The translations under genes and the position numbers were made by a program. The notes beneath the pieces are model-generated. The model worked only from the letters and a program-made list of their open reading frames with translations. It was not told the DNA's origin and ran no database searches. From Phycisphaerales bacterium (lineage in GTDB: Bacteria > Planctomycetota > Phycisphaerae > Phycisphaerales > SM1A02), in the NCBI GenBank assembly GCA_022446885.1, contig JAKVBU010000016.1, positions 1 through 64,000 of the forward strand: a stretch of DNA of 64,000 bases, read 5' to 3'. Below are positions 1 to 64,000 of this stretch, in pieces (positions within the stretch are counted from its first letter, which is position 1; every line of letters begins with the position of its first letter).

Positions 1-638
1 GACCCGTCGGAATCCGACATCTTCTGGACGGTGTTTGTGAAGAGATCGTCCTGGGGGAAGATCCCAGTGTCCTCGGCGAAGAAGCAGAAGATCAGCCTGG
101 CGAAGAAGTGGTTGAGTTCCTCGCGTCGTTCCTCGGTGTCCCAGTCGGGGTTGTTCTTCTGGAGCTCGACGTAGAGCCGGTTCATCCGCCCGGTCGCCTT
201 GATATCAAAAGCGTTGTCTCTGATCTGCTTGACGGTGGCGATGCCAGCCAAGGCGAGGAAGAATCCGAAGTGGTCGGGCAGTTCCTCAAATGAGCATGCC
301 AGGGTTTCCCCTTCAATCAGGTTTTCAGCTTCGACGAACTTGCCATCTGTCGCCAGGGCAAACTTGGCCTTGTGCTTGATGGTCTCGGGGCTGTCGACCA
401 GACGCTTGAGATCCTTGCTGGCCTTCCTGGGGGCACTTGCAATGATGTGGATGTTGTTTCGCTGAAGAACGGCGCCTGGGAGATCTGATCGATTGGTCGA
501 GTTCTTCTTGGCACGCAGCCGCTTTATCGTGGTCGCCTTTTCGCCAAATGCCTCGAGAAACTGATAGGGGAACTCCTCTTGATCAAAGGGGGCCTCGCAC
601 AGCTTGCAGATAGCTTGTTCGATTTCAACGGCATTCAT
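1..638 (-). CDS. N-terminal part of a class I SAM-dependent DNA methyltransferase (MmeI/type IIG-like), cut by window edge
   Basis: The minus frame is open from the ATG at 638 to base 1, giving about 212 residues without a stop, so the gene continues outside the window. The visible part resembles the N-terminal and helical spacer region of MmeI/YeeA-like methyltransferases: an early F-x-E-A-F-G segment followed by basic residues, and near the cut end the typical ARLIFCFFAEDTGIF stretch. In this family the methylase motifs (FxGxG, NPPF/Y) lie further downstream and cannot be seen here. Family members act either as fused restriction-modification enzymes or as methylases of larger defence systems; which applies cannot be decided from this part. 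No clear Shine-Dalgarno sequence precedes the ATG. Its place at the outer end of the accessory segment fits a defence gene. Confidence 0.72.
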   Translation of the reverse strand, partial: MNAVEIEQAICKLCEAPFDQEEFPYQFLEAFGEKATTIKRLRAKKNSTNRSDLPGAVLQRNNIHIIASAPRKASKDLKRLVDSPETIKHKAKFALATDGKFVEAENLIEGETLACSFEELPDHFGFFLALAGIATVKQIRDNAFDIKATGRMNRLYVELQKNNPDWDTEERREELNHFFARLIFCFFAEDTGIFPQDDLFTNTVQKMSDSDG

Positions 639-912
639 GGTGTGGGTGTCTCTGAACTCGCTGCAGCTGTGGGCTGGCTGAAGCACCGGAGGGGCAGATT
701 GCCATGGGGGCGTAGGGGCGCGGCCGTCCAGAGTGTCTGAGATCGATCGAACACGCAGGCGTCCTTAAGAAGGGCTTGGAGAGCTGTGGTTCACAATGTC
801 CGACGCCCTCGGTTGTACTTAGGGTAGTGGCTTGTGCTGACACGATGTGAAAGGGGCAGGTGATGATCCCCGCATCGGATATGACATGCGTGCACGCAGT
901 ATTCTGGGCCCC

Positions 913-1365
913 ATGACGAGGGCTGATGACCAACGCAAGCTGGCCGAATCGGCCGGTACGTGGAGCCTCCTGACAGAGTCGCTGCAGGCGATCGTCGATG
1001 GGGGCGTCTGCGAGATCTGGTCGGAAGTGGCGAGCATCGCCGCAGACAGACTGATCGAGGCGGGGAAGCGTCTGCATGCGGCAGGGCAGCTCGCCACTGC
1101 GGGAAACCAGCTCCACATTCCCAGCCTGGACGATGCCGTGCTCGATGATGTGGTGCGTCGAAGCATGACACTCGCTGTCAACATCGCCAAGGCGGAGAAC
1201 TGTGTCAGCGAGGCCTCCCTTCGTGAGGCCAAGACACTGGTGGAAGTCGCGTCGTCGCAGGCACCGAGCAGGAGGGCAGATGTAGATGCTGCCAAGCCAA
1301 GGAAGAGGCGACGTAATCGAACGCAGGAAGACATCGACCGCGACAATGCTGAGATCGCCCTATAG
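913..1365 (+). CDS. Hypothetical protein with basic C-terminus
   Basis: I do not recognise the family. The product is about 150 residues, mostly predicted alpha-helical (Ala/Leu/Glu-rich), ending in a strongly basic Lys-Arg-Arg-Arg patch and an acidic tail. The frame also allows an upstream ATG at 847, but the residues added there look non-coding; ATG 913 is preferred. Overlapping minus-strand frames are rich in Arg, Ser and Pro and look like shadows. The last six bases overlap the relic dockerin tail read on the opposite strand. The basic tail could bind nucleic acid, but this is only a guess. Confidence 0.45.
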   Translation: MTRADDQRKLAESAGTWSLLTESLQAIVDGGVCEIWSEVASIAADRLIEAGKRLHAAGQLATAGNQLHIPSLDDAVLDDVVRRSMTLAVNIAKAENCVSEASLREAKTLVEVASSQAPSRRADVDAAKPRKRRRNRTQEDIDRDNAEIAL

Positions 1366-1437
1366 GCAGGGGCCCCAAGTTGAGAGGATGAGCAGGATGT
1401 CGTTGGTATCCAGGATGCCATCGCTGTTGACGTCTGC
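1360..1437 (-). pseudogene. Relic dockerin-type EF-hand C-terminus
   Basis: On the minus strand 25 codons encode ADVNSDGILDTNDILLILST followed by a WGPC-type end and a TAG stop at 1360-1362. This is a textbook dockerin-like calcium loop (Asp1, Asn3, Asp5, Gly6, Asp9, Asp12) with the Trp-Gly ending found in the other dockerin proteins of this window. An in-frame TAG at 1438-1440 lies directly upstream, and further upstream (1441-1600) there are more stops and no credible protein, so the body of the secreted protein has been lost. I see it as the tail of a decayed or deleted gene. Confidence 0.6.
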
Positions 1438-1619
1438 CTACTCGTCATCCGGGCCCGCTGGCATACCAAGCCTCATCCGCGTGGTGGAGCGTAGGAGTTC
1501 GTGAGGCGTATCTGGCGGCCTTGAACATTCCGAAATAGATACTTCAGGCCACACATTGCCCGGTCAAGAGGCTTATACGAGTTAGCATTGAAACTACTCT
1601 CATATCAGGAGCACATGCC

Positions 1620-3203
1620 GTGTCGACCTCAGCTTGCCTGCTACTGCTGGCCTTCCCCTCCACGCCCACAACAATCACCGTCGGCGTAGATGGAGACTAT
1701 GAAACGTTTCCGGCCGCCATTGCATTCATAGAGTCAGAGGACGACCCCGATGGCTATGTACTGGCAGTCGAATCCGGCACTTGGGTACTAGACAGTAGCT
1801 CGTGCATCGATGTCAATAACCTGAGCGGTGGGCTCAGTATTCAGCCCGCATCAAGCGAAAGCACTGTGATTCTTGATGGGGACAATGTGACGCTACCGGT
1901 CTCGGCGCACAATGTCGATCTGGATATCTCTGGGGTGACCATTCGCAACGGCACAGGTTCGAACGGTGGGGGCATTCGTGTTAGCGGAGGCTCGTTGAAA
2001 CTCTCTGAAGTAATCATTGAGTCGTGCGCCGCCACATTTAGTGGCGGAGGTGTGTACGCCGGTACTTCAGTAAGCGAACTGGAAGTGACTGGCTGCACTT
2101 TTCAGGATTGCACAGCGGTTACTTATGGGGGTGGCATCTATGTGACCAGTTCAGTCCAACTGACGGTTGTCGATTCGACATTTACCACTTGCCAGTGTGA
2201 AGATAATGGCGGTGGCATATCTAGAGGCGGTGGCACATCGGTTTCTTCGACGACCCTCTTAAATACCACATTTGAAAGTTGCACAGCAAGGGCGGGTGGT
2301 GGACTATTCGCATGGGGAGTCGTTCAATTGACTGACTGCGACTTTACCTCTTGCCAAGCAATTGGTACTTACGGCGGCGGTCTCTATACCGGAGCCGAAT
2401 CTGAAGTATCACTGTCAGGGTGCACATTCATGAGCAACACGGCCGACCAACACGGGGGGGCAATCAGCACTGCCAAAGATGGAACGGTAGATGTGCAATG
2501 GTGCCAGTTCTCTCTAAATACTGCCGGCAGTAGTGGAGGGGCATGCCGTTGTACTGGCTCAGATGCAACATTCGCGAACTGCGACTTCTCCATGAATGCC
2601 ACTAGTGGTGATGGTGGGGCGCTGGCGCTGAAACAAACCTCTGTATCGACACCGATTGTATTTTCGGTGGAAAGTTGTTCGTTCGACGGGAATGAGGCGG
2701 CATCAAATGGCGGGGCAATCTGCTTCGGAGATTGGGCATCTGGTAATGGCGGATACGCGGCGACGATTGATGAGTCTCAGTTCATGGACAATTCCGCATC
2801 CCGTGGCGGCGGGATGTATGTGTCTGCCATCGATCCTTCATCTGTGGCGATTGACAGTTGCACCATGTCGGGCAACGCATCTACCTCTACGTGGGTACAT
2901 GACGCAGTTGAATCGAGCGGGGACGTCACAGGGTCGATCACGAACGTCGAGGCCTGTGACCATCGAGCAGGACGGGAAATCCATGAGGACTTCGTAGACA
3001 ATGGTGGCAACAACACGGGCGACTGGTGCTGCCCCGGCGATGCAGATGCCGACTCGGACGTCGACGCCGACGATATTGCTTTGCTGCTCACATCCTGGGG
3101 CACTGATGGTGACGGCGACGATCGTGAAGACGTCGATCGCGACGGCGATGTCGCCATGCTCGACCTTATCGAGATACTTCGTCACTGGGGGACATGTGAT
3201 TGA
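1620..3203 (+). CDS. Secreted right-handed beta-helix protein with C-terminal dockerin repeats
   Basis: This 527-residue protein starts at GTG 1620; the nearby ATG 1615 is in another frame. A short hydrophobic N-terminus (ACLLLLAF) suggests export. Residues of about 80-440 consist of repeats in which Gly-Gly-Gly-Ile/Leu-Tyr/Phe alternates with Cys-T-F-x-x-C, as in polymorphic outer-membrane-protein/Pmp and pectate-lyase-like beta-helices. Residues of about 470-527 hold two calcium loops (DADADSDVDADD and DVDRDGDVAMLD), each followed by a hydrophobic helix ending in W-G. Such proteins are usually adhesive or bind polysaccharide; no catalytic residues are evident. It lies in the row of secreted dockerin genes and shows lower GC than the core region. 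The exact ligand is unknown. Confidence 0.75.
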   Translation: MSTSACLLLLAFPSTPTTITVGVDGDYETFPAAIAFIESEDDPDGYVLAVESGTWVLDSSSCIDVNNLSGGLSIQPASSESTVILDGDNVTLPVSAHNVDLDISGVTIRNGTGSNGGGIRVSGGSLKLSEVIIESCAATFSGGGVYAGTSVSELEVTGCTFQDCTAVTYGGGIYVTSSVQLTVVDSTFTTCQCEDNGGGISRGGGTSVSSTTLLNTTFESCTARAGGGLFAWGVVQLTDCDFTSCQAIGTYGGGLYTGAESEVSLSGCTFMSNTADQHGGAISTAKDGTVDVQWCQFSLNTAGSSGGACRCTGSDATFANCDFSMNATSGDGGALALKQTSVSTPIVFSVESCSFDGNEAASNGGAICFGDWASGNGGYAATIDESQFMDNSASRGGGMYVSAIDPSSVAIDSCTMSGNASTSTWVHDAVESSGDVTGSITNVEACDHRAGREIHEDFVDNGGNNTGDWCCPGDADADSDVDADDIALLLTSWGTDGDGDDREDVDRDGDVAMLDLIEILRHWGTCD

Positions 3204-3316
3204 TCAGCGACGGTGAATGACCTGTTTCCTTGATGTGAGTTGATATTCCCACCAAAAAGGGAGTTCTCGCAACATGGATTCTTGCCTCCGGACCTCTCCC
3301 GTATAGATTCGTATGG

Positions 3317-4894
3317 ATGAAGTTCCATCTCATATCACTTCTTTGTCTCTGGCCGATCGCCACGGCGGTCCATGCCCAGAACATCACCTTCGTGCACGAC
3401 GGTCTTGAGCGTCAGTATCGAATCCATATCCCGAATGAGTTGCCCGAATCGCCATCCTTGGTGTTGGCGCTCCATGGCTACGGTGGCAACAACAACGACA
3501 TGATGTCCAACTATGGTTGGACTGAACTCGCCGATGAGCGAGGTTTCATCGTTGCGTTCCCCAACGGAACGCGGGACCAATGGAACAATAGGTTTTGGGA
3601 TGTCGACTATGACTTCCATGAGGGGCTCGACATCGATGATGATGGTTTCCTGAGAGAACTTGCGATACACCTGCAGGGGCTGCACTCCGCAGATCCAGAT
3701 AAGACCTTTGTCACTGGGTTCTCGAACGGTGCTGAAATGTGCTTTCAACTGGCCTGTCGTGAGTCCGAGACGTTTATGGCCTTCGCGCCAATCGTCGGAA
3801 TGATGTTGGACACACTTTTCACGAATTGCGATCCTGCAGTTCTGCGTCCTATTTTGTCACTGAATGGGACGGATGATGACATCACACTCTACGAAGGGGA
3901 CATGGGCAACACTGGTGGCTGGGGCGCCTATCGGTCGATTCCGGAAATGATGGCCCTCTGGGCATCCATCCTAGGGACAACGGATATTGACAGCACTAAT
4001 CTTCCAGACGTGAATCCCAATGACGGCAGCATAGTCAGGCTTGATATCTACAGTTCGCCAAATCATGACTTAGAAATGTGGTACTACCTCGTCATCGGTG
4101 GCGGGCACGACTGGCCTGGGCAGAGTGGAAACATGGACATCAGCGCTACACTAGAAGTGTGGAACTTCTTCGAGCGTCTTTCAGTTGCTACGTGCTTGGG
4201 CGATGTCAACGAATCTGGTCATGTGTCGGTTGAAGACCTTCTTATTCTTCTATCTCAGTTCTCTCTCTGCACTGAGGACTGTAGTGGTGACTTGGATAAT
4301 GATGGCGATGTCGATGTAGAGGATCTTCTGACTCTTATTCAGTTCTTTGGGGCGGTTTGTGAGACAAATGGCGCATGCTGCCTCCCCGATGGAGAATGCC
4401 AGTACATTTCGTCTCTTGAATGCGCGGATGCCGGTGGCGAATGGAATGGGGCTCTTTCATCCTGCACAACTGTGAGTTGTTCATCTGCCGACTACGATGA
4501 ATGCACAGAAGCCATGGTTGTGACGAATGGATTCACAAACTTTTCCACGACTGATGCCACGACCAGCAGTGATTTGTACGACGACTCACTTTGCCCCAAT
4601 ACATACCTTGGGGTTATGAATGCTGACATTTGGTTTTCATATGAGTCAACATGCAGCGGCACATTGACCCTTAGCACCTGCAATGACGCAGACTTTGATA
4701 CGGAACTTGTTCTGTATGAGGGCAATTGTGCGAACAAGGTTCAGGTTGCGTGTAATGGGGACTACGGCGACTGCCCTAACTACACGTCGTACATCGAGTT
4801 CCCGGTTAGTGCGGGTCAGAACTATCTGATCCGACTCGGTGGATGGGAGCCAGGGGATGCCGGAAACGGCTGGCTGGGGATCACCTGCGAATAA
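3317..4894 (+). CDS. Secreted PHB-depolymerase/feruloyl-esterase-like hydrolase with internal dockerin and C-terminal modules
   Basis: The 525-residue protein starts at ATG 3317 with a clear signal peptide ending in VHAQ. Residues of about 22-290 form an alpha/beta-hydrolase of the LpqC/poly-3-hydroxybutyrate depolymerase type: oxyanion region LALHGYGGNNND, nucleophile elbow GFSNGAEM with Ser of about 136, and catalytic His of about 264 in GGGHDWPG. Next come two dockerin calcium loops (GDVNESGHVSVEDL and GDLDNDGDVDVEDL), a Cys-rich GACCLPDGECQ module common in Phycisphaerae, and a pre-peptidase-like beta domain of about 130 residues. The dockerin sits inside the protein, not at its end. The substrate may be a polyester, feruloyl ester or acetylated polysaccharide. 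A separate transcription unit is likely because the gene is flanked by gaps of about 110 bp. Confidence 0.82.
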   Translation: MKFHLISLLCLWPIATAVHAQNITFVHDGLERQYRIHIPNELPESPSLVLALHGYGGNNNDMMSNYGWTELADERGFIVAFPNGTRDQWNNRFWDVDYDFHEGLDIDDDGFLRELAIHLQGLHSADPDKTFVTGFSNGAEMCFQLACRESETFMAFAPIVGMMLDTLFTNCDPAVLRPILSLNGTDDDITLYEGDMGNTGGWGAYRSIPEMMALWASILGTTDIDSTNLPDVNPNDGSIVRLDIYSSPNHDLEMWYYLVIGGGHDWPGQSGNMDISATLEVWNFFERLSVATCLGDVNESGHVSVEDLLILLSQFSLCTEDCSGDLDNDGDVDVEDLLTLIQFFGAVCETNGACCLPDGECQYISSLECADAGGEWNGALSSCTTVSCSSADYDECTEAMVVTNGFTNFSTTDATTSSDLYDDSLCPNTYLGVMNADIWFSYESTCSGTLTLSTCNDADFDTELVLYEGNCANKVQVACNGDYGDCPNYTSYIEFPVSAGQNYLIRLGGWEPGDAGNGWLGITCE

Positions 4895-5017
4895 GAAGTG
4901 CTGCTTTTGGTTGGCGTCTTTGATCCCGATCGTACGATTTCCTCTTGGATCAAGGCGCGTCCGCTTTCAGTCCTCAGCACGCTTGAAACTTGAGTTGCAC
5001 ATGCGAGTGGGAACGCC

Positions 5018-6421
5018 CTATGGCTTTATCTCGTCGCTCTCTGGCGGCCAAAGATTGGTCTTCTTTGGATCAACTGAGAATCCATATGACTGAAACCAAG
5101 AAAATAGATCCTCGCCGGTGGCCCGACTCCAGATTGCGACACAGTCATGCATCGTGTAACTGGGGCGCGTTGCAGATACATGAGCACGTTTAGCCTGGAA
5201 GTACTTGGCTATGGCTCCTGGGCCATGCGTAGCTTCCAGTTGTTCAAAGATGAAGTAGGTCTTCCCCCAAATGAGGTGCCGAGGTGCATCTTTATCCATC
5301 GGGTCGATAACAGTGAGATCGGGGTCCAGCGCTCGAGCTTTGTCGATTTGTGCTTGCATGCGCTGTGTAGCTTGGGCCAACTGCATGCGCCGCCCAACAA
5401 GCATGCCGATGTAGGTTGCAATTGGTTCATTCCACACTGGTTCTGGATGTGGTAGGACCCAGGAGTGCGTAGCCTCATGTGCGATCAGTTCTACCATTGG
5501 GTAGCGGTGTTCTGGAAACCCTCCCCACCAAGCTCCAATGGCAATGCGAGCTCCACTGGAAAAACCACCACCACCGGTCGGTAGTACGAGTAGGCGCTTT
5601 AGCATCCCGGGCGCTGGTTCTACACCCGTGATTTCCAGCAAATGTGGTCGGATGTCTTTATACACATCCACAATGGCCGCCGCCATTGGCTGTGTGCCGT
5701 CGTGATACTCGACTATGAGTGGCCCACTTTGATGCGTGTGCTCTGCCCAAGTGCGTCGATGTGGTGCATCGGGATCAATCTTCTTAGTAGCTGCGGCTTG
5801 AATCAACAGGGGTTGCACCCATTCTGCATTGATCGGATCTGATGCATCCGGCTTGTGTCCAAAGAGCCCGCGGCTGCCAACCACAAGGGTGCCTTGGCCA
5901 ACTGCGCGCTTGGCCAAGATAGGCTTTTCATTCGCATCAATGATCAGCGGCGTCCAGTCGTCACTGAGTTGCAGGGTTGACCCGCGGCGAAAGGTGATCT
6001 CGCAATCCGACAGTTCATGGAGACCTTTGAGTGGTTTGGTCACTCGCGTCTTAAGAAGCGTTGCGCCATATTCCCCCAAGATAGCCGTTACCGGTGGAAT
6101 AGGGTCATCCCAATCAGTCATGACAAGGACTGCGCCACCATCGTGGAGAAAGTGGGCGATATGTTTGCTGGCCGCCTCGGTATACGGCACGCGGTAATTG
6201 CCGCTAGTCAAGATCAGTAGGTTGGCGTTCGATAGATCGAGTTTGTGCAGACTTCCCCAGTTGCGGACATCACGATCCTCATCGCGGAGGTATTGGCGGG
6301 CAAATCGCCCATCCATATAGAAACTGAACTGTTGCGAGATATCCGAAACGGAGTGAATCCGCTGCGTTGTCGGTACTGGTGAAAGTAGCGCAAGTGTGAG
6401 AAGGAGGGTGGTGTAGGTCAC
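5018..6421 (-). CDS. Secreted zinc metallopeptidase-like protein (HEATH motif)
   Basis: The 467-residue product begins with a signal peptide (TTLLLTLALLSPVPT). Residues of about 20-215 resemble a Rossmann-like, GATase-type domain with LLILTSGNYR and GGAVLVMTDWDD. The C-terminal half carries the zinc motif LIAHEATHSWV at about residue 313, followed about 15 residues later by PVWNEPIATYIG, whose Glu could be the third zinc ligand as in gluzincins. The arrangement resembles the M60-like or DUF4157/M1-type peptidase clans, but I cannot name a family with certainty. It is transcribed towards the esterase gene and stands alone among secreted proteins, so a role outside the cytoplasm in breaking down protein or glycoprotein is plausible. 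Confidence 0.68.
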   Translation of the reverse strand: MTYTTLLLTLALLSPVPTTQRIHSVSDISQQFSFYMDGRFARQYLRDEDRDVRNWGSLHKLDLSNANLLILTSGNYRVPYTEAASKHIAHFLHDGGAVLVMTDWDDPIPPVTAILGEYGATLLKTRVTKPLKGLHELSDCEITFRRGSTLQLSDDWTPLIIDANEKPILAKRAVGQGTLVVGSRGLFGHKPDASDPINAEWVQPLLIQAAATKKIDPDAPHRRTWAEHTHQSGPLIVEYHDGTQPMAAAIVDVYKDIRPHLLEITGVEPAPGMLKRLLVLPTGGGGFSSGARIAIGAWWGGFPEHRYPMVELIAHEATHSWVLPHPEPVWNEPIATYIGMLVGRRMQLAQATQRMQAQIDKARALDPDLTVIDPMDKDAPRHLIWGKTYFIFEQLEATHGPGAIAKYFQAKRAHVSATRPSYTMHDCVAIWSRATGEDLFSWFQSYGFSVDPKKTNLWPPESDEIKP

Positions 6422-6599
6422 GGCTTTCTAATACTAATCTGATTCAGCGACCAAGGAATGTAGAAGATGCCGTGCACTGAATTTCCAGTCGCTACCCTGC
6501 CGCAGCATCACAGTGGGGTTTGTTATTCATTGGAGCGGAAATAAATCTGCACACCGACTTCTTCTAGACCAAGAGCCGTTTACGTTATACGATGAAGCC

Positions 6600-7400
6600 A
6601 TGCTGCCAGCGATGCTACTTAGTGTCGTTTTGAATGCCGGGCTTGAAGAGATATCCGGTTATGGCAGTTCGTACGTCATCTCCATACTCGGTTCGTCGTC
6701 TGATCCGGTGTGCTTGGAATCTAACAGCCTTGAGCTTGGCTTGGATGATCTGACTGCAGGCATCGATGATGAAGCCCTCTGCATATTGAATCCCATTGGC
6801 GCCACGTCCTTCGCGGAAACTGGGATTGAGCTAGGCGATGATGGCTTCACTGCCAGAGTCAATGGTTGGGGGCAGGCTATTGGTGATGAGAAGGCGTCCG
6901 CCTTCAGCCGGCACGATTTGTATGCCTCTGTAGAGCTACAGACAGCGGAGGATCTTCGCGTCCATGTGTCCTGGTTTGTACTAGCTGCTGGGCTAGGAAC
7001 GGTCAATATTCAGGTCAACCGGATCGGTGATATCGGTGGCCCTCAAGATCCAAGCCCTCCAATCATAGATCGTGGTGCCAGTTCATACATCGACCCTATC
7101 AATATGAACGGCTGGGATGTGCTCTACATGCCAGCGGGCAGATGGCGTGTTTTCATGTACTCGACGCATCAGGCAATGGACACCGATCCTGGGTTCATGA
7201 ATGGATTCGCCAGAACGACGCATATCGCGACCTATGTTGCATTGGGGGATGTAGATGGAAGTGGCACAGTCGATATCAGCGACCTGCTCAATGTGATAGA
7301 GCTGTGGGGACCATGTGACCAGTGTCAGGCCGATCTGGATGCCGACGGAGTGGTTGGTGTGTTGGACTTGCTGCAAGTGGTTGCTGATTGGGGAGGCTGA
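6600..7400 (+). CDS. Secreted protein of unknown function with C-terminal dockerin repeats
   Basis: I chose ATG 6600, which gives a signal-peptide start (MLPAMLLSVVLNAG); the longer frame from 6513 adds a charged, unlikely leader. The 266-residue product has a body of about 190 residues that I do not recognise, beta-rich with many acidic residues, and two dockerin loops at the end (DVDGSGTVDISD and DLDADGVVGVLD, each followed by a W-G helix). The C-terminal dockerin pair is the same kind as in the beta-helix gene upstream. In organisms without cohesins such modules may serve in surface attachment or calcium-dependent folding; no cohesin is seen in this window. Confidence 0.62.
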   Translation: MLPAMLLSVVLNAGLEEISGYGSSYVISILGSSSDPVCLESNSLELGLDDLTAGIDDEALCILNPIGATSFAETGIELGDDGFTARVNGWGQAIGDEKASAFSRHDLYASVELQTAEDLRVHVSWFVLAAGLGTVNIQVNRIGDIGGPQDPSPPIIDRGASSYIDPINMNGWDVLYMPAGRWRVFMYSTHQAMDTDPGFMNGFARTTHIATYVALGDVDGSGTVDISDLLNVIELWGPCDQCQADLDADGVVGVLDLLQVVADWGG

Positions 7401-7571
7401 GTAGATTGCCGGCCCAAGAATTCGTGATATGTATGTCTTGGCGCAGGTGATGTGATCTAAGCCAAGCCTCTGGTTCCTTAACGGGATTCAAGGATTGGAA
7501 ACCGGATGAGCAGATCCCAGTCTCGGGCATTCACATTTGCAGCGAGCTGCTGCAGAGCATTGCCATACTGT

Positions 7572-7595
7572 GTTCTTCGTTGAGTTGTGAAGAAC
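7572..7595. promoter_or_regulatory. Inverted repeat in the leader of the isochorismatase operon
   Basis: GTTCTTC (7572-7578) and GAAGAAC (7589-7595) form a perfect 7-bp inverted repeat around a 10-base spacer, 65 bases before the preferred start of the first isochorismatase gene. It could be an operator or a leader hairpin. No adjacent regulator gene points to a ligand. Confidence 0.3.
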
Positions 7596-7660
7596 GGGTA
7601 CACTCAGGACTCACCATGTCGACTGACTATGACGTCAGTGTGGAGATTAGGAGTGCCGCA

Positions 7661-8272
7661 ATGAACCCGGCTCAAACAGCGCTTATATTGATCGGTTATC
7701 AGAATGACTACTTTGCCCCCGATGGCATCTTGCAGGGTGTACTCGAGAGCCCGCAACGCACCAGCGAGGTTCTGGGCCGCACGATTCAACTGATTGAGGC
7801 ATTGCAGAATCAGCCCATCACGATGATTGCCACACCGATCATCTTCAGTTCGGACTACTCGGAAGTGACCCAAGCCGGGGGGATCCTCGCAGCCATCAAG
7901 GAAGCAAAGGCATTCCAGGCGGGACAGCCAGGAGCGGCCACGGTTGATGCCCTTGCTGATTTCGGTGACCGTATCATCGAGATACCGGGAAAACGTGGGC
8001 TGAATGCGTTCGTTCAGACAGCGCTGGCGGGCACTTTGGAGTCAAAGCAGATTCAAAGTGTTGTCGTTGCTGGCGCTGTGACATCGATCTGCATCGATTC
8101 CACAGCTCGAGCAGCATATGAGCGGGGTATGAATGTCAGCATTCTGTCCGACTGCACGGCTGCCCGAACCGTCGCCGAGCAGGAGTTCTTCTGTGAGAGC
8201 ATCTTCCCAACCTACGCCACGGTGATGACCTCAGAAGAACTGCTCGCCCAGTGCACGGCCCCGCAGGTCTGA
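7661..8272 (+). CDS. Isochorismatase-family cysteine hydrolase, catalytic Asp replaced by Gly
   Basis: ATG 7661 is preferred because AGGAG lies just ahead of it and the resulting 203 residues match the usual family length; frames from 7580 or 7616 only add a variable leader. The fold is the isochorismatase/nicotinamidase type: ALILIGYQNDYF at the N-terminus, the Lys loop IPGKRGLNAF, and the nucleophile segment VTSICIDSTARAA with Cys. The residue equal to catalytic Asp8 of PncA (IxD-x-Q-N-D-F) is Gly here, while Lys and Cys are kept. The enzyme may therefore have a modified mechanism or a different substrate. It is followed after 16 bases by a second, more degenerate copy and then by a Ser/Thr kinase. 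Confidence 0.8.
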   Translation: MNPAQTALILIGYQNDYFAPDGILQGVLESPQRTSEVLGRTIQLIEALQNQPITMIATPIIFSSDYSEVTQAGGILAAIKEAKAFQAGQPGAATVDALADFGDRIIEIPGKRGLNAFVQTALAGTLESKQIQSVVVAGAVTSICIDSTARAAYERGMNVSILSDCTAARTVAEQEFFCESIFPTYATVMTSEELLAQCTAPQV

Positions 8273-8288
8273 AGGAGCAGGCTGGGCA

Positions 8289-8852
8289 ATGCAGCGACGT
8301 GGTCTAGTAGTTATGGGAATGCAGAAGGGGCTCTTTGGTCGGTACGCCCCATGGCACCAGACCGATGTCCATGACAATGAGGCCAGCCAGGTTGCCTCAC
8401 GCATTTACCAGCTGCTTGCTCACGCCGATGAGTCGTGGTTGAAGAGTATTCATGTGGCCATGGAACTTGAGCCGCAGGAGGCTTCGCAGCCTGCGGAAAA
8501 AGCCATCGTTGCTCGTTCACCAGGCGTGGCGTTAGTTGATGGGTTTGCAACCCGTTATCCACGCGTGGAACAGTTGCAGGCAGCTGCAGGGCGAGATGCT
8601 TTTCGTGGCAGTGATCTTGATCAAGTGCTTGGTGAGCATGGCATCGGACAGATTGTGATCGCCGGGCCGACTATCGCGGGCATCCTTGATGACACATGCC
8701 GAACGGCCTATGCACTGGGCTATGAGGTGGTTGTGCCTTCAGATTGCCTGCTCGCGTCCAGTGAGGCTGAACGCAAGATCTATCTGGAGACGGTGCTTTC
8801 GGCCTATATCCGGGTGATGGATGTGCAGGACATCATCGGAGTGGCAGCGTGA
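8289..8852 (+). CDS. Isochorismatase-fold pseudoenzyme
   Basis: The 187-residue product aligns along its whole length with the preceding gene and the isochorismatase fold (VIAGPTIAGILDDTCRTAYA equals the nucleophile helix; VVPSDCLLA equals the following strand). All three catalytic positions differ: the Asp position is Gly (VVMGMQKG), the Lys is absent before the DAFRGSDLD segment, and the nucleophilic Cys is replaced by Ile/Leu. It therefore looks inactive and may be a partner or regulator of the upstream hydrolase. An AGGAG sequence precedes ATG 8289. Its stop overlaps the GTG start of the kinase gene by four bases (GTGA), which indicates translational coupling. Confidence 0.7.
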   Translation: MQRRGLVVMGMQKGLFGRYAPWHQTDVHDNEASQVASRIYQLLAHADESWLKSIHVAMELEPQEASQPAEKAIVARSPGVALVDGFATRYPRVEQLQAAAGRDAFRGSDLDQVLGEHGIGQIVIAGPTIAGILDDTCRTAYALGYEVVVPSDCLLASSEAERKIYLETVLSAYIRVMDVQDIIGVAA

Positions 8853-10309
8853 GTACTGCAAACGAAGAGGCCAGGCTTCTTGCAAGTACGCTGCCGTCCG
8901 ATCTGATGCCGACGGCAACGTGGCGACCGCCCAATGTTGGGGATCTATTCGTACGGAAGATCTCTGGCAGCAAACCGCCCGAGATCACCCTTCAGGAACA
9001 GGAGCGGATTGACAGTGAACCCGTCGAGTTATTGGTGGGCGAGCTGATCGGCACCGGCGGCATGGGCATGGTGCATGCAGCCGAACAAATGAGCTTGAAT
9101 CGTGAGGTGGCGATCAAGCGTGTGCGGCCAGATCGACTCCATGATGGCTCAGATGCGCAGTTGCAACGCGAAGCGTGTTTGATGGGCCAGCTGGAACACC
9201 CTGCGATTCCTCCACTGCACATGGTGGCTACCGCAGACAACCAGTGTGTGCTGGTCATGCGCCGCGTTCGAGGCATCCCATGGGATCAGAAGTTGGAAGA
9301 CTATGATCTGGAAAGTACCGGGAATATCCTGCAAGGTGCTCCGCTGCGGACGGAGTTGGGAATCCTGATCCGCATAGGCGAAGCCATTGCCTTTGGGCAT
9401 GGACACCGGATTCTCCATCGCGATATCAAGCCCTCCAATGTTGTCATTGGTGACTTTGGCGAGGTCTACGTGCTTGATTGGGGTATCTCAGTTGAGCTCG
9501 ACGAGAACGGTGTCTATGAATCACCAGCATTCTCCGGTACCCCGTCGTTTGCTGCGCCGGAGATGATTGGTCGTAAGCCAATACTCGATGAGCGGACCGA
9601 TGTGTATCAACTTGGGGCCACGCTCTATCACATTGTCACTGGTGGACCGCCACATCAAGGCACGACCGCTGAAGAGGTATTCAATAAAATCCTCATTTCG
9701 CCAGGTCCCGAGATTAGTGATGCATGGCCGTCTTCGCTTGCGGAAGTTTGTCGCAAAGCGCTGGCCCCCGATCCCTCTGATCGGTATTTCTCAGTGCGGG
9801 CCATGCTCGAAGACCTTCGATATGTCATCGAGTACGGCGAGTTAACAGATCTCGAGGTGGAATGTGATCAAAATCTAACCAAGCTTGAAGAAATGGCCCA
9901 ACATCGCCATGTTGATACCGCGACATTCGATGAGGTCGCTGCCCATTGCCGCTATGGCTTGGAACGCATTCTCGAAAGCTGGCCAGGAAACATCGGGGTG
10001 TCTCAGAAGCTGGCCCGATGTTTGTTTCTGCTGTGTGAAACTACGATCGGGCGACAGAATCTGACAGCGGCGAGAGCTAATCTCGCTGAGTATCGTCGAG
10101 TTGGTGGGGAGGATGTCCAGCGTCGAGCCGATACCATGGCCAAGCGCATCGATGCGCTTGCAGATCAACTGATCGCCCGTACAGACGAGTTAGGTGTGAA
10201 TATCCAGGTCCGCCTTGTCGAGAAGTTGGCTCAGCAGCAGCAAGAACTCGAGCAGTTGCAGAAGGCCTATGACGAAATCCGTGGTGGCAAGCAGCCGCCA
10301 AGCGCATAG
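8849..10309 (+). CDS. Soluble Ser/Thr protein kinase with C-terminal coiled coil
   Basis: This 486-residue PknB-type kinase starts at GTG 8849, overlapping the previous stop. The kinase domain spans about residues 60-330: Gly loop IGTGGMGMVHAA (68-75), VAIK Lys90, HRDIKPSN (190-197), DWG at 210-212 in place of DFG, and activation-loop end GTPSFAAPEM. All main catalytic residues are present, so it should be active. The remaining part is helical and ends in a Gln/Leu/Glu-rich coiled coil (about 455-480). I see no transmembrane segment, so it should act in the cytoplasm, unlike most PknB proteins. The operon suggests it may phosphorylate, or be controlled by, the isochorismatase-fold proteins. 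Confidence 0.88.
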   Translation: MSTANEEARLLASTLPSDLMPTATWRPPNVGDLFVRKISGSKPPEITLQEQERIDSEPVELLVGELIGTGGMGMVHAAEQMSLNREVAIKRVRPDRLHDGSDAQLQREACLMGQLEHPAIPPLHMVATADNQCVLVMRRVRGIPWDQKLEDYDLESTGNILQGAPLRTELGILIRIGEAIAFGHGHRILHRDIKPSNVVIGDFGEVYVLDWGISVELDENGVYESPAFSGTPSFAAPEMIGRKPILDERTDVYQLGATLYHIVTGGPPHQGTTAEEVFNKILISPGPEISDAWPSSLAEVCRKALAPDPSDRYFSVRAMLEDLRYVIEYGELTDLEVECDQNLTKLEEMAQHRHVDTATFDEVAAHCRYGLERILESWPGNIGVSQKLARCLFLLCETTIGRQNLTAARANLAEYRRVGGEDVQRRADTMAKRIDALADQLIARTDELGVNIQVRLVEKLAQQQQELEQLQKAYDEIRGGKQPPSA

Positions 10310-10362
10310 GTTGTCAGGTCAGCCAATCTCTGCGCACGACTGTCGCAGAAGTAGTGGAGGAC

Positions 10363-10740
10363 TCAATCAGTGCTCGATGATTCTGGAAGTGGAATGATGG
10401 CTGCGATGGCTTTGGCGATCTTGGCCGGGGTGCTGGGCTTGCGGAGTACCGTGTCTTCTTCGAAAGGCTCCCGTGCTACGGAGTCGTAGCCGCTGATGAA
10501 CAGCAGCGGTATGTCACGATCGCGCAGGGCCTGCGCAATGGGGATGGAATCCTCCGCGCCCAAGTTGATGTCAAGCACTCCCAGAGCAAGCCCTGGATGA
10601 TCGAGCAGTTCGATGGCCTCGGCTACGGTGGCTGCCGGGCCAACCACTTCAAAGCCAAGTGCTTCGAGATCACGCTTCAGTTGAAGACCAACTAGAAATG
10701 CATCTTCGACAGCTAGGATGGCTGGGGCTGTACTGGCCAT
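10363..10740 (-). CDS. Single-domain response regulator (CheY-like)
   Basis: The 125-residue product is only a receiver domain: acidic pair in ILAVEDAF (Glu12, Asp13), phospho-acceptor Asp57 in VLDINLG, Ser83 in FISGYD, and Lys101 in LRKPS. The VEDAFLV start and LDINLG motif are typical of receivers paired with HWE/HisKA_2 kinases. It has no output domain. It is divergent from the H-NOX/HWE kinase operon, whose first start lies within about 80 bp, so it is probably the phosphate acceptor of that kinase. Confidence 0.87.
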   Translation of the reverse strand: MASTAPAILAVEDAFLVGLQLKRDLEALGFEVVGPAATVAEAIELLDHPGLALGVLDINLGAEDSIPIAQALRDRDIPLLFISGYDSVAREPFEEDTVLRKPSTPAKIAKAIAAIIPLPESSSTD

Positions 10741-10809
10741 GATGAACGCGTCGCCTTCAGGGTGAACCTACTCAGGATAGCCGATGCCGGAAGAAAGTGG
10801 CCCACTGGC

Positions 10810-10815
10810 TATAAT
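10810..10815 (+). promoter_or_regulatory. Perfect -10 hexamer directly before the H-NOX start
   Basis: TATAAT lies eight bases before ATG 10823. A transcript starting at the normal distance would begin at about 10822, which would make the H-NOX message leaderless. This supports ATG 10823 over the upstream ATG 10784. No good -35 box is visible. Confidence 0.4.
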
Positions 10816-10822
10816 GGCGGCA

Positions 10823-11284
10823 ATGTATGGCTTGATCAACATCGCGATTCGTGATCTTGTCACCAGCCAATTCGGCCAGCAGCAGTGGGGATCCATCCTT
10901 GCAAGAGCCGAGGTTGATGATGAGCACTTTCTTCGCATGAAGGCGGGGGATGATGCTGCGACCTACGCATTTGTAGGTGCAGCTTCCGAAGAGCTCGACT
11001 CGGCTGGAAAAACGTTGCCAGAGTTCTTGCAGAACCGCGATCAACTCCACACACGAGTGGGCATGACGAATCCAGATCTCAGACCTCAGAAGTGCTCCTG
11101 CAAAGAGATCACAGAGGAGAGACCGGTGCCGCACTGCCGCTCCAGTCGACCAGGCTTACATGATCTTGTCATTGGTCTGCTGGGTGGGCTTAGAAATCGT
11201 TTCAAGGTTGCAGCCGAAGCGAAGCAGTTGGCGTCCAAGGATGACGAGGGAAACTCGTCGACATTCCATGTCAGCTGGTCCTGA
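10823..11284 (+). CDS. H-NOX haem/NO-binding domain protein with internal deletion
   Basis: Start 10823 gives MYGLINIAIRDLV, the conserved first residues of H-NOX proteins; an in-frame ATG at 10784 with an SD-like AGGA is the alternative. The product has 153 residues, about 30 fewer than usual. Compared with sGC beta1 as I remember it, residues after VGAASEELD jump directly to SAGKTLPEFLQNRDQLH, so about 29 residues that form the distal haem-pocket helices are missing in frame. The proximal His (here about residue 76, LHTRVG) remains. The Y-x-S-x-R haem-propionate motif is C-R-S-S-R, with Tyr changed to Cys but Ser and Arg kept. The protein may bind haem weakly, with an open distal face, or not at all. 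Its end overlaps the kinase gene. Confidence 0.8.
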   Translation: MYGLINIAIRDLVTSQFGQQQWGSILARAEVDDEHFLRMKAGDDAATYAFVGAASEELDSAGKTLPEFLQNRDQLHTRVGMTNPDLRPQKCSCKEITEERPVPHCRSSRPGLHDLVIGLLGGLRNRFKVAAEAKQLASKDDEGNSSTFHVSWS

Positions 11285-12746
11285 CGGCCAGGCCCTATCA
11301 CTCAGTGATCTCGGCAATTTGTTGCCGTGGTGTGTCGTAGTCGGTCAAGGTCTCAGAATCGAAAACCTTGGGCACAGATTTGCCCGGCATGTTTCCGGGA
11401 TCAAGGTCGGGAGTTGCTTTGGCGATCATTTCAAGTTGCTGCGACCTGCGCAGCAGATTACGTCTTATGACGATCTTGTCGCCATTGCTGGCCGACTGCT
11501 TGTCGTGGAGGCAAAAGGATTAGCTGTTCCGCTCCGTGGCACCATCATGCAATCCAAGGATCAGAAACGGTGCATTTTTGAAGCGAGCCCATTGATTCGA
11601 TCACAGGCGGAATTGGGCAAGGCCGGGTTGGCGATTCAGGACTTCTCACTGCACGATCCGCTCCCAGATCTACTCCTTGCCTTGCAGGCACGCGATGAGG
11701 CGATTCGGGAAGCTGAGGACAGCAGTCATCGTCAACAGGAATCCAGGGGCCGATTGAAATCGATCCTTGATAGTGCCCTTGATGCGATGATCACCATCGA
11801 TCTTCAGGGCAAGGTTGTCGAATTCAATGACGTGGCTTCTGTGGTGTTTGGTTATGAGCGTGATTATGCCCTTGGGCGGGAGTTGTCAGAACTCATCATT
11901 CCGCCATCACTGCGGGCGCAGCACATGGCTGGCATGGAGCACTTTCGCAAGACCGGCGAAGGCCCCATTCTCCGCCAGCGGATTGAAATCCAAGGAATGC
12001 GATCGGATGGCTCGGAGTTTCCAGTGGCATTGGCGGTAATTCCCTTTGATTATGCCGATCAGAAGTATTTCACAGCCACTCTGCGTGATCTGACCGTTGA
12101 GCATGCGCAGCGGGCAGCAATTGATGAAGCAGCCAGGCAAGAACAGCTTCTTAACCGTGAACTAGACCACCGGGTCAAGAACATGCTGGCACAGATTTTG
12201 GTGCTGTGTCGCCACGCAGAAGGGAATGCCACGGTCGACCGGGATGTGGTTGCCTCGCTCTCCGCGCGGGTGATGAGTTTCTCGACAGTTCATGAACTGC
12301 TTAGTCGCGAGCGTGCAACTGGGATTGAACTGAATGAATTGGTGCGCGTGTGCTTGTCGCCCTACGCCCTTCTTGACACAGCATCAGTGACCATTGAAGG
12401 TCCTTTGTGCAGGGTGTCACCCAAGGCAGCAATGACCCTTGCGATGGTGTTGAACGAGTTGGCAACCAATGCAAGCAAGCACGGAGCATTGGCTCATCAG
12501 GGCACATTGCAGGTCACATGGACTGTTGAGGGCGATGATGAGCCCTTGTTTAGTTTGCAGTGGCGTGAATCACATGATGGGGAAAAGCCAGAGGAACTTA
12601 CAGGTGGATTCGGGTTACAGGTACTTCAAGCGGTCGTTCCTCACGAACTCAAGGGCACGGTCTCTTTGAAAATGCTGAGTGATGGGCTTGAATACACAGC
12701 CTCGATTCCACTTGATCAAGTAACTCAAGAAGATCTATCCAAGTAG
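11268..12746 (+). CDS. H-NOX-associated HWE-family sensor histidine kinase (HNOBA-PAS-HWE)
   Basis: ATG 11268 lies inside the last codons of the H-NOX gene, an overlap of 17 bases; the longer frame from 11160 reads through H-NOX coding sequence and is rejected. The 492-residue product has an HNOBA-type N-terminus (about 8-140, LGNLLPWCVVVGQGLRIEN) that in this family docks to H-NOX, a short coiled coil, a PAS domain (about 160-282, ILDSALDAMITIDLQG) and an HWE/HisKA_2 catalytic core: phospho-His of about 301 in ELDHRVKN, N-box VLNELATNASKHGAL, WRE motif (432-434) and GGFGL. No transmembrane segment is present. It should autophosphorylate under control of H-NOX and pass phosphate to the divergent CheY-like protein. 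Confidence 0.88.
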   Translation: MSAGPDGQALSLSDLGNLLPWCVVVGQGLRIENLGHRFARHVSGIKVGSCFGDHFKLLRPAQQITSYDDLVAIAGRLLVVEAKGLAVPLRGTIMQSKDQKRCIFEASPLIRSQAELGKAGLAIQDFSLHDPLPDLLLALQARDEAIREAEDSSHRQQESRGRLKSILDSALDAMITIDLQGKVVEFNDVASVVFGYERDYALGRELSELIIPPSLRAQHMAGMEHFRKTGEGPILRQRIEIQGMRSDGSEFPVALAVIPFDYADQKYFTATLRDLTVEHAQRAAIDEAARQEQLLNRELDHRVKNMLAQILVLCRHAEGNATVDRDVVASLSARVMSFSTVHELLSRERATGIELNELVRVCLSPYALLDTASVTIEGPLCRVSPKAAMTLAMVLNELATNASKHGALAHQGTLQVTWTVEGDDEPLFSLQWRESHDGEKPEELTGGFGLQVLQAVVPHELKGTVSLKMLSDGLEYTASIPLDQVTQEDLSK

Positions 12747-12758
12747 GGCGCTAAGCCG

Positions 12759-13225
12759 ATGCCCACAGCCAAGGTCTTTCCTGCGGCAGTCAGCGACAAG
12801 GTCCGTCGAGCGGACTTCGAGGCCGCAGGGATCGCCCATGTCGATGCGGCAGGACGAACAGCTGACCTCCATTCACTACGGGCCACCCTGCCACGATGCT
12901 GGCGCGGGCTGGCGTAAAGCCACAGGTGGCCCAGCAGATCATGCGGCACGCCGATTACAAGACAACGCAGAAGCACTACACCCAGTTGAGCCTCGCCGAC
13001 ACAGCAGGCGCTATCGATGTTCTGCCGCCGATTGGACCGCCCGCACCTCAACAGGCGACTGGAACGCTCGGAGGTACCCCCAACAGTAGCCCCAACAGTA
13101 GGGACGCTGAACCCTGCCAGAGCGTGCAACGCCCTGCGCATGTGGCAAGCGGAAGTAATTGGGGAAGGGGAGGCGCAAGTGCCTCTACAGCACCGCGTAA
13201 TGCAAACGCACGCAGCCAAAAGTGA
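12759..13225 (+). pseudogene. Tyrosine recombinase (phage-type integrase) C-terminal remnant, frameshifted
   Basis: From ATG 12759 the frame reads the end of a tyrosine-recombinase catalytic domain to TADLHSLRATL and then runs into a stop at about 12916. One base appears to be lost there: in the +1 frame the protein goes on as ATMLARAGVKPQVAQQIMRH and HADYKTTQKHYTQL. Together the two frames supply the catalytic Arg of LHSLR, the His of MRHADYKTTQ and the Tyr of HYTQL. The N-terminal DNA-binding half and first catalytic Arg are missing. The second frame extends to 13225 with a low-complexity tail. It ends 23 bases from the 3' end of tRNA-Gly, as expected for an element integrated in that tRNA. 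Confidence 0.8.
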
Positions 13226-13247
13226 CTACGTGCGTCTTGCACAAAAA

Positions 13248-13319
13248 AGCGGGTGAACGGATTCGAACCGTCGACATTCACGTTGGCAACGTGACGCTCT
13301 ACCACTGAGCTACACCCGC
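13248..13319 (-). tRNA. tRNA-Gly (anticodon GCC)
   Basis: On the minus strand a full cloverleaf can be drawn: acceptor GCGGGTG with CACCCGC, D arm GCTC/GAGC, anticodon stem TCACG/CGTGA around the loop TTGCCAA (anticodon GCC), and T arm with GGTTCGAATCC. The discriminator is T and CCA is not encoded. A T-run follows the 3' end. The 3' end faces the integrase remnant and the accessory segment to the left. Confidence 0.95.
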
Positions 13320-13360
13320 AGGATAGGTGCCTACGTAGCCCCAAGGGCCCGTAGGAGGGG

Positions 13361-13388
13361 ATTCTACCACGTCAGGAGCCCATTGCAA
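13361..13388 (-). promoter_or_regulatory. Likely sigma70-type promoter of tRNA-Gly
   Basis: Read on the minus strand, TTGCAA (13388-13383) and TAGAAT (13366-13361) are separated by 16 bases. The expected start would be about 35 bases ahead of the mature tRNA-Gly. There is no other gene for it to serve. Confidence 0.5.
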
Positions 13389-13401
13389 ATCTCCTGAACA
13401 G

Positions 13402-13719
13402 CTATACCAGAGGCCGTCCCCACGCCAGCGGCTGCCCAAGAGGCATGTGCTGAGTCCACAGATTGGCGTCCCGGAACTCAAGCACGACGACACCAAAGGC
13501 CCGGAACCATCCGTAGCTCTTGCACCAGCCGTCGTGACCGATCAATTTGGCAATGGTCCCGAATCAGCATCTGGCATTCGTCGCACTCCAGCGACCGGCA
13601 ATCGGCCCGCCCTTTGATGCCCAGCCCTCACGCAGAAGATCGCGGCCAATTCGCCGGATATGTGAACCAACATCGAAGCAGGGCGTATCCCAGTTGGCTC
13701 GAGGCAATCTAGGTGCCCC
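13402..13719 (-). pseudogene. Possible decayed gene with an internal TGA
   Basis: One minus frame is open from 13719 to the TAG at 13402-13404 except for a single TGA at 13564-13566. The peptide on both sides looks natural, with Trp, Phe and Gly and GC-rich third positions: upstream DTPCFDVGSHIRRIGRDLL, downstream KLIGHDGWCKSYGWFRAFG. There is no start codon with a credible leader and another TGA lies at 13720-13722. I do not recognise a family. It may be a remnant of a gene damaged near the tRNA integration site; chance is not excluded in GC-rich DNA. Confidence 0.3.
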
Positions 13720-13889
13720 TCACCGGAGCCAAACGCCTCCAGCCTTCTCCCCCCAGGCCCACCGGAAAGGGCCGCACAATTCGGTGCTTCGCGCACGTCG
13801 AACCCCCGACCTGGAAGCACCAACACATCCCCCAGGGCACTGAGCCCCGGGCAGAAACTCTTGGCAGAAATCTCTGTAGGAGGTGGCCC
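13720..13889. other. Intergenic stretch, no supported gene
   Basis: Between the possible decayed gene and the small membrane protein I see no credible coding region. Long frames on both strands here are rich in Pro, Arg and His and look like shadows of GC-rich DNA. Only the AGGAGG ribosome-binding site at about 13878-13884 has a clear role. Confidence 0.4.
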
Positions 13890-14216
13890 ATGACCGCAAC
13901 CACCATCGACATCACACACAGCAGCGCAGCAGCCAAGGCGCTTCGTACAAACATCATCCCCGGCGTCATCCTCGCCCTCATCATCGGCGCTATCCTCGGC
14001 CTGCTTTCGTTCATGCTGGGCCTTGGAAACATCATCTCCGGCATGCTCGGGGCACTGGGCGCTCTGGCACTTGTCTGGTTCGGGGCACGGTGCATCAGCG
14101 GCGGCATCAAGAACGCAGCCAGAGAGAAAATGGACGCACCCGCAGATCGCGACGCCACCTCGCCTGAACACATCGATCACGACATGAGTCGCCACGACGC
14201 TACCAGCAACGTCTGA
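13890..14216 (+). CDS. Small two-helix membrane protein
   Basis: ATG 13890 is fixed by a strong AGGAGG sequence a few bases upstream; the longer frame from 13713 adds Pro/Arg-rich leader that looks non-coding. The 108-residue product has two hydrophobic segments, IIPGVILALIIGAILGLLSF and a second ending in LGALALVWFGA, joined by a short Gly-rich turn, then a charged tail with many His and Asp residues. I do not recognise a family. It resembles small inner-membrane stress proteins only in general layout. It stands alone and may be ended by the strong hairpin at 14311-14342. Confidence 0.6.
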   Translation: MTATTIDITHSSAAAKALRTNIIPGVILALIIGAILGLLSFMLGLGNIISGMLGALGALALVWFGARCISGGIKNAAREKMDAPADRDATSPEHIDHDMSRHDATSNV

Positions 14217-14310
14217 CGCACCCGAATCAAACGCTCGCTTTACTCGGGCAACTCTTGGGACGGTGCCCATCTGCCTGGCGCAACACATCTTCTGCTGGTG
14301 ATTCACGAGC

Positions 14311-14342
14311 GCACCCTGACGACATGGATGTCATCAGGGTGC
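14311..14342. terminator. Long inverted repeat after the small membrane protein gene
   Basis: GCACCCTGACGACAT and ATGTCATCAGGGTGC form a 15-bp stem with one mismatch around a GG loop. It lies about 95 bases after the stop of the small membrane protein. There is no T-run, so it could be a factor-assisted terminator, a transcript-stabilising hairpin or a protein-binding site. Confidence 0.45.
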
Positions 14343-14759
14343 GTCGTAGATTCTCTCTGTGCAGCCTTTGATCAAGAGCGCCTCAGCAGCAGCTCCGATG
14401 GCAATCCGACGGGCCTCGCTTGTTCCGGCCCGGGCCTCATGCCCGAACCGAGGGAAACAAGGAAGCGATACCGGCCTCTTGCCTCGCCCCCGGAATCAAA
14501 CCCCACCCATCAATGATCCGTTGTCTCATCCTTGACCATCTTCAGCACTGTAGGGCCCAGCAGATAGAAAGGGAAAGAGGCCGATAGTCCTGATCGTGTC
14601 AGATTCACCTAGACAGGCACAACTCGATCGCGGGGTAATGCTGCAACTCCATCCATGAGGATCGCGGCAGTTGTGGCCCTGGCCGGACGTATGTGCCAAT
14701 CCGGATATGTATGCCGAGCAAGATGGGCGGGGCCGAATAGGCACACCTGTGACCGTCAA
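14343..14759. other. Intergenic stretch, nothing recognised
   Basis: No coding frame here has natural composition or a credible ribosome-binding site. The stretch lies between two genes that are read towards each other and probably holds only transcript ends. Confidence 0.4.
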
Positions 14760-16097
14760 TTACCCCCCGGGCGTTCCCAGGCTGTCGATCATATTCAGGG
14801 CAATACTCTCGAGTGGCCCAGCCTTGGGGGCATTGCCGTTGGCATCGGCCATGAAATCACCATCGTCGATTCGGTTCTGCAGCAGCTGCTGCCCCGCATC
14901 GCTTGCGGCATTCCAGGCGACGGCGAAGGCCAGCAGATCATTGTCGCCCAGTCGGAAGTGATCGCCGAATGCATGCTGCTGAGCCTGGTCATCTGGCGTG
15001 ATCCATGCAGCCGTCCAGTACAGCCCCGGAGTGGCCAGTCCAGGGGCCCAGGGATTTCGATCAGAGGCCCAGGTGAGCGTACTGCTGGCCTTCGACCATT
15101 CAGCATTGGTCAAGGTGGGCTTGCCCAACCCATCCACTTTCATCGACGCATTCAGCTTGAAGCTCGTCATGAAGTCAGTGACGGGCGTAAACAATGCATA
15201 GAGATGCGGGTGATCATGTGTCCGCTTGGAAATGATCGCCAGCAGTTTGGTGTTCATATCATCGCGGTCCCACTGGTCCGACACCTCCCGCATGACCTTG
15301 TTGAGGGCTTCTGTGTCGGGCAAATCCAGGGCCTGGGTAAGATGATGAGACAGCGACGCCAGCAGGGCATACAACTGCGGCTTTCCGACAGCATCATTCA
15401 TAACAAACTTTGCCTGTACCCCGGTGAGCATTGTTCCAGCCTCAGCTGAGATCCACTCCCGTTCCACCAACAGGGCAGCGCTGGCCTGGGCGATACGCTG
15501 CCAGACGTTGTAGGCGATCTGGTTCTGCCCGGCATTCTGGGCCTCATCCATGATGCCCTGCATATCGAAGAGTGTGAACGACCAGGTCACGCTCCAGGCA
15601 ATCGCCGCCAGATCGGTGACGTCATTGGCCCCGCGTCCTCGCACAAGCGATGCAGCTCTTGGCCCCCAGGTAGTCGAGCCGAAGCGTTGGTCCAGCCACG
15701 TGCTAACGGCTTCGGCGACCTCATGCGTTATCTCTTTCACCTGATCAAGCCCGCTCATGATCGAAGTCGCGCCACCCCGGGGCAGGGCCACAATCTTGGC
15801 ACTGCCCAGTGGGGATGAAATCGAATGCAGCAGCGGCTCAGTGCCCAGATCTGCCGGCATGGCGATCGGGTCCCCCTGGGCCGGTTGCGGGAGGGTTCCG
15901 CTGCGACGTTCACCCTGAGCAAAGGCACGAATCTGATCAGCGGTGGGTTGGCGGGTATCGGTGACGGATACCTGCTGCGTCAGCCCTTGCTCGCTCAGCG
16001 TCATTTTGGAGGCGTACTCGATCGAACACCCACCCAATCCTCCGGTCGCACCCAAACACACCATCCCACTGAGCCAATAAACAGACCGCATCTGCAT
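14760..16097 (-). CDS. Predicted lipoprotein, function unknown
   Basis: The 445-residue product begins with a lipoprotein signal (MVCLGATGGLGGC, lipobox Leu-Gly-Gly-Cys) and should be anchored in the envelope. AAGGAG lies six bases before ATG 16097. The body is mainly helical, rich in Trp, Ala and Asp, without repeats or motifs that I can assign. A strong GC-rich plus-strand reading of the same DNA (14655-15449) is a shadow. No close neighbours share its direction, so it is probably monocistronic, with its promoter in the long gap at 16098-16774. Confidence 0.7.
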   Translation of the reverse strand: MQMRSVYWLSGMVCLGATGGLGGCSIEYASKMTLSEQGLTQQVSVTDTRQPTADQIRAFAQGERRSGTLPQPAQGDPIAMPADLGTEPLLHSISSPLGSAKIVALPRGGATSIMSGLDQVKEITHEVAEAVSTWLDQRFGSTTWGPRAASLVRGRGANDVTDLAAIAWSVTWSFTLFDMQGIMDEAQNAGQNQIAYNVWQRIAQASAALLVEREWISAEAGTMLTGVQAKFVMNDAVGKPQLYALLASLSHHLTQALDLPDTEALNKVMREVSDQWDRDDMNTKLLAIISKRTHDHPHLYALFTPVTDFMTSFKLNASMKVDGLGKPTLTNAEWSKASSTLTWASDRNPWAPGLATPGLYWTAAWITPDDQAQQHAFGDHFRLGDNDLLAFAVAWNAASDAGQQLLQNRIDDGDFMADANGNAPKAGPLESIALNMIDSLGTPGG

Positions 16098-16511
16098 GCC
16101 ATGCTCCTTAAAGAGGTCTCAGTTCTACAGACTATCAGTCGCTGGCAATCACCACATTTGATCAGGTGCGGTTGCTGTTGAGCGCCTGTTCTTGAATGAA
16201 GAGCCAGTCCTTCAATTGAGGGTCGATCCTCAAATGATGGTTTGTTCGTCATTTGAGGCCTTGTAATGTGCCCAGGACCTGCCATGATGGAACGCGTCGC
16301 ACACGGGTGGGGCGCCCGCGGCCCACACACAGGAGAGATTGCATCTTCAGTGCCCATCGCACTCACTGCCAGTCTTCAAGCCGGGGCGTGTGCCAGAATG
16401 AACATGAGGTCAACAGCCTTCAGAGGGTGCAGGCCATCTCAGGCATCAAGAGCTGACGCATACATGACCTGACAACAAGACGGCGGGGTCCATCACGGAT
16501 CTTCTGCTTGC
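16098..16511. other. Divergent intergenic stretch that may encode a small RNA
   Basis: This 414-base stretch lies upstream of two diverging genes and has no credible coding frame. It ends at a strong plus-strand intrinsic terminator, so something must be transcribed into that terminator. I looked for signatures of RNase P RNA, tmRNA and SRP RNA and did not see them. Confidence 0.35.
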
Positions 16512-16547
16512 GTCGCGGGGCTCCCGAGGCCCCGCGACCGTCTTTTT
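16512..16547 (+). terminator. Strong intrinsic terminator with no coding gene upstream
   Basis: GTCGCGGGGC and GCCCCGCGAC (16512-16521 and 16529-16538) form a perfect 10-bp stem with a 7-base loop, followed by CGTCTTTTTA. It is oriented plus and lies inside a divergent intergenic region, so it must end a short non-coding transcript or an upstream leader. Confidence 0.8.
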
Positions 16548-16655
16548 AGGGTCACCAACGGGGCTGGCCGGGGCCGGGCCGGTCTCGTGGGCGAGGGCTT
16601 GATACCGTGCGGGCCTCTTAAGGCAAGCCTCGCAGTTTGCCAATGAGAAGGAAGT

Positions 16656-16694
16656 GCCACGGCTCAGGCGTTGTCTGAGCCGTGGTGCCTTTTG
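16656..16694 (+). terminator. Second intrinsic terminator upstream of mutY
   Basis: CCACGGCTCAG (16657-16667) and CTGAGCCGTGG (16675-16685) pair perfectly around a 7-base loop and are followed by TGCCTTTTGC. It overlaps a possible 11-codon leader frame starting at ATG 16643, so attenuation of mutY or a second short RNA are both possible. Confidence 0.7.
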
Positions 16695-16774
16695 CTTGGT
16701 CTTTCATGGCCTGCTTCCCTATGGAGCCTCTCGCCGGGCATCGAGTGATCGACTGATTTGGATAGGCTCCACGA

Positions 16775-17953
16775 GTGCCTCTTACGCCAAATCAAAACTC
16801 GAACACGCCTGAAGGGGGGCGCTCCTCTGGGAGTGATCCTGCCTCCCGCAATTGCAACCGAGGTGATTGTGCGACGCTGAGTAGCGAGGGCGTAGGCGCC
16901 CTCGTTGTGAAGCAGGTTGAGCAGTGGTTCAAGGTGTGCGCCCGGCCATTCCCGTGGCGAACCAATCGAACGCCATGGCGATCTCTAGTAAGCGAGTACA
17001 TGCTGCAGCAGACACAGGCGGCCCGCGTTGCCGAGCGATTTGAGCGAGTGATGGCATCTTTTCCAACGCCTTCGCACATGGCCTCTGCCGATCCGGAGGC
17101 GCTGCATGCCCACTGGCAGGGGCTGGGCTATTACTCAAGAGCTCGAAATCTCCACGCCGCAGCAACCCGCATCGCCGAACAGTTCGATGGCAAGGTGCCA
17201 CTTGATGTAGACACGCTCAGAACACTGCCAGGTGTGGGGCCCTGCACTGCCGGATCAATCGCATCGATCGTGGGGGGGCATAGGGCTGCCATGGTTGACG
17301 GCAACATCCGACGTGTGCTGTGTCGTCTCTCTGGAGATGGCGCACCCGTCGGTGATGCGGCGCTTGAATCGCGCACTTGGGATCGGGCCCAGCAGTGGGT
17401 AGATCACGCAGGAGATCCGGCCCTCGCCAATGAAGGCGTGATGGAACTGGGGGCGACCGTCTGCCTGCCTCGGAAGCCGGCCTGTGGCGATTGCCCCGTC
17501 AGTAGATCCTGCATCGCCTTCCAAGAGGATCGCGTCCATGCCTGCCCCAAGCCCAAGCAGCAAGTCAAGAGAAAGACGGAGCAATTGGTCGCGCTCCTTG
17601 TGCAGCGGGGCCCTTCAGTGCTGCTGGCGCCTCCACCGGAACAGGGCCGGTTTCTTGGCACGTGGCGGCCGCCACTGATCGAAGTGCAGGTGGGGGCATC
17701 GGGTTCAGCCATGGCGAAGGCCGCGGCTGACAGCATGGAGGGCATTGAAGATGTCCGCCAGGTTGGTGCAATTGAGCACGTGCTCACGCATCGATCGCTT
17801 CAGGTGCATGTGTTCTGCGCCTCAGCCACCAGCGGCGCTCGCCTTGCAGGGCGCTCAGGCAAAGGGGCCGGCCGTATCTGGGCTGATCCGGAGAACCCCG
17901 GCGTGCCGCTGTCATCATTGGCGCGGCGGATACTTGCCCTGCATGTCCAGTGA
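16775..17953 (+). CDS. mutY: A/G-specific adenine glycosylase MutY
   Basis: MutY removes adenine paired with 8-oxoguanine in base-excision repair. The product shows FPWRTNRTPWRSLVSEYMLQ with catalytic Glu, the helix-hairpin-helix LPGVGPCTAGSIASI, catalytic Asp in AAMVDGNIRRVL, and the iron-sulphur Cys pattern C-x6-C-x2-C-x5-C in CLPRKPACGDCPVSRSC. The C-terminal third corresponds to the NUDIX-like recognition domain but is short. The GTG at 16775 gives about 45 low-complexity residues ahead of the conserved start, so the true start may lie up to about 130 bases downstream. It is convergent with pgpH, with an 18-base gap. Confidence 0.93.
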   Translation: MPLTPNQNSNTPEGGRSSGSDPASRNCNRGDCATLSSEGVGALVVKQVEQWFKVCARPFPWRTNRTPWRSLVSEYMLQQTQAARVAERFERVMASFPTPSHMASADPEALHAHWQGLGYYSRARNLHAAATRIAEQFDGKVPLDVDTLRTLPGVGPCTAGSIASIVGGHRAAMVDGNIRRVLCRLSGDGAPVGDAALESRTWDRAQQWVDHAGDPALANEGVMELGATVCLPRKPACGDCPVSRSCIAFQEDRVHACPKPKQQVKRKTEQLVALLVQRGPSVLLAPPPEQGRFLGTWRPPLIEVQVGASGSAMAKAAADSMEGIEDVRQVGAIEHVLTHRSLQVHVFCASATSGARLAGRSGKGAGRIWADPENPGVPLSSLARRILALHVQ

Positions 17954-17971
17954 GCCCAAGCAGAGGGCTGT

Positions 17972-20260
17972 TCAGGCTGACTCAGTTGCCGAGGCATCAT
18001 CGGCCTCGGGATAGGCGATGCGATGATGGCGGCTGGCCGCCACACGCTGCACGATCGCGGCCTGCACGGTTCGCAGTTCGCGCAGTGTCAGAGGGCAGTC
18101 GTTGAACTGGCCATCGAGCAGGCGCTTGCGGGCAAGATCATGCACGAGCCCTTCGATCTGAGCCGGGCCAGGGTGGTCCATGCTGCGTACGGCCGACTCG
18201 ACCGCATCGGAGATCATGAGAATTGCGGCTTCGCGTGTACGAGGCCGCGGCCCGGGATAGCGGAAGGTCTCTTCGTCGGGCGCATCACGATCATCGTCGG
18301 CCTGCTGCAGGGCCATGTGATAGAAGTACTCCACAATCGTTGTGCCGTGGTGCGACTCGATGAAGTGCGTGATGGCCCGCGGCACGCCGTATTCATGGGC
18401 TAATTCCATGCCGTCCTTCACGTGATTGACAATCACCAGCAGGCTCATCGCCGGGCTCAGCGCATCGTGCAGATTTTCGCCGTCGATCTGGTTCTCGACG
18501 AAGTACTGAGGCTTGTGCATTTTGCCGATGTCGTGGTAGAGCCCACCCACGTAGCACAGCAGGCCGTCGGCTCCGATCGACTCAGCGGCAGCCTCGGCAA
18601 TCGTCGCCACCTGCATGGAGTGCTCCCACGTACCAGGCGCTCGCTGCTGCAGTTGTCGTAGCAGTGGCCTGCGCGGGTCTCGCAGTTCTGCCAGCGTCAT
18701 GCCGGTCGTGATGTGAAAGAGTTTTTCGATGCTCGGGAGAATGCCCAGTAAGAGGAAGCCCACGCCCAGGGCTGCGGCCGCGGCCTGCACTGCGGCGATC
18801 AGCACCTGCATGATCGAAGCTGAGATGGCCGGTGATTCGATCATGCCCAGCAGCAGGGTGCCCATAGCGGCGATCGCTGCCGTCGCGGTCGAAGCCCGGA
18901 TGACATCACCTCGAGAGCGAACTTCATCAAGTTGCGCCACCAGCGCCGCCGCAGTCGCCATGAGCAGCATGTACATGCCGATGCCCTGCTGCAGCGCGAG
19001 TACGACCAGCGCCGACTGCACACCCACGACGGCAAGTGCCAGACGCTGGTCGTAGGCCAGACGCAGCACGGCGCCCGCGAACAGCAGGGGGGCCATCGCC
19101 GCCAGCATCAACAGGGAGGGGGCGTCTACCGAGACGAGAACCGAAATGGCCAGCATCGCCAGCAGCAACAGGCACATGGCGGCAAGCCGCCAGGCGTTTC
19201 TCGCAATGCGCGGATAGGTGCCAACTGTGAAGGATGCGAGGAAGACGGCGATTGACACGAGCAACAGCAACAGGCCTGCTCGTGGCATCCAACGCGCCGC
19301 CCAGTGCCCGTCGCTCATGAAGGCGGCGTTCTCTCGCAGCAACTCGTCCATCTGCTGAGGTGAGATTCGATCGCCCCGCTGGACAAGCAACTCTCCTGTC
19401 TCATGGGAGTGAATGACCGGGGCCACGCCTGCGGCCGCAGCGGCAGCCGTGACCTCCGTGCGATCGGCATCCAGAATCAGGGAGGGGCGACCGGCATTGA
19501 CGATTCGAGATGCAACCACCGAAGCGACCGCCTCCGGGAAGCCTGCCCGCCGAGCCAACTCGGCCAGCCGCTGCGCCCCCTTGGGCGTCTGCAATGCGGC
19601 GGTACTGATCGCCTCGCCCTGCAGGGTGCGGTGGACCACGCCGCTGTCGAGTTCCAAGGCCCGGCTCATCGGCGCCTCGGTCGTATAGATCTGGAATGCT
19701 TCGGGGGCCAGCACCGGGGTCTCCAGCAGAACGCTGGTGGTCAGGGCATCGGTCCAGTCAGACCAGTTGTCAGCCGGCGGGCCTTCAGTGGCATAAGGTG
19801 AAATCGCAGCGAGGGAGCTGGCGTCGAGGTTGAACTGTTTGCGCAACGCTTCTGCGATGTTCGCCACGCTGGGCGCTTGGGCGATGGCTGTGGGCAGCCC
19901 CTTGAGTGAAGAACTCACTCGTTCCAGAGCTGGTGTGTTGGGTACGTAGATGGTGGGAGCTGCCGCCCGTGCCTCCTCGCGAGCGGCCTCCGTGGCCGCC
20001 GTATTCTCAACTTGATAGTCAAGCCGGGCCAGCCGTGAGTCCACCGCCACGCGGCCCGCGTGCAGCAGCACCTGTTCTCGTGACCAGATCACCAGCAAGG
20101 CTGCCAGCACCACGAAGACGAGGGTGATGCACAGGCATCGGATGAAGGCGGGATTCGAGACGGCTTGAGCCAGCGCAGCAGCGGGGCGAGGCAACTTCCG
20201 ACGAAGTTCCTGCCGTCGCTGCTCGGACCGAGGCGCCTTGGGCGGTGAACCGGTGGCCAT
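17972..20260 (-). CDS. pgpH: 7TMR-HD family cyclic-di-AMP phosphodiesterase PgpH
   Basis: The 762-residue protein has an N-terminal membrane anchor (about 37-60), a large extracytoplasmic 7TMR-HDED-like domain (about 65-330), a block of about seven hydrophobic helices (about 335-540), and a C-terminal HD phosphohydrolase domain with TWEHSMQVATIAEAA, LYHDIGKMHKPQYF and HFIESHHGTTIVEYF. In Firmicutes this architecture breaks c-di-AMP down to pApA. The HD metal ligands are all present, so activity is expected. No diadenylate cyclase is visible in the window. It is divergent from the small lipoprotein gene at 20315. Confidence 0.9.
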   Translation of the reverse strand: MATGSPPKAPRSEQRRQELRRKLPRPAAALAQAVSNPAFIRCLCITLVFVVLAALLVIWSREQVLLHAGRVAVDSRLARLDYQVENTAATEAAREEARAAAPTIYVPNTPALERVSSSLKGLPTAIAQAPSVANIAEALRKQFNLDASSLAAISPYATEGPPADNWSDWTDALTTSVLLETPVLAPEAFQIYTTEAPMSRALELDSGVVHRTLQGEAISTAALQTPKGAQRLAELARRAGFPEAVASVVASRIVNAGRPSLILDADRTEVTAAAAAAGVAPVIHSHETGELLVQRGDRISPQQMDELLRENAAFMSDGHWAARWMPRAGLLLLLVSIAVFLASFTVGTYPRIARNAWRLAAMCLLLLAMLAISVLVSVDAPSLLMLAAMAPLLFAGAVLRLAYDQRLALAVVGVQSALVVLALQQGIGMYMLLMATAAALVAQLDEVRSRGDVIRASTATAAIAAMGTLLLGMIESPAISASIMQVLIAAVQAAAAALGVGFLLLGILPSIEKLFHITTGMTLAELRDPRRPLLRQLQQRAPGTWEHSMQVATIAEAAAESIGADGLLCYVGGLYHDIGKMHKPQYFVENQIDGENLHDALSPAMSLLVIVNHVKDGMELAHEYGVPRAITHFIESHHGTTIVEYFYHMALQQADDDRDAPDEETFRYPGPRPRTREAAILMISDAVESAVRSMDHPGPAQIEGLVHDLARKRLLDGQFNDCPLTLRELRTVQAAIVQRVAASRHHRIAYPEADDASATESA

Positions 20261-20314
20261 TGCTGGGGGCCATGGTACGCCCGAATGCAGGTGATCGCGT
20301 CGATACCAGATACC

Positions 20315-20884
20315 ATGGCCCGCATGCCCATGAGACGGCTTTGCCTGATGGTGCTGGGTGCCTTGACCATGATCGGGTGCGATTCCCAGCGGCCCCTGGC
20401 CTCATCGCCCGGGTCAGCCGTCGCATTCACCGATGCGCAGGCAGCCCAGGCCCGGGAGATCATGCTTGACTCGGCCCAGGGTGTGCGTGTGAAGGGGCCC
20501 GACCTTGATCTGCTCCCGGCCAGCGGCTGGCGCTGGAGTGACCTCAGGCAGGCGATCACGGCAGGGGGCTCACAAGGCGATCTCGCCGTGGCAGTGGTCA
20601 GCTTTGATCAGTCGGACGCGCGGGCCTTTGGCACGCTCAAGACGGTGGAGGGCTGGCCCGGCACGATCACGGTGCACAAGGCGGCAGACAACGCAGGCAG
20701 CGCAGACAACGCAGACAACGCAAACAGGGCAAGAAGCCTTGAGATTGAGGTTCGCATCGGGCCCTATCCCGATCAGCCCCACGCCCGCGAGCGAGCAGCG
20801 GCACTGGAGCGGGCCGTTTACGCCCAATTGCTTCAGATGGGGAAGCGGCCCAAACTTGCGCCTTGGCCCAGGCCTGCCAGTTGA
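20315..20884 (+). CDS. Small predicted lipoprotein with Ala-Asp-Asn repeat
   Basis: From ATG 20315 (20324 and 20330 are alternatives) the product has about 189 residues and begins with a lipoprotein signal ending MVLGALTMIGC. The mature part is unassigned; a Trp-rich segment (GWRWSDLRQAI) and a VAVVSFDQSDARAFG strand suggest an alpha/beta domain. A 9-base tandem repeat in the middle gives an ADN-AGS-ADN-ADN linker. No homologous family is recognised. It is divergent from pgpH with a gap of about 55 bp, so the two may share a control region. Confidence 0.6.
   Translation: MARMPMRRLCLMVLGALTMIGCDSQRPLASSPGSAVAFTDAQAAQAREIMLDSAQGVRVKGPDLDLLPASGWRWSDLRQAITAGGSQGDLAVAVVSFDQSDARAFGTLKTVEGWPGTITVHKAADNAGSADNADNANRARSLEIEVRIGPYPDQPHARERAAALERAVYAQLLQMGKRPKLAPWPRPAS
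20684..20728 (+). repeat. Five copies of a 9-base in-frame tandem repeat
   Basis: Units GCAGACAAC, GCAGGCAGC, GCAGACAAC, GCAGACAAC and GCAAACAGG follow each other in frame and encode an Ala-Asp-Asn linker. Copy number could vary between strains without causing a frameshift. Confidence 0.8.
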
Positions 20885-20908
20885 TTGAGGCCAGCCCTCT
20901 GAAGCAGA

Positions 20909-22390
20909 TCAGTTCTGATTGAGGCCCGCCGGCGGTCGCTGCAGATGATGATCGGTAGTTTGCTGCAGGGCATGGGCGCATTGCAGCACGACATGGTCAC
21001 CCAATAGTGGGCCCAGCAGTTGAACACCTACCGGCAGCGATGTGCCATCGACGTCGGCCGTGCCAAAGGGAATCGAGCAACCGCAGATGCCGGCGATGTT
21101 TGCCGTGACGGTATATCGATCGCACAGGTACATCGACATTGGGTCACTCATTGAGCCGAGCTTGAAGGCGGGCGCGGGCGTTGTCGCCCCGAGCAAGAGG
21201 TCTACTTCGCTGAATCTGGCCGCGTACTCATCGTGAATCAGCCTTCGAACTTTCAGGGCGCGGTTGTAATAGGCGTCGTAATAGCCGGCGCTCAAAACCC
21301 AGGTGCCAAGCACGATTCTCCGGCGGGCTTCGGCGCCCAGCCCTTCGGTGCGGGATCGCTCATAGAGTTCATCGAGGGAGGCGACGTCATCGGCGCGGCG
21401 GCCGTATCGCACGCCGTCGAAGCGAGCAAGATTGCTTGATGCTTCCGCCGGGCCCAACACGTAATAGCAGGCGATGCCCAGATCGGTCGTCTCCAGACGC
21501 ACCGGCACGATGGTGGCCCCAAGGCTTCTGGCTGCATCGCAGGCACGCTCGATGCCGTCGTTCACCGCGGGGTGGTTGCCTTCATCGAGGTGCTCTTGAG
21601 GCACACCGATACGCAGATGACTGAGGTCTGCGGGTGCATCCAAATCGACTGAGCCCATGGTGGCGGCAGCGCTTGTGGTATCGCGTGCATCCTCGCCGGC
21701 GATCACCTGCATGATCGCGGCGCAGTCGGCGCTCGTGCGGGCAAAGGGGCCGATCTGATCCATGCTCGGTGCGAAGCTGACCTGCCCCCAGCGAGGCACT
21801 CGCCCTTGTGAGGGCTTGAATCCCGTGATGCCACACAACGCGGCTGGTTGACGAATCGAACCACCCGTGTCGGTGCCAAGCGCTGCGGGTACAAAGCCAG
21901 CCGCAACTGCCGCAGCGCTACCGCCGCTGGAGCCGCCGGGCACGTGATCGTGGGACCAAGGGTTTGACACTGTCCCCGAGGCGCAGTGTTCGGTGGAGGA
22001 GCCCATGGCAAACTCATCGCATCGGGTTCGTCCCAGCAGGACTGCGCCTGCTTGGCGCAATCGCTCGATGGCTGCAGCGTCGAATGGGCTCACGTACCCA
22101 TCGAGGATCCGCGAGCCGCAGGTCATGGGCTCACCCTTCACCGCGATGCAGTCTTTGATGGCGATGGGCACACCCGCCAGTGGGCCCGGGTCGTGGCCAG
22201 CGGCGACTTGCTCATCGACGGTGGCCGCCATGGATCGGGCGGTGTCGGCGCGGGTGTCTTCAAATGCCCCGATGGAAGCGTCTGCGGCGTCGATTCGGTC
22301 GAGGCTTCGTTCCAGCACCTGAGCAGCGGTGCACTGGCCGGCTCGAATCTCTGCGGCGATCTCCAGTACGGACTCGGGCAGCGTACTCAT
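20909..22390 (-). CDS. gatA: Asp-tRNA(Asn)/Glu-tRNA(Gln) amidotransferase subunit A
   Basis: GatA is the amidase subunit of GatCAB; it releases ammonia from glutamine so that Glu-tRNA(Gln) or Asp-tRNA(Asn) can be amidated. The 493-residue product has the amidase signature: catalytic Lys in PIAIKDCIAVKGEPMTCGS, and the Gly/Ser-rich PGGSSGGSAAAVAAG with the cis-Ser and nucleophilic Ser (GTDTGGSIRQPA). Length is normal. ATG 22390 overlaps the stop of gatC by four bases. The gatB gene is not in the window. Confidence 0.97.
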   Translation of the reverse strand: MSTLPESVLEIAAEIRAGQCTAAQVLERSLDRIDAADASIGAFEDTRADTARSMAATVDEQVAAGHDPGPLAGVPIAIKDCIAVKGEPMTCGSRILDGYVSPFDAAAIERLRQAGAVLLGRTRCDEFAMGSSTEHCASGTVSNPWSHDHVPGGSSGGSAAAVAAGFVPAALGTDTGGSIRQPAALCGITGFKPSQGRVPRWGQVSFAPSMDQIGPFARTSADCAAIMQVIAGEDARDTTSAAATMGSVDLDAPADLSHLRIGVPQEHLDEGNHPAVNDGIERACDAARSLGATIVPVRLETTDLGIACYYVLGPAEASSNLARFDGVRYGRRADDVASLDELYERSRTEGLGAEARRRIVLGTWVLSAGYYDAYYNRALKVRRLIHDEYAARFSEVDLLLGATTPAPAFKLGSMSDPMSMYLCDRYTVTANIAGICGCSIPFGTADVDGTSLPVGVQLLGPLLGDHVVLQCAHALQQTTDHHLQRPPAGLNQN

Positions 22391-22689
22391 TGGCCGCCTT
22401 CCTCCAGCACCCGTTCGACTGCCACGAATGCCTCCTCGGTGGCGGGGGCCAGGCCCAGCACAGTTGCCTGATCCAAGCCGCCGGAGGGTTCATCGGCCCG
22501 CACTCGGTTGGTGTGGCCAAGGGGGGAATTCATCGGTTCGACGCCCTCTACAGGGGCCTTTGCCAGTGCATCTACGTGCTGGAGGATGGCCTCCAGATCA
22601 CCGTGCAGGGCCTGGGCCTCGTCAGAGGTGAGGGTCAGTCGAGCCAGACGGGCCACGCGATGCACTTCTTCGGGACTCAGATGGGCCAT
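22387..22689 (-). CDS. gatC: Asp-tRNA(Asn)/Glu-tRNA(Gln) amidotransferase subunit C
   Basis: The 100-residue GatC begins at ATG 22689 with LSPEEVHRVARLARLTLTSDEA and ends in a segment that wraps around GatA (MNSPLGHTNRVRADEPSG). It holds the GatA-GatB complex together. A longer frame running up to 23160 is an artefact because it would overlap ptsI. It is divergent from ptsI with a gap of about 90 bp and translationally coupled to gatA through an ATGA overlap. Confidence 0.95.
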   Translation of the reverse strand: MAHLSPEEVHRVARLARLTLTSDEAQALHGDLEAILQHVDALAKAPVEGVEPMNSPLGHTNRVRADEPSGGLDQATVLGLAPATEEAFVAVERVLEEGGQ

Positions 22690-22777
22690 GGGTGGGCACG
22701 ATAGCCCCATCAGGCTCGTCAGGGGCTGCATGAGGCATGTCCAGTCTGTCAATGTGCCATGCACTACAGTTTTGGTC

Positions 22778-24547
22778 ATGCAGTCGCTGTTTGGCAATCC
22801 TGTGGCACCTGGTGTTGCGTTGGGGCAGGCCTTTTTGTTGGAGCAACCGCGCGAGCGTCTGGCTCGCCGGACGGTTGCGCCAGAGGCCCGCGAGGGGGAG
22901 TCACAGCGTCTGGAGTCGGCACTGGAGCAGGCGCTTGAGGCCTTGCAAGAAGACCGCGACCGAGTCGAGCGGGATCTGGGCCCCGAGGCGGCCAAGATCT
23001 TCGACGTGCACTTGGTGCTCCTGCGGGACAAGGCGCTCATCGATCCGGCCCGAAAACTGATCTCTGAGGAGGGGCTCACGGCCCCTTCTGCAGTGTCTGA
23101 GACCTTTGCCGACCTCGCCCAGCGGTTCCGGTCCATGGGCTCGCAGGTGTTCCGGGACAAGGCCCGTGACGTGCTCGATCTGGAGCAGCGAGTGCTGCGA
23201 ATCCTGCTGGGTCGCCCTCAGGAACGGCTGGCCGAGCATGGCGAAGGGGTGGTGGTGATTGCCCATGAGTTGACGCCGGCAGACGCCGCAGCCCTCTCTG
23301 GCGATCGGGTGCTGGCTGTTGTCACCGAGGTGGGCGGCCGCACGGACCACACCTCGATCGTTGCTTCTGCATTGGGTGTACCGGTGGTGGTGGGTTGCTC
23401 TGATGTCGTAGCCCAGGCTGAAGATGGCGATCTGGTCATCGTCGATGGCACCAAGGGGCGGGTGATCATTCGCCCAACAGACGAGGTCACCGAGCAGTAC
23501 GCGGCTCGGCGGCAGCGGCTCGAGCGATTCCGGGCCTCTACGGTTGACAGTTCGGGTGGACAGGCGATCACGACCGACGGGACAGCCATCTCACTACAGG
23601 GCAATATCGAGTTTGTGCGCGAGATTCCCGGCCTCTTGAGTGCCGGCGGCGAAGGTGTGGGCTTGTATCGAACGGAGTTTCTCTATCTCACCTCGGAGAC
23701 AGAGCCCGACGAAGAGACGCTCACCCAACGCTACGCCGATGCGCTTCGCTCGCTCGATGGTCGCCCACTGACGCTGCGCACCTTGGATCTGGGGGCAGAC
23801 AAGTACACCCAAGCCATGGCGCTGGTGCCTGAGCGCAATCCGTTCCTGGGCCTTCGGAGCATCAGGTGGTGTCTGCAGCATCAGCCCACCTTCCGACGAC
23901 AATTGCGAGCGGCATTGCGGGCTTCCATGCAAGGCAATCTGCGGATCATGTTCCCGCTGGTGACCACGGTGGGTGAGTTCCGCCAGGCCCGTCTGCTGCT
24001 CAATGACGTTCGCGATGAGTTGATCGACGAAGGCCATGAGGTCGCCCCGGACATACCCGTGGGCATGATGGTTGAGGTGCCCAGCGCGGCCATTCAGGCG
24101 GCGTCCTTTGCCAAGGTGGCCGACTTCTTCTCAATCGGCACCAACGACCTGATTCAGTACACCGTGGCGGTGGATCGTGGCAATGAGCGGGTCGCCAACC
24201 TCTACACGGCGGCGAATCCGGCCATTCTCAGGCTGGTTCGAAGTGTCGTCAGGGCTGCTGGAAGGCGTCGAATACCGGTCTCTTTGTGTGGCGAGATTGC
24301 CGGTGACGTCACGTATACTATGTTGCTGATAGGTTTGGGCCTGCGGTCTCTTTCGCTGGTGCCGGCCCTGATTCCACGCGTCCGCGAGGTCGTTCGGAGA
24401 GTCAGTGTCGAAGACTGCGAGAAAGTGGCAAGGCGGGTGACAGGCCTGGAATCAGAGCGGGGCATCCTCAGGGCGCTCCGCGAAGAACTCGAACGGGTGC
24501 TTCCGGAGATCGGCGACGACGAACGCGTCGGGCCCTCTGGAGCATGA
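22778..24547 (+). CDS. ptsI: Phosphoenolpyruvate-protein phosphotransferase (enzyme I)
   Basis: ATG 22778 gives the standard enzyme I start (FGNPVAPGVALGQAF) and a length of 589 residues; the upstream frame covers gatC on the other strand. Key parts are the phospho-His in GGRTDHTSIVASALGVPVVV, the PEP-binding segments GVGLYRTEFLYL and NPFLGLRS, and the catalytic Cys in SLCGEIAGD. No N-terminal GAF domain is present, so it is PtsI rather than PtsP. HPr is not in this window; in planctomycetes such systems are often regulatory rather than transporting sugars. A hairpin terminator follows at 24599. Confidence 0.93.
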   Translation: MQSLFGNPVAPGVALGQAFLLEQPRERLARRTVAPEAREGESQRLESALEQALEALQEDRDRVERDLGPEAAKIFDVHLVLLRDKALIDPARKLISEEGLTAPSAVSETFADLAQRFRSMGSQVFRDKARDVLDLEQRVLRILLGRPQERLAEHGEGVVVIAHELTPADAAALSGDRVLAVVTEVGGRTDHTSIVASALGVPVVVGCSDVVAQAEDGDLVIVDGTKGRVIIRPTDEVTEQYAARRQRLERFRASTVDSSGGQAITTDGTAISLQGNIEFVREIPGLLSAGGEGVGLYRTEFLYLTSETEPDEETLTQRYADALRSLDGRPLTLRTLDLGADKYTQAMALVPERNPFLGLRSIRWCLQHQPTFRRQLRAALRASMQGNLRIMFPLVTTVGEFRQARLLLNDVRDELIDEGHEVAPDIPVGMMVEVPSAAIQAASFAKVADFFSIGTNDLIQYTVAVDRGNERVANLYTAANPAILRLVRSVVRAAGRRRIPVSLCGEIAGDVTYTMLLIGLGLRSLSLVPALIPRVREVVRRVSVEDCEKVARRVTGLESERGILRALREELERVLPEIGDDERVGPSGA

Positions 24548-24598
24548 CAAACATCCGCTTGTGGCCTCGACAGGGCCCGAGCATCAACAGTCAGGGCT

Positions 24599-24620
24599 GC
24601 CCCGAGACGCTTGGGGCTTT
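24599..24620 (+). terminator. Hairpin terminator after ptsI
   Basis: GCCCCGAG (24599-24606) pairs with CTTGGGGC (24610-24617) over 8 bp including one G-T pair, loop ACG, followed by TTTCCC. It is about 50 bases after the ptsI stop. The T-run is short. Confidence 0.5.
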
Positions 24621-24654
24621 CCCAGGAGCGCATGGAAGCGCAGACAGAAACCAC

Positions 24655-24686
24655 TTTCAGGCCGAAATGATTTCAGGCCAAAACGA
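24655..24686 (+). repeat. Two tandem 16-base units in the leader of the RNase E/G gene
   Basis: TTTCAGGCCGAAATGA and TTTCAGGCCAAAACGA lie head to tail about 130 bases before the GTG start, with two differences between them. They could be paired protein-binding sites or part of an autoregulatory leader like that of rne in Escherichia coli, but nothing else supports this. Confidence 0.5.
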
Positions 24687-24816
24687 ACAATGCCGTCCTG
24701 TGAGCGAACGATGACAAGCACTGCACCAGCACCGGTGTCCGGCCCCCAGTGGGCTGATGATCCGTGCGTGTGGTCGCCCTCGTTGACGCCGCTCAAGGGC
24801 GAGAACAGGAACACAC

Positions 24817-27459
24817 GTGACAGCTGCACGATCTCGTACATCGGACGGCGCCTCGGAGCTCATGGTCGTCAACGACGTCCCGGGCGAAGAGTGCCGCATC
24901 GCCATTCTCCGTGACGGTCGCCTTGACGACCTCTTCGCCGAACGGGCCGCGACGGCCACCAGCGTCGGGAACATCTACAAGGGTCGGGTGACCAACGTCG
25001 AGCAGGCCATTCAGGCCGCCTTCGTTGACTTCGGCCATGCCCAAAAGGGCTTCCTGCACTACTCGGACTTGCATCCTCGGTACTTCCCGGCTGGTGACAA
25101 GACTGAGAAGGTCGGCAAGAAGACGGCTCGCCGCGAGCGGCCACCGTTGCAACAGTGCCTCAAGCGCGGCGATGAAGTGCTTGTGCAGGTGATCAAGGAG
25201 GGCATCGGCACCAAGGGGCCGACGCTCACCAGTTACCTGTCGATCCCGGGCCGACTCATGGTGATGATGCCCTATATGGACAAGGTGGGTGTGACCCGCC
25301 GAGTCGAGGACGACACTGAGCGCAAGGCCATGCGGGCTGTACTCGACAAGCTTGATCTGCCCGATGACTTCGGTTTTATCGTGCGGACAGCCGGTATGGG
25401 GCAGTCACAGACGGAACTCAAGCGTGATGTGGCCTACCTCACCCGTCTCTGGAAGGTGATGGAGAAGCGCATCGACAAGGCCGGGGCCCCCTGTGAGCTC
25501 TACACCGAGTCGGATCTGTTGCTGCGAACCATACGTGACAATCTTCGTCCCAGCGTCAAGGCGATCGTGGTAGATAGCGAGTCGGCCTGGGAAAGAGCTT
25601 CGGCATTCCTGCGAGTGGTCGCCCCTCGTAGTGCACCGCCAGTAGTGCACTACCGCCGTTCCATGCCGGTCTTCCACGCGTTCGAGGTTGAACGTCAGAT
25701 TGAGATGATCCACTCACGTCAAGTGCCGCTGCCCTCTGGCGGCGCTCTGGTCATTGATCAGACCGAAGCGCTTGTGGCGATCGACGTCAACTCCGGGCGG
25801 TCACGCGGGTCGCGCGATGCCGAAGCCAACGCCTATAACACGAATGTCGAGGCGGCTGACGAGATTGCTCGTCAGATTCGGCTGCGAGATCTGGGCGGCA
25901 TCATCGTCAATGACTTCATCGATATGCGGTCGTCCAAGCACCGACGTGATGTGGCCACTCGCTTCCGTGAGAATCTCAAGCGGGACCGAGCCCGCACGAC
26001 AACGCTCGCCATCAGCGATCTGGGCCTGCTCGAAATGACGCGCCAGCGCATGCGACCCAGCCTGCGAATGGCCAACTACGTCGAGTGCGGCGCGTGCTCG
26101 GGGCATGGCGAAGTGAAGTCTGCCGACGCAGTCGCCAACGACATTCTTCGCGAAGTCGGATTTCTCCTGCATTGCTCCGAGACGGCCCGAGTCGAGGTGG
26201 TGGTGGCGCCACGTGTCGCATCGGCGCTACTCTCGACACGACGGCGAGTACTCGACTCAATTGAACATCGCATGGGCAAGCAAGTCGATGTGCGCATCAT
26301 CGAGGCATTCGCTGGCGACCGTGTTGAGTACTACGCCTATGACCAGCGTGGGGCGGATCTCGAACTGGAGAATCTCACCCCGGCGACGCTGCCGTCCATC
26401 GAGACCCTGCAGGAAGAGATGGATCGCCCGCTGGAGGAACTGGAGTCCGAAGCCGAGCAGACAGCTCGCAAGCGGCGTCGCCGTCGTCGCAAGTCGGCCC
26501 CGCCGGCAGATGCAACCGCGATCGCACTCTCAGAGGAGTTTGCTCGGGAACTCGACGAGATCGAGGCCGAGGCCATGAAGGAAGAGCAGCGGCGTGCTGC
26601 CCGCCAGCGTGGCAAGGCCAAGGCTCGTACCAGCAGTGCTGAGGGCGATTCCGAGATGCACGAAGCTGACGCCCAAGAGGAAACGGCTGAAGGCGGTCGC
26701 AAGAAGCGTCGCCGTCGCCGACGCCGACGTCGCAAGACGCTCCAGCCCCTGCTGGAGGCGCCATCGCGGCTGCATGTGCTGGCCAAGGCGCTCAACGTCA
26801 CCAGCAAGGAAGTGCTCGCACGCTGGGCTGAAGCTGGCGGTGAGGAATCAACAGGGCTGGCGATCAAGAGCCACGCCTCAACGATCACGCCTGAAGAAGG
26901 GCTGGTCATTCAGCGTTGGTTCCAGAGCGAACCAGAAGAAGACGCCGAGGCACCGCCACAAGAAAGCGATGAGGCTTCGGCTCAGGTCGATGGCGAGGCA
27001 GATGCCGCGGGTGAGTCGAGCGATGAGCCCACGACGAAGAAACGCCGCCGCCGCCGTCGCGGGGGCCGCGGTCGCCGAAAGTCTTCGGCCGAGTCAAACG
27101 ACGTCACATCGGACAGCCCCGACGCTGCAGGCGAGTCGGCCGGCGATAACGCCGACACCGCGGATCTGACCGGCAGCGACGCTGCCGTGGCAGACGGCGA
27201 TGAGGCTGCGACGCCGGCCAAGAAGAAGCGTCGCCGTCGCCGTTCACGAAAGAGCGGGGCAGGAGATTCTGAGGCTGGCGCTCATGAGTCAGGTTCCGAT
27301 GCAGGCGGCGCTTCAGATTCAGATGGCGATTCAGGTACAGGTGGCGATTCAGGTACAGGCAAGTCCCAGTCGCCGCCCAAGCCTGCTCGACGGAGTTTGT
27401 ACGGATCTCGTCGGAAGCTCGCCCCGGGCGAGGCACAGGTCGCCCAGAGCGACGCCTGA
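24817..27459 (+). CDS. Rne/Rng-family endoribonuclease with IF2_N-like domain and Arg-rich tail
   Basis: The 880-residue protein starts at GTG 24817. The catalytic half has the S1 RNA-binding domain (about 48-145, GNIYKGRVTNVEQAIQAAF), Mg-binding Asp323 (LVAIDVNSGR) and Asp366 (IIVNDFIDMRSS), and a Zn-link CGACSGHG (Cys424, Cys427). The C-terminal half carries four Arg clusters (about 551-559, 628-640, 741-754, 802-812) separated by acidic linkers. Between clusters two and three, residues 651-701 (RLHVLAKALNVTSKEVLARW and following GLAIKSHASTIT) look like an IF2_N domain. It should cut mRNA and rRNA precursors in the cytoplasm; the tail probably binds RNA or organises a degradosome. dxr starts three bases after it. 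Confidence 0.92.
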   Translation: MTAARSRTSDGASELMVVNDVPGEECRIAILRDGRLDDLFAERAATATSVGNIYKGRVTNVEQAIQAAFVDFGHAQKGFLHYSDLHPRYFPAGDKTEKVGKKTARRERPPLQQCLKRGDEVLVQVIKEGIGTKGPTLTSYLSIPGRLMVMMPYMDKVGVTRRVEDDTERKAMRAVLDKLDLPDDFGFIVRTAGMGQSQTELKRDVAYLTRLWKVMEKRIDKAGAPCELYTESDLLLRTIRDNLRPSVKAIVVDSESAWERASAFLRVVAPRSAPPVVHYRRSMPVFHAFEVERQIEMIHSRQVPLPSGGALVIDQTEALVAIDVNSGRSRGSRDAEANAYNTNVEAADEIARQIRLRDLGGIIVNDFIDMRSSKHRRDVATRFRENLKRDRARTTTLAISDLGLLEMTRQRMRPSLRMANYVECGACSGHGEVKSADAVANDILREVGFLLHCSETARVEVVVAPRVASALLSTRRRVLDSIEHRMGKQVDVRIIEAFAGDRVEYYAYDQRGADLELENLTPATLPSIETLQEEMDRPLEELESEAEQTARKRRRRRRKSAPPADATAIALSEEFARELDEIEAEAMKEEQRRAARQRGKAKARTSSAEGDSEMHEADAQEETAEGGRKKRRRRRRRRRKTLQPLLEAPSRLHVLAKALNVTSKEVLARWAEAGGEESTGLAIKSHASTITPEEGLVIQRWFQSEPEEDAEAPPQESDEASAQVDGEADAAGESSDEPTTKKRRRRRRGGRGRRKSSAESNDVTSDSPDAAGESAGDNADTADLTGSDAAVADGDEAATPAKKKRRRRRSRKSGAGDSEAGAHESGSDAGGASDSDGDSGTGGDSGTGKSQSPPKPARRSLYGSRRKLAPGEAQVAQSDA
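27325..27360 (+). repeat. Two 18-base tandem units near the 3' end of the RNase E/G gene
   Basis: GGCGATTCAGGTACAGGT and GGCGATTCAGGTACAGGC lie in tandem and encode Gly-Asp-Ser-Gly-Thr-Gly twice in the acidic linker before the C-terminus. Earlier copies of the GATTCAG core lie just upstream. Confidence 0.75.
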
Positions 27460-27462
27460 GTC

Positions 27463-28641
27463 ATGGGTGCTCGTCGAGTCATCGTGCTCGGGTCCACCGG
27501 TTCGATCGGCGTCAACACGCTGTCGGTCGTGGATCACCTCAACCGTCTAGGTGAAGACATTGAGATCGTTGCGCTCGGCGCCGGTGCCAATCATGCGTTG
27601 CTTGCGGCGCAGGCCGCGCAATTTGGGGTCGAGCATGTGGCGCTGGCATGCCCGCAGGCCCGCGATGTATTCAATGGCCCGGCGAGGGTGCACCCCGGGG
27701 CCGATGGGGGCGCCGAACTCGTCGCCAATTTGGCGAGGCCCGGCGATCTCATCGTTGCGGCCACGGTAGGGGTGGCCGGTGTGGAGGCCGTACTGGAGGG
27801 CATCGCTCGAGGGTGCGACATCGCGCTGGCCAATAAGGAAACCCTCGTTGCCGCCGGGGCCCTGGTCATGCCGGCGGCAAAGGAGGCTGGTGTCGCGATC
27901 CTCCCCGTAGACTCTGAGCACAGCGCCATCTTCCAGTGTCTTCAAGATCGGCAGTCTCCAGATGACATTCGCCGGATCGTGTTGACGGCGTCGGGCGGCC
28001 CCTTTCGAGGTCGCAGGGCCCAGTCCATCGCTTCGGCAACTGTTGACGAGGCGCTGGCCCATCCGACCTGGTCGATGGGGCGAAAGATCACGATTGATTC
28101 GGCAACCATGGTCAACAAGGCGCTTGAGGTGATCGAGGCCCACTGGCTCTTTTCGCTTGGGTCTGATCGCATCGAGGCCATCGTGCATCCCCAGTCAATC
28201 GTGCACGGCTTTGTAGAGTTTCGTGACGGAAGTGTTTTGGCCCAGATGGGGCCGCCCGACATGAAGACGCCCATTCAAGTGGCGCTTCTCTGGCCTCGAC
28301 GTCTTGAAGGTTGTGGTGAACGGCTTGACTTCGCCTCATTGAGTGCATTGCACTTCGAGCCTGTCGATCATGCAACCTTCCCGGCCATCAACATGGCCAA
28401 GGCTGTCGTTGAACAGGGGGGCACGGCAGGCGCCGTGTTTAATGGGGCCAATGAGGCTGCCGTTGACGCCTTCCTGAGTGGCCAGATTCGCTTCGGTGAC
28501 ATCATGGTTTGCATTGAAGAGGCGATTGAGACACTGCCTGCAACAGCCGTGTCGTCGCTGGTTGATGTCACTGCGGCTGATGCGTCGGCTCGTGAAGTGG
28601 TTGCTCGCCGCATCGAAACACTCACCTCGCGGTGTCTCTGA
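27463..28641 (+). CDS. dxr: 1-deoxy-D-xylulose 5-phosphate reductoisomerase
   Basis: Dxr makes 2-C-methyl-D-erythritol 4-phosphate, the first committed step of the MEP isoprenoid pathway, with NADPH. The 392-residue product has the NADPH loop VLGSTGSIGVNTL, the ANKETLVAAG strand, metal and substrate residues in PVDSEHSAIFQCL, LTASGGPFRG, HPTWSMGRKITIDSATMVNK and HPQSIVHGFVEF. Length is normal. It sits three bases after the RNase E/G gene and overlaps the GTG alternative start of the rseP-like gene; the dxr-rseP pairing is common in bacteria. Confidence 0.97.
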   Translation: MGARRVIVLGSTGSIGVNTLSVVDHLNRLGEDIEIVALGAGANHALLAAQAAQFGVEHVALACPQARDVFNGPARVHPGADGGAELVANLARPGDLIVAATVGVAGVEAVLEGIARGCDIALANKETLVAAGALVMPAAKEAGVAILPVDSEHSAIFQCLQDRQSPDDIRRIVLTASGGPFRGRRAQSIASATVDEALAHPTWSMGRKITIDSATMVNKALEVIEAHWLFSLGSDRIEAIVHPQSIVHGFVEFRDGSVLAQMGPPDMKTPIQVALLWPRRLEGCGERLDFASLSALHFEPVDHATFPAINMAKAVVEQGGTAGAVFNGANEAAVDAFLSGQIRFGDIMVCIEEAIETLPATAVSSLVDVTAADASAREVVARRIETLTSRCL

Positions 28642-28649
28642 GGAATCCG

Positions 28650-30761
28650 ATGGAAACGCTGCTCACTGGTGCAAACATACTTCTCGTACTGCTGGGCTTT
28701 GGCCTTCTCATTCTGGTGCACGAAGCGGGGCACTTCATTGCGGCCAAGTGGGCCGGTATACGCACCGACGCCTTCGCGATCGGGTTTGGGCCAGTGCTGT
28801 GTTCCTGGCGTAAGGGCGTGGGCTTCCGCATGGGATCAAGTGTGACCGAGGTGGAGCATCGCACCGGGCGACCTCCAAGGGCGTTGACCGACGAACAACT
28901 GGCCCGCTACGGCATCGGCGAGACCGAGTACTCGCTCCGAATTCTGCCCTTGGGCGGGTTCGTGCGGATGTTGGGGCAAGATGATCTTGATCCCGGCGCC
29001 GTGTCAGGAGACCCGCGGGCCTACAACCGGGCCTCCATTGGCAAGCGGATGATTGTCGTCTCTGCGGGCGTGTTCATGAACATCGTGCTCGCTGCAGGGC
29101 TCTTTGTGATCGCGTTCACGATGGGCGTTCGCTTCGATGCGCCCGTCGTCGGCGACGTGCGTCCCGGCTCTGGGGCAGCGCTTGCTGTTGTGGCCGATGG
29201 CGATGCCCAGCCCGGGCTTCGAAGTGGCGACCACATCAAGGCGATCAATGGTCGCTCAACGCCCACCTTCGCCGACATCAGGGTTGCGGCTGCAATGGCC
29301 GTGCCTGGCGAGCCGATGGTGATCGAGGTGGACCGTGGCGGCACTCAACTGCAGTTCACGGCCGACATCGAGATAGATCCAGTCACCAACCTGCCCGAAT
29401 TGGGCGTGTACCCTGCTGCTTCGACGACACTCTTGGATGATCCAGCATTGGCAGCGGTTGCCGCGAGGCTGCTGCCGCAGGTGCCCGCCGATGCTCGACC
29501 CAGTTCGGGTTGGACGCTCACAGGGCTGGGGCCTCAAGGGCATGTCGAGCAGGTCGAGGTGTGGTCTTCGCTTCAAGACGCCGCTGCCCGAACGGCTGGT
29601 CAGCCCTTTGACTGGTGGTGGGAGACCCCTCGGGGAGAACCCAGATCATCTCAGGTTTCGGCGGCGCCGCAGTGGCAACATCTGCAGTACGTCGATGCGA
29701 CCGCAAAGACGCCCGTGGCCTGGGAAGAGGGCATCCTCGGGCTGGTGCCATTGGTGGAGATACGCAGTGTCATTGACGGCGGCGCGAACGAAGGCGTACT
29801 CCAAGCCGGTGATGTCGTGCTCGCCTTCGACGGTGTGTCTGCTCCGAGGATGCGCGAGTTCCGTGAGATCGTCGCTCGGCAGGAGTCCGCCGGGCAGATT
29901 CCAATGACGGTGCTTCGTGACGGTGTAGAGACCCAATTGCAGGCGAACATCGCTATTGAGGGCTTTGTCGGTGGTACGCCTAAACTGCAGGTGTATCCAG
30001 CCTATGCGTGGCACACCCCCCGCATCGCTCAGCCCATGCGCCGTGTGGCTCTGGCCGGTGGGCCGGGGACGCCCGCAGCGATCGCCACGCCCCTTGCGGA
30101 TCTACCAATCAACCCGGGCGACCAGTTCATTGTGCCCGATGACGATGGCCTTTCCCCTTGGCGAGCCCTCTGGGTTCATGTGCATCAGGCTATCGAGCGA
30201 GGTGATGACTCGTTCCTTTTGACCACCGACGATGGCGGCTCGCCGGTGGAACATACGATCGAACTCGATGATCGATGGAAGGAGATGGTGGCGGCCCTTG
30301 CGTGGCGCTCGCCCTTGCCACAGCAGTTGTTCAAGCCCTTGCAGGTGACCCGATCAAGCGGTGGCAATCCGCTGCAGGCCGTGTCCATGGGATTACATGA
30401 GACCTGGAACTTCGTCGTGCTGACCTATGTCACGATCGACCGGCTCTTTCGCGGCACAGTTGGCGTGGAACAGCTGCACGGGCCGGTAGGGATCGTGCAT
30501 CTGGGGACACGCATCGCCGATCGCGGGCTGGCGTACATGTTGTTCTTTCTGGCCCTCATCAGTGTCAATCTGGCCGTGCTGAATTTTCTGCCGCTTCCGA
30601 TCGTCGATGGTGGGCTGATGCTGTACCTGATCTACGAGAAGTTCAAGGGGCGGCCGCCGTCAGTCGAATTCCAGAACGGGGCAGCGCTTCTCGGGCTGCT
30701 GCTCATTGGCACACTCTTCATTGTCACCTTCTACAACGACCTGCTGAGGCTGGTGGGTTGA
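28650..30761 (+). CDS. rseP: RseP/M50-family site-2 intramembrane metalloprotease, extended
   Basis: ATG 28650 is preferred because GAGGA lies five bases upstream; GTG 28632 is in frame too. The first membrane helix carries the zinc motif HEAGHFIAAKW and the last part has NFLPLPIVDGGLMLY with the third ligand Asp. The protein has about 703 residues, much longer than the usual 350-450, because the periplasmic part contains about three PDZ-like units (for example the segments around GLRSGDHIKAING and VLQAGDVVLAFDGV) and an extra unassigned region. It should cleave membrane-bound anti-sigma factors or signal-peptide remnants. Its TGA overlaps the TTG start of the next gene. Confidence 0.9.
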   Translation: METLLTGANILLVLLGFGLLILVHEAGHFIAAKWAGIRTDAFAIGFGPVLCSWRKGVGFRMGSSVTEVEHRTGRPPRALTDEQLARYGIGETEYSLRILPLGGFVRMLGQDDLDPGAVSGDPRAYNRASIGKRMIVVSAGVFMNIVLAAGLFVIAFTMGVRFDAPVVGDVRPGSGAALAVVADGDAQPGLRSGDHIKAINGRSTPTFADIRVAAAMAVPGEPMVIEVDRGGTQLQFTADIEIDPVTNLPELGVYPAASTTLLDDPALAAVAARLLPQVPADARPSSGWTLTGLGPQGHVEQVEVWSSLQDAAARTAGQPFDWWWETPRGEPRSSQVSAAPQWQHLQYVDATAKTPVAWEEGILGLVPLVEIRSVIDGGANEGVLQAGDVVLAFDGVSAPRMREFREIVARQESAGQIPMTVLRDGVETQLQANIAIEGFVGGTPKLQVYPAYAWHTPRIAQPMRRVALAGGPGTPAAIATPLADLPINPGDQFIVPDDDGLSPWRALWVHVHQAIERGDDSFLLTTDDGGSPVEHTIELDDRWKEMVAALAWRSPLPQQLFKPLQVTRSSGGNPLQAVSMGLHETWNFVVLTYVTIDRLFRGTVGVEQLHGPVGIVHLGTRIADRGLAYMLFFLALISVNLAVLNFLPLPIVDGGLMLYLIYEKFKGRPPSVEFQNGAALLGLLLIGTLFIVTFYNDLLRLVG

Positions 30762-31489
30762 GCACCGAGCGAGAGGTTGCCCTGATCACCGGAGGCGGCA
30801 CCGGCATAGGCCGCGCCACTGCCAAGGCACTCGTAGGCCAAGGGTGGGATGTCATCATCAATGGCAGGCGACCCGATGTGCTAGCCGAGGCGATCGACGA
30901 GATCGAGGCAGGCACAAAGGGCGAGCCTGGCTGGGGGTCTGCATCTCAAGTCGCCGGCGACGTGGCTATGGGCGAGACTCGTTGGGCCATCATCGATCAG
31001 GTGCGATCAAGACACGGGCGACTGGACGCGCTGGTGCACTGCGCCGGTCACGCTGCCTTCACGCCGCTGGGAGAGGCCAGTGTCTCGGGCCTGCAGGGCT
31101 ACATGGGTGTGCACACCGAGGCGGCGCTGGATCTGGTGACACAGGCATGGGATCTGCTGCGTGCACAAGGTTTGGGTCGAGTGGTGCTCGTCTCCTCAAT
31201 GTCCGCTCACGATCCCTTTCCGGGGCTTGGGGTGTATGGCATGGCCAAGGCGGCGCTGGAGGCGCTGGCTCGGGCCGTGGCCGTGGATGGAGATGGGGCC
31301 ATCAGCGCCTGGGCCTTGGCGGTTGGGTGCGTGGACACGCCGATGTTGCGGCAACTGGTGGGGGATGATGAGGCGCTCCAGAGGCTGAATCCAGCCCCGC
31401 CTGAGTCAGTCGCCGCCGTCGTTGGGGATCTGCTGGCAGGTCGCAGGGGCGAGCCCTCGGGTGCCACGATCATGGCGGATCAGTTCTGA
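30758..31489 (+). CDS. SDR-family NAD(P)-dependent oxidoreductase
   Basis: The 243-residue product starts at TTG 30758 within a TTGA overlap with the preceding stop. It has the dinucleotide motif TGGGTGIGRA, the H-C-A-G strand (ALVHCAGHAAF), catalytic Ser in LVSSMSAHD, and Y-x-x-x-K in VYGMAKAALEAL. The last helix and IMADQF end are typical of FabG-like classical SDRs. The substrate cannot be told from sequence; 3-oxoacyl reductases and sugar dehydrogenases share these motifs. It is the last gene of the RNase E/G-dxr-rseP unit. Confidence 0.88.
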   Translation: MSTEREVALITGGGTGIGRATAKALVGQGWDVIINGRRPDVLAEAIDEIEAGTKGEPGWGSASQVAGDVAMGETRWAIIDQVRSRHGRLDALVHCAGHAAFTPLGEASVSGLQGYMGVHTEAALDLVTQAWDLLRAQGLGRVVLVSSMSAHDPFPGLGVYGMAKAALEALARAVAVDGDGAISAWALAVGCVDTPMLRQLVGDDEALQRLNPAPPESVAAVVGDLLAGRRGEPSGATIMADQF

Positions 31490-31667
31490 TTGATGCCTGC
31501 TGAGGTGTCAGGACAGATGCCTCTTCGGGGGCAAACGGGTCTGGGAGCACAAAACTCTTTGAAGGAATCGCTGGCCAGCGGGCTTGTCGTATTGGACGTT
31601 GCACTGCAGTTGCGTCCGGAAACCCGCACCGATCGCTCTGGAGCATCAGCGAGGACCACTCAGAGCA

Positions 31668-32747
31668 ATGCCGCTCCCAACATCCACGAAAGAACACGCA
31701 AGGGTGTTGATTCTGGAGAGTGATCCAGAGATCGCCCGTCGACTGGTTGCGGCACTTGCCACGAGCAGAGTGCAGTCACAAGACGACCCACCGCTGTTGG
31801 GGGGAGCCTCAGGCGCATCGAGCGCCGAAAAGGTGGGGGCCTGCAGGGTGTTTGAGTGTGTCAGAGATCTCGTGGGTGAAGACCTGTCGAAGTACGCAGT
31901 GTGTCTTGCGGCAACCAGTCTGGGCGATGCCCTCGGGCCCGACGTGCTGTCCAGAGTGAACCAATTGGCCCCACATCTGCCGGTGGTCGTCGTCGGCCCC
32001 ATCGCCGACATCGCAATGGCGCCCGAGTTCATCAGGGCTGGAGCCGCTGATGTAGTGGCGCTCACAGGCCACGAATTGGTCACGATTCCCCTGGCTGTGC
32101 GAAAGGCCATCGCCCAGCAGCAACTGAAGGAGGAGAATGAAGAACTGCACTCAAGTCTGACGAGAGCCGCCGCCGAATTGGCCGAGGCAAATCGGCGGCT
32201 CGAGGGCACCATTCGCCGCCTGGAAGTGGCCGTTCGAACCGATGATCTGACCGAGCTCATGAATCGCCGGTGGCTCGACCTGACGCTGGAAGCCAGATGG
32301 ATCGAAGCAGCCCGTCACGATCAGGATCTGGGTTTGATCATGATCGATCTGGACGGCTTCAAGCAACTCAATGATCAACGCGGTCATCAAGCCGGAGACG
32401 ATGTGTTGCGCCTGGTCGGCCGTGTGTTGCGGGAGACATGCCGAGAGATTGACACCGCTGCTCGCTACGGGGGGGATGAGTTCTGCGTGCTGCTGCCGCA
32501 TGCCGATCTGGATGCGACACTCACGGTCGGGCACAGGATTATCGACGGCTTTCGGGCGGCGCTCGTTGCGCGAGGGCTGGATGATCTCGTTGACCTGTCG
32601 GTGGGCGTCGCTACTCGTTGTCTGGGTTGCCCTGCGACATCTCAGGCGCTGCTCGTGCAGGCCGATGAGGCCATGTACGCGGCCAAGCAGGGCGGCCTCC
32701 GCCTGATGATCCACCGCAGGTCGCAGCACCTTCGCCGAATCGCCTGA
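31668..32747 (+). CDS. Diguanylate cyclase with N-terminal receiver-like domain
   Basis: ATG 31668 gives 359 residues; the upstream frame from 31584 lacks a good start context. The N-terminus (RVLILESDPEIARRLVAAL and following strands) resembles a degenerate receiver domain, joined through a coiled coil (LKEENEELHSSLTRAAAELA) to a GGDEF domain with intact active site RYGGDEFCVLLP and the substrate segment LIMIDLDGFKQLND. An inhibitory I-site R-E-I-D lies just before the active site. It should make c-di-GMP in the cytoplasm under product inhibition. The Asp normally phosphorylated in receivers is not obvious. Confidence 0.9.
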   Translation: MPLPTSTKEHARVLILESDPEIARRLVAALATSRVQSQDDPPLLGGASGASSAEKVGACRVFECVRDLVGEDLSKYAVCLAATSLGDALGPDVLSRVNQLAPHLPVVVVGPIADIAMAPEFIRAGAADVVALTGHELVTIPLAVRKAIAQQQLKEENEELHSSLTRAAAELAEANRRLEGTIRRLEVAVRTDDLTELMNRRWLDLTLEARWIEAARHDQDLGLIMIDLDGFKQLNDQRGHQAGDDVLRLVGRVLRETCREIDTAARYGGDEFCVLLPHADLDATLTVGHRIIDGFRAALVARGLDDLVDLSVGVATRCLGCPATSQALLVQADEAMYAAKQGGLRLMIHRRSQHLRRIA

Positions 32748-32774
32748 GGGCGGCGATTCGACTATCGTCCCTGC

Positions 32775-33227
32775 ATGGCTGCCTCGCGCGAGCCGGGAAT
32801 CGCCAACCGGCGTGCCCGGCATGACTACTTCATCACGGACACCCTCACCTGCGGGATCAAACTCACCGGCACTGAGATCAAGTCGATCCGGGCCGGCCAG
32901 ATCTCGCTCAAGGAGGGGTATGTCCGCGCGTCCGACAAGCCGCTGTCACTGACGCTTCACGGGGTGCACATAGCCGAATATCCCGGGGCAGGCCCCAAAC
33001 ACCAGCACGAGCCCATCAGAGTTCGCACGCTGCTGGCGAACAAACGCGAGATTCGCAAGTGGGCCGTGGCCTCGAGGGCAAGAGGGTCCACCATCGTGCC
33101 GCTGGAGATCGTCTGGGTTGAAAGCAGGGCCAAACTGGTCATTGGGCTGGGGACGGGCAAGAAGAAGCATGACAAGCGACAGGCGCTCCGCAAGAAGGCG
33201 CATGCGAGGGACATGGAGCGTCGATGA
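32775..33227 (+). CDS. smpB: SsrA-binding protein SmpB
   Basis: SmpB carries tmRNA to stalled ribosomes in trans-translation. The 150-residue protein has the family core: NRRARHDYFITDTLTCGIKL, TGTEIKSIRAGQISLKEGYV, and the basic C-terminal tail GLGTGKKKHDKRQALRKKAH that enters the mRNA channel. Length is normal. The tmRNA gene is not seen in this window. tRNA-Leu follows after 62 bases in the same direction. Confidence 0.97.
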   Translation: MAASREPGIANRRARHDYFITDTLTCGIKLTGTEIKSIRAGQISLKEGYVRASDKPLSLTLHGVHIAEYPGAGPKHQHEPIRVRTLLANKREIRKWAVASRARGSTIVPLEIVWVESRAKLVIGLGTGKKKHDKRQALRKKAHARDMERR

Positions 33228-33289
33228 GACGACGCCGAGGGGGCCCTCTTTCCGCTATCATTCGCCCCTTGCAGCCATGCATTCCCCTT

Positions 33290-33375
33290 GCGCGAGTGGC
33301 GGAATTGGCAGACGCGCCAGCTTGAGGTGCTGGTGGGAGTAAAATCCCGTGGAGGTTCGAGTCCTCTCTCGCGCA
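33290..33375 (+). tRNA. tRNA-Leu (anticodon GAG)
   Basis: The acceptor stem GCGCGAG pairs with CTCGCGC, the D arm has the Leu-type GGCGGAATTGGCAGACGCG, the anticodon stem CCAGC/GCTGG frames TTGAGGT (anticodon GAG), a long class II variable arm TGGGAGTAAAATCCCG follows, and the T arm has GGTTCGAGTCC. CCA is not encoded. Confidence 0.96.
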
Positions 33376-33390
33376 TTGAATGACCGCCAA

Positions 33391-33421
33391 CGCGGCCCCT
33401 TCCTGTGGGAACGGGGCCGCG
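33391..33421 (+). terminator. GC-rich hairpin after tRNA-Leu
   Basis: CGCGGCCCC (33391-33399) pairs perfectly with GGGGCCGCG (33413-33421), extended by TTCC/GGAA inside with a bulge. It starts 16 bases after the tRNA and probably ends its transcript, though no T-run follows. Confidence 0.5.
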
Positions 33422-33461
33422 ATGCATCCCGGGGGTGGTGGCGCAAGGAGCATGAAAGGCC

Positions 33462-34145
33462 ATGTCCCAGCGGCTGTTGATCAACGAAATCTTTCACAGC
33501 ATTCAGGGTGAGTCTACCCGGGCCGGGCTGCCGTGCATCTTCATCCGACTTCGTGGATGTCATCTTCGGTGCAGTTACTGCGACACCTCATATGCCTTCA
33601 CCGAGGGCGAGGGCATGACGATCGATGAGATCATGGATCAGGTGAAGGAGATTCCGACACCCCTTGTCGAACTGACCGGCGGGGAGCCGCTCCTGCAGAA
33701 GGATGCGCCCTCGCTCATGCGTCGGTTGATCGAAGACGGTCGGACCGTGTTGATTGAGACGTCTGGTGCCTGCGACATTTCGCTTTGCCCCGACGGCGTG
33801 ATTCGCATTGTCGATTTCAAGACGCCAGGAAGCCATGAAGCCCACCGCAATGACTGGGGCAATGTCGATCATCTCTGTGCCAAGGATGAGGTGAAGTTCG
33901 TCATCTGCGACCGGGCTGATTTTGACTGGGCCCGAGAGGTGGTCGATCGACATGCCCTGCATGATCGAGTTGCATCCATCTTGTGGTCGCCGGTACACGC
34001 GCAGCCAGGAGACGAGCACATCAGCGGCTCAGCAGGCCTCGCCCCGGCTGACTTGGCCGCATGGATGCTCGAGGCCAATGTGCCCGGCCGATTGCAGATG
34101 CAGTTGCACAAGCACATCTGGGACCCTGCAACCCGTGGCGTGTGA
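33462..34145 (+). CDS. queE: 7-carboxy-7-deazaguanine synthase (radical SAM)
   Basis: QueE makes CDG from 6-carboxytetrahydropterin in the preQ0/queuosine pathway. The 227-residue product begins with INEIFHSIQGEST, the family signature, followed by the radical SAM cluster C-x3-C-x2-C in CHLRCSYCDTSYAF and the ELTGGEPLLQ strand. Length is normal. Other queuosine genes are not in the window. The last 11 bases overlap the start of the next gene in another frame, suggesting coupled translation. Confidence 0.94.
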   Translation: MSQRLLINEIFHSIQGESTRAGLPCIFIRLRGCHLRCSYCDTSYAFTEGEGMTIDEIMDQVKEIPTPLVELTGGEPLLQKDAPSLMRRLIEDGRTVLIETSGACDISLCPDGVIRIVDFKTPGSHEAHRNDWGNVDHLCAKDEVKFVICDRADFDWAREVVDRHALHDRVASILWSPVHAQPGDEHISGSAGLAPADLAAWMLEANVPGRLQMQLHKHIWDPATRGV

Positions 34146-34773
34146 ATTGGTCGAACTCATTGGGGACGAAGCTTCGACCTGGCCTGTAGGCGTGGCGCAG
34201 TCGCCTCAGGGGTGCTGTCGGTGGTTGGACGTGGACTTGCTCGACGGAGATCTCTCTGACCCGGGGGCCCCTGGCTTCCGGGCCGTGTTTTCAGGGACGC
34301 CCGGAGAGGGGCGGTTCGACCCGGATCCAACAGCGTGGATGGCGCCGGCCCGGGCGGCATTCAAGGCGCGGCTGGCAGCGCTCGATCGACGCACTTTGGT
34401 GCGTCCGCATCATGCCCACGTGCTCAGCGATGTGCCTGGCACCCGCTCGATGCTGGAGGGGCACGCTGCTCGGCCGGTGGCGCTTGACGTCGCCGCCATC
34501 ATGTCGCCCTCGATGCTCGCCGATCCGGAGCCTCATCTCGATCGCATATTGCATGGGCTGGGCAACATGGCGGGCGCTGTCCTGATCACTGATGCCCGGC
34601 CGGATGAGCAGGAAGGCACGGTGGCCTGCTCGCCCGGATGCGGGCAGATTCCAGGCGCTGTCCTGGCCCGTTGTATTGAAGCATGGCTGCTGCCCGACCT
34701 GCCCGCAGACGTGACGATCGCCGTTCCCCCAGGCCAGCGTGAGGCGACCACCCGATGGCTGGGCTGGCTATGA
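34135..34773 (+). CDS. Hypothetical protein coupled to queE
   Basis: GTG 34135 inside the end of queE gives a 212-residue protein beginning ACELVELIGDE; the longer frame from 33922 reads queE DNA and is rejected. Composition is natural and the frame runs to 34773, nine bases before nuoC. The segments LVRPHHAHVLSDVPGTRSML, PVALDVAAIMSPSM and AGAVLITDARPDEQ suggest alternating strands and helices as in TIM-barrel (AP-endonuclease or sugar-isomerase-like) proteins, with clustered His residues that could bind metal. This is only a weak resemblance. Confidence 0.6.
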   Translation: MACELVELIGDEASTWPVGVAQSPQGCCRWLDVDLLDGDLSDPGAPGFRAVFSGTPGEGRFDPDPTAWMAPARAAFKARLAALDRRTLVRPHHAHVLSDVPGTRSMLEGHAARPVALDVAAIMSPSMLADPEPHLDRILHGLGNMAGAVLITDARPDEQEGTVACSPGCGQIPGAVLARCIEAWLLPDLPADVTIAVPPGQREATTRWLGWL

Positions 34774-34782
34774 TGCCCTCTC

Positions 34783-35349
34783 ATGAGTGATCCCCAGCAA
34801 GCTTCAGCCGGGCAGGATCCGGTACTCAACAAGGTGGTCGAGGCGTTTTCCGATCGGCAGTTGAGCCGAACCGTGTTTCGCGGGCAGGTCTCTCTGATCG
34901 TCGCGGCCGAAGACGCCCATGAGATCTTGCGATTCCTGCGAGATGACGCTGCCTGTCGATTCAACATGCTGGTCGATGTCACGGCGGTGGACTATCTGGG
35001 CTACCCCGTTGACCAGCCAGGTCGGTTTGCGGTCGTTTGGGTGCTTCGCAGCCACGAGCATGAGCGATTGATGCTGGTCAAGGCCTACCTCGATCCCAGT
35101 CTGGATACGTCGGGTATCGAGGCGGATCCGAACCTGGAAGTGGACAGCGTCTGTGACATCTGGTGCGGCGCCGAGTGGCGTGAGCGCGAGGTGTTTGACA
35201 TGTTCGGCATCCGATTCCGCGGCCATCCTGACCTGCGACGAATCTTGACCTGGCGAGACTATCCCGCCCACCCGCTCCGCAAGGACTACCCCCTTCGAGG
35301 GAGAGGTGAGCGAGAGAACTACGAGGTCATCGACCGCGAGAGCGTCTGA
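34783..35349 (+). CDS. nuoC: NADH-quinone oxidoreductase subunit C
   Basis: NuoC (30-kDa subunit) belongs to the peripheral arm of complex I. The 188-residue product has the typical ending: DIWCGAEWREREVFDMFGIR followed by FRGHPDLRRILTW and HPLRKDYPLRGRGER. The N-terminal half (FNMLVDVTAVDYLGYP) also fits. It follows the queE-linked gene by nine bases. nuoB lies about 8 kb downstream and no other nuo genes are visible, so the complex I genes are dispersed here. Confidence 0.93.
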   Translation: MSDPQQASAGQDPVLNKVVEAFSDRQLSRTVFRGQVSLIVAAEDAHEILRFLRDDAACRFNMLVDVTAVDYLGYPVDQPGRFAVVWVLRSHEHERLMLVKAYLDPSLDTSGIEADPNLEVDSVCDIWCGAEWREREVFDMFGIRFRGHPDLRRILTWRDYPAHPLRKDYPLRGRGERENYEVIDRESV

Positions 35350-35365
35350 GCACTGCCTGCTGCGG

Positions 35366-35381
35366 GCACCAGGGTTGGTGC
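35366..35381. terminator. Small hairpin in the convergent gap between nuoC and the LptA/OstA-like gene
   Basis: GCACCA and TGGTGC form a perfect 6-bp stem around GGGT. It lies in the only non-coding stretch between the two convergent genes. No T-run is present on either strand, so termination is uncertain. Confidence 0.3.
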
Positions 35382-35424
35382 AAGCGGGCTGCGGGGCAAT
35401 CGAGTTCTAGTTCAGACCCCCTGA

Positions 35425-38400
35425 TCAGCGACTGCCCGATCCACGGGGCGACTCGAGTGTGATCGTGTCAATCGCTGGGTCCATGTTCCACGTCATGGCC
35501 ACGGCTCGCACCGGCAGGGGCGCGCCCTCGGTGAGAATTGCTACCGGATGCGCATGCGTGCCCTCGAGGCGAGCAATGCCAGTACGTGTGGAGTACACCA
35601 GCGCATCGGCGTCAGCTCGGCGCATGGGCGTGGCCAAGAAGACGCGTCCCTTGGCCGTCACACGCTCGATGGTGGCCTGCGAGTTGAAATCGAGGGAGTC
35701 GCTGATCGCAGTCGCAGGGCTGGCTTCATCCGCGTTGGAGGCTCGGGCTGTGACAGCCGTGACAGCGTCGGCTGCCAGCGTGGCGATATCAGTGGGCTCA
35801 GTGGCGCCTTTCCATTGGCCCTCGACCATGCCCCGCATCACGATGTCATGTCGTTCGTCGTCACGGCGCACCATGTTCAACTCGTTGGCCCAAGTGAATC
35901 GGGCCGTGCCGGGGCCTCGGAATGGTCCGTCGCCCTGAGTTGTGGCCCATGCTGGCCTGCGAGTCACGAAGTCGCCTTCACCTCGGACCTGGGCTCTTGT
36001 GTTGAGATCATCCCAGAGCACCCGGTCGCCACCGATATAGACGATCTCAGGTGTGGATCGGCGAGCATCGGTTTCCCACCTTCTACGCTCGAGTCGGGCC
36101 TTGCCCGTGGCCAGCAAAGTCGAGAGCACTCGTCCTTCTCCGCCGAAGAGATCTGTGTTGACTTGGGCATCACGGTCGCTGCCGGTTGCCTCTGCACCAT
36201 CCGTGATGGATGCAAACTCAAGGCGTAGCGAGGCCCCGCCGAGGCTGGATCGTTCGGTTGGTTTGGGCTGTGAGACAACCTGCACATCGCCGAGCAGGTC
36301 AAGTGCGCCCGCGCCATCGGCAAAGGCTCCGTCGTAGGTGAGCGATTCGTTCCAGGTGGCACGCATGCTGACGACTCGCGGCACCTTGGGGGTCGGGGCT
36401 GGAACATCGGGGCGGGAGATGCGGTGATTCTGGGTCACGTCGATTGATCGAGACAACAGACGAGCCAGACCACCGCCGGGCCATGTGGCTCGCCCGTCGC
36501 GACGCTCAATCGTCACTTCAGTGCCGTGTTCAATGAGCAGATCAGCCCGGGCGACGACGATGTTCTCGCCCTTGAGCACCACCCGCTCCTGCCGGGCGTC
36601 TCCGACCAGTGTGTCTGCAAAGGCCCGAGCGCCGTCGGCCAGCAGAACCTGTACGTTGCCTTGGGCGTCAAAATCTCGCACACGGGCGTTGGCCATGAGA
36701 TCGTCGGATGCCTCTGCAGTCTCCTCGCTCGCAGCTTGATCTGGTTGCTCCGCGGCCTCGAGGGTTGCCACCAGTGTGTCAGCCCAGAGCGTTTGGTCCT
36801 CGTTGTGGGCTCGGATTGAACCGCGGGCGATGAACCGCTCGGGGCGGGCCTTTCCATCGGCGTCGGGCACGAATCGCATTTCAAGAAGATCGGCGTCGAT
36901 CTCTCCATCGGGGCTTCGCACCTGCACATCGCCGTTGAACTGCACCAGTTTCATCTGACCAGCGCCTGATGCGCCGCCGGGCTCAAACCGCACCGACACA
37001 CCGTCGGTCCATTCGATGGAGAGGTCCTGCTCGATTTGATCGGGGGCGTTGGGGTCGATCATCGCGGCGTCTTCGTCGATGAGCGCTGCCGACAGGGGGG
37101 AGCTCGCCATCATGAGGGCCGACCCTGCCGTTGGGCCGGATCCGGCAAGGCCGGTGTCCATCTCGACCCAAAGGCGGTCCTTGGAACGCAGCCAGACATC
37201 ATCGGTGACGAGCGTGACGTCGCCGCCAGAGTCGGAGCGCAGGTCCACCCGCTGTGTGCTGCTGCGATACTCCAGGCGATCGCACACGCCGCCGATTCGA
37301 TCCGACGTATCCAGCAGGCGGACTGGGCTTCCGGTCAGCTCCAGCCGGCTGGCAGCGGCGTCAGTGGGCCGCTGTGTTCCTTCAGGAAGTGGCACCATGG
37401 TGAGGGGGCCATCGCAGGTGACGACGATTTCGCCCGGGCGTGGCAGGGGGGCGTCCTGCGACCCGATCACCAATGCGCTCAAGGCCCAAGGCAACGGCCC
37501 AGCGGCGACGGCCGCCGCAGGAGGCTCGGGGTTGGACAGGGCCGACTGGCCTGACATGGAAAACACCAGGTCGAGCGTGTCGCCCACTGCCAGTCGCCGG
37601 CCCGCCTGATCCTCTTGTTCAATGCGTATCTGCTCGGTCATACGCAAGCGATAGAACTGGGCATCAGCATCGCCGCTGGGGCCGCTCGGTCTTTGGGCTT
37701 GATTGGCCGATGTGACCGATGCAAAGCGCCTTGAGGCGAACTCGACATGGCGGCGGGCCGGAGCGTGGCCTGCTCGCTGAAGGCTGCGTTCACGCAGCAT
37801 GATCCAGTCAACGCGGGCCAACCGAAGAAACTCGATTCGGTCATCGCGATCATTGAGCAGCACCAGCAGATCAGCACCTGACATGCGCTCCGTGGCGGAG
37901 ACGGCGGTGATCTCTCCCGGGCACTCGATCCGACCAGCGAGATTGTCGAAGCTGGCCTTGCCGGTTCGAACAGTCATGGCGGGCGTGGTGGTGGCGATGT
38001 CAAGGCTGCCTGACTCGGGCTGTTCGTACAGCCGAATGACAACTTGCCCCTCGAGTGTGCCCCGCTCCAAGGCTCTCTTGGGTGCGTAGGCTTCCAGCGT
38101 TTGGCCAGTGAGCGTGACGAGACGGCCGCCGGTCATGAAGAGCTGCACTTGCGGTTGCTGCATGCGCAGCCAGTGATCGCCGAGGCTTTCAGGATCGGGA
38201 TCGAGATGATCGAAGCGGTACTGCTGGGCGAGAGCGCCATCGTCACCGGCAATCTGAACCCAGCCGCCCTGGGCCAGTTCGACATTGAGATTCGGGTCTC
38301 CCAAGTCTTCTACCGGCGGCGCCTCGGTAGCGGAAGGTGGCGCGATCTCAGGCCCCTGCGGTGTGGAACTGGTCTTTGCATCCGTGCCTTCCAAGAACCA

Positions 38401-38490
38401 GACCACCGCAACCAGTCCGCAGGAGGCAATCGCGGCGAGCAGGACCAGCGAGGTCAGTCGAGTCATCGCGGTGCGGAATTGGCTGGTCAT
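35425..38490 (-). CDS. Large LptA/OstA-like, LPS-transport-related protein with N-terminal membrane anchor
   Basis: ATG 38490 gives about 1,021 residues; a TTG at 38511 would overlap the kdsD stop. The N-terminus has one membrane helix (LTSLVLLAAIASCGLVAVVW) and a Pro/Glu-rich linker. The rest consists of many beta-strands with the OstA/LptC pattern (GRLVTLTGQTLEAY, FNGDVQVRSPDGEIDADLLE, IRAHNEDQTLWADTL, GNVQVLLADGARAFADTL), probably several stacked beta-jellyroll units, much longer than normal LptA or LptC. Together with kdsD directly upstream this points to LPS export across the periplasm. The C-terminal units could shield lipid A during transfer; this is inferred from fold only. Confidence 0.72.
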   Translation of the reverse strand: MTSQFRTAMTRLTSLVLLAAIASCGLVAVVWFLEGTDAKTSSTPQGPEIAPPSATEAPPVEDLGDPNLNVELAQGGWVQIAGDDGALAQQYRFDHLDPDPESLGDHWLRMQQPQVQLFMTGGRLVTLTGQTLEAYAPKRALERGTLEGQVVIRLYEQPESGSLDIATTTPAMTVRTGKASFDNLAGRIECPGEITAVSATERMSGADLLVLLNDRDDRIEFLRLARVDWIMLRERSLQRAGHAPARRHVEFASRRFASVTSANQAQRPSGPSGDADAQFYRLRMTEQIRIEQEDQAGRRLAVGDTLDLVFSMSGQSALSNPEPPAAAVAAGPLPWALSALVIGSQDAPLPRPGEIVVTCDGPLTMVPLPEGTQRPTDAAASRLELTGSPVRLLDTSDRIGGVCDRLEYRSSTQRVDLRSDSGGDVTLVTDDVWLRSKDRLWVEMDTGLAGSGPTAGSALMMASSPLSAALIDEDAAMIDPNAPDQIEQDLSIEWTDGVSVRFEPGGASGAGQMKLVQFNGDVQVRSPDGEIDADLLEMRFVPDADGKARPERFIARGSIRAHNEDQTLWADTLVATLEAAEQPDQAASEETAEASDDLMANARVRDFDAQGNVQVLLADGARAFADTLVGDARQERVVLKGENIVVARADLLIEHGTEVTIERRDGRATWPGGGLARLLSRSIDVTQNHRISRPDVPAPTPKVPRVVSMRATWNESLTYDGAFADGAGALDLLGDVQVVSQPKPTERSSLGGASLRLEFASITDGAEATGSDRDAQVNTDLFGGEGRVLSTLLATGKARLERRRWETDARRSTPEIVYIGGDRVLWDDLNTRAQVRGEGDFVTRRPAWATTQGDGPFRGPGTARFTWANELNMVRRDDERHDIVMRGMVEGQWKGATEPTDIATLAADAVTAVTARASNADEASPATAISDSLDFNSQATIERVTAKGRVFLATPMRRADADALVYSTRTGIARLEGTHAHPVAILTEGAPLPVRAVAMTWNMDPAIDTITLESPRGSGSR

Positions 38491-38507
38491 CGGAGCTTGA
38501 AGTCCTC

Positions 38508-39551
38508 TCAAGGGGAGGGGGCTGTAATGCTGGGGGCGAGCAGATCCTGCACGTCGATGAGCCCCACTGGTTTGCCGGCGTCGTCAACCACCGGGATCTC
38601 GTCAATGCGGTGCTCGGCGACTATTGCACGAGCCTGCGCCACGCGATCCGAGGCCTTCAGGGCAATGGGGTCCGCCGTCATGATTTCACCGATGGATCGG
38701 TCCAAAAAGGACGAGTCGCTCAGTGCGCTCCGTCGCAAATCTCCATCGGTCACGATTCCCCTGAGTTGGTCTTGTTCGTCTACAACGAGCAGGGCGCCAG
38801 CATGGCGTACACCTGCCGAGGTCTGCTGTGCCTCAGCCTGAACGAGTGCGTCGTGCACGCGATCGGTTGACCGACAGGTGGTGAGGTTTTCGCCCACCTT
38901 GAATCGGAGCAACTCGCTGATGCACCGCAATTGAGCCCCCAGCGCGCCTCCTGGGTGGCGGCGCTGGAAGTCTTCCTCGGTGAAAGCTCTCCGGTGCGCC
39001 ACTGCCAGCGCCAAGGCGTCGCCGCAAGCCAGTGTGGCTGTCGTTGATGTGGTCGGTGCCAGTGCGAGATTCCCAGCCTCGTCGAGGTCGCCCAGGGCCA
39101 GATGGACGTCGCAGAGGCGAGCCAGATGGGAGTCGTGTGATCGTGAGATACCGATACACGTCACCTGATCGGCACGCAGAATATTCGCCAGGTTCACGAT
39201 CTCTTCGGTGCCCCCTGAGAAACTCAGCAGCAACACGATGTCACCGGGGCGAATGCGACCCAGATCACCGTGCACAGCATCTGCGGGATGGACCACGTGG
39301 GAGGGCACGCCCACCGAGGCCAAAGTGGCCGAAATCTTGGCGCCCACCAGCCCTGACTTGCCCATGCCGCTGACCACCACATGCCCCGGGCAATTGTCGA
39401 TCAGGTCGAGCGCCTGGGTCCACCGATCCGCTTCGTCTCCTTGCACCGACTCGGCCAGCCGCTGCAACGCGTCGGCCTCGGCCCGAAGCACATCGGCTAG
39501 AAAGGCCTTGTCCGGAATCAGGGGCGTGGAGGTAGACTGCCCGTTCGACAT
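38508..39551 (-). CDS. kdsD: Arabinose-5-phosphate isomerase (KdsD/KpsF) with SIS and CBS domains
   Basis: KdsD converts ribulose 5-phosphate to arabinose 5-phosphate, the precursor of Kdo. The 347-residue product has a SIS domain (about 55-190: VVSGMGKSGLVGAKISATLA, LLLSFSGGTEEIVNLA, ALAPTTSTTATLACGDALA) and two C-terminal CBS domains (about 215-345). Length and layout are normal. The downstream LptA/OstA-like gene begins close to its stop, and kdsA lies at 51 kb, so the organism should make a Kdo-containing LPS. It is divergent from scpA, whose start lies 38 bases away. Confidence 0.95.
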   Translation of the reverse strand: MSNGQSTSTPLIPDKAFLADVLRAEADALQRLAESVQGDEADRWTQALDLIDNCPGHVVVSGMGKSGLVGAKISATLASVGVPSHVVHPADAVHGDLGRIRPGDIVLLLSFSGGTEEIVNLANILRADQVTCIGISRSHDSHLARLCDVHLALGDLDEAGNLALAPTTSTTATLACGDALALAVAHRRAFTEEDFQRRHPGGALGAQLRCISELLRFKVGENLTTCRSTDRVHDALVQAEAQQTSAGVRHAGALLVVDEQDQLRGIVTDGDLRRSALSDSSFLDRSIGEIMTADPIALKASDRVAQARAIVAEHRIDEIPVVDDAGKPVGLIDVQDLLAPSITAPSP

Positions 39552-39588
39552 GGCGGCATTCTACCCGTCTTTGTCCAAGGCCCTCGGA

Positions 39589-40455
39589 ATGAGCACGCAG
39601 ACTGCACAGGACGACTTTCGAATCCAGCTGGAGGCTTTTGAAGGGCCGCTGGATCTGCTGCTTTTTCTGATTCGACGGGCCGAGGTGGACATCATCGACA
39701 TTCCGGTGGCACGCGTCGCCGACGAGTATCTGGCCATTTTGCGACAGGCCACAACAGATGTGGACGTAGAGGCGGCGGGCGAGTTCCTTGTGATGGCTGC
39801 CACCCTGGTCGAACTCAAGAGTCGTACGCTCATGCCGCCTCAGCAGCGTGAGGATGATGATGCCTCGGAGCGTGACGCCGACCCACGGGCGACCCTGATC
39901 CAGCAGCTATTGGACTACCAACGTATTCGACTGGCAGCAGAGGGCTTGGTAGAGCGTCGTGATGAAGCTGCACGTCGATTCAACGTGCAGGTGTCGGCGC
40001 CGAAAGTGCAGTCACGCGAGATTGAACTGGACTTGGAAGACGTCCATGCGATGGATCTGGCCGAGGCCTATGAACGCATCGCTTCGAGCATCGATTTTGA
40101 TCGTCTGGGTGATCACGTGGTCGCCGTTGACGACACGCCCGTGGCCCTGCATCAGGCGGATCTGCTGGATCGTCTCCAACGACGCAAGGGCGAGCCCATG
40201 GAGCTTCAGGCCTTGTTTGCCGGATGCGATCTGGGGCAGCGGGTGGGGTTCTTTCTGGCGACGCTCGAACTGGTTCGACTGGGGCAACTGAGTGTTGCCC
40301 AGAGCGGAGACGGCCCGATCACACTGGCCCTGCGTGATGCTACAGCGGAAGATGTGCCGCTCGACGAAGACGCCGAAGTTCATCGCGATCCAGATCACGC
40401 CATTGCCCCGGCTGCAAACCCCGAAGTTTCAGAGGTCCGATCGACAGACGCTTGA
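39589..40455 (+). CDS. scpA: Segregation and condensation protein A
   Basis: ScpA is the kleisin that joins SMC and ScpB in the bacterial condensin. I chose ATG 39589, just before the conserved FRIQLEAFEGPLDLLLFLIR; ATG 39550 is in frame and would overlap the kdsD start. The 288-residue product has the N-terminal SMC-binding helices (EVDIIDIPVARVADEYL, GEFLVMAATLVELKSRTLMP) and the C-terminal winged helix (GFFLATLELVRLGQLSVAQ). scpB is not in the window. The last 116 bases overlap the convergent rluB gene. Confidence 0.93.
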   Translation: MSTQTAQDDFRIQLEAFEGPLDLLLFLIRRAEVDIIDIPVARVADEYLAILRQATTDVDVEAAGEFLVMAATLVELKSRTLMPPQQREDDDASERDADPRATLIQQLLDYQRIRLAAEGLVERRDEAARRFNVQVSAPKVQSREIELDLEDVHAMDLAEAYERIASSIDFDRLGDHVVAVDDTPVALHQADLLDRLQRRKGEPMELQALFAGCDLGQRVGFFLATLELVRLGQLSVAQSGDGPITLALRDATAEDVPLDEDAEVHRDPDHAIAPAANPEVSEVRSTDA

Positions 40456-41272
40456 GTCGTTTGACCGGGTGTCCGAGCGCCGCGGTCATGCGGCGAATCT
40501 GCCGATTGCGTCCTTCGCCCAGTACCACTTCGAATCGAGTCTGGTGCTTGTCGCGCATCTTTATGTCAACTCGCTTGACCCGGGCCCGCCGGGGCTTGTC
40601 TCCTTCGCGATCAACGAGGAACACACCCTTGAGCAGCGTTTGGACCGTCTCATCTGACATGGCCCCTCGCACTTTCACCTCGTAGACCTTCTCGATGTCG
40701 TGGCTCGGGTGCACGAGTCGCTGCGACAGAGCGCCATCGTTCGTCAGCAGCAGGAGGCCACAGGAGTCGATGTCCAGCCGACCTACGGGAAAGAGCCTGG
40801 CCCGGGTTGGGTGCTGCACAAGATCGATTGCACGCCGCCGGCCCTCCGGGTCGTCGTTGCTGCAGACGACGCCGCGAGGCTTGAACAGCATGACCGTGAC
40901 GGGCGCAATGGGAGCGCCGATGCGGCGACCGTCCACTTCGATGCGGTCCTTGGTCGGGTGTACCCAGGCGGGCAGTTCACGGATGTAGGTGCCGTTGACG
41001 CACACCTTGCCCTCTTCAATCAGGGCCTCGCAAGCTCGCCTTGACCCCAGCCCTGCCGCTGCGAGCACCTTCTGCAGCCGCTGACCTCGCGCCGCATCGC
41101 GATAGTCAGTGGGGGGGGCATTGGTCAGATCCGAGGCGATCTCATCGGCAGGCGTTGTCTGATCAGCCTCGAGGCACTCATCGGGGGCTGGGGGGGCGTT
41201 CCAGCCGGGGGCAATATCAGGCGGCTGGGGGCCGCGTCGATGAGGCGTCTTGTCGGGTCGGGGGTCCATCAC
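40340..41272 (-). CDS. rluB: 23S rRNA pseudouridine synthase, RluB/RsuA family
   Basis: The 310-residue protein has a Pro/Asp-rich leader (about 1-60), an S4 RNA-binding domain (LQKVLAAAGLGSRRACEALI) and the RsuA-type catalytic domain with Asp in FPVGRLDIDSCGLLLLTNDG, followed by EKVYEVKVRGAM and the C-terminal RNRQIRRMTAALGHPVKRL. It is expected to modify U2605 of 23S rRNA, though RluB, RluE and RsuA are hard to separate by sequence alone. Its 3' end overlaps scpA on the opposite strand by 116 bases. Confidence 0.92.
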   Translation of the reverse strand: MMDPRPDKTPHRRGPQPPDIAPGWNAPPAPDECLEADQTTPADEIASDLTNAPPTDYRDAARGQRLQKVLAAAGLGSRRACEALIEEGKVCVNGTYIRELPAWVHPTKDRIEVDGRRIGAPIAPVTVMLFKPRGVVCSNDDPEGRRRAIDLVQHPTRARLFPVGRLDIDSCGLLLLTNDGALSQRLVHPSHDIEKVYEVKVRGAMSDETVQTLLKGVFLVDREGDKPRRARVKRVDIKMRDKHQTRFEVVLGEGRNRQIRRMTAALGHPVKRLKRLSIGPLKLRGLQPGQWRDLDRDELRRLRRAAHLPL

Positions 41273-41342
41273 TGGTGCCTTTCCGGTTTGGGATTGTCTG
41301 GAACACAGGCTCGAATCAGGCCTGTAGCCTCCGGCCCTTGGC

Positions 41343-42383
41343 GTGGGGCCACAGAGCGAGGGCTTGGGCCTTGAAGCGCAGATGGGTAGGCTACTGCAAG
41401 GAGGCCTCCTGGTGCGTCAGCGAATTCGAAGCATGCGAAGACAGTGGCGATCCATGCGTCTTCTGGTGCGTCGCAGGCCCGCCAGTGAACTCAGTCGCAG
41501 TCACCGAAAGGTGCGATTCGTGCTCGACATGGTGAGATTGGCGGCCATCCGACTCAGGCGCAACAAGGCCGGCTTCATGGCGGCGGCTTTGTCGTACAGG
41601 GTGCTGTTCTCGCTCATTCCACTGCTGGCCTTGGGGGCCCTGATTGCACGGTATTCCGTTTCGGATGCAGCCTTTCTTGACGCCGTAGACGACTTCATCA
41701 ACCAGTTGGGGCTCGACTCGGTGAATGTTGCCTCGCTGCAGGGGTCCGACGGGCATGCGGGTCTGGGAGACTGGCTCAGGGCTCAGGCCAAGGCAGCAAT
41801 GGCGATCAACCCCGCGAGCCTCGGTGTGGTCGGCGGCGTCGTGCTTGTTTGGTCGTGCTACAAGCTCTTTGACGAGGTCGAGCGTGTCTGCAGCACGCTC
41901 ACCGGCGGGCTCAGACGACGCACGCTTAGGGCCCGGATGGTGCTCGCCGTCACCCTGCTGGTGGCCATCCCGGTGCTCGCCACCTACGGGCTTTCCATGC
42001 TCAGCGACGTACTGGCCACACTTCCTGGTGGAAGCGGGGTGGTCGTGGTACTGGGATCAACTGTGCATGTACTGCTGATTGGCGTGGTTCTGACTGGCAT
42101 CATCTGCACGGCCTATCACTGGATTCCACTGGACGGCCCCACATGGAGAGCCTCCATGATCGGCGCCGTCTCAGCCGCGGTAGCCCTCATGGCCGGTGAG
42201 TGGGGGCTTCGGGCCTATGTGCTGAGCGCCGTTCCCTCGAGCCCGGTAGGCGGGGCTTTGGGGCTCGTGCCGCTGATCATGCTTTGGGTGTACGTCATGT
42301 GGCTGTGCCTGCTCTACGGCCTGGAGTTGGCGGTGCTGGTGGATCGTGGCCGGCGCCGCTGGCAGTCGCTTTCCAGGGGCTGA
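41343..42383 (+). CDS. YihY/BrkB-family integral membrane protein
   Basis: The family, once annotated as RNase BN, consists of inner-membrane proteins of unsettled function. The 346-residue product (ATG 41343; ATG 41382 or 41430 are possible) starts with a basic cytoplasmic stretch and then has about six membrane helices, with the family signature GFMAAALSYRVLFSLIPLLA and the ends GSTVHVLLIGVVLTGIICT and LVPLIMLWVYVMWLCLLYGL. It is convergent with the following peptidase gene; only one base separates the stops. Confidence 0.88.
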   Translation: MGPQSEGLGLEAQMGRLLQGGLLVRQRIRSMRRQWRSMRLLVRRRPASELSRSHRKVRFVLDMVRLAAIRLRRNKAGFMAAALSYRVLFSLIPLLALGALIARYSVSDAAFLDAVDDFINQLGLDSVNVASLQGSDGHAGLGDWLRAQAKAAMAINPASLGVVGGVVLVWSCYKLFDEVERVCSTLTGGLRRRTLRARMVLAVTLLVAIPVLATYGLSMLSDVLATLPGGSGVVVVLGSTVHVLLIGVVLTGIICTAYHWIPLDGPTWRASMIGAVSAAVALMAGEWGLRAYVLSAVPSSPVGGALGLVPLIMLWVYVMWLCLLYGLELAVLVDRGRRRWQSLSRG

Positions 42384-42384
42384 G

Positions 42385-43383
42385 TCAACGGCGCCGACGC
42401 TCGTCGGCCCACCATGTTCTGGTCAGTTGCTCAGGGTTCCCGATGTGGCTGGCGAATGCAGCCGAGGCGCTGAGGGGCAGACCTTGCGCGTCAGTAGAGC
42501 CGATCGCATCGAGAAAGTCGGCCAGGGATCCACGGCGAGTGCGCGCAAGCCATGAAATCAGGGCACAGCCATCGATGTAGGCAGCTGCAACCTGATCAGC
42601 GTCGTCGTGATTGAGCTCGGCCACCTGCAAGAGGGCAGGGATGCTGGAGACCGATCCCGAGTCAAGTCGCTCAAGAAAGGCCTCTCGCCGATTGGCGAAG
42701 TCTCGGTCGGGACCAAATGGGCGGCGGCGATCTGCCGTCTCAAAGGCGCTCGAGAGCCCTTCGTGCAGCCAGGCAGGCCAGTGTCGATGATGGGGGAACG
42801 CCTCAGTGAGATGCACCAACTGATGCACCGTCTCGTGGGCGGTCAAAGCCATGCGGCGAATCACTTCGCTTTGGGCCAACTCCTGTCGGGCAGATTCGAG
42901 TTGAGCCATGGCCTCGTGAACCTGAGCCCCTGCGGCGCGAGCCTGATCAACTTCGCGCTGATAGTCGTCGATCTGTTCCCAGGCGGCTTCGAGGTCCAGA
43001 TGCTCGCCTGGATCGAGAAAGACGATCCAGCCATTTCGGGGGCTGAAGTACCCCGGCACGTGAGCCGGATCGATGGAGAGATCGTCATGCTGCCGAGCGA
43101 ATTGCTGGTACTGGGCATCGTCGGTGAACAAGAGGCAGAGCAACGCCCGATCGGGCCCGCTCCGAGGGCGTTCCATCAGCCGCAGAAACCGGTCCCACTC
43201 CTGCCTGGTCCGTTCCAGTGTCCGTTGCACTTGTTGCACGGATGGCCGTGGGGCATCGGAGAGCACGGTCCAGCCACGCTGATGCCATGGTTTCATGTCA
43301 GGCAACAGGGCCCGGGCCTCGTCGAGGCTGCGTGGGGGCGAGGCGATCAGCAGCAGCGAGCCCAACATGGCTTTGATGACCAT
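42385..43383 (-). CDS. Secreted gluzincin-type peptidase-like protein (DUF1570-like)
   Basis: ATG 43383 gives a signal peptide ([17 protein letters not shown]); the frame to 43419 adds only a leader. The product of about 332 residues has the zinc motif [13 protein letters not shown] with H-E-x-x-H, followed by [12 protein letters not shown], whose Glu is the likely third ligand. This layout matches DUF1570, a family common in planctomycetes. A central coiled-coil segment ([20 protein letters not shown]) precedes the motif. Its substrate is unknown. It ends one base from the YihY gene and is divergent from nuoB. Confidence 0.78.
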
Positions 43384-43463
43384 GCCTTCATCATCGGACA
43401 TATGTTGCCCGAGGGCCACTTCACTTGAGGCCCCGAGGGCAGCGGTCGCTAGAATGTCCGCAC

Positions 43464-44033
43464 ATGGGCATTGAAGCAGCCATTCCGGTTGACGGGTTTC
43501 TCACCACGTCGCTCAACAGGGTGATCAACTGGGCCCGCCGTTCGGCGGTCTGGCCCATGCCATTTGCTACGGCTTGCTGCGGGATCGAATTGATGGCCAC
43601 GGCCTCCAGCCGATTTGATCTGGCCCGATTCGGCGCTGAAGTGTTCCGTTTCAGTCCTCGACAGGCGGATTTGCTGATTGTGGCCGGGCGAGTCGCAGTG
43701 AAGATGCTGCCGGTGTTGCAACGCATCTACAAGCAGATGTGCGAGCCCAAGTGGGTCATCTCGATGGGGGCCTGTGCCAGTACTGGCGGCGTGTTCGACA
43801 CCTACGCGGTCGTGCAGGGCGTCGATCAATATGTGCCGGTCGATGTCTACGTGCCCGGGTGCCCACCGCGTCCGGAGATGCTGATCGAAGGCGTGATGGC
43901 CATTCAGCGCATTATCGACAACGACAACATCCCCTATGACGGCGACGGCAAGCGACTGCCACTGGAATTGGCGCTTGAGCCCACGTGGCGACCAGGCGAA
44001 CAGCCCGCCGATGTGACGATCGGCGTTAGCTGA
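43464..44033 (+). CDS. nuoB: NADH-quinone oxidoreductase subunit B
   Basis: NuoB holds the N2 iron-sulphur cluster of complex I. ATG 43464 gives 189 residues. Cluster ligands are visible in [23 protein letters not shown] and [15 protein letters not shown]. Length is normal for short NuoB forms. No other nuo gene adjoins it; nuoC is 8 kb away. It is divergent from the DUF1570-like gene and convergent with purH, with a gap of about 40 bp. Confidence 0.95.
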
Positions 44034-44073
44034 ACACCGATCCGTCGAAGGCCTCAATTGAAGATCGGGCAGA

Positions 44074-45663
44074 TCAGTGTCTGAAGGCACGCGTGCCGGT
44101 AAGCAAGCAGGTTGCGCCCCGCTGACGGCACAGTTCAAAAGTGTCTTCATCGCGCTTTGATCCACCCGGGTGGATCAGGCAGTTCACACCGGCGTCCAGC
44201 AGAACCTCTGGTCCATCACTGAATGGGAAGAACGCATCCGATGCGGCAATCACCGGTCCGTCGCTGGCTGCAATCGCCTGCGCGGCCTTCTGAACAGCCA
44301 CTCGGGCGGCATTGACACGATCCACCTGCCCGCCTCCCACACCAGCAAGCCTGCCGCCACATGCGATCGTCACCGCATTGCTGGGAACGTGCTTGACGGC
44401 CGTCCATGCACAACTGGCGAGCGCCTGTGCAGTTGAGTCGAGCGGCTCACCGACTGCTACCTTCCAACTGCTCGGCGACGCGATGGCGTCGTCTTCATCT
44501 TGTACGAGCAGGCCGCCGGGAATCGTTCGGATCGACTGGCAAGAGCGGGGGCGGTGCATGATGTCTGGAACGGCGACCAGTCGGATGTTCTTCCACCTGT
44601 CCTGCAGTGCCTCGATGGCCTCCTGCTCAAAGGCGGGAGCCAACAGCACCTCGATGAAACGCTCGCCCTCAATGATCGCCGCCGCTTCAGTCTGCGTCAT
44701 CGGCGCATTCATCGCGACAATACCGCCGAAGGCTGCAAGCGGGTCGCCGGCCCAGGCCTGATGAAACGCCTCTACAGGCGAGTCGGCCGCCGCCAGGCCG
44801 CAGGGGCTGGCGTGCTTGACGACGACCGCCACACTGCTGCCAGTGCAGGCGTGGGCAAGATCGCGGCAGCAACGCAGTGCGCCAGCGGCGTCGTTGTAGT
44901 TGTTGTAGGAGAGCGGCTTTCCATCGATCGTCGAGGCACTGGCAAGGCCAGCATCACGGGTATCAGGGGTCGCATAGAGCGCTGCCTGCTGGTGGGGGTT
45001 CTCGCCGTATCGAAGCATGCGTTCGCGGCCGGCGACGAGATGAAGCCATGCCGGGAAGGGCTCGCCGGCCGAATTCATCCAGGAGGCGATCGTGGCGTCG
45101 TACCGGGCCGTACGGGCAAAGGCCGACCCAGCGAGGGTGCGGCGCAGGTTCAAAGTCGTGCACCCGTCATTCGCTCGCAATTGGGAGATCAGGCTGTCGT
45201 ACTGGTCGCGGTCGGTTACGACGGCAACGAAGTCGTGGTTCTTGCCAGCGCTGCGGAGCATGGCAGGGCCGCCGATGTCGATCTGTTCGATCGCCTCCGC
45301 TTCGGTAGCGGTTCCCGAGGCAATCGTCCGCTCGAATGGATACAGATTGATGCACACCAGATCGATGGGGCGAATCTCATGGGTCTGCATGGCTTGAACA
45401 TGATGATCCAGGTCTCGTCGGGCGAGCAGGCCACCGTGCACTCGTGGGTGCAGCGTCTTGATTCGGCCGTCCATCATTTCGGGGAAGCCCGTGAGGGAAT
45501 CAACCGTGACTACCTCAAGCCCGGCTTCCTGCAGGGCCGCGGCCGTTCCACCGGTTGAGATCAACTCGACACCCATGTCTGCCAGTGCCTTGGCAAAGGG
45601 AATCAGATCAGTCTTGTCGCTGACCGAGAGCAGCGCTCGTTCAATGCGGACGAGGTCGGGCAT
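44074..45663 (-). CDS. purH: Bifunctional AICAR transformylase/IMP cyclohydrolase
   Basis: PurH does the last two steps of purine synthesis, formylating AICAR and closing the ring to IMP. The 529-residue product has the IMP cyclohydrolase part (about 1-200: LLSVSDKTDLIPFAKALADM, LISTGGTAAAL, RIKTLHPRVHGGLLAR) and the transformylase part with LRYGENPHQQAALY and VVVKHASPCGLAA, where KHASPCG replaces the usual KH-N-PCG. Catalytic Lys and His are kept. Start ATG 45663. The long plus-strand reading of this DNA is a shadow. Confidence 0.97.
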   Translation of the reverse strand: MPDLVRIERALLSVSDKTDLIPFAKALADMGVELISTGGTAAALQEAGLEVVTVDSLTGFPEMMDGRIKTLHPRVHGGLLARRDLDHHVQAMQTHEIRPIDLVCINLYPFERTIASGTATEAEAIEQIDIGGPAMLRSAGKNHDFVAVVTDRDQYDSLISQLRANDGCTTLNLRRTLAGSAFARTARYDATIASWMNSAGEPFPAWLHLVAGRERMLRYGENPHQQAALYATPDTRDAGLASASTIDGKPLSYNNYNDAAGALRCCRDLAHACTGSSVAVVVKHASPCGLAAADSPVEAFHQAWAGDPLAAFGGIVAMNAPMTQTEAAAIIEGERFIEVLLAPAFEQEAIEALQDRWKNIRLVAVPDIMHRPRSCQSIRTIPGGLLVQDEDDAIASPSSWKVAVGEPLDSTAQALASCAWTAVKHVPSNAVTIACGGRLAGVGGGQVDRVNAARVAVQKAAQAIAASDGPVIAASDAFFPFSDGPEVLLDAGVNCLIHPGGSKRDEDTFELCRQRGATCLLTGTRAFRH

Positions 45664-45706
45664 GTGTTTCTCTCTGTCCAGCCCCGCAAGCAGGGGGCAG
45701 GTTGGC

Positions 45707-46942
45707 TCAGGATGCCGGGACGAGCGACTCGATGCGACCGTCTGCGCCGATCACAAAAACTCGGCCATCGTCCGTCGATGAGGCCTTCACGTGCGTGCCC
45801 AGAGGCAGATTCAAGGCGGCGTCCAAGGTGCCTGTCGTGGGGGAGACTGTTGATAGTGCACCGGTGCGCCACTGCCAGGTAAGCAGGCTGTCTCCAGTGG
45901 TTGTGAGAACGTCGCCGTCCACGCCCGGGGAGGTCCAGATCTGCACACCGGAGGGCTTGTTTTCCGGTGCCGCTTCCCAAGCAGTCAGGCCTACGCCTGG
46001 CACCTGCTGATAGACACTGCTGCCCACGAGTGTGGGCGCGGAGACGAGGGGGGACTCCATCAGGGCTTCCCACACAGGTCTTCCTTCATTTTTCAACGAC
46101 AGGCAGCGGATGTATTGATCTTGCGTGCTCGTCCACACGTGAGTGTCGGTTGCGACTGGCTCGGCGGCCAACTCCCCGAGCAGTGTGCGTGTCCAGACAA
46201 GCGCGCCGGTCTCGACGTTCAATGCAGACACGACCCCGTCGTTGGCGCCTGCAATGACCAGATCGCCCGCCACAATCGGGGAGACTGCGACGCGTCGGCC
46301 AATGCGGTGAGCTCGCTTGGATAGCCCCGTCCACCAGGAGTGCCAGACCACTTCGCCGCCGAGGCTGCCATAGATGAATTCTCGTCCGGCGAGACTGCCG
46401 CCGGTTCTGGCGAGCCACTGGAGTCGCTGCATGGGCTTGACGACGCCCTTGAGCATGCCCTTGGGAATGCCACTGTTCAGGTCAACCGTGACGATCGCGT
46501 CGGATCTGAGCACGATGGCAACGTTCGCTTCTTTTGAGACATGCAGGTCGAGCACCTGATCGCCCGGGTCCGCAACGAACGCCCGCCACTTTCGAACGCC
46601 TGTGCCAAAGTCGAGCATCGAAAGTTCATTGCGGGCGTCGAGGACGAAGACGCCGGTGGATGTGGGCCAGAGTCCGGCCACACCACCATCTGCGGCAAAG
46701 GTGGCACTCCACGTCGGATGCAGCCCGAGACTGCGGGCCGCCAGTGGCCCGATCATCATCTCTTCCTCGAGGTGGGCAGCACGCTGCGCCAATGGATCAA
46801 GCGAGGTGCGAGGCGACTCCTGCATGGCAGCAGGGGCGACTGCTTCTTTGGGGGGCTGTGTGGAAGCACAGCCGGCCCCCAGAAGGGAGCAGGCGGCCAG
46901 TGCGAGTGTCATGATGCTCGTTGCGGGGCTCGAACGGGGCAT
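45707..46942 (-). CDS. BamB-like PQQ-type beta-propeller lipoprotein
   Basis: The 411-residue protein has a lipoprotein signal (LALAACSLLGAGC) and then repeated beta-propeller blades with A-x-D-G-x-V-x-A-L-x-x-x-T-G-x-x-W (GANDGVVSALNVETGALVWT, ATDTHVWTSTQDQYIRCLSL, SLLTWQWRTGALSTVSP). This fits BamB, the scaffold of the outer-membrane beta-barrel assembly machine, or a related periplasmic propeller. Residues that bind PQQ in true dehydrogenases are not evident. It lies 43 bases upstream of purH in the same direction and may share its transcript. Confidence 0.75.
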   Translation of the reverse strand: MPRSSPATSIMTLALAACSLLGAGCASTQPPKEAVAPAAMQESPRTSLDPLAQRAAHLEEEMMIGPLAARSLGLHPTWSATFAADGGVAGLWPTSTGVFVLDARNELSMLDFGTGVRKWRAFVADPGDQVLDLHVSKEANVAIVLRSDAIVTVDLNSGIPKGMLKGVVKPMQRLQWLARTGGSLAGREFIYGSLGGEVVWHSWWTGLSKRAHRIGRRVAVSPIVAGDLVIAGANDGVVSALNVETGALVWTRTLLGELAAEPVATDTHVWTSTQDQYIRCLSLKNEGRPVWEALMESPLVSAPTLVGSSVYQQVPGVGLTAWEAAPENKPSGVQIWTSPGVDGDVLTTTGDSLLTWQWRTGALSTVSPTTGTLDAALNLPLGTHVKASSTDDGRVFVIGADGRIESLVPAS

Positions 46943-47033
46943 GGGACGTCAATGGCTCCTGAACAGTTGCGGGTGACCCCAAGCGGGCCAGTATAGCCTG
47001 CCCTGCTCGGCCTCGGAGGGTAGGCTTGGCAGG

Positions 47034-47633
47034 GTGTTCACCGGACTCATTCAGCATGTCGGTTGCGTGAAGGCCATGCGACCCACCAGTACGGGCTGCC
47101 GACTCATTATCGATCCAGCCCAGTGGGGGCACAGGCCTGATCCGGGTGACTCGATTGCGGTGTCAGGCTGCTGCCTGACTGTGGTAGAGGATCAGCAATC
47201 GGACACGCTGTCCTTCGACGTGATCCAGCAGACCCTGACCAAGACTCGTTTGGGGGCAATTGACGCTGCTGACCGGGTGAATCTGGAGCCTGCTGCCACC
47301 TTGGCCTCTCGCCTTGACGGCCATCTGGTGCAGGGGCACGTGGATGCCATCGGGCGGGTTGTCGCTGCCTTGGACACACCTGACCAGGGAAGACGGCTGC
47401 GCCTGGAGGCCCCTGTGGATGTGCTTGACTTGTGTGTGCAGCAGGGCTCTATTGCCATCGATGGGGTGAGCCTCACAATTGCTGACCTCGGCGACACGTG
47501 GCTTGAAGTAGCGCTGATCCCTATGACGCTCGAGTTGACCACCCTGGGCGATCTGCGTGAGGGCAATTGTGTGAACATCGAGACTGACATGCTTGCTCGG
47601 CATGTGCAGCGACTGCTGCGTCGCGGAAACTGA
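47034..47633 (+). CDS. ribE: Riboflavin synthase subunit alpha
   Basis: The enzyme dismutates two 6,7-dimethyl-8-ribityllumazines to riboflavin. GTG 47034 starts the signature FTGLIQHVGCV. The two tandem lumazine-binding barrels are visible, each with its own S-I-A/D-x-G/D-V/C motif: GDSIAVSGCCLTV in the first and GSIAIDGVSLTIADL in the second. The linker VQGHVDAIGRV carries the conserved His. 199 residues is normal. No FMN riboswitch is evident upstream. It is convergent with the DUF192 gene, one base apart. Confidence 0.95.
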   Translation: MFTGLIQHVGCVKAMRPTSTGCRLIIDPAQWGHRPDPGDSIAVSGCCLTVVEDQQSDTLSFDVIQQTLTKTRLGAIDAADRVNLEPAATLASRLDGHLVQGHVDAIGRVVAALDTPDQGRRLRLEAPVDVLDLCVQQGSIAIDGVSLTIADLGDTWLEVALIPMTLELTTLGDLREGNCVNIETDMLARHVQRLLRRGN

Positions 47634-47634
47634 G

Positions 47635-48138
47635 TCAGCGCCTTCGCTGTTCCAACTGCAGCAGATCTTTGATGTCCATCTCGAAGCGGTCGCCGCGAGT
47701 GATGTGAAGTGACTCAATGGTGCCTGCAGGGAATTCTGCAGCGAATCGAACAGGCACGCCGCTGGGGTATGAAGTCATTCGGGCCAGATATTGGTCATGG
47801 GGCTCACCCGGTTCGATTGGTGGCTCGACGGGCATCTCCCATGTCGCCACGACTCTGCCACGACCGTCCAGAAAGACAAGATCGATGGGCATGACGCACC
47901 ATGCCATCCAGAAGGAGTGGTAGTCCGGTCGAGGGAAGATGAACAGCATGCCCGTGTCGGGTGGCAGGCTCTCACGGCCCATGAGCCCGCGGCGAATGTC
48001 AGCTTCGCCAATAGCCAACTCCATGGACCACGTCTTGCCGTTGACCACAATGGAAGTGTGCGTCATGGGCTCGGCGCACCCACAGGTGAGCATCGAGAGC
48101 ATGGTCAGCAGTGTCGCGACGAGGCGTGTGTTCTTCAT
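47635..48138 (-). CDS. DUF192-family lipoprotein
   Basis: ATG 48138 overlaps the stop of gluQ by three bases; GTG 48150 is possible. The product of about 167 residues has a lipoprotein signal (LLTMLSMLTCGC) and a DUF192 domain: VNGKTWSMELAIGEADIRRG, LMGRESLPPDTGMLFIF, FWMAWCVMPIDLVFLDGRGR, and the C-terminal GTIESLHITRGDRFEM. The family forms a small beta-barrel of unknown function. Translational coupling to gluQ is probably only positional. Confidence 0.88.
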   Translation of the reverse strand: MKNTRLVATLLTMLSMLTCGCAEPMTHTSIVVNGKTWSMELAIGEADIRRGLMGRESLPPDTGMLFIFPRPDYHSFWMAWCVMPIDLVFLDGRGRVVATWEMPVEPPIEPGEPHDQYLARMTSYPSGVPVRFAAEFPAGTIESLHITRGDRFEMDIKDLLQLEQRRR

Positions 48139-49076
48139 GCGTCGAGCCACCTGATGTGGTCGCTTGTCACGATCACGTCCGAGCGGGGGACGCGGTCGAT
48201 GTCGAAGGTCTCCAGAAAAGCCGATGCGGTCATGGGGACAGGATCATCGCCGCTGGTGCAGAAGGATGCCAGCAGGCCTACGAGGCGGTCTGGCCGCCCA
48301 CTTCGCCAACGGGAGATTCTCGTGTCACCATGCCGTTTGGCCAGACGCCGGCCATCCGGGCCTCGAAGCAGAGGCAGGTGCCACCACGTGGGTGTGGGCA
48401 GCCGCAGATGGGCCTGCAGGCACTGCTGCCGGGCGGCCGAGGAAAGCAGGTCATCTCCGCGAACTACCTGATTGACGCCTTGGCGGGCATCGTCCACCGT
48501 CACGGCCAATTGGTAGGTGGGGCAGCCCCTGTTTGACCACACGGCGAAGTCGCCGCAGTCGGTGGCGACGTCGATCTGGTGATCACCGCAGAAGGCATCG
48601 GACACGCAACAGAGTCCCGGCTCAACCATGAGCCGCCATGTGCTTGTGGTTTTGGGTTGCTCGATGGGTTGCCCCGCCTCTGCGGGGCGATCGGCTGCAG
48701 CGGCCCGGATCGTCTGGTCACCTTCATTAGGGGCGGACAGAAGTAACTCTGCTCGGGATCGAGTGCAGGCGTAGATCAACCCGGCACGCCCCAGTTTTTG
48801 CAAAGCGCTGTGGCAGGGCTCCAGATCAGTGGTCTGCAGTGGGACCTCATCGTCCCAGTCGAGGCCCAGCCAGCGCAATTCTGCTCGGGTCTGGTCGATC
48901 GTCTCAGGTTTCACCCGCGGGTGGTCGAGGTCTTCGATTCGAAGCAGCACCCGCCATCCACGCTGGCGTGCCAGCGCCCAATTCACCAGAAAGGTGCGGG
49001 CATTGCCCAGGTGCAGGGCCCCCGTGGGGGAGGGGGCCAGTCGCGTCACACCTAGTGCATCGTTCAAGCGCTCCAC
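48135..49076 (-). CDS. gluQ: Glutamyl-Q tRNA(Asp) synthetase
   Basis: GluQRS attaches glutamate to queuosine in tRNA(Asp). The 313-residue protein starts at GTG 49076 and has the class I signature TRLAPSPTGALHLGNARTFL (HLGN in place of HIGH) and the second motif RRLAKRHGD in place of KMSKS. It lacks the C-terminal anticodon-binding domain of GltX, which separates it from true glutamyl-tRNA synthetase. Its presence fits with queE, since both point to queuosine-modified tRNA. A Zn site typical of the family may be formed by the Cys residues in the middle (ACTRSRAELL, LCCVSDAFCG). Confidence 0.9.
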   Translation of the reverse strand: MERLNDALGVTRLAPSPTGALHLGNARTFLVNWALARQRGWRVLLRIEDLDHPRVKPETIDQTRAELRWLGLDWDDEVPLQTTDLEPCHSALQKLGRAGLIYACTRSRAELLLSAPNEGDQTIRAAAADRPAEAGQPIEQPKTTSTWRLMVEPGLCCVSDAFCGDHQIDVATDCGDFAVWSNRGCPTYQLAVTVDDARQGVNQVVRGDDLLSSAARQQCLQAHLRLPTPTWWHLPLLRGPDGRRLAKRHGDTRISRWRSGRPDRLVGLLASFCTSGDDPVPMTASAFLETFDIDRVPRSDVIVTSDHIRWLDA

Positions 49077-49120
49077 ACATGTGATGGTACGGTGCCCATG
49101 TCGTCGCAGGAGGTGCCCCG

Positions 49121-49414
49121 ATGAGCGAATCCGAATCTCAGCGACTGGATGAACCGCAGATCAGTCTCGCACTGGACACACTCACTGAGTGGGTGCGTAG
49201 TGGAGATGTGATTCAACGGACCTTCGTGCTGGCTGATTTTGCCACAGCAATGGCCTTCGTCAATCAGGTTGCAGCCGTTGCGGAGGCGGCGGGGCATCAC
49301 CCGGACATTCTGATCCGTTGGTCGAAGGTCACGCTCAGTCTCTCTACGCATGACGCCGGAGGGCTTACGAAGCTCGACTTCAATCTTGCAGCGGCGATTG
49401 ACTCGTTGGTTTGA
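49121..49414 (+). CDS. phhB: Pterin-4a-carbinolamine dehydratase
   Basis: The 97-residue protein has the family core FATAMAFVNQVAAVAEAAGH with the active-site His pair in GHHPDILIRWSKVTL and the ending THDAGGLTKLDFNLAAAID. It recycles pterin cofactor after aromatic hydroxylation, or acts as a DCoH-like helper. A perfect AGGAGGT precedes ATG 49121. No aromatic amino-acid hydroxylase is visible nearby. It is divergent from gluQ and convergent with mcsB. Confidence 0.93.
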   Translation: MSESESQRLDEPQISLALDTLTEWVRSGDVIQRTFVLADFATAMAFVNQVAAVAEAAGHHPDILIRWSKVTLSLSTHDAGGLTKLDFNLAAAIDSLV

Positions 49415-49474
49415 ACGCTACGTTCTGACCTGAGGAAGCCTGTCAAGGGCTCAGCCTCGCTCTGGGCGCCGCAG

Positions 49475-50521
49475 TCAAACAGACAGCATGTTCCGCACAA
49501 GTTCCGCCCGAACGCCGCGGGCGTCTGCCGGGGAGAGTGCGCCACCGACGCGCTCTCGCAGATGAGCAGGCTGAATGTGCAAGAAGAGCGCGTTGATCGT
49601 GTCGAGCCCAATGGTGTCAATCAACCCCATGCATGCGCCCAGGCGCACATTGCTGAGGCGTTTCATGGCTTCGTCGGCCTTGAGCAGTCGGGCTGATCGC
49701 AAGATTGCCAGATCTCGGTGAACGCGATCCTCGATCGTCAATCGTTCCCGGTCAAGCAGGACATCTCGGGCGGCTCGCTCATACCTGACGACGCCGGGAA
49801 TGAGCACCCGTTGGAACTGATCCAGCAGTTCTTCTTCTGAAACGCCCAGCGTGATCTGATTGCTGATCTGATAGAAGTTGCCCGAGGACTCTGACCCTTC
49901 GCCGTAGTACCCGCGAACCGCCAGATGCAGGTCTTTGGCTGCCTGCTGCACCTTTGAGAGTTCGCCAGTCATGCGTAGGGCGGGCAGGTGCACCATGGCG
50001 GAGAACCGGATTCCGGTTCCGGCGTTCGTTGGGCAAGCGCACAGATAACCCCACTGTTCATGCATCGCCCAGTTGAGCCTGGTCTCCAGTTGGGCGTCCA
50101 GCCGGACGAGTCGCCTGAGGCAACGCTCCGGCTGAAGTCCCGGTGCGATCGCCTGCATCCGCACGTGGTCTTCTTCGTTGACCATCACGCTCATGGTCTC
50201 GTCATCAGCGATGGCGACACCCCGAGGGATGTTGGTTTCGGCAAGGTGACGGGATATCAGGTGTCGCTCGACCAGTAGTTGTCGATCGTGCGCTGAGACG
50301 GTCTCCAAGTCCACCCAATTGAGCGTCTCGTCGAGGTCGCCCCGCAGCATGACCTGCTGGAGCATGCCCAGCATGGCCCGATGGGCTGACTCGCTACAGC
50401 GGTGCACGAAGCACTCGCCAGCGACGTTGCGAGCCAGCCGCACACGGCTGCTCAGAACGACATCCGACTCGGGGGCGTCGGCGCGTGCCAGTGGTGGCGG
50501 TCGATCAGGACGCACGGTCAC
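49475..50521 (-). CDS. mcsB: Protein arginine kinase McsB
   Basis: McsB phosphorylates arginine residues of proteins and, in Firmicutes, marks them for ClpCP degradation. The 348-residue protein has the phosphagen-kinase fold: VVLSSRVRLARNVAGECF, nucleotide-binding VMVNEEDHVRMQAI with catalytic Glu, CPTNAGTGIRFSAMVHLPAL, and RLGACMGLIDTIGLDTIN. Length is normal. It starts at GTG 50521 and overlaps mcsA by four bases (GTGA). The order mcsA-mcsB is kept as in Firmicutes, but ctsR and clpC are not next to it. Confidence 0.93.
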   Translation of the reverse strand: MTVRPDRPPPLARADAPESDVVLSSRVRLARNVAGECFVHRCSESAHRAMLGMLQQVMLRGDLDETLNWVDLETVSAHDRQLLVERHLISRHLAETNIPRGVAIADDETMSVMVNEEDHVRMQAIAPGLQPERCLRRLVRLDAQLETRLNWAMHEQWGYLCACPTNAGTGIRFSAMVHLPALRMTGELSKVQQAAKDLHLAVRGYYGEGSESSGNFYQISNQITLGVSEEELLDQFQRVLIPGVVRYERAARDVLLDRERLTIEDRVHRDLAILRSARLLKADEAMKRLSNVRLGACMGLIDTIGLDTINALFLHIQPAHLRERVGGALSPADARGVRAELVRNMLSV

Positions 50522-50994
50522 TCGCCCTCGTCACGGCTCATCCTGGCCAGTTCATCGCGAATCTCGGCGGCTCGCTCATACTGCTCCGCCGCAACGGCGG
50601 CTTCCAGATCACGCATGAGCCGCTGTGTCTCATGTCGGCGTGCCAGGTCGGCTTCGCTGCCGGCGGGGCGGCGCCCTACGTGATGGGTGGCGCCGTGCTG
50701 GGCCTGTTCAAGCAACTTGCCCACCGGTGTGGCGAACATCTCGAAACACTGGGGGCAGCCCAGTTGTTCGGCTTGCCGAATCTGGGCGAAACTCATTCCA
50801 CACGAGCCGCAGGTGGGGGACTGCACCGCAGCAACGCCGACCTTGGTCGAAACACTCTGCATGGACACGGACGGAATGTCTGCGAAGCCCTGTTGAGCAG
50901 CGTGCTCCTGACACAGATGCAGTTCACGCTTGATGCCGTCCATGATCTGGAATTCATGGACGACGGCGGGCTTGTTGCACAGATCGCACTTCAT
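50518..50994 (-). CDS. mcsA: McsA, activator of protein arginine kinase
   Basis: The 158-residue protein begins with a zinc-finger pair CDLCNKPAVVHE and CQEHAAQQG, followed by a second C-x2-C motif (SCGMSFAQIRQAEQLGCPQC) and ends in a UVR-like helix (DLEAAVAAEQYERAAEIRDE). This is the full McsA layout. It activates McsB. ATG 50994 overlaps the kdsA stop and its own stop overlaps mcsB, so all three genes are probably translated from one message. Confidence 0.93.
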   Translation of the reverse strand: MKCDLCNKPAVVHEFQIMDGIKRELHLCQEHAAQQGFADIPSVSMQSVSTKVGVAAVQSPTCGSCGMSFAQIRQAEQLGCPQCFEMFATPVGKLLEQAQHGATHHVGRRPAGSEADLARRHETQRLMRDLEAAVAAEQYERAAEIRDELARMSRDEGE

Positions 50995-51848
50995 GCGCTC
51001 GTTCCGGCCAATGCACCGCGAATGGCGGCAGCTTCCTGAATGATCGCTCTTGCACCCTCGAGTGTCTGGACCGTTGCGCCATCACTGCGCGCCGATGAAG
51101 GATCGGTGTGGCACTCGATGAAGAGGGCATCAACACCGGCGGCAACCGCAGCTCGCGACAGGAGTGCGGCTCGCTCGGGGCGGCCTCCACTCTTGCCCGA
51201 ACCGGCGCCTGGCAACTGGGTGCTGTGGGTCACGTCGAAGCAAACTGGATGGCCGAGGGCCATGAGATCGCCGAGCCCGATGAAGTCGTTGACCAGCCGG
51301 TGGTATCCAAAGAACGTGCCCCGTTCCGTAAGCATCAGTGCGCCGGCGCCGGCTTCCAGGGCCTTGTTGGCGGCATGCTCCATCTCGCCAGGGGAGAGGA
51401 ACTGCCCCTTCTTGATGTTGACCGGCAGCCCCGTTTCACCACAGGCCTGCAGCAGGTCACTCTGGCGGCAGAGAAAGGCCGGCACTTGGAGCAGGTCCAC
51501 GGCCTGGGCAACCGTGGCGGCCTGACTTGGCTCGTGAACATCTGTCGTGACAGGAACGGAATACCGCTCGCCAATCGAGGCCAGTTGGGCAAGGCCCTCT
51601 TGAATGCCCGGGCCGCGGGGGCTGTGCAAGCTGGTGCGATTGGCCTTGTCGAATGACCCCTTGAAGATCCAAGGCAGGCCCAGAGGGCCGCACGTCTGGG
51701 CGAGCATGGTGCAGATGGCCTCGTGCAGGTCGTCAGACTCCAGCACACAGGGGCCAGCGATGATGGTCAGCGGGGCCAGCTGGCCGTCTGGACCATGTCC
51801 GATGGAGACATCGCCGAGGGAGATCGATCCTTGGGAGCACCGTTGCAT
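50991..51848 (-). CDS. kdsA: 3-deoxy-8-phosphooctulonate synthase
   Basis: KdsA joins arabinose 5-phosphate and phosphoenolpyruvate to give Kdo 8-phosphate for LPS. I chose ATG 51848, which gives 285 residues; the longer frame to 52088 lacks family similarity upstream. Family segments are IIAGPCVLESDDLHEA, FKGSFDKANRTSLHSPRGPG, PVTTDVHEP, QVPAFLCRQSDLL, PVNIKKGQFLSPGEM and DVTHSTQLPG. An Asn-to-Cys-type metal ligand choice cannot be judged. Together with kdsD it supports LPS in this organism. Confidence 0.95.
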   Translation of the reverse strand: MQRCSQGSISLGDVSIGHGPDGQLAPLTIIAGPCVLESDDLHEAICTMLAQTCGPLGLPWIFKGSFDKANRTSLHSPRGPGIQEGLAQLASIGERYSVPVTTDVHEPSQAATVAQAVDLLQVPAFLCRQSDLLQACGETGLPVNIKKGQFLSPGEMEHAANKALEAGAGALMLTERGTFFGYHRLVNDFIGLGDLMALGHPVCFDVTHSTQLPGAGSGKSGGRPERAALLSRAAVAAGVDALFIECHTDPSSARSDGATVQTLEGARAIIQEAAAIRGALAGTSA

Positions 51849-52005
51849 TGCAACAGGATATCGGCCAGAGGGGCCTGAGGCCCCAATGAGGGCCGATTCG
51901 GCACCTTCCTGCGCCGCTTTGAATGCAATGGAGATTTCCGTTTCACGAAGGCCGTTTTTCGGACGATGGTTGCAGTGCTGGCGTTCACTGGAAGGAAGAC
52001 CCGTC

Positions 52006-52797
52006 ATGAGCACGCTGCCGAGAGAACCCGAGGCATTCTGCGAAGCCGTCGCGGCCATGTTGCGAGCGCGGTTTTCCACGGAGGCCATCGAGACCTGTGG
52101 TCCGCTGGACGTGATGATCGGTGCCCGCCACTTGGCGTTGGGGAATCTCTATCGGATGGTGCAGTGCGAGCCCCATCGGGCCGAGCAGGTGGTGCAGGAG
52201 TTTCTCAGTTCGCTGCAGGAAGGCGATCTGGTCGGTGAGTTGGCCTTGCCGCTTTCGCTGGCTCGAGGCCGAATCATGCCCCGACTTCAACCCGAGTCAC
52301 TGTTCAGGCGTCTGGATCCGGATCAGGTGGCGCACACGGAGTGGGTCAATGGAACCGTGATCGTGTACGTCATCGATCTGCCGCGAGTGACCGTGAGCAT
52401 CACGACCGAGCAGATCATTCGATGGGGGATCGACATCGAGGAGATTGACCTGCTGGCCCGATCCAATCTGAGCCGCTATCGCCCCGATCTGGAAGTGAAG
52501 TTGGTCGAGTCTGAAGACGGCGGCCGCGCTGCGCTCATGTCGGCCCGCGACGGGTACGACGCCACGCGGCTGCTGCTGGAGGGGTTTCACGAGCGGCTGG
52601 CGCCGCAACTGCGAGGCGACTTCCTCGTAGCCACCCCCGCCCGGGATGTGCTCGTGGCAATGAGCGCGGATCCTGAGGACTTCGTCGATCGAATCAAACG
52701 ACGCATCAATCGCGACTATCGACGGCTGCCCTATCCGATCACCAGCGATCTGTTCCTCGTCACGCGGGATGGAATCGCCGGCACACGAGCCGCCTGA
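52006..52797 (+). CDS. DUF1444-family protein (YtpQ-like)
   Basis: ATG 52006 follows GGAAGGA. The 263-residue product matches the DUF1444 pattern: an N-terminal helical part with LGNLYRMVQCEPHRAEQVV, then GRIMPRLQPESLF, TVIVYVIDLPRVTVSI, ARDGYDATRLLLEGFHERL, LRGDFLVATPARDVLVAMS and the ending ITSDLFLV. The function of the family is unknown; it is widespread in Firmicutes. It is divergent from kdsA and followed after 27 bases by the amidotransferase gene. Confidence 0.82.
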   Translation: MSTLPREPEAFCEAVAAMLRARFSTEAIETCGPLDVMIGARHLALGNLYRMVQCEPHRAEQVVQEFLSSLQEGDLVGELALPLSLARGRIMPRLQPESLFRRLDPDQVAHTEWVNGTVIVYVIDLPRVTVSITTEQIIRWGIDIEEIDLLARSNLSRYRPDLEVKLVESEDGGRAALMSARDGYDATRLLLEGFHERLAPQLRGDFLVATPARDVLVAMSADPEDFVDRIKRRINRDYRRLPYPITSDLFLVTRDGIAGTRAA

Positions 52798-52824
52798 GTG
52801 TCGCCCGGTTAGGCTGGGTGTACC

Positions 52825-53457
52825 TTGTTGCTCCTGCTGGACAATTACGACTCGTTCACCTGGAATCTGGTGCACCTGCTGGGCACCGTCTCGCCCGGTC
52901 TGGACATTCAGGTGCATCGCAACGATGCGTTGAGTGTCAGTGAAATCGAGGAACTGTCGCCGGCCCAGATTGTGATTTCGCCCGGCCCCTGTACACCTAG
53001 TGAAACCGGTGTGTGCCGAGATGTGATCAGGCGGTTTGGGGGAGAGGTGCCGCTGCTGGGCGTATGTCTGGGGCACCAGAGCATCGCGGACGTTCGTGCC
53101 GTGGCCGTGTCGAGGCATGACATGCCCGTCCATGGCCGCACATCAATGGTGGAGCACGATGGTCGGGGCATTTTTGAAGGGTTGGACAACCCGTTCCCGG
53201 CCGCTCGCTACCACTCGCTGATCGTGGATCGGGCGGGGATCGAGCCACCGTTGGAAGTCTCAGCCTGGACGAGCGACGGCATCGTGATGGCCCTGCGTGA
53301 TACCAGCGCTGCTGCGCCGCTGGTTGGCCTGCAGTTTCACCCTGAGAGTTTCCTCACGCCGGCTGGCCCTCGGCTGATGGCCAACTTTCTGAAGGCCTCC
53401 GGGGAGCAAGTCGACGAGGTGGCAGGGCGTGTATCCTGCGCGCCCGCCCAAGCGTAG
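52825..53457 (+). CDS. pabA: Anthranilate/aminodeoxychorismate synthase glutamine amidotransferase
   Basis: The 210-residue class I amidotransferase starts at TTG 52825 (TTG 52828 is equally possible) with LLLDNYDSFTWNLVHLLG. The triad is Cys in LLGVCLGHQSI, and His and Glu in LQFHPESFLTP; the SPGPCTPSE strand is also present. It supplies ammonia for anthranilate (TrpG) or aminodeoxychorismate (PabA); many bacteria use one protein for both. No trpE or pabB is adjacent, so the role cannot be separated. Confidence 0.9.
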   Translation: MLLLLDNYDSFTWNLVHLLGTVSPGLDIQVHRNDALSVSEIEELSPAQIVISPGPCTPSETGVCRDVIRRFGGEVPLLGVCLGHQSIADVRAVAVSRHDMPVHGRTSMVEHDGRGIFEGLDNPFPAARYHSLIVDRAGIEPPLEVSAWTSDGIVMALRDTSAAAPLVGLQFHPESFLTPAGPRLMANFLKASGEQVDEVAGRVSCAPAQA

Positions 53458-53480
53458 ATGCTGGGCGATTTGGAGGCCTG

Positions 53481-53888
53481 ATGGCGACGTCAGTAAACGA
53501 CAGTGCCCGAACGCGGGTGGACATCGAGCGTGTGGACGCAGATCGGGTCGTGGTGTCGATTCCAGGCAATGCGTATTCCATCTCATTGCGATGGGGGGGC
53601 GAGGATCCGCCCACGACCGGGCGAATGCACGGCTGGGTACAGGCACATGCGCTGAAGGTGCAGGCGGCATCGGCCGGTGGGCGATTCATCGAGCCTCTGT
53701 CAGGTGCGCCCAGAATCATGGCAGGCCGGGTAGAGGCGGTTGACACAGAGTCGGCCACGATCGCGCTGCGATGTGTGTTGCCCGTGCATGTGGCATTGGA
53801 GCGGCGGGAAGATCTTTCGCTGTGTACGCCCGGTGCGATGGTGAATTTCCACGTTCGCAGCGACGCGGCCTTCGTGCCGCAGGCCTGA
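53481..53888 (+). CDS. Hypothetical protein, predicted beta-rich
   Basis: The 135-residue product has natural composition and alternating hydrophobic strands (DRVVVSIPGNAYSISLRWGG, IMAGRVEAVDTESATIALRC, PGAMVNFHVRSDAAFVP), with Gly and Pro at turns, as in OB-fold or PilZ-like barrels. The PilZ signature R-x3-R is not clear. No signal peptide is seen, so it is probably cytoplasmic. It follows the amidotransferase by 23 bases and may be cotranscribed. Confidence 0.55.
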   Translation: MATSVNDSARTRVDIERVDADRVVVSIPGNAYSISLRWGGEDPPTTGRMHGWVQAHALKVQAASAGGRFIEPLSGAPRIMAGRVEAVDTESATIALRCVLPVHVALERREDLSLCTPGAMVNFHVRSDAAFVPQA

Positions 53889-53932
53889 CTTCCCAAAGGC
53901 CTGTCTTTCCCAAGGCCGGCGCATCGAGCACC

Positions 53933-54643
53933 TCAGGGTGTTCGACGAATGCCCTCGATCATCCGCATGAACGCCGCCCGGTTCGCTTCGACCGTGTCCT
54001 GCGGCCCCAGCAAGCGGATGACGACGGTGTGTTCGGGGCCATCCAGGACAGCTGTGATCTGGCGATGATCTGGGCGGTGCCAGCCCCCGCCCATGCCGGT
54101 GAATTCGCCAGCGAGTTCGACCAGATGCACCTTTCGGCCTGCGACATCTCTGGTCTCGTGACCGGGCTGGGCCGGTATGACGCCCGTTCGAAACTGCTTC
54201 GACCAGACTGGCAGCATGTGCTCGACGAGATCGTCGGCAGACTCCGCCGGTGAGAAGATGACCAGTTCTGCGGGCTCAGTATCTGCTGGTCCGGGCACGA
54301 TCCACTGGGCCAGCCAGGCCGAGGAGCGAGGCGGCTGCCACAGCCAGGTCGGTGCAAGTGGGGCTTCCATGCCAAGAAAGAGCAGTGGCTCACCGTGCGC
54401 GGGGCGGGGAATGACCAGCTTCTCGTCGGTCTGGGAGGCGGCAGCATCAGCCGACCGGATGATGCCCGCCAGCGATTGGTCGTCGGTTGGGCTCGTGGGG
54501 CTGCCCGCTCCGGGCGGGGGCGGGGCGATGCCAGGGGGCGTGGTGCCTTGGTCTGCCCCATCGCGATCGGACTGATCGCAGCCCCCAACGGCGAAGGCCG
54601 CGGCGGCAAGGAGGAAGCTGCATGGTCGCCCTCGTCGAAGCAT
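53933..54643 (-). CDS. Predicted lipoprotein, function unknown
   Basis: ATG 54643 gives a lipoprotein signal (CSFLLAAAAFAVGGC) followed by an Asp/Pro-rich linker and a globular domain of about 180 residues with LLFLGMEAPLAPTWLWQPPR, ELVIFSPAESADDLVEHMLP and HTVVIRLLGPQDTV. The frame running up to 54682 adds only a leader. I do not recognise the family. The gene is divergent from the amidohydrolase gene, with start codons 25 bases apart. Confidence 0.62.
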   Translation of the reverse strand: MLRRGRPCSFLLAAAAFAVGGCDQSDRDGADQGTTPPGIAPPPPGAGSPTSPTDDQSLAGIIRSADAAASQTDEKLVIPRPAHGEPLLFLGMEAPLAPTWLWQPPRSSAWLAQWIVPGPADTEPAELVIFSPAESADDLVEHMLPVWSKQFRTGVIPAQPGHETRDVAGRKVHLVELAGEFTGMGGGWHRPDHRQITAVLDGPEHTVVIRLLGPQDTVEANRAAFMRMIEGIRRTP

Positions 54644-54667
54644 CACTGAAGAGTAGCATCGGTTCGA

Positions 54668-56167
54668 ATGAGGTCCATGCATCTGCGAAATCTACGAGCG
54701 TGGGTGGGAGACGGCAGTTGGAAGGACGCGCTGTGGGTGTCTGATGGCCTGCTCATTGACCACGTCGAGGCTGGGCGCACCTCCCCAGTTGAGCTTGATC
54801 TGGGCGGACGTGTTGTCACGCCCGGCTTGATAGATGCCCACGTCCATCTCGTGATGGGGGCGCAGTTTCGTCGCGGCATTGACCTGTCGAGTGCTCATTG
54901 CGCTCTGGACATGGTCGAGTTGCTGCAGCGGGCGTGTGTTGACTTGGATGACGATGCTTGGCTCATTTCGCATGGGTGGGATGAGACAGCCTGGCCCGGA
55001 TCGGCCCCGCCAACGCTTGAGGATATGTCGCTGCTGGGCCCGAGGCCCATCGTCTGCTGGCGGTGCGATTTGCATGCGGCCCTTGTCAATCAGACCCTGC
55101 TCGATCGACTGGAATTGCCTGCCGGTTCGCCTGCGCATGCAACTGGGCTGCTTGTTGAGGATGAGGCATGGGAGGTGCTCATGCCCGCCCTGCCGCAGGT
55201 CTCCCCCGAAGAGGTCCGCTCAGCCTTGGTTGATTGCGGTCCATGGCTCAACGCAATGGGCATCACCGGCCTCAGAACCATGGAGTACCGACGGGAACTG
55301 GAGTCCATGCTGGATCCGGTCGCTGACAACCTCAACCTGCGGCTGGCGGTCACGATGTTGGATCGCACACTGCCCCTCGATCTTGAGTGGATCCGGAGCA
55401 GAGATGTTGGATTGCCGACGGTCATTGGCTGCAAGGCGTTTTTCGACGGCACACTCGGTTCGCGTACAGCCCGCCTCGCATCGCCCTATGTGGACCGCGG
55501 GGGGCTTGGGCGGTGGGTGGAGTTGGCGCTTGAAGATCAGGACGAAGCGTGGCGCGATGCCGTGGTACAGGCGGGATTGGCGCCCAGCGTGCACGCGATC
55601 GGGGACGCAGCTGTTGGGCGTGCTCGACGAGTGCTTGAGTCGGTTCCAGATGATCGGCGGGCAACTATCGAGCATGCCGAACTTGTGCCCGAGGATGAAC
55701 TCGCAGCCCTTGCTCGCCTGCGGCTGAGCGTGCAGCCCGTGCACCGCGCGGAAGATGCCCGAGGGGCCAAGGACATGCTTGGTGAGCACCGAGCCGGACG
55801 ACTTCTTCCACTTCGATCTCTGCAGCAGGCAGGAGCGAGATTGGCATTTGGCACCGACTGGCCGGTGACGCAGATTGATCCCATGCGGACGCTGCGGGCT
55901 GCTCTGACTGGCGAGACCATCGACGGTGTGGCGTTTCACTCGGAAGAGGCGATCGACAATCACAGCGCGCTGTACGCCATGACATTGGGGGCGGCAGAAG
56001 CTGTCTCATTGCCGGGGCAAGGTGGGCTCATCAGTGGCGAGGTTGCAGATCTGGTCGTCTGGGAAGGCGATCCGCTGTCGTGGGATGGCCTGAGCGAGGC
56101 GCCTCGGCCCGCATTGGTGATCGTTGGTGGCACGATCGTGTTCGGCGATCCCGATGCGCTGGCGTAG
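54668..56167 (+). CDS. Amidohydrolase-family protein (YtcJ-like)
   Basis: The 499-residue product has the amidohydrolase start VTPGLIDAHVHLVMG with the metal-binding H-x-H, a later VHAIGDAAVGRARRVLE and EHAELVPEDELAAL with metal-binding His residues, and the Asp-containing FGTDWPVTQIDPMRTLRAAL, as in YtcJ/imidazolonepropionase-like enzymes. The final HSEEAIDNHSALYAMTLGAA and VADLVVWEGDPL segments complete the composite barrel. It should hydrolyse C-N bonds of an unknown amide. moaC follows nine bases after. Confidence 0.88.
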   Translation: MRSMHLRNLRAWVGDGSWKDALWVSDGLLIDHVEAGRTSPVELDLGGRVVTPGLIDAHVHLVMGAQFRRGIDLSSAHCALDMVELLQRACVDLDDDAWLISHGWDETAWPGSAPPTLEDMSLLGPRPIVCWRCDLHAALVNQTLLDRLELPAGSPAHATGLLVEDEAWEVLMPALPQVSPEEVRSALVDCGPWLNAMGITGLRTMEYRRELESMLDPVADNLNLRLAVTMLDRTLPLDLEWIRSRDVGLPTVIGCKAFFDGTLGSRTARLASPYVDRGGLGRWVELALEDQDEAWRDAVVQAGLAPSVHAIGDAAVGRARRVLESVPDDRRATIEHAELVPEDELAALARLRLSVQPVHRAEDARGAKDMLGEHRAGRLLPLRSLQQAGARLAFGTDWPVTQIDPMRTLRAALTGETIDGVAFHSEEAIDNHSALYAMTLGAAEAVSLPGQGGLISGEVADLVVWEGDPLSWDGLSEAPRPALVIVGGTIVFGDPDALA

Positions 56168-56176
56168 ACTGTTTTC

Positions 56177-56653
56177 ATGAGCGGCGAACTGACCCACATT
56201 GATGAACAGGGGCGAGCGTCGATGGTCGATGTCTCCGGCAAGCCGCCCATGCGCCGACTTGCCCGGGCGAGGGTTCGATTCATCGCAGCCCCCGAGACGC
56301 TTGATCGGGTGATGGACGGAGCGCTCCCCAAGGGTGAGGCCTTGGCCGTAGCAAGGGTGGCAGGAATTACGGCGGCCAAGCAGGTTGACCGACTCGTACC
56401 CTTGTGTCATCCATTGGCGCTCGACCATGTCGGTGTGACCTTCCAGCGAACCGCGCCCGACACCATCAGCATCGAGACCACAGCTCAGGTGACGGCTCCC
56501 ACCGGCGTGGAGATGGAAGCGTTGACAGCGGCATCAGTGGCCGCGCTGACGCTGTGGGACATGACCAAGGGCGTTGATACTGGTCTGCGCATCGACGGGC
56601 TTGAGCTTGTCGAGAAGACCAAGAGGCCGCTTCCGAATGCTCATCAGCAGTAG
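56177..56653 (+). CDS. moaC: Cyclic pyranopterin monophosphate synthase
   Basis: MoaC forms cPMP, the first stable precursor of molybdenum cofactor, with MoaA. The 158-residue product shows the family core MVDVSGKPPMRRLARARVRF, PKGEALAVARVAGITAAKQV, the LVPLCHPLALDHVGV segment and GVEMEALTAASVAALTLWDM followed by the KGVD loop. Catalytic Lys and Asp are present. Other moa genes are not in the window. It is convergent with trpF, two bases apart. Confidence 0.96.
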   Translation: MSGELTHIDEQGRASMVDVSGKPPMRRLARARVRFIAAPETLDRVMDGALPKGEALAVARVAGITAAKQVDRLVPLCHPLALDHVGVTFQRTAPDTISIETTAQVTAPTGVEMEALTAASVAALTLWDMTKGVDTGLRIDGLELVEKTKRPLPNAHQQ

Positions 56654-56655
56654 CG

Positions 56656-57279
56656 TCAGTGGACTGCGCGACAGAAGGATCTGATCAAGTCCGGGCTCTT
56701 GACGCCTGGGTTTGACTCGACGCCGCTGCTGACATCAACACCCCATGGCTGAAGCAACTCAATGACAGATGCAACGATCTGAGGGCTCAGCCCGCCTGCG
56801 ACCATCAGCGGTGTCTTCAGCCTGTTGCGAATCGACGAGAACGCATCGTGATCGAAGCAGTGGCCACTACCGCCTGTAGGGGCATCAACCAGCAAGACAT
56901 CGATGTGTGGATCAGCGTCACAGGCGAGCAGGCGTTGGGGGTCAGTGGCTTCAACAGCCTTGATGACACGGTGGTCTTGGGCAACACGAGCGATGCAGGC
57001 GGCGTCCTCCTGCCCGTGCAGTTGCACCCACTCTGTTGACAGGTCTCCAATCGCTGACTCGGTTGGATTGACCAGCAGGGAGACGGGCTGGATTCGATCT
57101 CCGCAATAGCGAGCAAGTTTACTGGCCTGAGCCGCGGTGACATGGCGGATCGACGCCTCGGCGAGCACCAAGCCAACGGCATCTGCGCCCGATTCGATCG
57201 CTGCATCGATGTCGGCTTCGCTGCGGACACCGCAGATCTTGATGCGCACTGGCCCTGACTCGCTCGGACAGAAACTCAC
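56656..57279 (-). CDS. trpF: Phosphoribosylanthranilate isomerase
   Basis: TrpF catalyses the third step from chorismate to tryptophan. The 207-residue TIM barrel has catalytic Cys in RIKICGVRSEADI, phosphate loops in LVNPTESAIG and PLMVAGGLSPQIV, the general acid Asp in LLVDAPTGGSGH and GVDVSSGVESNPGVK. It starts at GTG 57279, inside a GTGA overlap with the rhomboid stop. No other trp gene is adjacent, but the pabA/trpG gene is 3.2 kb away. Confidence 0.96.
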   Translation of the reverse strand: MSFCPSESGPVRIKICGVRSEADIDAAIESGADAVGLVLAEASIRHVTAAQASKLARYCGDRIQPVSLLVNPTESAIGDLSTEWVQLHGQEDAACIARVAQDHRVIKAVEATDPQRLLACDADPHIDVLLVDAPTGGSGHCFDHDAFSSIRNRLKTPLMVAGGLSPQIVASVIELLQPWGVDVSSGVESNPGVKSPDLIRSFCRAVH

Positions 57280-58502
57280 TCATCAATCTCCGAGCGCAGC
57301 TGACTCGCCAGATCAAGATGTGGTTGCTCGTGCAGTTGGTCAGTTGCCTGTTCAAGCAGCTCCAGGGCCTCTGGCCCTCTATCAAGCCGTCTGATGAGGA
57401 GCACGCTCAGCAGCAGTCGGACCATTGGTGCTTCGGGGTGGTCGCTGTGGTGCTTCAGCAGTCTCTGGTAGGCGTCGGCAGCCGCCTCCCACTGGCCATC
57501 TGCCTGCAGGTGATTGGCCAGATCCAACTGAACGGGGGCGCCAAGACAAGCCTCGGGGTCTTCGGCAGCGCCCCTGCGCCAACGCTGCATGGCGCCTGCT
57601 GTTCGGCCCGATCGCATGGCTGCTTCAACATCGCGCAGCCACGTTCGTGTGTCGGGCTCATCGGCTGTCTGAGCATTGTCGATGGGCGTCTTCGTGGCCG
57701 CGGCGGGGGGTGTGGGGAGATGACTTGGAGTCTTGCCCGGGGGCTCCTTTGAGCGAGGTTGCAGATCGGCTCGGGCCCGCCGCCGTCTTGCCCACTGCTT
57801 GAGCATCCAGAGCGCGTCAACATCGTCTCCGCGCAGCCTCCCAAGAGGCAGCAGCGCAAAACCAGCGGCGATGCCCGCTGCGTAGCCCCCCAGATGGGCC
57901 GCGTATGCCGTTGAGGCGTCGCCGGCTCCGGCAAAGCCGACCAGATCCAGCACCATCCAGAAGGCGATCACCCAGGTCGCCGGGATCAGCCAGATGCCAA
58001 TGATGAAGAAGATCAACAGGATTCGAATCTGCACGCGCGGCAGCAACACGGCAAACGCACCTACCAAGGCGCACACGCTGCCGCTGGCGCCCAGCACGGG
58101 TGCGGGAGACTCGAGCAGATGGCCTATGCCTGCAACGGCTCCACCGCCAAGGTAGAGGAGCACCAGGCCGAGGTGTCCGATGCGATCCTCCAGTGGCCGG
58201 CCGAACACCCAGAGCCCGACCATGTTGAATGCCAGATGAAGCAGTCGATAGAGACCGCTGCCTGAGCCACTGCCCACGAACGGGCTGTCGTGGGCAAACT
58301 GATATGTGATGAGTGTCCATGGCTCGCTTGCCACCTCGCTGCGGCGAAGGGTGAGCCAATTGATCACCTCCCGGGCCGACTCGGGATTCATGACGCCCAC
58401 GAGCATGACGGCGACATAGGCGCCGATGGTCAGGGCGAGCAGCACCTCGCAGGCTCGAGGCCTGCGTCGCATGGGGCGATCCGTGCCCAGGGGGACGAAC
58501 AT
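57276..58502 (-). CDS. Rhomboid-family intramembrane serine protease with C-terminal TPR-like region
   Basis: ATG 58502 gives 408 residues; the longer frame to 58640 has an Arg-rich leader and is rejected. The rhomboid core (about 20-235) has about six membrane helices, with HLAFNMVGLWVFGRPLED, nucleophilic Ser in PVLGASGSVCALVGAF and catalytic His in YAAHLGGYAAGIAAGFAL. The C-terminal third is soluble and carries TPR-like helices (WEAAADAYQRLLKHHSDHPE, LDRGPEALELLEQATDQLHE). It should cut membrane protein substrates, possibly bound through the TPR part. It is translationally coupled to trpF, a likely accident of packing. Confidence 0.88.
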   Translation of the reverse strand: MFVPLGTDRPMRRRPRACEVLLALTIGAYVAVMLVGVMNPESAREVINWLTLRRSEVASEPWTLITYQFAHDSPFVGSGSGSGLYRLLHLAFNMVGLWVFGRPLEDRIGHLGLVLLYLGGGAVAGIGHLLESPAPVLGASGSVCALVGAFAVLLPRVQIRILLIFFIIGIWLIPATWVIAFWMVLDLVGFAGAGDASTAYAAHLGGYAAGIAAGFALLPLGRLRGDDVDALWMLKQWARRRRARADLQPRSKEPPGKTPSHLPTPPAAATKTPIDNAQTADEPDTRTWLRDVEAAMRSGRTAGAMQRWRRGAAEDPEACLGAPVQLDLANHLQADGQWEAAADAYQRLLKHHSDHPEAPMVRLLLSVLLIRRLDRGPEALELLEQATDQLHEQPHLDLASQLRSEIDE

Positions 58503-58543
58503 CCTCCAAGTGTATGTGGGGTGAGTGTGCTGGCGGGCCCTGC

Positions 58544-58549
58544 TATACT
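58544..58549 (+). promoter_or_regulatory. Extended -10 element upstream of citrate synthase
   Basis: TGCTATACT gives an extended -10 (TG-n-TATACT) about 95 bases ahead of the citrate synthase ATG. The -35 region is weak, which is normal for extended -10 promoters. The resulting leader would be about 85 bases long. Confidence 0.45.
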
Positions 58550-58639
58550 GCCGGGTTCTGATGAATTGGCGGGCCAGACGGGCCTCAGGCACGTTCGGCT
58601 CTCGAGCGGGGGTTGAACGCAACGGAAGGATGATGCGCA

Positions 58640-59788
58640 ATGGCCGATGCGACGGCGGCGATGACCATGGACAAGGGGCTCGATCACACCATCATCGGTG
58701 AGTCGAGGAAGTCATGGATAGACGGACAGAAGGGCGTACTGGAGTACGTCGGGATCGACATCGATTCCCTTGCCCGCAACTCGACCTTCGAAGAGACGTG
58801 CTTCCTGCTGCTCAACGATCGGCTGCCCACCGCTGATGAATTCGCCGCGTTTACTGCCGAGTTGCGTGCTCACTACGGGTTGTCGGATTCGCTTCTGACG
58901 CTCCTGCGATCGATGCCCGACTCGGCCTCGCCCATGCACGTGGTTCGAACTCTGGTGTCGGCAATCGCCCTGGAGGACCCCAATTGCAACGACACCTCGG
59001 AGGGGGCGGAATTGGAGAAGGCCCTTCGGATCATCGCCAAGACGCCGGCGATCATCGCAGCCTTTGACCGTCAGCGGCGAGGAGAAGAGATCGTCGAGGC
59101 GGACAGCGCCAACTCCATCGCCGTTGATTTTCTTCGCATGCTCAATGGCGAGATGCCTGGAGAGGCGACCGCACGAGCGATGGACGTCTGTCTGATCCTG
59201 CATGCCGATCATGGGATCAACGCATCGACCTTCGCCACCATGGTGGCGGTGGGTACTGAAAGCGACATGTACTCAGCGGTGACGGGTGCAATCGGAACGC
59301 TTCGTGGCCCGCTGCACGGTGGCGCCAACGAGCGGGTCATGCGCATGCTCGAGGAGATTCCGTCGGTCGATGACGTCGAGGGGTTCATCATGGACCGGCT
59401 CGCCCGCAAGGCCAAGGTGCCAGGATTCGGGCATCGGGTCTACAAGGCCTACGACCCTCGAGCCACCTTCCTGCGGACGTTCTCGAAGGCCATCGCGAGT
59501 GAGACTGGAAACGAAACGCTGTACGCCATGAGCAGTGCGATCGAAGCAGTGATGGAGCGGGAGGTCGGTGCAAAGGGGATCCACCCCAATGTGGATTTCT
59601 ATTCGGCCACCACCTACTTCTCGATGGGCCTCGCCATTGACCTGTTCACCCCTGTGTTCGCCATGAGTCGAAACGCCGGATGGGCGGCCCACGCCATGGA
59701 AAGACGCGCTGACAACCGTTTGATCCGTCCGCGTTGTCAGTACACCGGGCCCCACGGCGAAGACTGGACCGACCCGGCCGAGCGTTGA
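58640..59788 (+). CDS. gltA: Citrate synthase
   Basis: The enzyme condenses oxaloacetate and acetyl-CoA at the entry to the TCA cycle. The 382-residue product is of the short type without the N-terminal regulatory domain of the E. coli form. Active-site His residues lie in HADHGINASTFATM, GPLHGGANERVMRML and PGFGHRVYKAYDPRA, with the catalytic Asp in HPNVDFYSATTYFSMGL. A methylcitrate synthase role cannot be excluded. An AAGGA site precedes ATG 58640. Confidence 0.94.
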   Translation: MADATAAMTMDKGLDHTIIGESRKSWIDGQKGVLEYVGIDIDSLARNSTFEETCFLLLNDRLPTADEFAAFTAELRAHYGLSDSLLTLLRSMPDSASPMHVVRTLVSAIALEDPNCNDTSEGAELEKALRIIAKTPAIIAAFDRQRRGEEIVEADSANSIAVDFLRMLNGEMPGEATARAMDVCLILHADHGINASTFATMVAVGTESDMYSAVTGAIGTLRGPLHGGANERVMRMLEEIPSVDDVEGFIMDRLARKAKVPGFGHRVYKAYDPRATFLRTFSKAIASETGNETLYAMSSAIEAVMEREVGAKGIHPNVDFYSATTYFSMGLAIDLFTPVFAMSRNAGWAAHAMERRADNRLIRPRCQYTGPHGEDWTDPAER

Positions 59789-59822
59789 GGCTCAGCATCG
59801 CAGTAGAGGCGGCTGTGGTTCG

Positions 59823-62093
59823 CTACTGGAGATAGAGCACGACTCGGTCGTGCACCAGCAGGATGACGTCGCTGCGGCCGTCGCCAGTCACGTCGGCGAT
59901 TGACACTTGTCTGGGCTGGTACTCGAGGCCGTCTCCGCCGCTGAAGAGCCTCGACTCAAACACGGGAAAGCCGGTGGCATGCAGCATTTGCCCCTGATCA
60001 CTGAATGTCAGGATCTCGAGCATCTGTTCACCCGCATCCAGAGCCACCATGTCACCGTGGCCGTCGGCATTGACATCCCCTACAGCAAGTTCATGTGGGG
60101 CATGCGCGTCGATCGCGCTGCGCCACGTGCCATGCTCACGCAGCACATGCTGATCGCCGGCAGTTGATACGGTCGCCATGGCATCCTCGCCCAGCGCCAG
60201 AATGGTCGATCTTCCGGACTGATCCAGCGGTCCGCTCAGAAGCGCCGTAGGAGTGATGCCGTGTAGATCGATGAGGTCCTGCTGTTGCCAGTCACCTTCG
60301 CTGTTGGCGATGATCAACAAGGCGTTGGCGGTTTCGTCAGCTGCGATGATCTTCCCATCCATTGAGGTGAGGGCGATGAGTTTGGCGTCTGGGTCGTCAG
60401 CATTGATCTGCTCGATCACCTGCCAGCCAGGTGTGTCGCCATCTCGGTGATATCGAAGGCCCCGGATGTAGTTCCGATCGGCTGTCAGCAGTTCGGGCTT
60501 CTCGTCACCATCGATGTCGAGCGAACTGACAGCGCTGATACGCCCGGCGCCGACCAGGCCATACTGGGGCATGTCGTCCTTCTCCAGCACAGTCCATTGG
60601 CCGTCTCCATCAGCCAGCACGAGCGTCATTGGGCGGTCCTTGGTCAGCAACAGGACGTCTTCCAGCCCATCCTGATCAGCGTCCATGGTCAGGATGGCAT
60701 CGGGCGGGCGGCTCAAGGATCCAAGATCGACCTGCACCGCCTCGCTTCCATCAAGTGGTGCGAATTCCAACTTGTACTTGCGGCCGCTGCTGCGAACGAT
60801 GACAGGCACATCTTGACCATCGATGGCGATGACGCCCGTGGCTCGCGGCGCCCAGCCCTGTTCGCCTGCGATGGCGGTGGGGAAGTCGATGCCACCCTCC
60901 TCGCCCAGGCGAGACCAGCCGACGAAATCCTCCTCGGTCGAGAGAATGAGCAGGGCGTCGCCGAGCTCGTCACTTCCACGCAGGTGTGACAAGCCGTCAA
61001 CATCAGCGACTGTGGGGGACGGCTCCGGGGCGCCCAGTTGCTGGCCACTTCGCTGGTGATGCACGGTGATGGCGCTGCTGCGGGTGTCGGCTGCGATCAC
61101 GTCGAGGTGTCCGTCACCGTCGGCATCAGCCAGAAGTACGGGCCGGTTGCGATTGCCACCGTCTGCAAAGCCGAACAAGCCCACGGCGGCTTCGGTCTCG
61201 TCGGTTGCTCGCTCCACGTCATAGAGCACGATGCGACGTGTCGGCCGCTCGATGACCGCGATACGGGCCGGCCCATCAGGGTGGAGCGTGAGGGCTTCGA
61301 ACTCCACGATAGGGGGCATCTGAAAGGGCACCTGAATGCCCGGCGCGTGACCGTCGGGGCCGTCTTGAGCGAACCAGATGCGGACCGGCGCTTCGTCATC
61401 AGGTGAAATGCCTGCAATGTCCATGAGGCCGTCGCCGTCATAATCGGCGGGAATGACAGCAGCGAGCTTTACCCCGGCAGGCCGCCGCTGAATCGAACCC
61501 AGTCGAGTGCCCGTCAGGGGCCACCAACTCAAGTCTCCATCAACGATCGAGATCAACTCGAGGGCTTGGTCTCCCTCGATGTCCCCAAGTGCGAAGGCCG
61601 CAGGTGATGCGGAGAGGCCTCGCACATCCCGGTGGGACAACTTCTTGAACTCACCCTCCTTGGCTTGCAGCATGATGGTGATGCGGCCAGGGGTACCACC
61701 CAAGATGAGATCGCCCAGGCCGTCTCGATCCAGATCATGAACGATGATCGCATTGACTCGGTCCTGCACCGGCACCAGAATTCGCTCCCAGCGTGGGTGT
61801 TCAGGAAACTCGTTGATGCCTGGCGCGGGTGCTGGCTGATCGAGCACCTGCTCGTCGGGCCGCTGCCTGAGAATCTCGATCCGGCTGCGGCGATTGTTGC
61901 CCACAACAATGTCATCGAGCCCGTCTGAGTCAACATCAGCAACGAGCATGGGGCCGGGATCGTCGCCCACCGGAAGCACTTCCATGCCATCGAAGCCGAA
62001 CCAGTCAGCCAGCACCTGATCGTCAGAGTCATGGCTGCTGGTGTAGGTGAGGCAGAGGGCCATCGCAGCAGCGGACGTGGTCGAAAACAGCAT
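59823..62093 (-). CDS. Secreted FG-GAP/VCBS-repeat beta-propeller protein
   Basis: ATG 62093 starts a signal peptide (MLFSTTSAAAMALCLTYTSS); the frame to 62141 adds only a leader. The product of about 756 residues consists of repeated blades with calcium-binding D-x-D-x-D-G-x-x-D (MLVADVDSDGLDDIVVGNN, IVHDLDRDGLGDLILGGT, LLADADGDGHLDVIAADT, ILTMDADQDGLEDVLLLT, AVGDVNADGHGDMVALDA, SIADVTGDGRSDVILLVHDR). Such propellers act as cell-surface or periplasmic binding proteins; no enzyme domain is visible. It is divergent from the DegP-like gene with a gap of about 70 bp. Confidence 0.88.
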   Translation of the reverse strand: MLFSTTSAAAMALCLTYTSSHDSDDQVLADWFGFDGMEVLPVGDDPGPMLVADVDSDGLDDIVVGNNRRSRIEILRQRPDEQVLDQPAPAPGINEFPEHPRWERILVPVQDRVNAIIVHDLDRDGLGDLILGGTPGRITIMLQAKEGEFKKLSHRDVRGLSASPAAFALGDIEGDQALELISIVDGDLSWWPLTGTRLGSIQRRPAGVKLAAVIPADYDGDGLMDIAGISPDDEAPVRIWFAQDGPDGHAPGIQVPFQMPPIVEFEALTLHPDGPARIAVIERPTRRIVLYDVERATDETEAAVGLFGFADGGNRNRPVLLADADGDGHLDVIAADTRSSAITVHHQRSGQQLGAPEPSPTVADVDGLSHLRGSDELGDALLILSTEEDFVGWSRLGEEGGIDFPTAIAGEQGWAPRATGVIAIDGQDVPVIVRSSGRKYKLEFAPLDGSEAVQVDLGSLSRPPDAILTMDADQDGLEDVLLLTKDRPMTLVLADGDGQWTVLEKDDMPQYGLVGAGRISAVSSLDIDGDEKPELLTADRNYIRGLRYHRDGDTPGWQVIEQINADDPDAKLIALTSMDGKIIAADETANALLIIANSEGDWQQQDLIDLHGITPTALLSGPLDQSGRSTILALGEDAMATVSTAGDQHVLREHGTWRSAIDAHAPHELAVGDVNADGHGDMVALDAGEQMLEILTFSDQGQMLHATGFPVFESRLFSGGDGLEYQPRQVSIADVTGDGRSDVILLVHDRVVLYLQ

Positions 62094-62162
62094 CTGGTCG
62101 CTCCGGAGCCGGCACCCCGACAGTGGGGTGTGGTTGCCCATAGCCTATACACTCGTCACACC

Positions 62163-63113
62163 ATGCTTCCACGAAATGCCATCTTGTGTCTGGCGCTGAC
62201 GGGGGCTGCCCCCGTCATGGGCGACGTCGTTCGGCTTGAGTCCGATGCCGAACTGACCGGCACCGTCGTCAAGCAGAATGAACACAGCCTGTGGATCGAT
62301 CTCGGCCATCAGATCATCGAAGTGCCCAATGCCCAGATTGTTGACGTGGTCATCGAGGGAACGCCCGAGGAGGTGCATTCAACGCGGGACACCCTCTTTC
62401 ACACGGCCGAGAATCCGCCCGAACTGAGCATTCGACAGCAGGCGGCCCGGGTAAAGCCCAGCGTGGTGCTGGTTCGAACCCCATCGGGGCTGGGCTCGGG
62501 CGTGTTTATCAACGACGAAGGCCACGCCATCACCAACGCCCACGTGATTCAGGGTGAGCAGGACCTGCAACTCGTCACGTGGATCCCGCAGGAGGATGGC
62601 ACGCTCAAGCGAACGACGCTCAAAGATGTGGAGATCGTCGCGGTCAATGACCACCTCGATCTGGCGCTGCTCAAGGCGACCCATCCCGCTGGTGGGAGGT
62701 TCTCTTGGTCCCCGCTGGAGCGATTCGAGACCATCGAGGTCGGGCAGCCGGTGTTCGCCATAGGCAATCCGCTGGGGCTGGAACAGACGACCAGTCAAGG
62801 CGTGATTTCCACCACGCAGCGCAATATGGAGGGGCTCAGTTATGTCCAGACGGATGCCGCCATCAACCCGGGCAATTCCGGTGGCCCGCTGTTCAACACG
62901 CGAGGCGAGGTTGTCGGCATCACGAATATGGGCATCCTCGGAGGCGAGGCGTTGGGCTTCGCGATTCCCACCCGCTATGTGAAGGACTTCATCCGAAACC
63001 GAGAAGCCTTCGTCTACGACCCGTCCAATCCCAATTCGGGTCACATTTACAACGAACCGCCTCGCCGCAAGCGTTCGGGCTCGCCGCCGCTGCTGGCTGA
63101 TGATCAGGACTGA
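62163..63113 (+). CDS. Secreted trypsin-like serine protease (S1C, DegP/HtrA-like) without PDZ
   Basis: ATG 62163 starts a signal peptide (ILCLALTGAAPVMG) in a 316-residue product. A short Sm-like strand region (about 20-70) precedes the protease domain with catalytic His in AITNAHVIQGEQ, Asp in NDHLDLALLKAT and Ser in INPGNSGGPLFNTRGEVVG. The oxyanion and beta-strand VGQPVFAIGNPLGL are normal. There is no PDZ domain; a basic tail (PPRRKRSGSPP) ends the protein. It probably degrades or refolds damaged exported proteins. The next gene follows after 20 bases and may be cotranscribed. Confidence 0.9.
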   Translation: MLPRNAILCLALTGAAPVMGDVVRLESDAELTGTVVKQNEHSLWIDLGHQIIEVPNAQIVDVVIEGTPEEVHSTRDTLFHTAENPPELSIRQQAARVKPSVVLVRTPSGLGSGVFINDEGHAITNAHVIQGEQDLQLVTWIPQEDGTLKRTTLKDVEIVAVNDHLDLALLKATHPAGGRFSWSPLERFETIEVGQPVFAIGNPLGLEQTTSQGVISTTQRNMEGLSYVQTDAAINPGNSGGPLFNTRGEVVGITNMGILGGEALGFAIPTRYVKDFIRNREAFVYDPSNPNSGHIYNEPPRRKRSGSPPLLADDQD

Positions 63114-63133
63114 CTCGAGAAGGAACAAACCAC

Positions 63134-64000
63134 ATGCTTCAATCAATCGCTACTGGGCTGTCTCTTGCGATAGCTGGCCTCGCTTCCGCCGCCGAATTGA
63201 CGGTGTCGAAGGTGCTGCCGGAGCGCTCGGCGCTCATCGTTTCGGTGTCCGGGCTCGACTCGATCATCAGCAGGCTTTCCGACACCGGCGTGCTGGCGGC
63301 GATGGCTCAGGAGGCTGGGGCAGACCCGATGAAGCACATCACAGAGATGGCCTTGCCGGAGGATCTGCACGAGCCGGTGCATGCCGCGATCTCTGAACAC
63401 GACGCCGGTGAACTTGCCAAAGGCGTGTCATTCGGTTGTGGCATCTGGCCCAGCGAAGATGGATCGGGTGATGTGCCCATTGAGATGGCCTTCTGGATCG
63501 AGTTGGGCGGTGCGGGTGAAACCGTGGGGCCCATGATTGAAGCGCATCTTGAGGAGATTCGCCGCGATGGGGACAGCGAGACCCTGACCGTGCACGATGT
63601 GCAGGTGCAGCGCAGGGAGATAGGAGGCGTCGAGTTCCCCCTGCTGCTGGCGTTCCGTTCGGGGGCTTTGATGGCTGCTTCTTCGGAGGCCGCCATGGAG
63701 CGAATGCTCATGGTGCAGGATGGCGACTCGCCTGACGGAGTTGCGCTGGGAGAGTCTGACGCATGGATGGCGGCCTCCGACTTGATGGGCGCAACCACAG
63801 GCATTCGGGTCGTTTTCATGCCCGAGGTCATGCTCGACATCGTGCAGATGACGCCTGAGGGAGCCATGGTCGGCATGGTCCGCCCCGTGGCAAACAGTGT
63901 GCTCGGCTTGCACGAGGCGATGGCGATTCGAGTTGACGCAGGCGAGGGTGACGTCATCTTGCAGGCAAGGGGCGGCACAGTCATGCCTGATGGTGTCGAG
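63134..64000 (+). CDS. Secreted protein of unknown function, cut by window edge
   Basis: From ATG 63134 the frame stays open for 289 codons to the end of the window. The N-terminus is a signal peptide (IATGLSLAIAGLASAAEL). The visible part has alternating strands and helices (SALIVSVSGLDSIISRLSD, FWIELGGAGETVGPMIEAHL, VEFPLLLAFRSGALMAASSE) and resembles planctomycete secreted proteins of the DUF3352 kind, but I am not sure. It closely follows the DegP-like protease. Confidence 0.6.
   Translation, partial: MLQSIATGLSLAIAGLASAAELTVSKVLPERSALIVSVSGLDSIISRLSDTGVLAAMAQEAGADPMKHITEMALPEDLHEPVHAAISEHDAGELAKGVSFGCGIWPSEDGSGDVPIEMAFWIELGGAGETVGPMIEAHLEEIRRDGDSETLTVHDVQVQRREIGGVEFPLLLAFRSGALMAASSEAAMERMLMVQDGDSPDGVALGESDAWMAASDLMGATTGIRVVFMPEVMLDIVQMTPEGAMVGMVRPVANSVLGLHEAMAIRVDAGEGDVILQARGGTVMPDGVE

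Follow-up and report, generated by a model that had tools for sequence, protein, structure and literature searches.

Does an H-NOX gene that lacks part of its haem pocket, and that adjoins an intact kinase gene, encode a new kind of sensor or a former sensor in decay? The question arises in a 64-kb window, the whole stretch of DNA analysed here, which lies inside a 96.9-kb contig of a single MAG-like planctomycete (Phycisphaerales) assembly (2.87 Mb in 108 contigs). An earlier note on this DNA had proposed a new sensor type with an open or haem-free pocket, and had named as checks an alignment with Pfam HNOB, a structure prediction and a search of related genomes for the same deletion. Our analysis points instead to the probable decay, in this lineage, of a former NO-sensing H-NOX that no longer binds haem. 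The features of the locus are as follows.

7580..8852, forward strand: two isochorismatase-family genes (7580-8272 and 8289-8852), with a similar gene at the matching place in a congener
8849..10309, forward strand: Ser/Thr protein kinase gene, syntenic in the congener
10363..10740, reverse strand: divergent stand-alone response regulator receiver of 125 aa, with its position conserved in the congener
10823..11284, forward strand: H-NOX (HNOB) gene with an in-frame internal deletion of 28 codons, 153 aa, from translation and Pfam
10994..10999, forward strand: deletion junction, L58/D59, with a few bases' ambiguity, where relatives have an additional 84 bp, from orthologue comparison
11048..11050, forward strand: codon of the retained proximal His, H76, an invariant column, from translation
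11135..11149, forward strand: YxSxR motif, reading C-R-S-S-R (C105, S107, R109), from translation and alignment
11268..12746, forward strand: HNOBA-PAS-HWE histidine kinase, 492 aa from the ATG at 11268, from Pfam

Judged by its profile score, the 153-aa protein is an H-NOX by descent. It matches HNOB (Pfam PF07700) with an E value of 3.5e-20 and 73 bits, above the curated cut-off of 25.5, and the match falls into two pieces, profile positions 1-58 and 87-160 of 163. This alignment bears out the earlier description of a normal start and end, with the proximal His and the motif Ser and Arg in place (H76, S107 and R109). The congener (G001) has a complete 181-aa H-NOX orthologue at the corresponding locus, and those of near relatives are likewise complete at 181 aa. 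Because these genes are longer by exactly 28 codons, all in a single block, the gap comprises 28 residues (84 bp) and is in frame; the absence of about 29 residues reported before thus stands as to frame and is corrected as to number.

The missing segment was kept in all 51 intact relatives compared, and its residues L66, F69, G70 and W73 (congener numbering) were invariant among them. In the model of the congener protein (pLDDT 94.6), the missing residues 59-86 make up a helix (62-79) and run into the beginning of the following one. What has been lost is helix alpha-E, on the distal side of the haem pocket, together with the hinge Gly; this agrees with the assignment to the distal side made in the earlier note. 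The four invariant residues align with Leu67, Phe70, the hinge Gly and Trp74 of Nostoc H-NOX, in which Trp74, Leu66, Leu67 and Phe70 form part of the wall of the distal pocket or gas tunnel (PMC7356049); the glycine hinge carries the subdomain rotation of H-NOX (PMC7108781). A 40-residue bait, in a search run without a positive control, found the missing segment nowhere else in the genome.

Damage was also observed outside the gap. We defined near-invariant columns as those conserved at 98% or more, with 51 intact relatives as the comparison set. The short protein breaks five of 27 such columns (L50F, L72R, P89Q, F91C and Y105C), whereas the intact relatives break only 0-2. When the comparison was restricted to near orthologues, the short protein departed from 14 of 69 invariant H-NOX columns, versus 3-6 of about 60 for each of three relatives. 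The Tyr of the YxSxR motif, invariant in 50 aligned intact sequences, is C105, as had been read before, and P89Q turns the second Pro of a PP pair into Gln. The conserved proximal Pro of H-NOX distorts the haem, and position 89 would correspond to Tt P115. The protein has three Cys (91, 93 and 105), two of which are absent from relatives. All 153 codons form an open frame, with no stop and no frameshift, and the C-terminus is kept. Compensating frameshifts in the divergent RPQKCSC..HCRSSR stretch were considered and ruled out by codon-for-codon alignment.

The structure prediction told the same protein apart from its congener. AlphaFold2 gave the 153-aa protein a pLDDT of 70.7 and a pTM of 0.53, whereas the congener, from practically the same alignment, reached 94.6 and 0.90. 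Compared with Nostoc H-NOX (PDB 2o09), the low-confidence model of the short protein had a TM-score of 0.63 and an rmsd of 8.2 Å, versus 0.96 and 1.4 Å for the congener. VIA-align Z scores were 11.8-11.9 for the short protein and 28.9-29.5 for the congener; at Z 11.9, 135 residues of the low-confidence prediction aligned at 3.5 Å. Since the congener control models well, the loss probably lies in the protein and not in the method. The low-confidence model, no firm guide to the real fold, suggests a disturbed, rearranged structure in which the pocket is not kept as a tidy open cavity. The part of the earlier proposal that concerned an open pocket finds no support in this model; a haem-free state is likely. 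TRAPP/Bet3-type structural matches, listed below the H-NOX rows, were set aside as background since the intact congener gives them too.

We used the adjoining kinase as a control for evolutionary rate. The H-NOX branch leading to this genome measured 0.60 substitutions per site, versus 0.16-0.19 in sisters, and the kinase branch on the same single topology measured 0.29, versus 0.26-0.29. Relative to sister lineages, the protein branch was 3.4 times as long for H-NOX (2.0-5.0) and 1.05 times for the kinase, so that the H-NOX branch was ∼3.3 times too long relative to the kinase branch (ratio of ratios; bootstrap 1.8-5.8). With the one branch long and the other ordinary, the acceleration is confined to H-NOX. 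We relied on protein branch lengths with the kinase control because synonymous changes were saturated, which makes omega values unreliable. A codon model rejected an omega of 1 for the whole H-NOX branch (p 0.002), a weak test at saturated synonymous sites, and most of the branch was therefore constrained. The test cannot date the relaxation, again owing to saturation, and its result fits a long period of constraint followed by relaxation.

The kinase itself showed no such damage. By eye, the H-box, N-box and G-box are present. The frame is open and complete, and only three of 54 invariant positions are broken in a near-orthologue comparison, which is ordinary. From the sequence, the HNOBA, PAS and HWE kinase domains look intact, and the earlier description of the kinase as intact is borne out, with Pfam domains, an open frame and no excess of broken positions. 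In four orthologous loci (the window, G001, G159 and G006) the kinase gene begins with an ATG placed 14 nt upstream of the H-NOX stop codon, an overlap that makes coupled translation likely.

The wider neighborhood is shared with the congener G001, in the order isochorismatase-type gene, Ser/Thr kinase, divergent response regulator, H-NOX and HNOBA-PAS-HWE kinase. The response regulator looks intact and is a probable partner. The genus's third genome, a second congener, lacks H-NOX along with orthologues of both the HNOBA kinase and the Ser/Thr kinase. Just 3' of the HNOBA kinase, an ORF at 12896-13225 begins with a stretch (RHADYKTTQKHYT) that resembles a tyrosine recombinase C-terminus, and had no match in Pfam. 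It adjoins a tRNA-Gly(gcc) gene (13248-13319, reverse strand), and the region 12838-13319 may be the vestige of an integrated element. On the other side of the locus, the protein encoded at 6513-7400 of the window has a weak C-terminal match to dockerin type I (23.5 bits versus a cut-off of 22.9).

The search of related genomes for the same deletion ended with this one genome: in overlapping samples of 181 genomes from the family, 397 from the class and 392 from the phylum, no other H-NOX had the 28-codon gap. Nor were relatives of the 153-aa protein found in genome contigs by back-translated patterns; the congener protein as a query returned five records, all full length and all from Phycisphaerales/Phycisphaerae MAGs. 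HNOB is present in 97 of the 181 family genomes, and H-NOX genes decay repeatedly in this family. G126 holds two broken copies (L078 and L079), one split by a frameshift and the other split with a TAA inside; in G123 and G051 the gene is truncated. G050 carries an H-NOX (L082, G050:C34, 3319-3738) with an independent in-frame deletion of 44 codons, which removes the conserved Pro and the YxSxR region, another place than the gap in the window. Next to the G050, G126, G123 and G051 remnants, the search for an intact kinase of the same HNOBA-HWE type yielded nothing beyond a weak partial match in G126, and the G050 gene is an imperfect parallel for that reason. Several relatives have tandem H-NOX pairs: L007/L012 in G004, L074 in G056, L075 in G102 and L086 in G131.

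How might the gene have come to this state? Most near relatives have Leu-Asp or similar codons at both ends of the 84-bp segment, 28 codons apart. This spacing fits a slipped-strand deletion, although the likeness covers two codons only and is seen in relatives. We propose that a slippage-type deletion of 84 bp between the two Leu-Asp sites took out helix alpha-E along with the hinge Gly and the haem-bordering Trp, and that the conserved Pro, the YxSxR Tyr and core Leu/Phe residues were lost by substitution. A direct-repeat search in the window bears weakly on this step, as the window shows the bases left after the deletion and not the ancestral ones. The H-NOX frame plausibly stays open because frameshifts or stops would harm translation of the overlapping kinase. 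Since the kinase is still conserved, the output half probably remains functional; the kinase would then run without gas input, either constitutively or via its own PAS domain. If decay is correct, the locus shows a gas-sensing kinase system at a moment when it is losing its sensor and keeping its kinase, with the gene overlap as the likely reason why the sensor gene has no interrupted frame. The protein at 10823-11284 should not be annotated as an NO sensor.

Several observations run against decay, namely the frame free of stops and frameshifts, the retained H76, S107, R109 and C-terminus, and the rejection of neutrality (p 0.002, from a weak test). An alternative is a pseudo-H-NOX, haem-free and folded, that would hold or tune the kinase through retained surfaces. 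In Shewanella and Vibrio, hydrogen-deuterium exchange (HDX) assigns kinase binding to a surface formed by alpha-A to alpha-C and alpha-F (PMC7108781); because these parts are mostly still encoded, the short protein may have a haem-free regulatory role. The frame is open, the coupled kinase is intact, full neutrality is rejected by the codon model, and the sGC alpha subunit offers an earlier example of an H-NOX without haem (PMC8196705). Nevertheless, core positions have changed non-conservatively, the hinge Gly is deleted, the low-confidence model is rearranged and only a single lineage is concerned, so that we judge this reading unlikely. That selection keeps the shortened haem-free protein because it regulates the HNOBA-HWE kinase as a subunit, perhaps by means of its Cys trio or protein contacts in place of haem, seems to us decidedly unlikely; a gene kept for its function would be a natural minimal H-NOX with which to ask which surfaces the kinase needs.

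An assembly or strain-mixture artefact of one MAG, with the organism in fact carrying the 84 bp, has in its favour that the gap is known from one assembly and that the species-level sets included no second genome of the species. The gap is nonetheless in frame, 28 codons long and inside a 96.9-kb contig, and independent substitutions at fixed sites lie in the same domain; an assembly gap would not explain the five substitutions, which makes an artefact very unlikely. For a new haem sensor whose open distal pocket still binds haem or another ligand, the retained proximal His, Ser and Arg can be cited. However, the Pro, Tyr, hinge Gly, distal Trp and core residues are gone, the pocket is not kept in the predicted fold, and no other genome among the family, class and phylum samples has such a protein, so that we regard it as extremely improbable. 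The new sensor type of the earlier note thus gives way to a probable lineage-specific decay: one genome only, fixed positions changed fast and non-conservatively, a disturbed predicted fold and decay elsewhere in the family.

Like other bacterial H-NOX/HNOBA-kinase pairs, the gene adjoins an HNOBA kinase, as it does in the congener. It is homologous at both ends to the Nostoc sp. PCC 7120 H-NOX Alr2278 (PDB 2o09), with the proximal His and the motif Ser and Arg. Unlike Alr2278, it has lost 28 residues (alpha-E; aligning to Nostoc L66/L67, F70 and W74) as well as the YxSxR Tyr and the Pro, and its predicted fold departs (TM 0.63). The G050, G126, G123 and G051 remnants resemble it in that internal or terminal H-NOX segments were lost in single lineages; those genes, however, are frameshifted, truncated or deleted elsewhere. 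The idea of a haem-less H-NOX beside a kinase recalls the redox H-NOX of Vibrio cholerae, which works through four Cys at a zinc/disulphide site (PMC7108781), whereas the short protein has only three. With the sGC alpha pseudo-H-NOX (PMC8196705) it shares descent from H-NOX, loss of haem-motif residues and, probably, absence of haem. In sGC alpha an N-terminal extension keeps haem out of the pocket (PMC8196705); the short H-NOX instead has a pocket helix deleted and, with its ORF starting at most 13 residues upstream of MYGL, no such extension. If kept by selection, the short H-NOX would parallel the sGC alpha pseudo-H-NOX in a bacterium.
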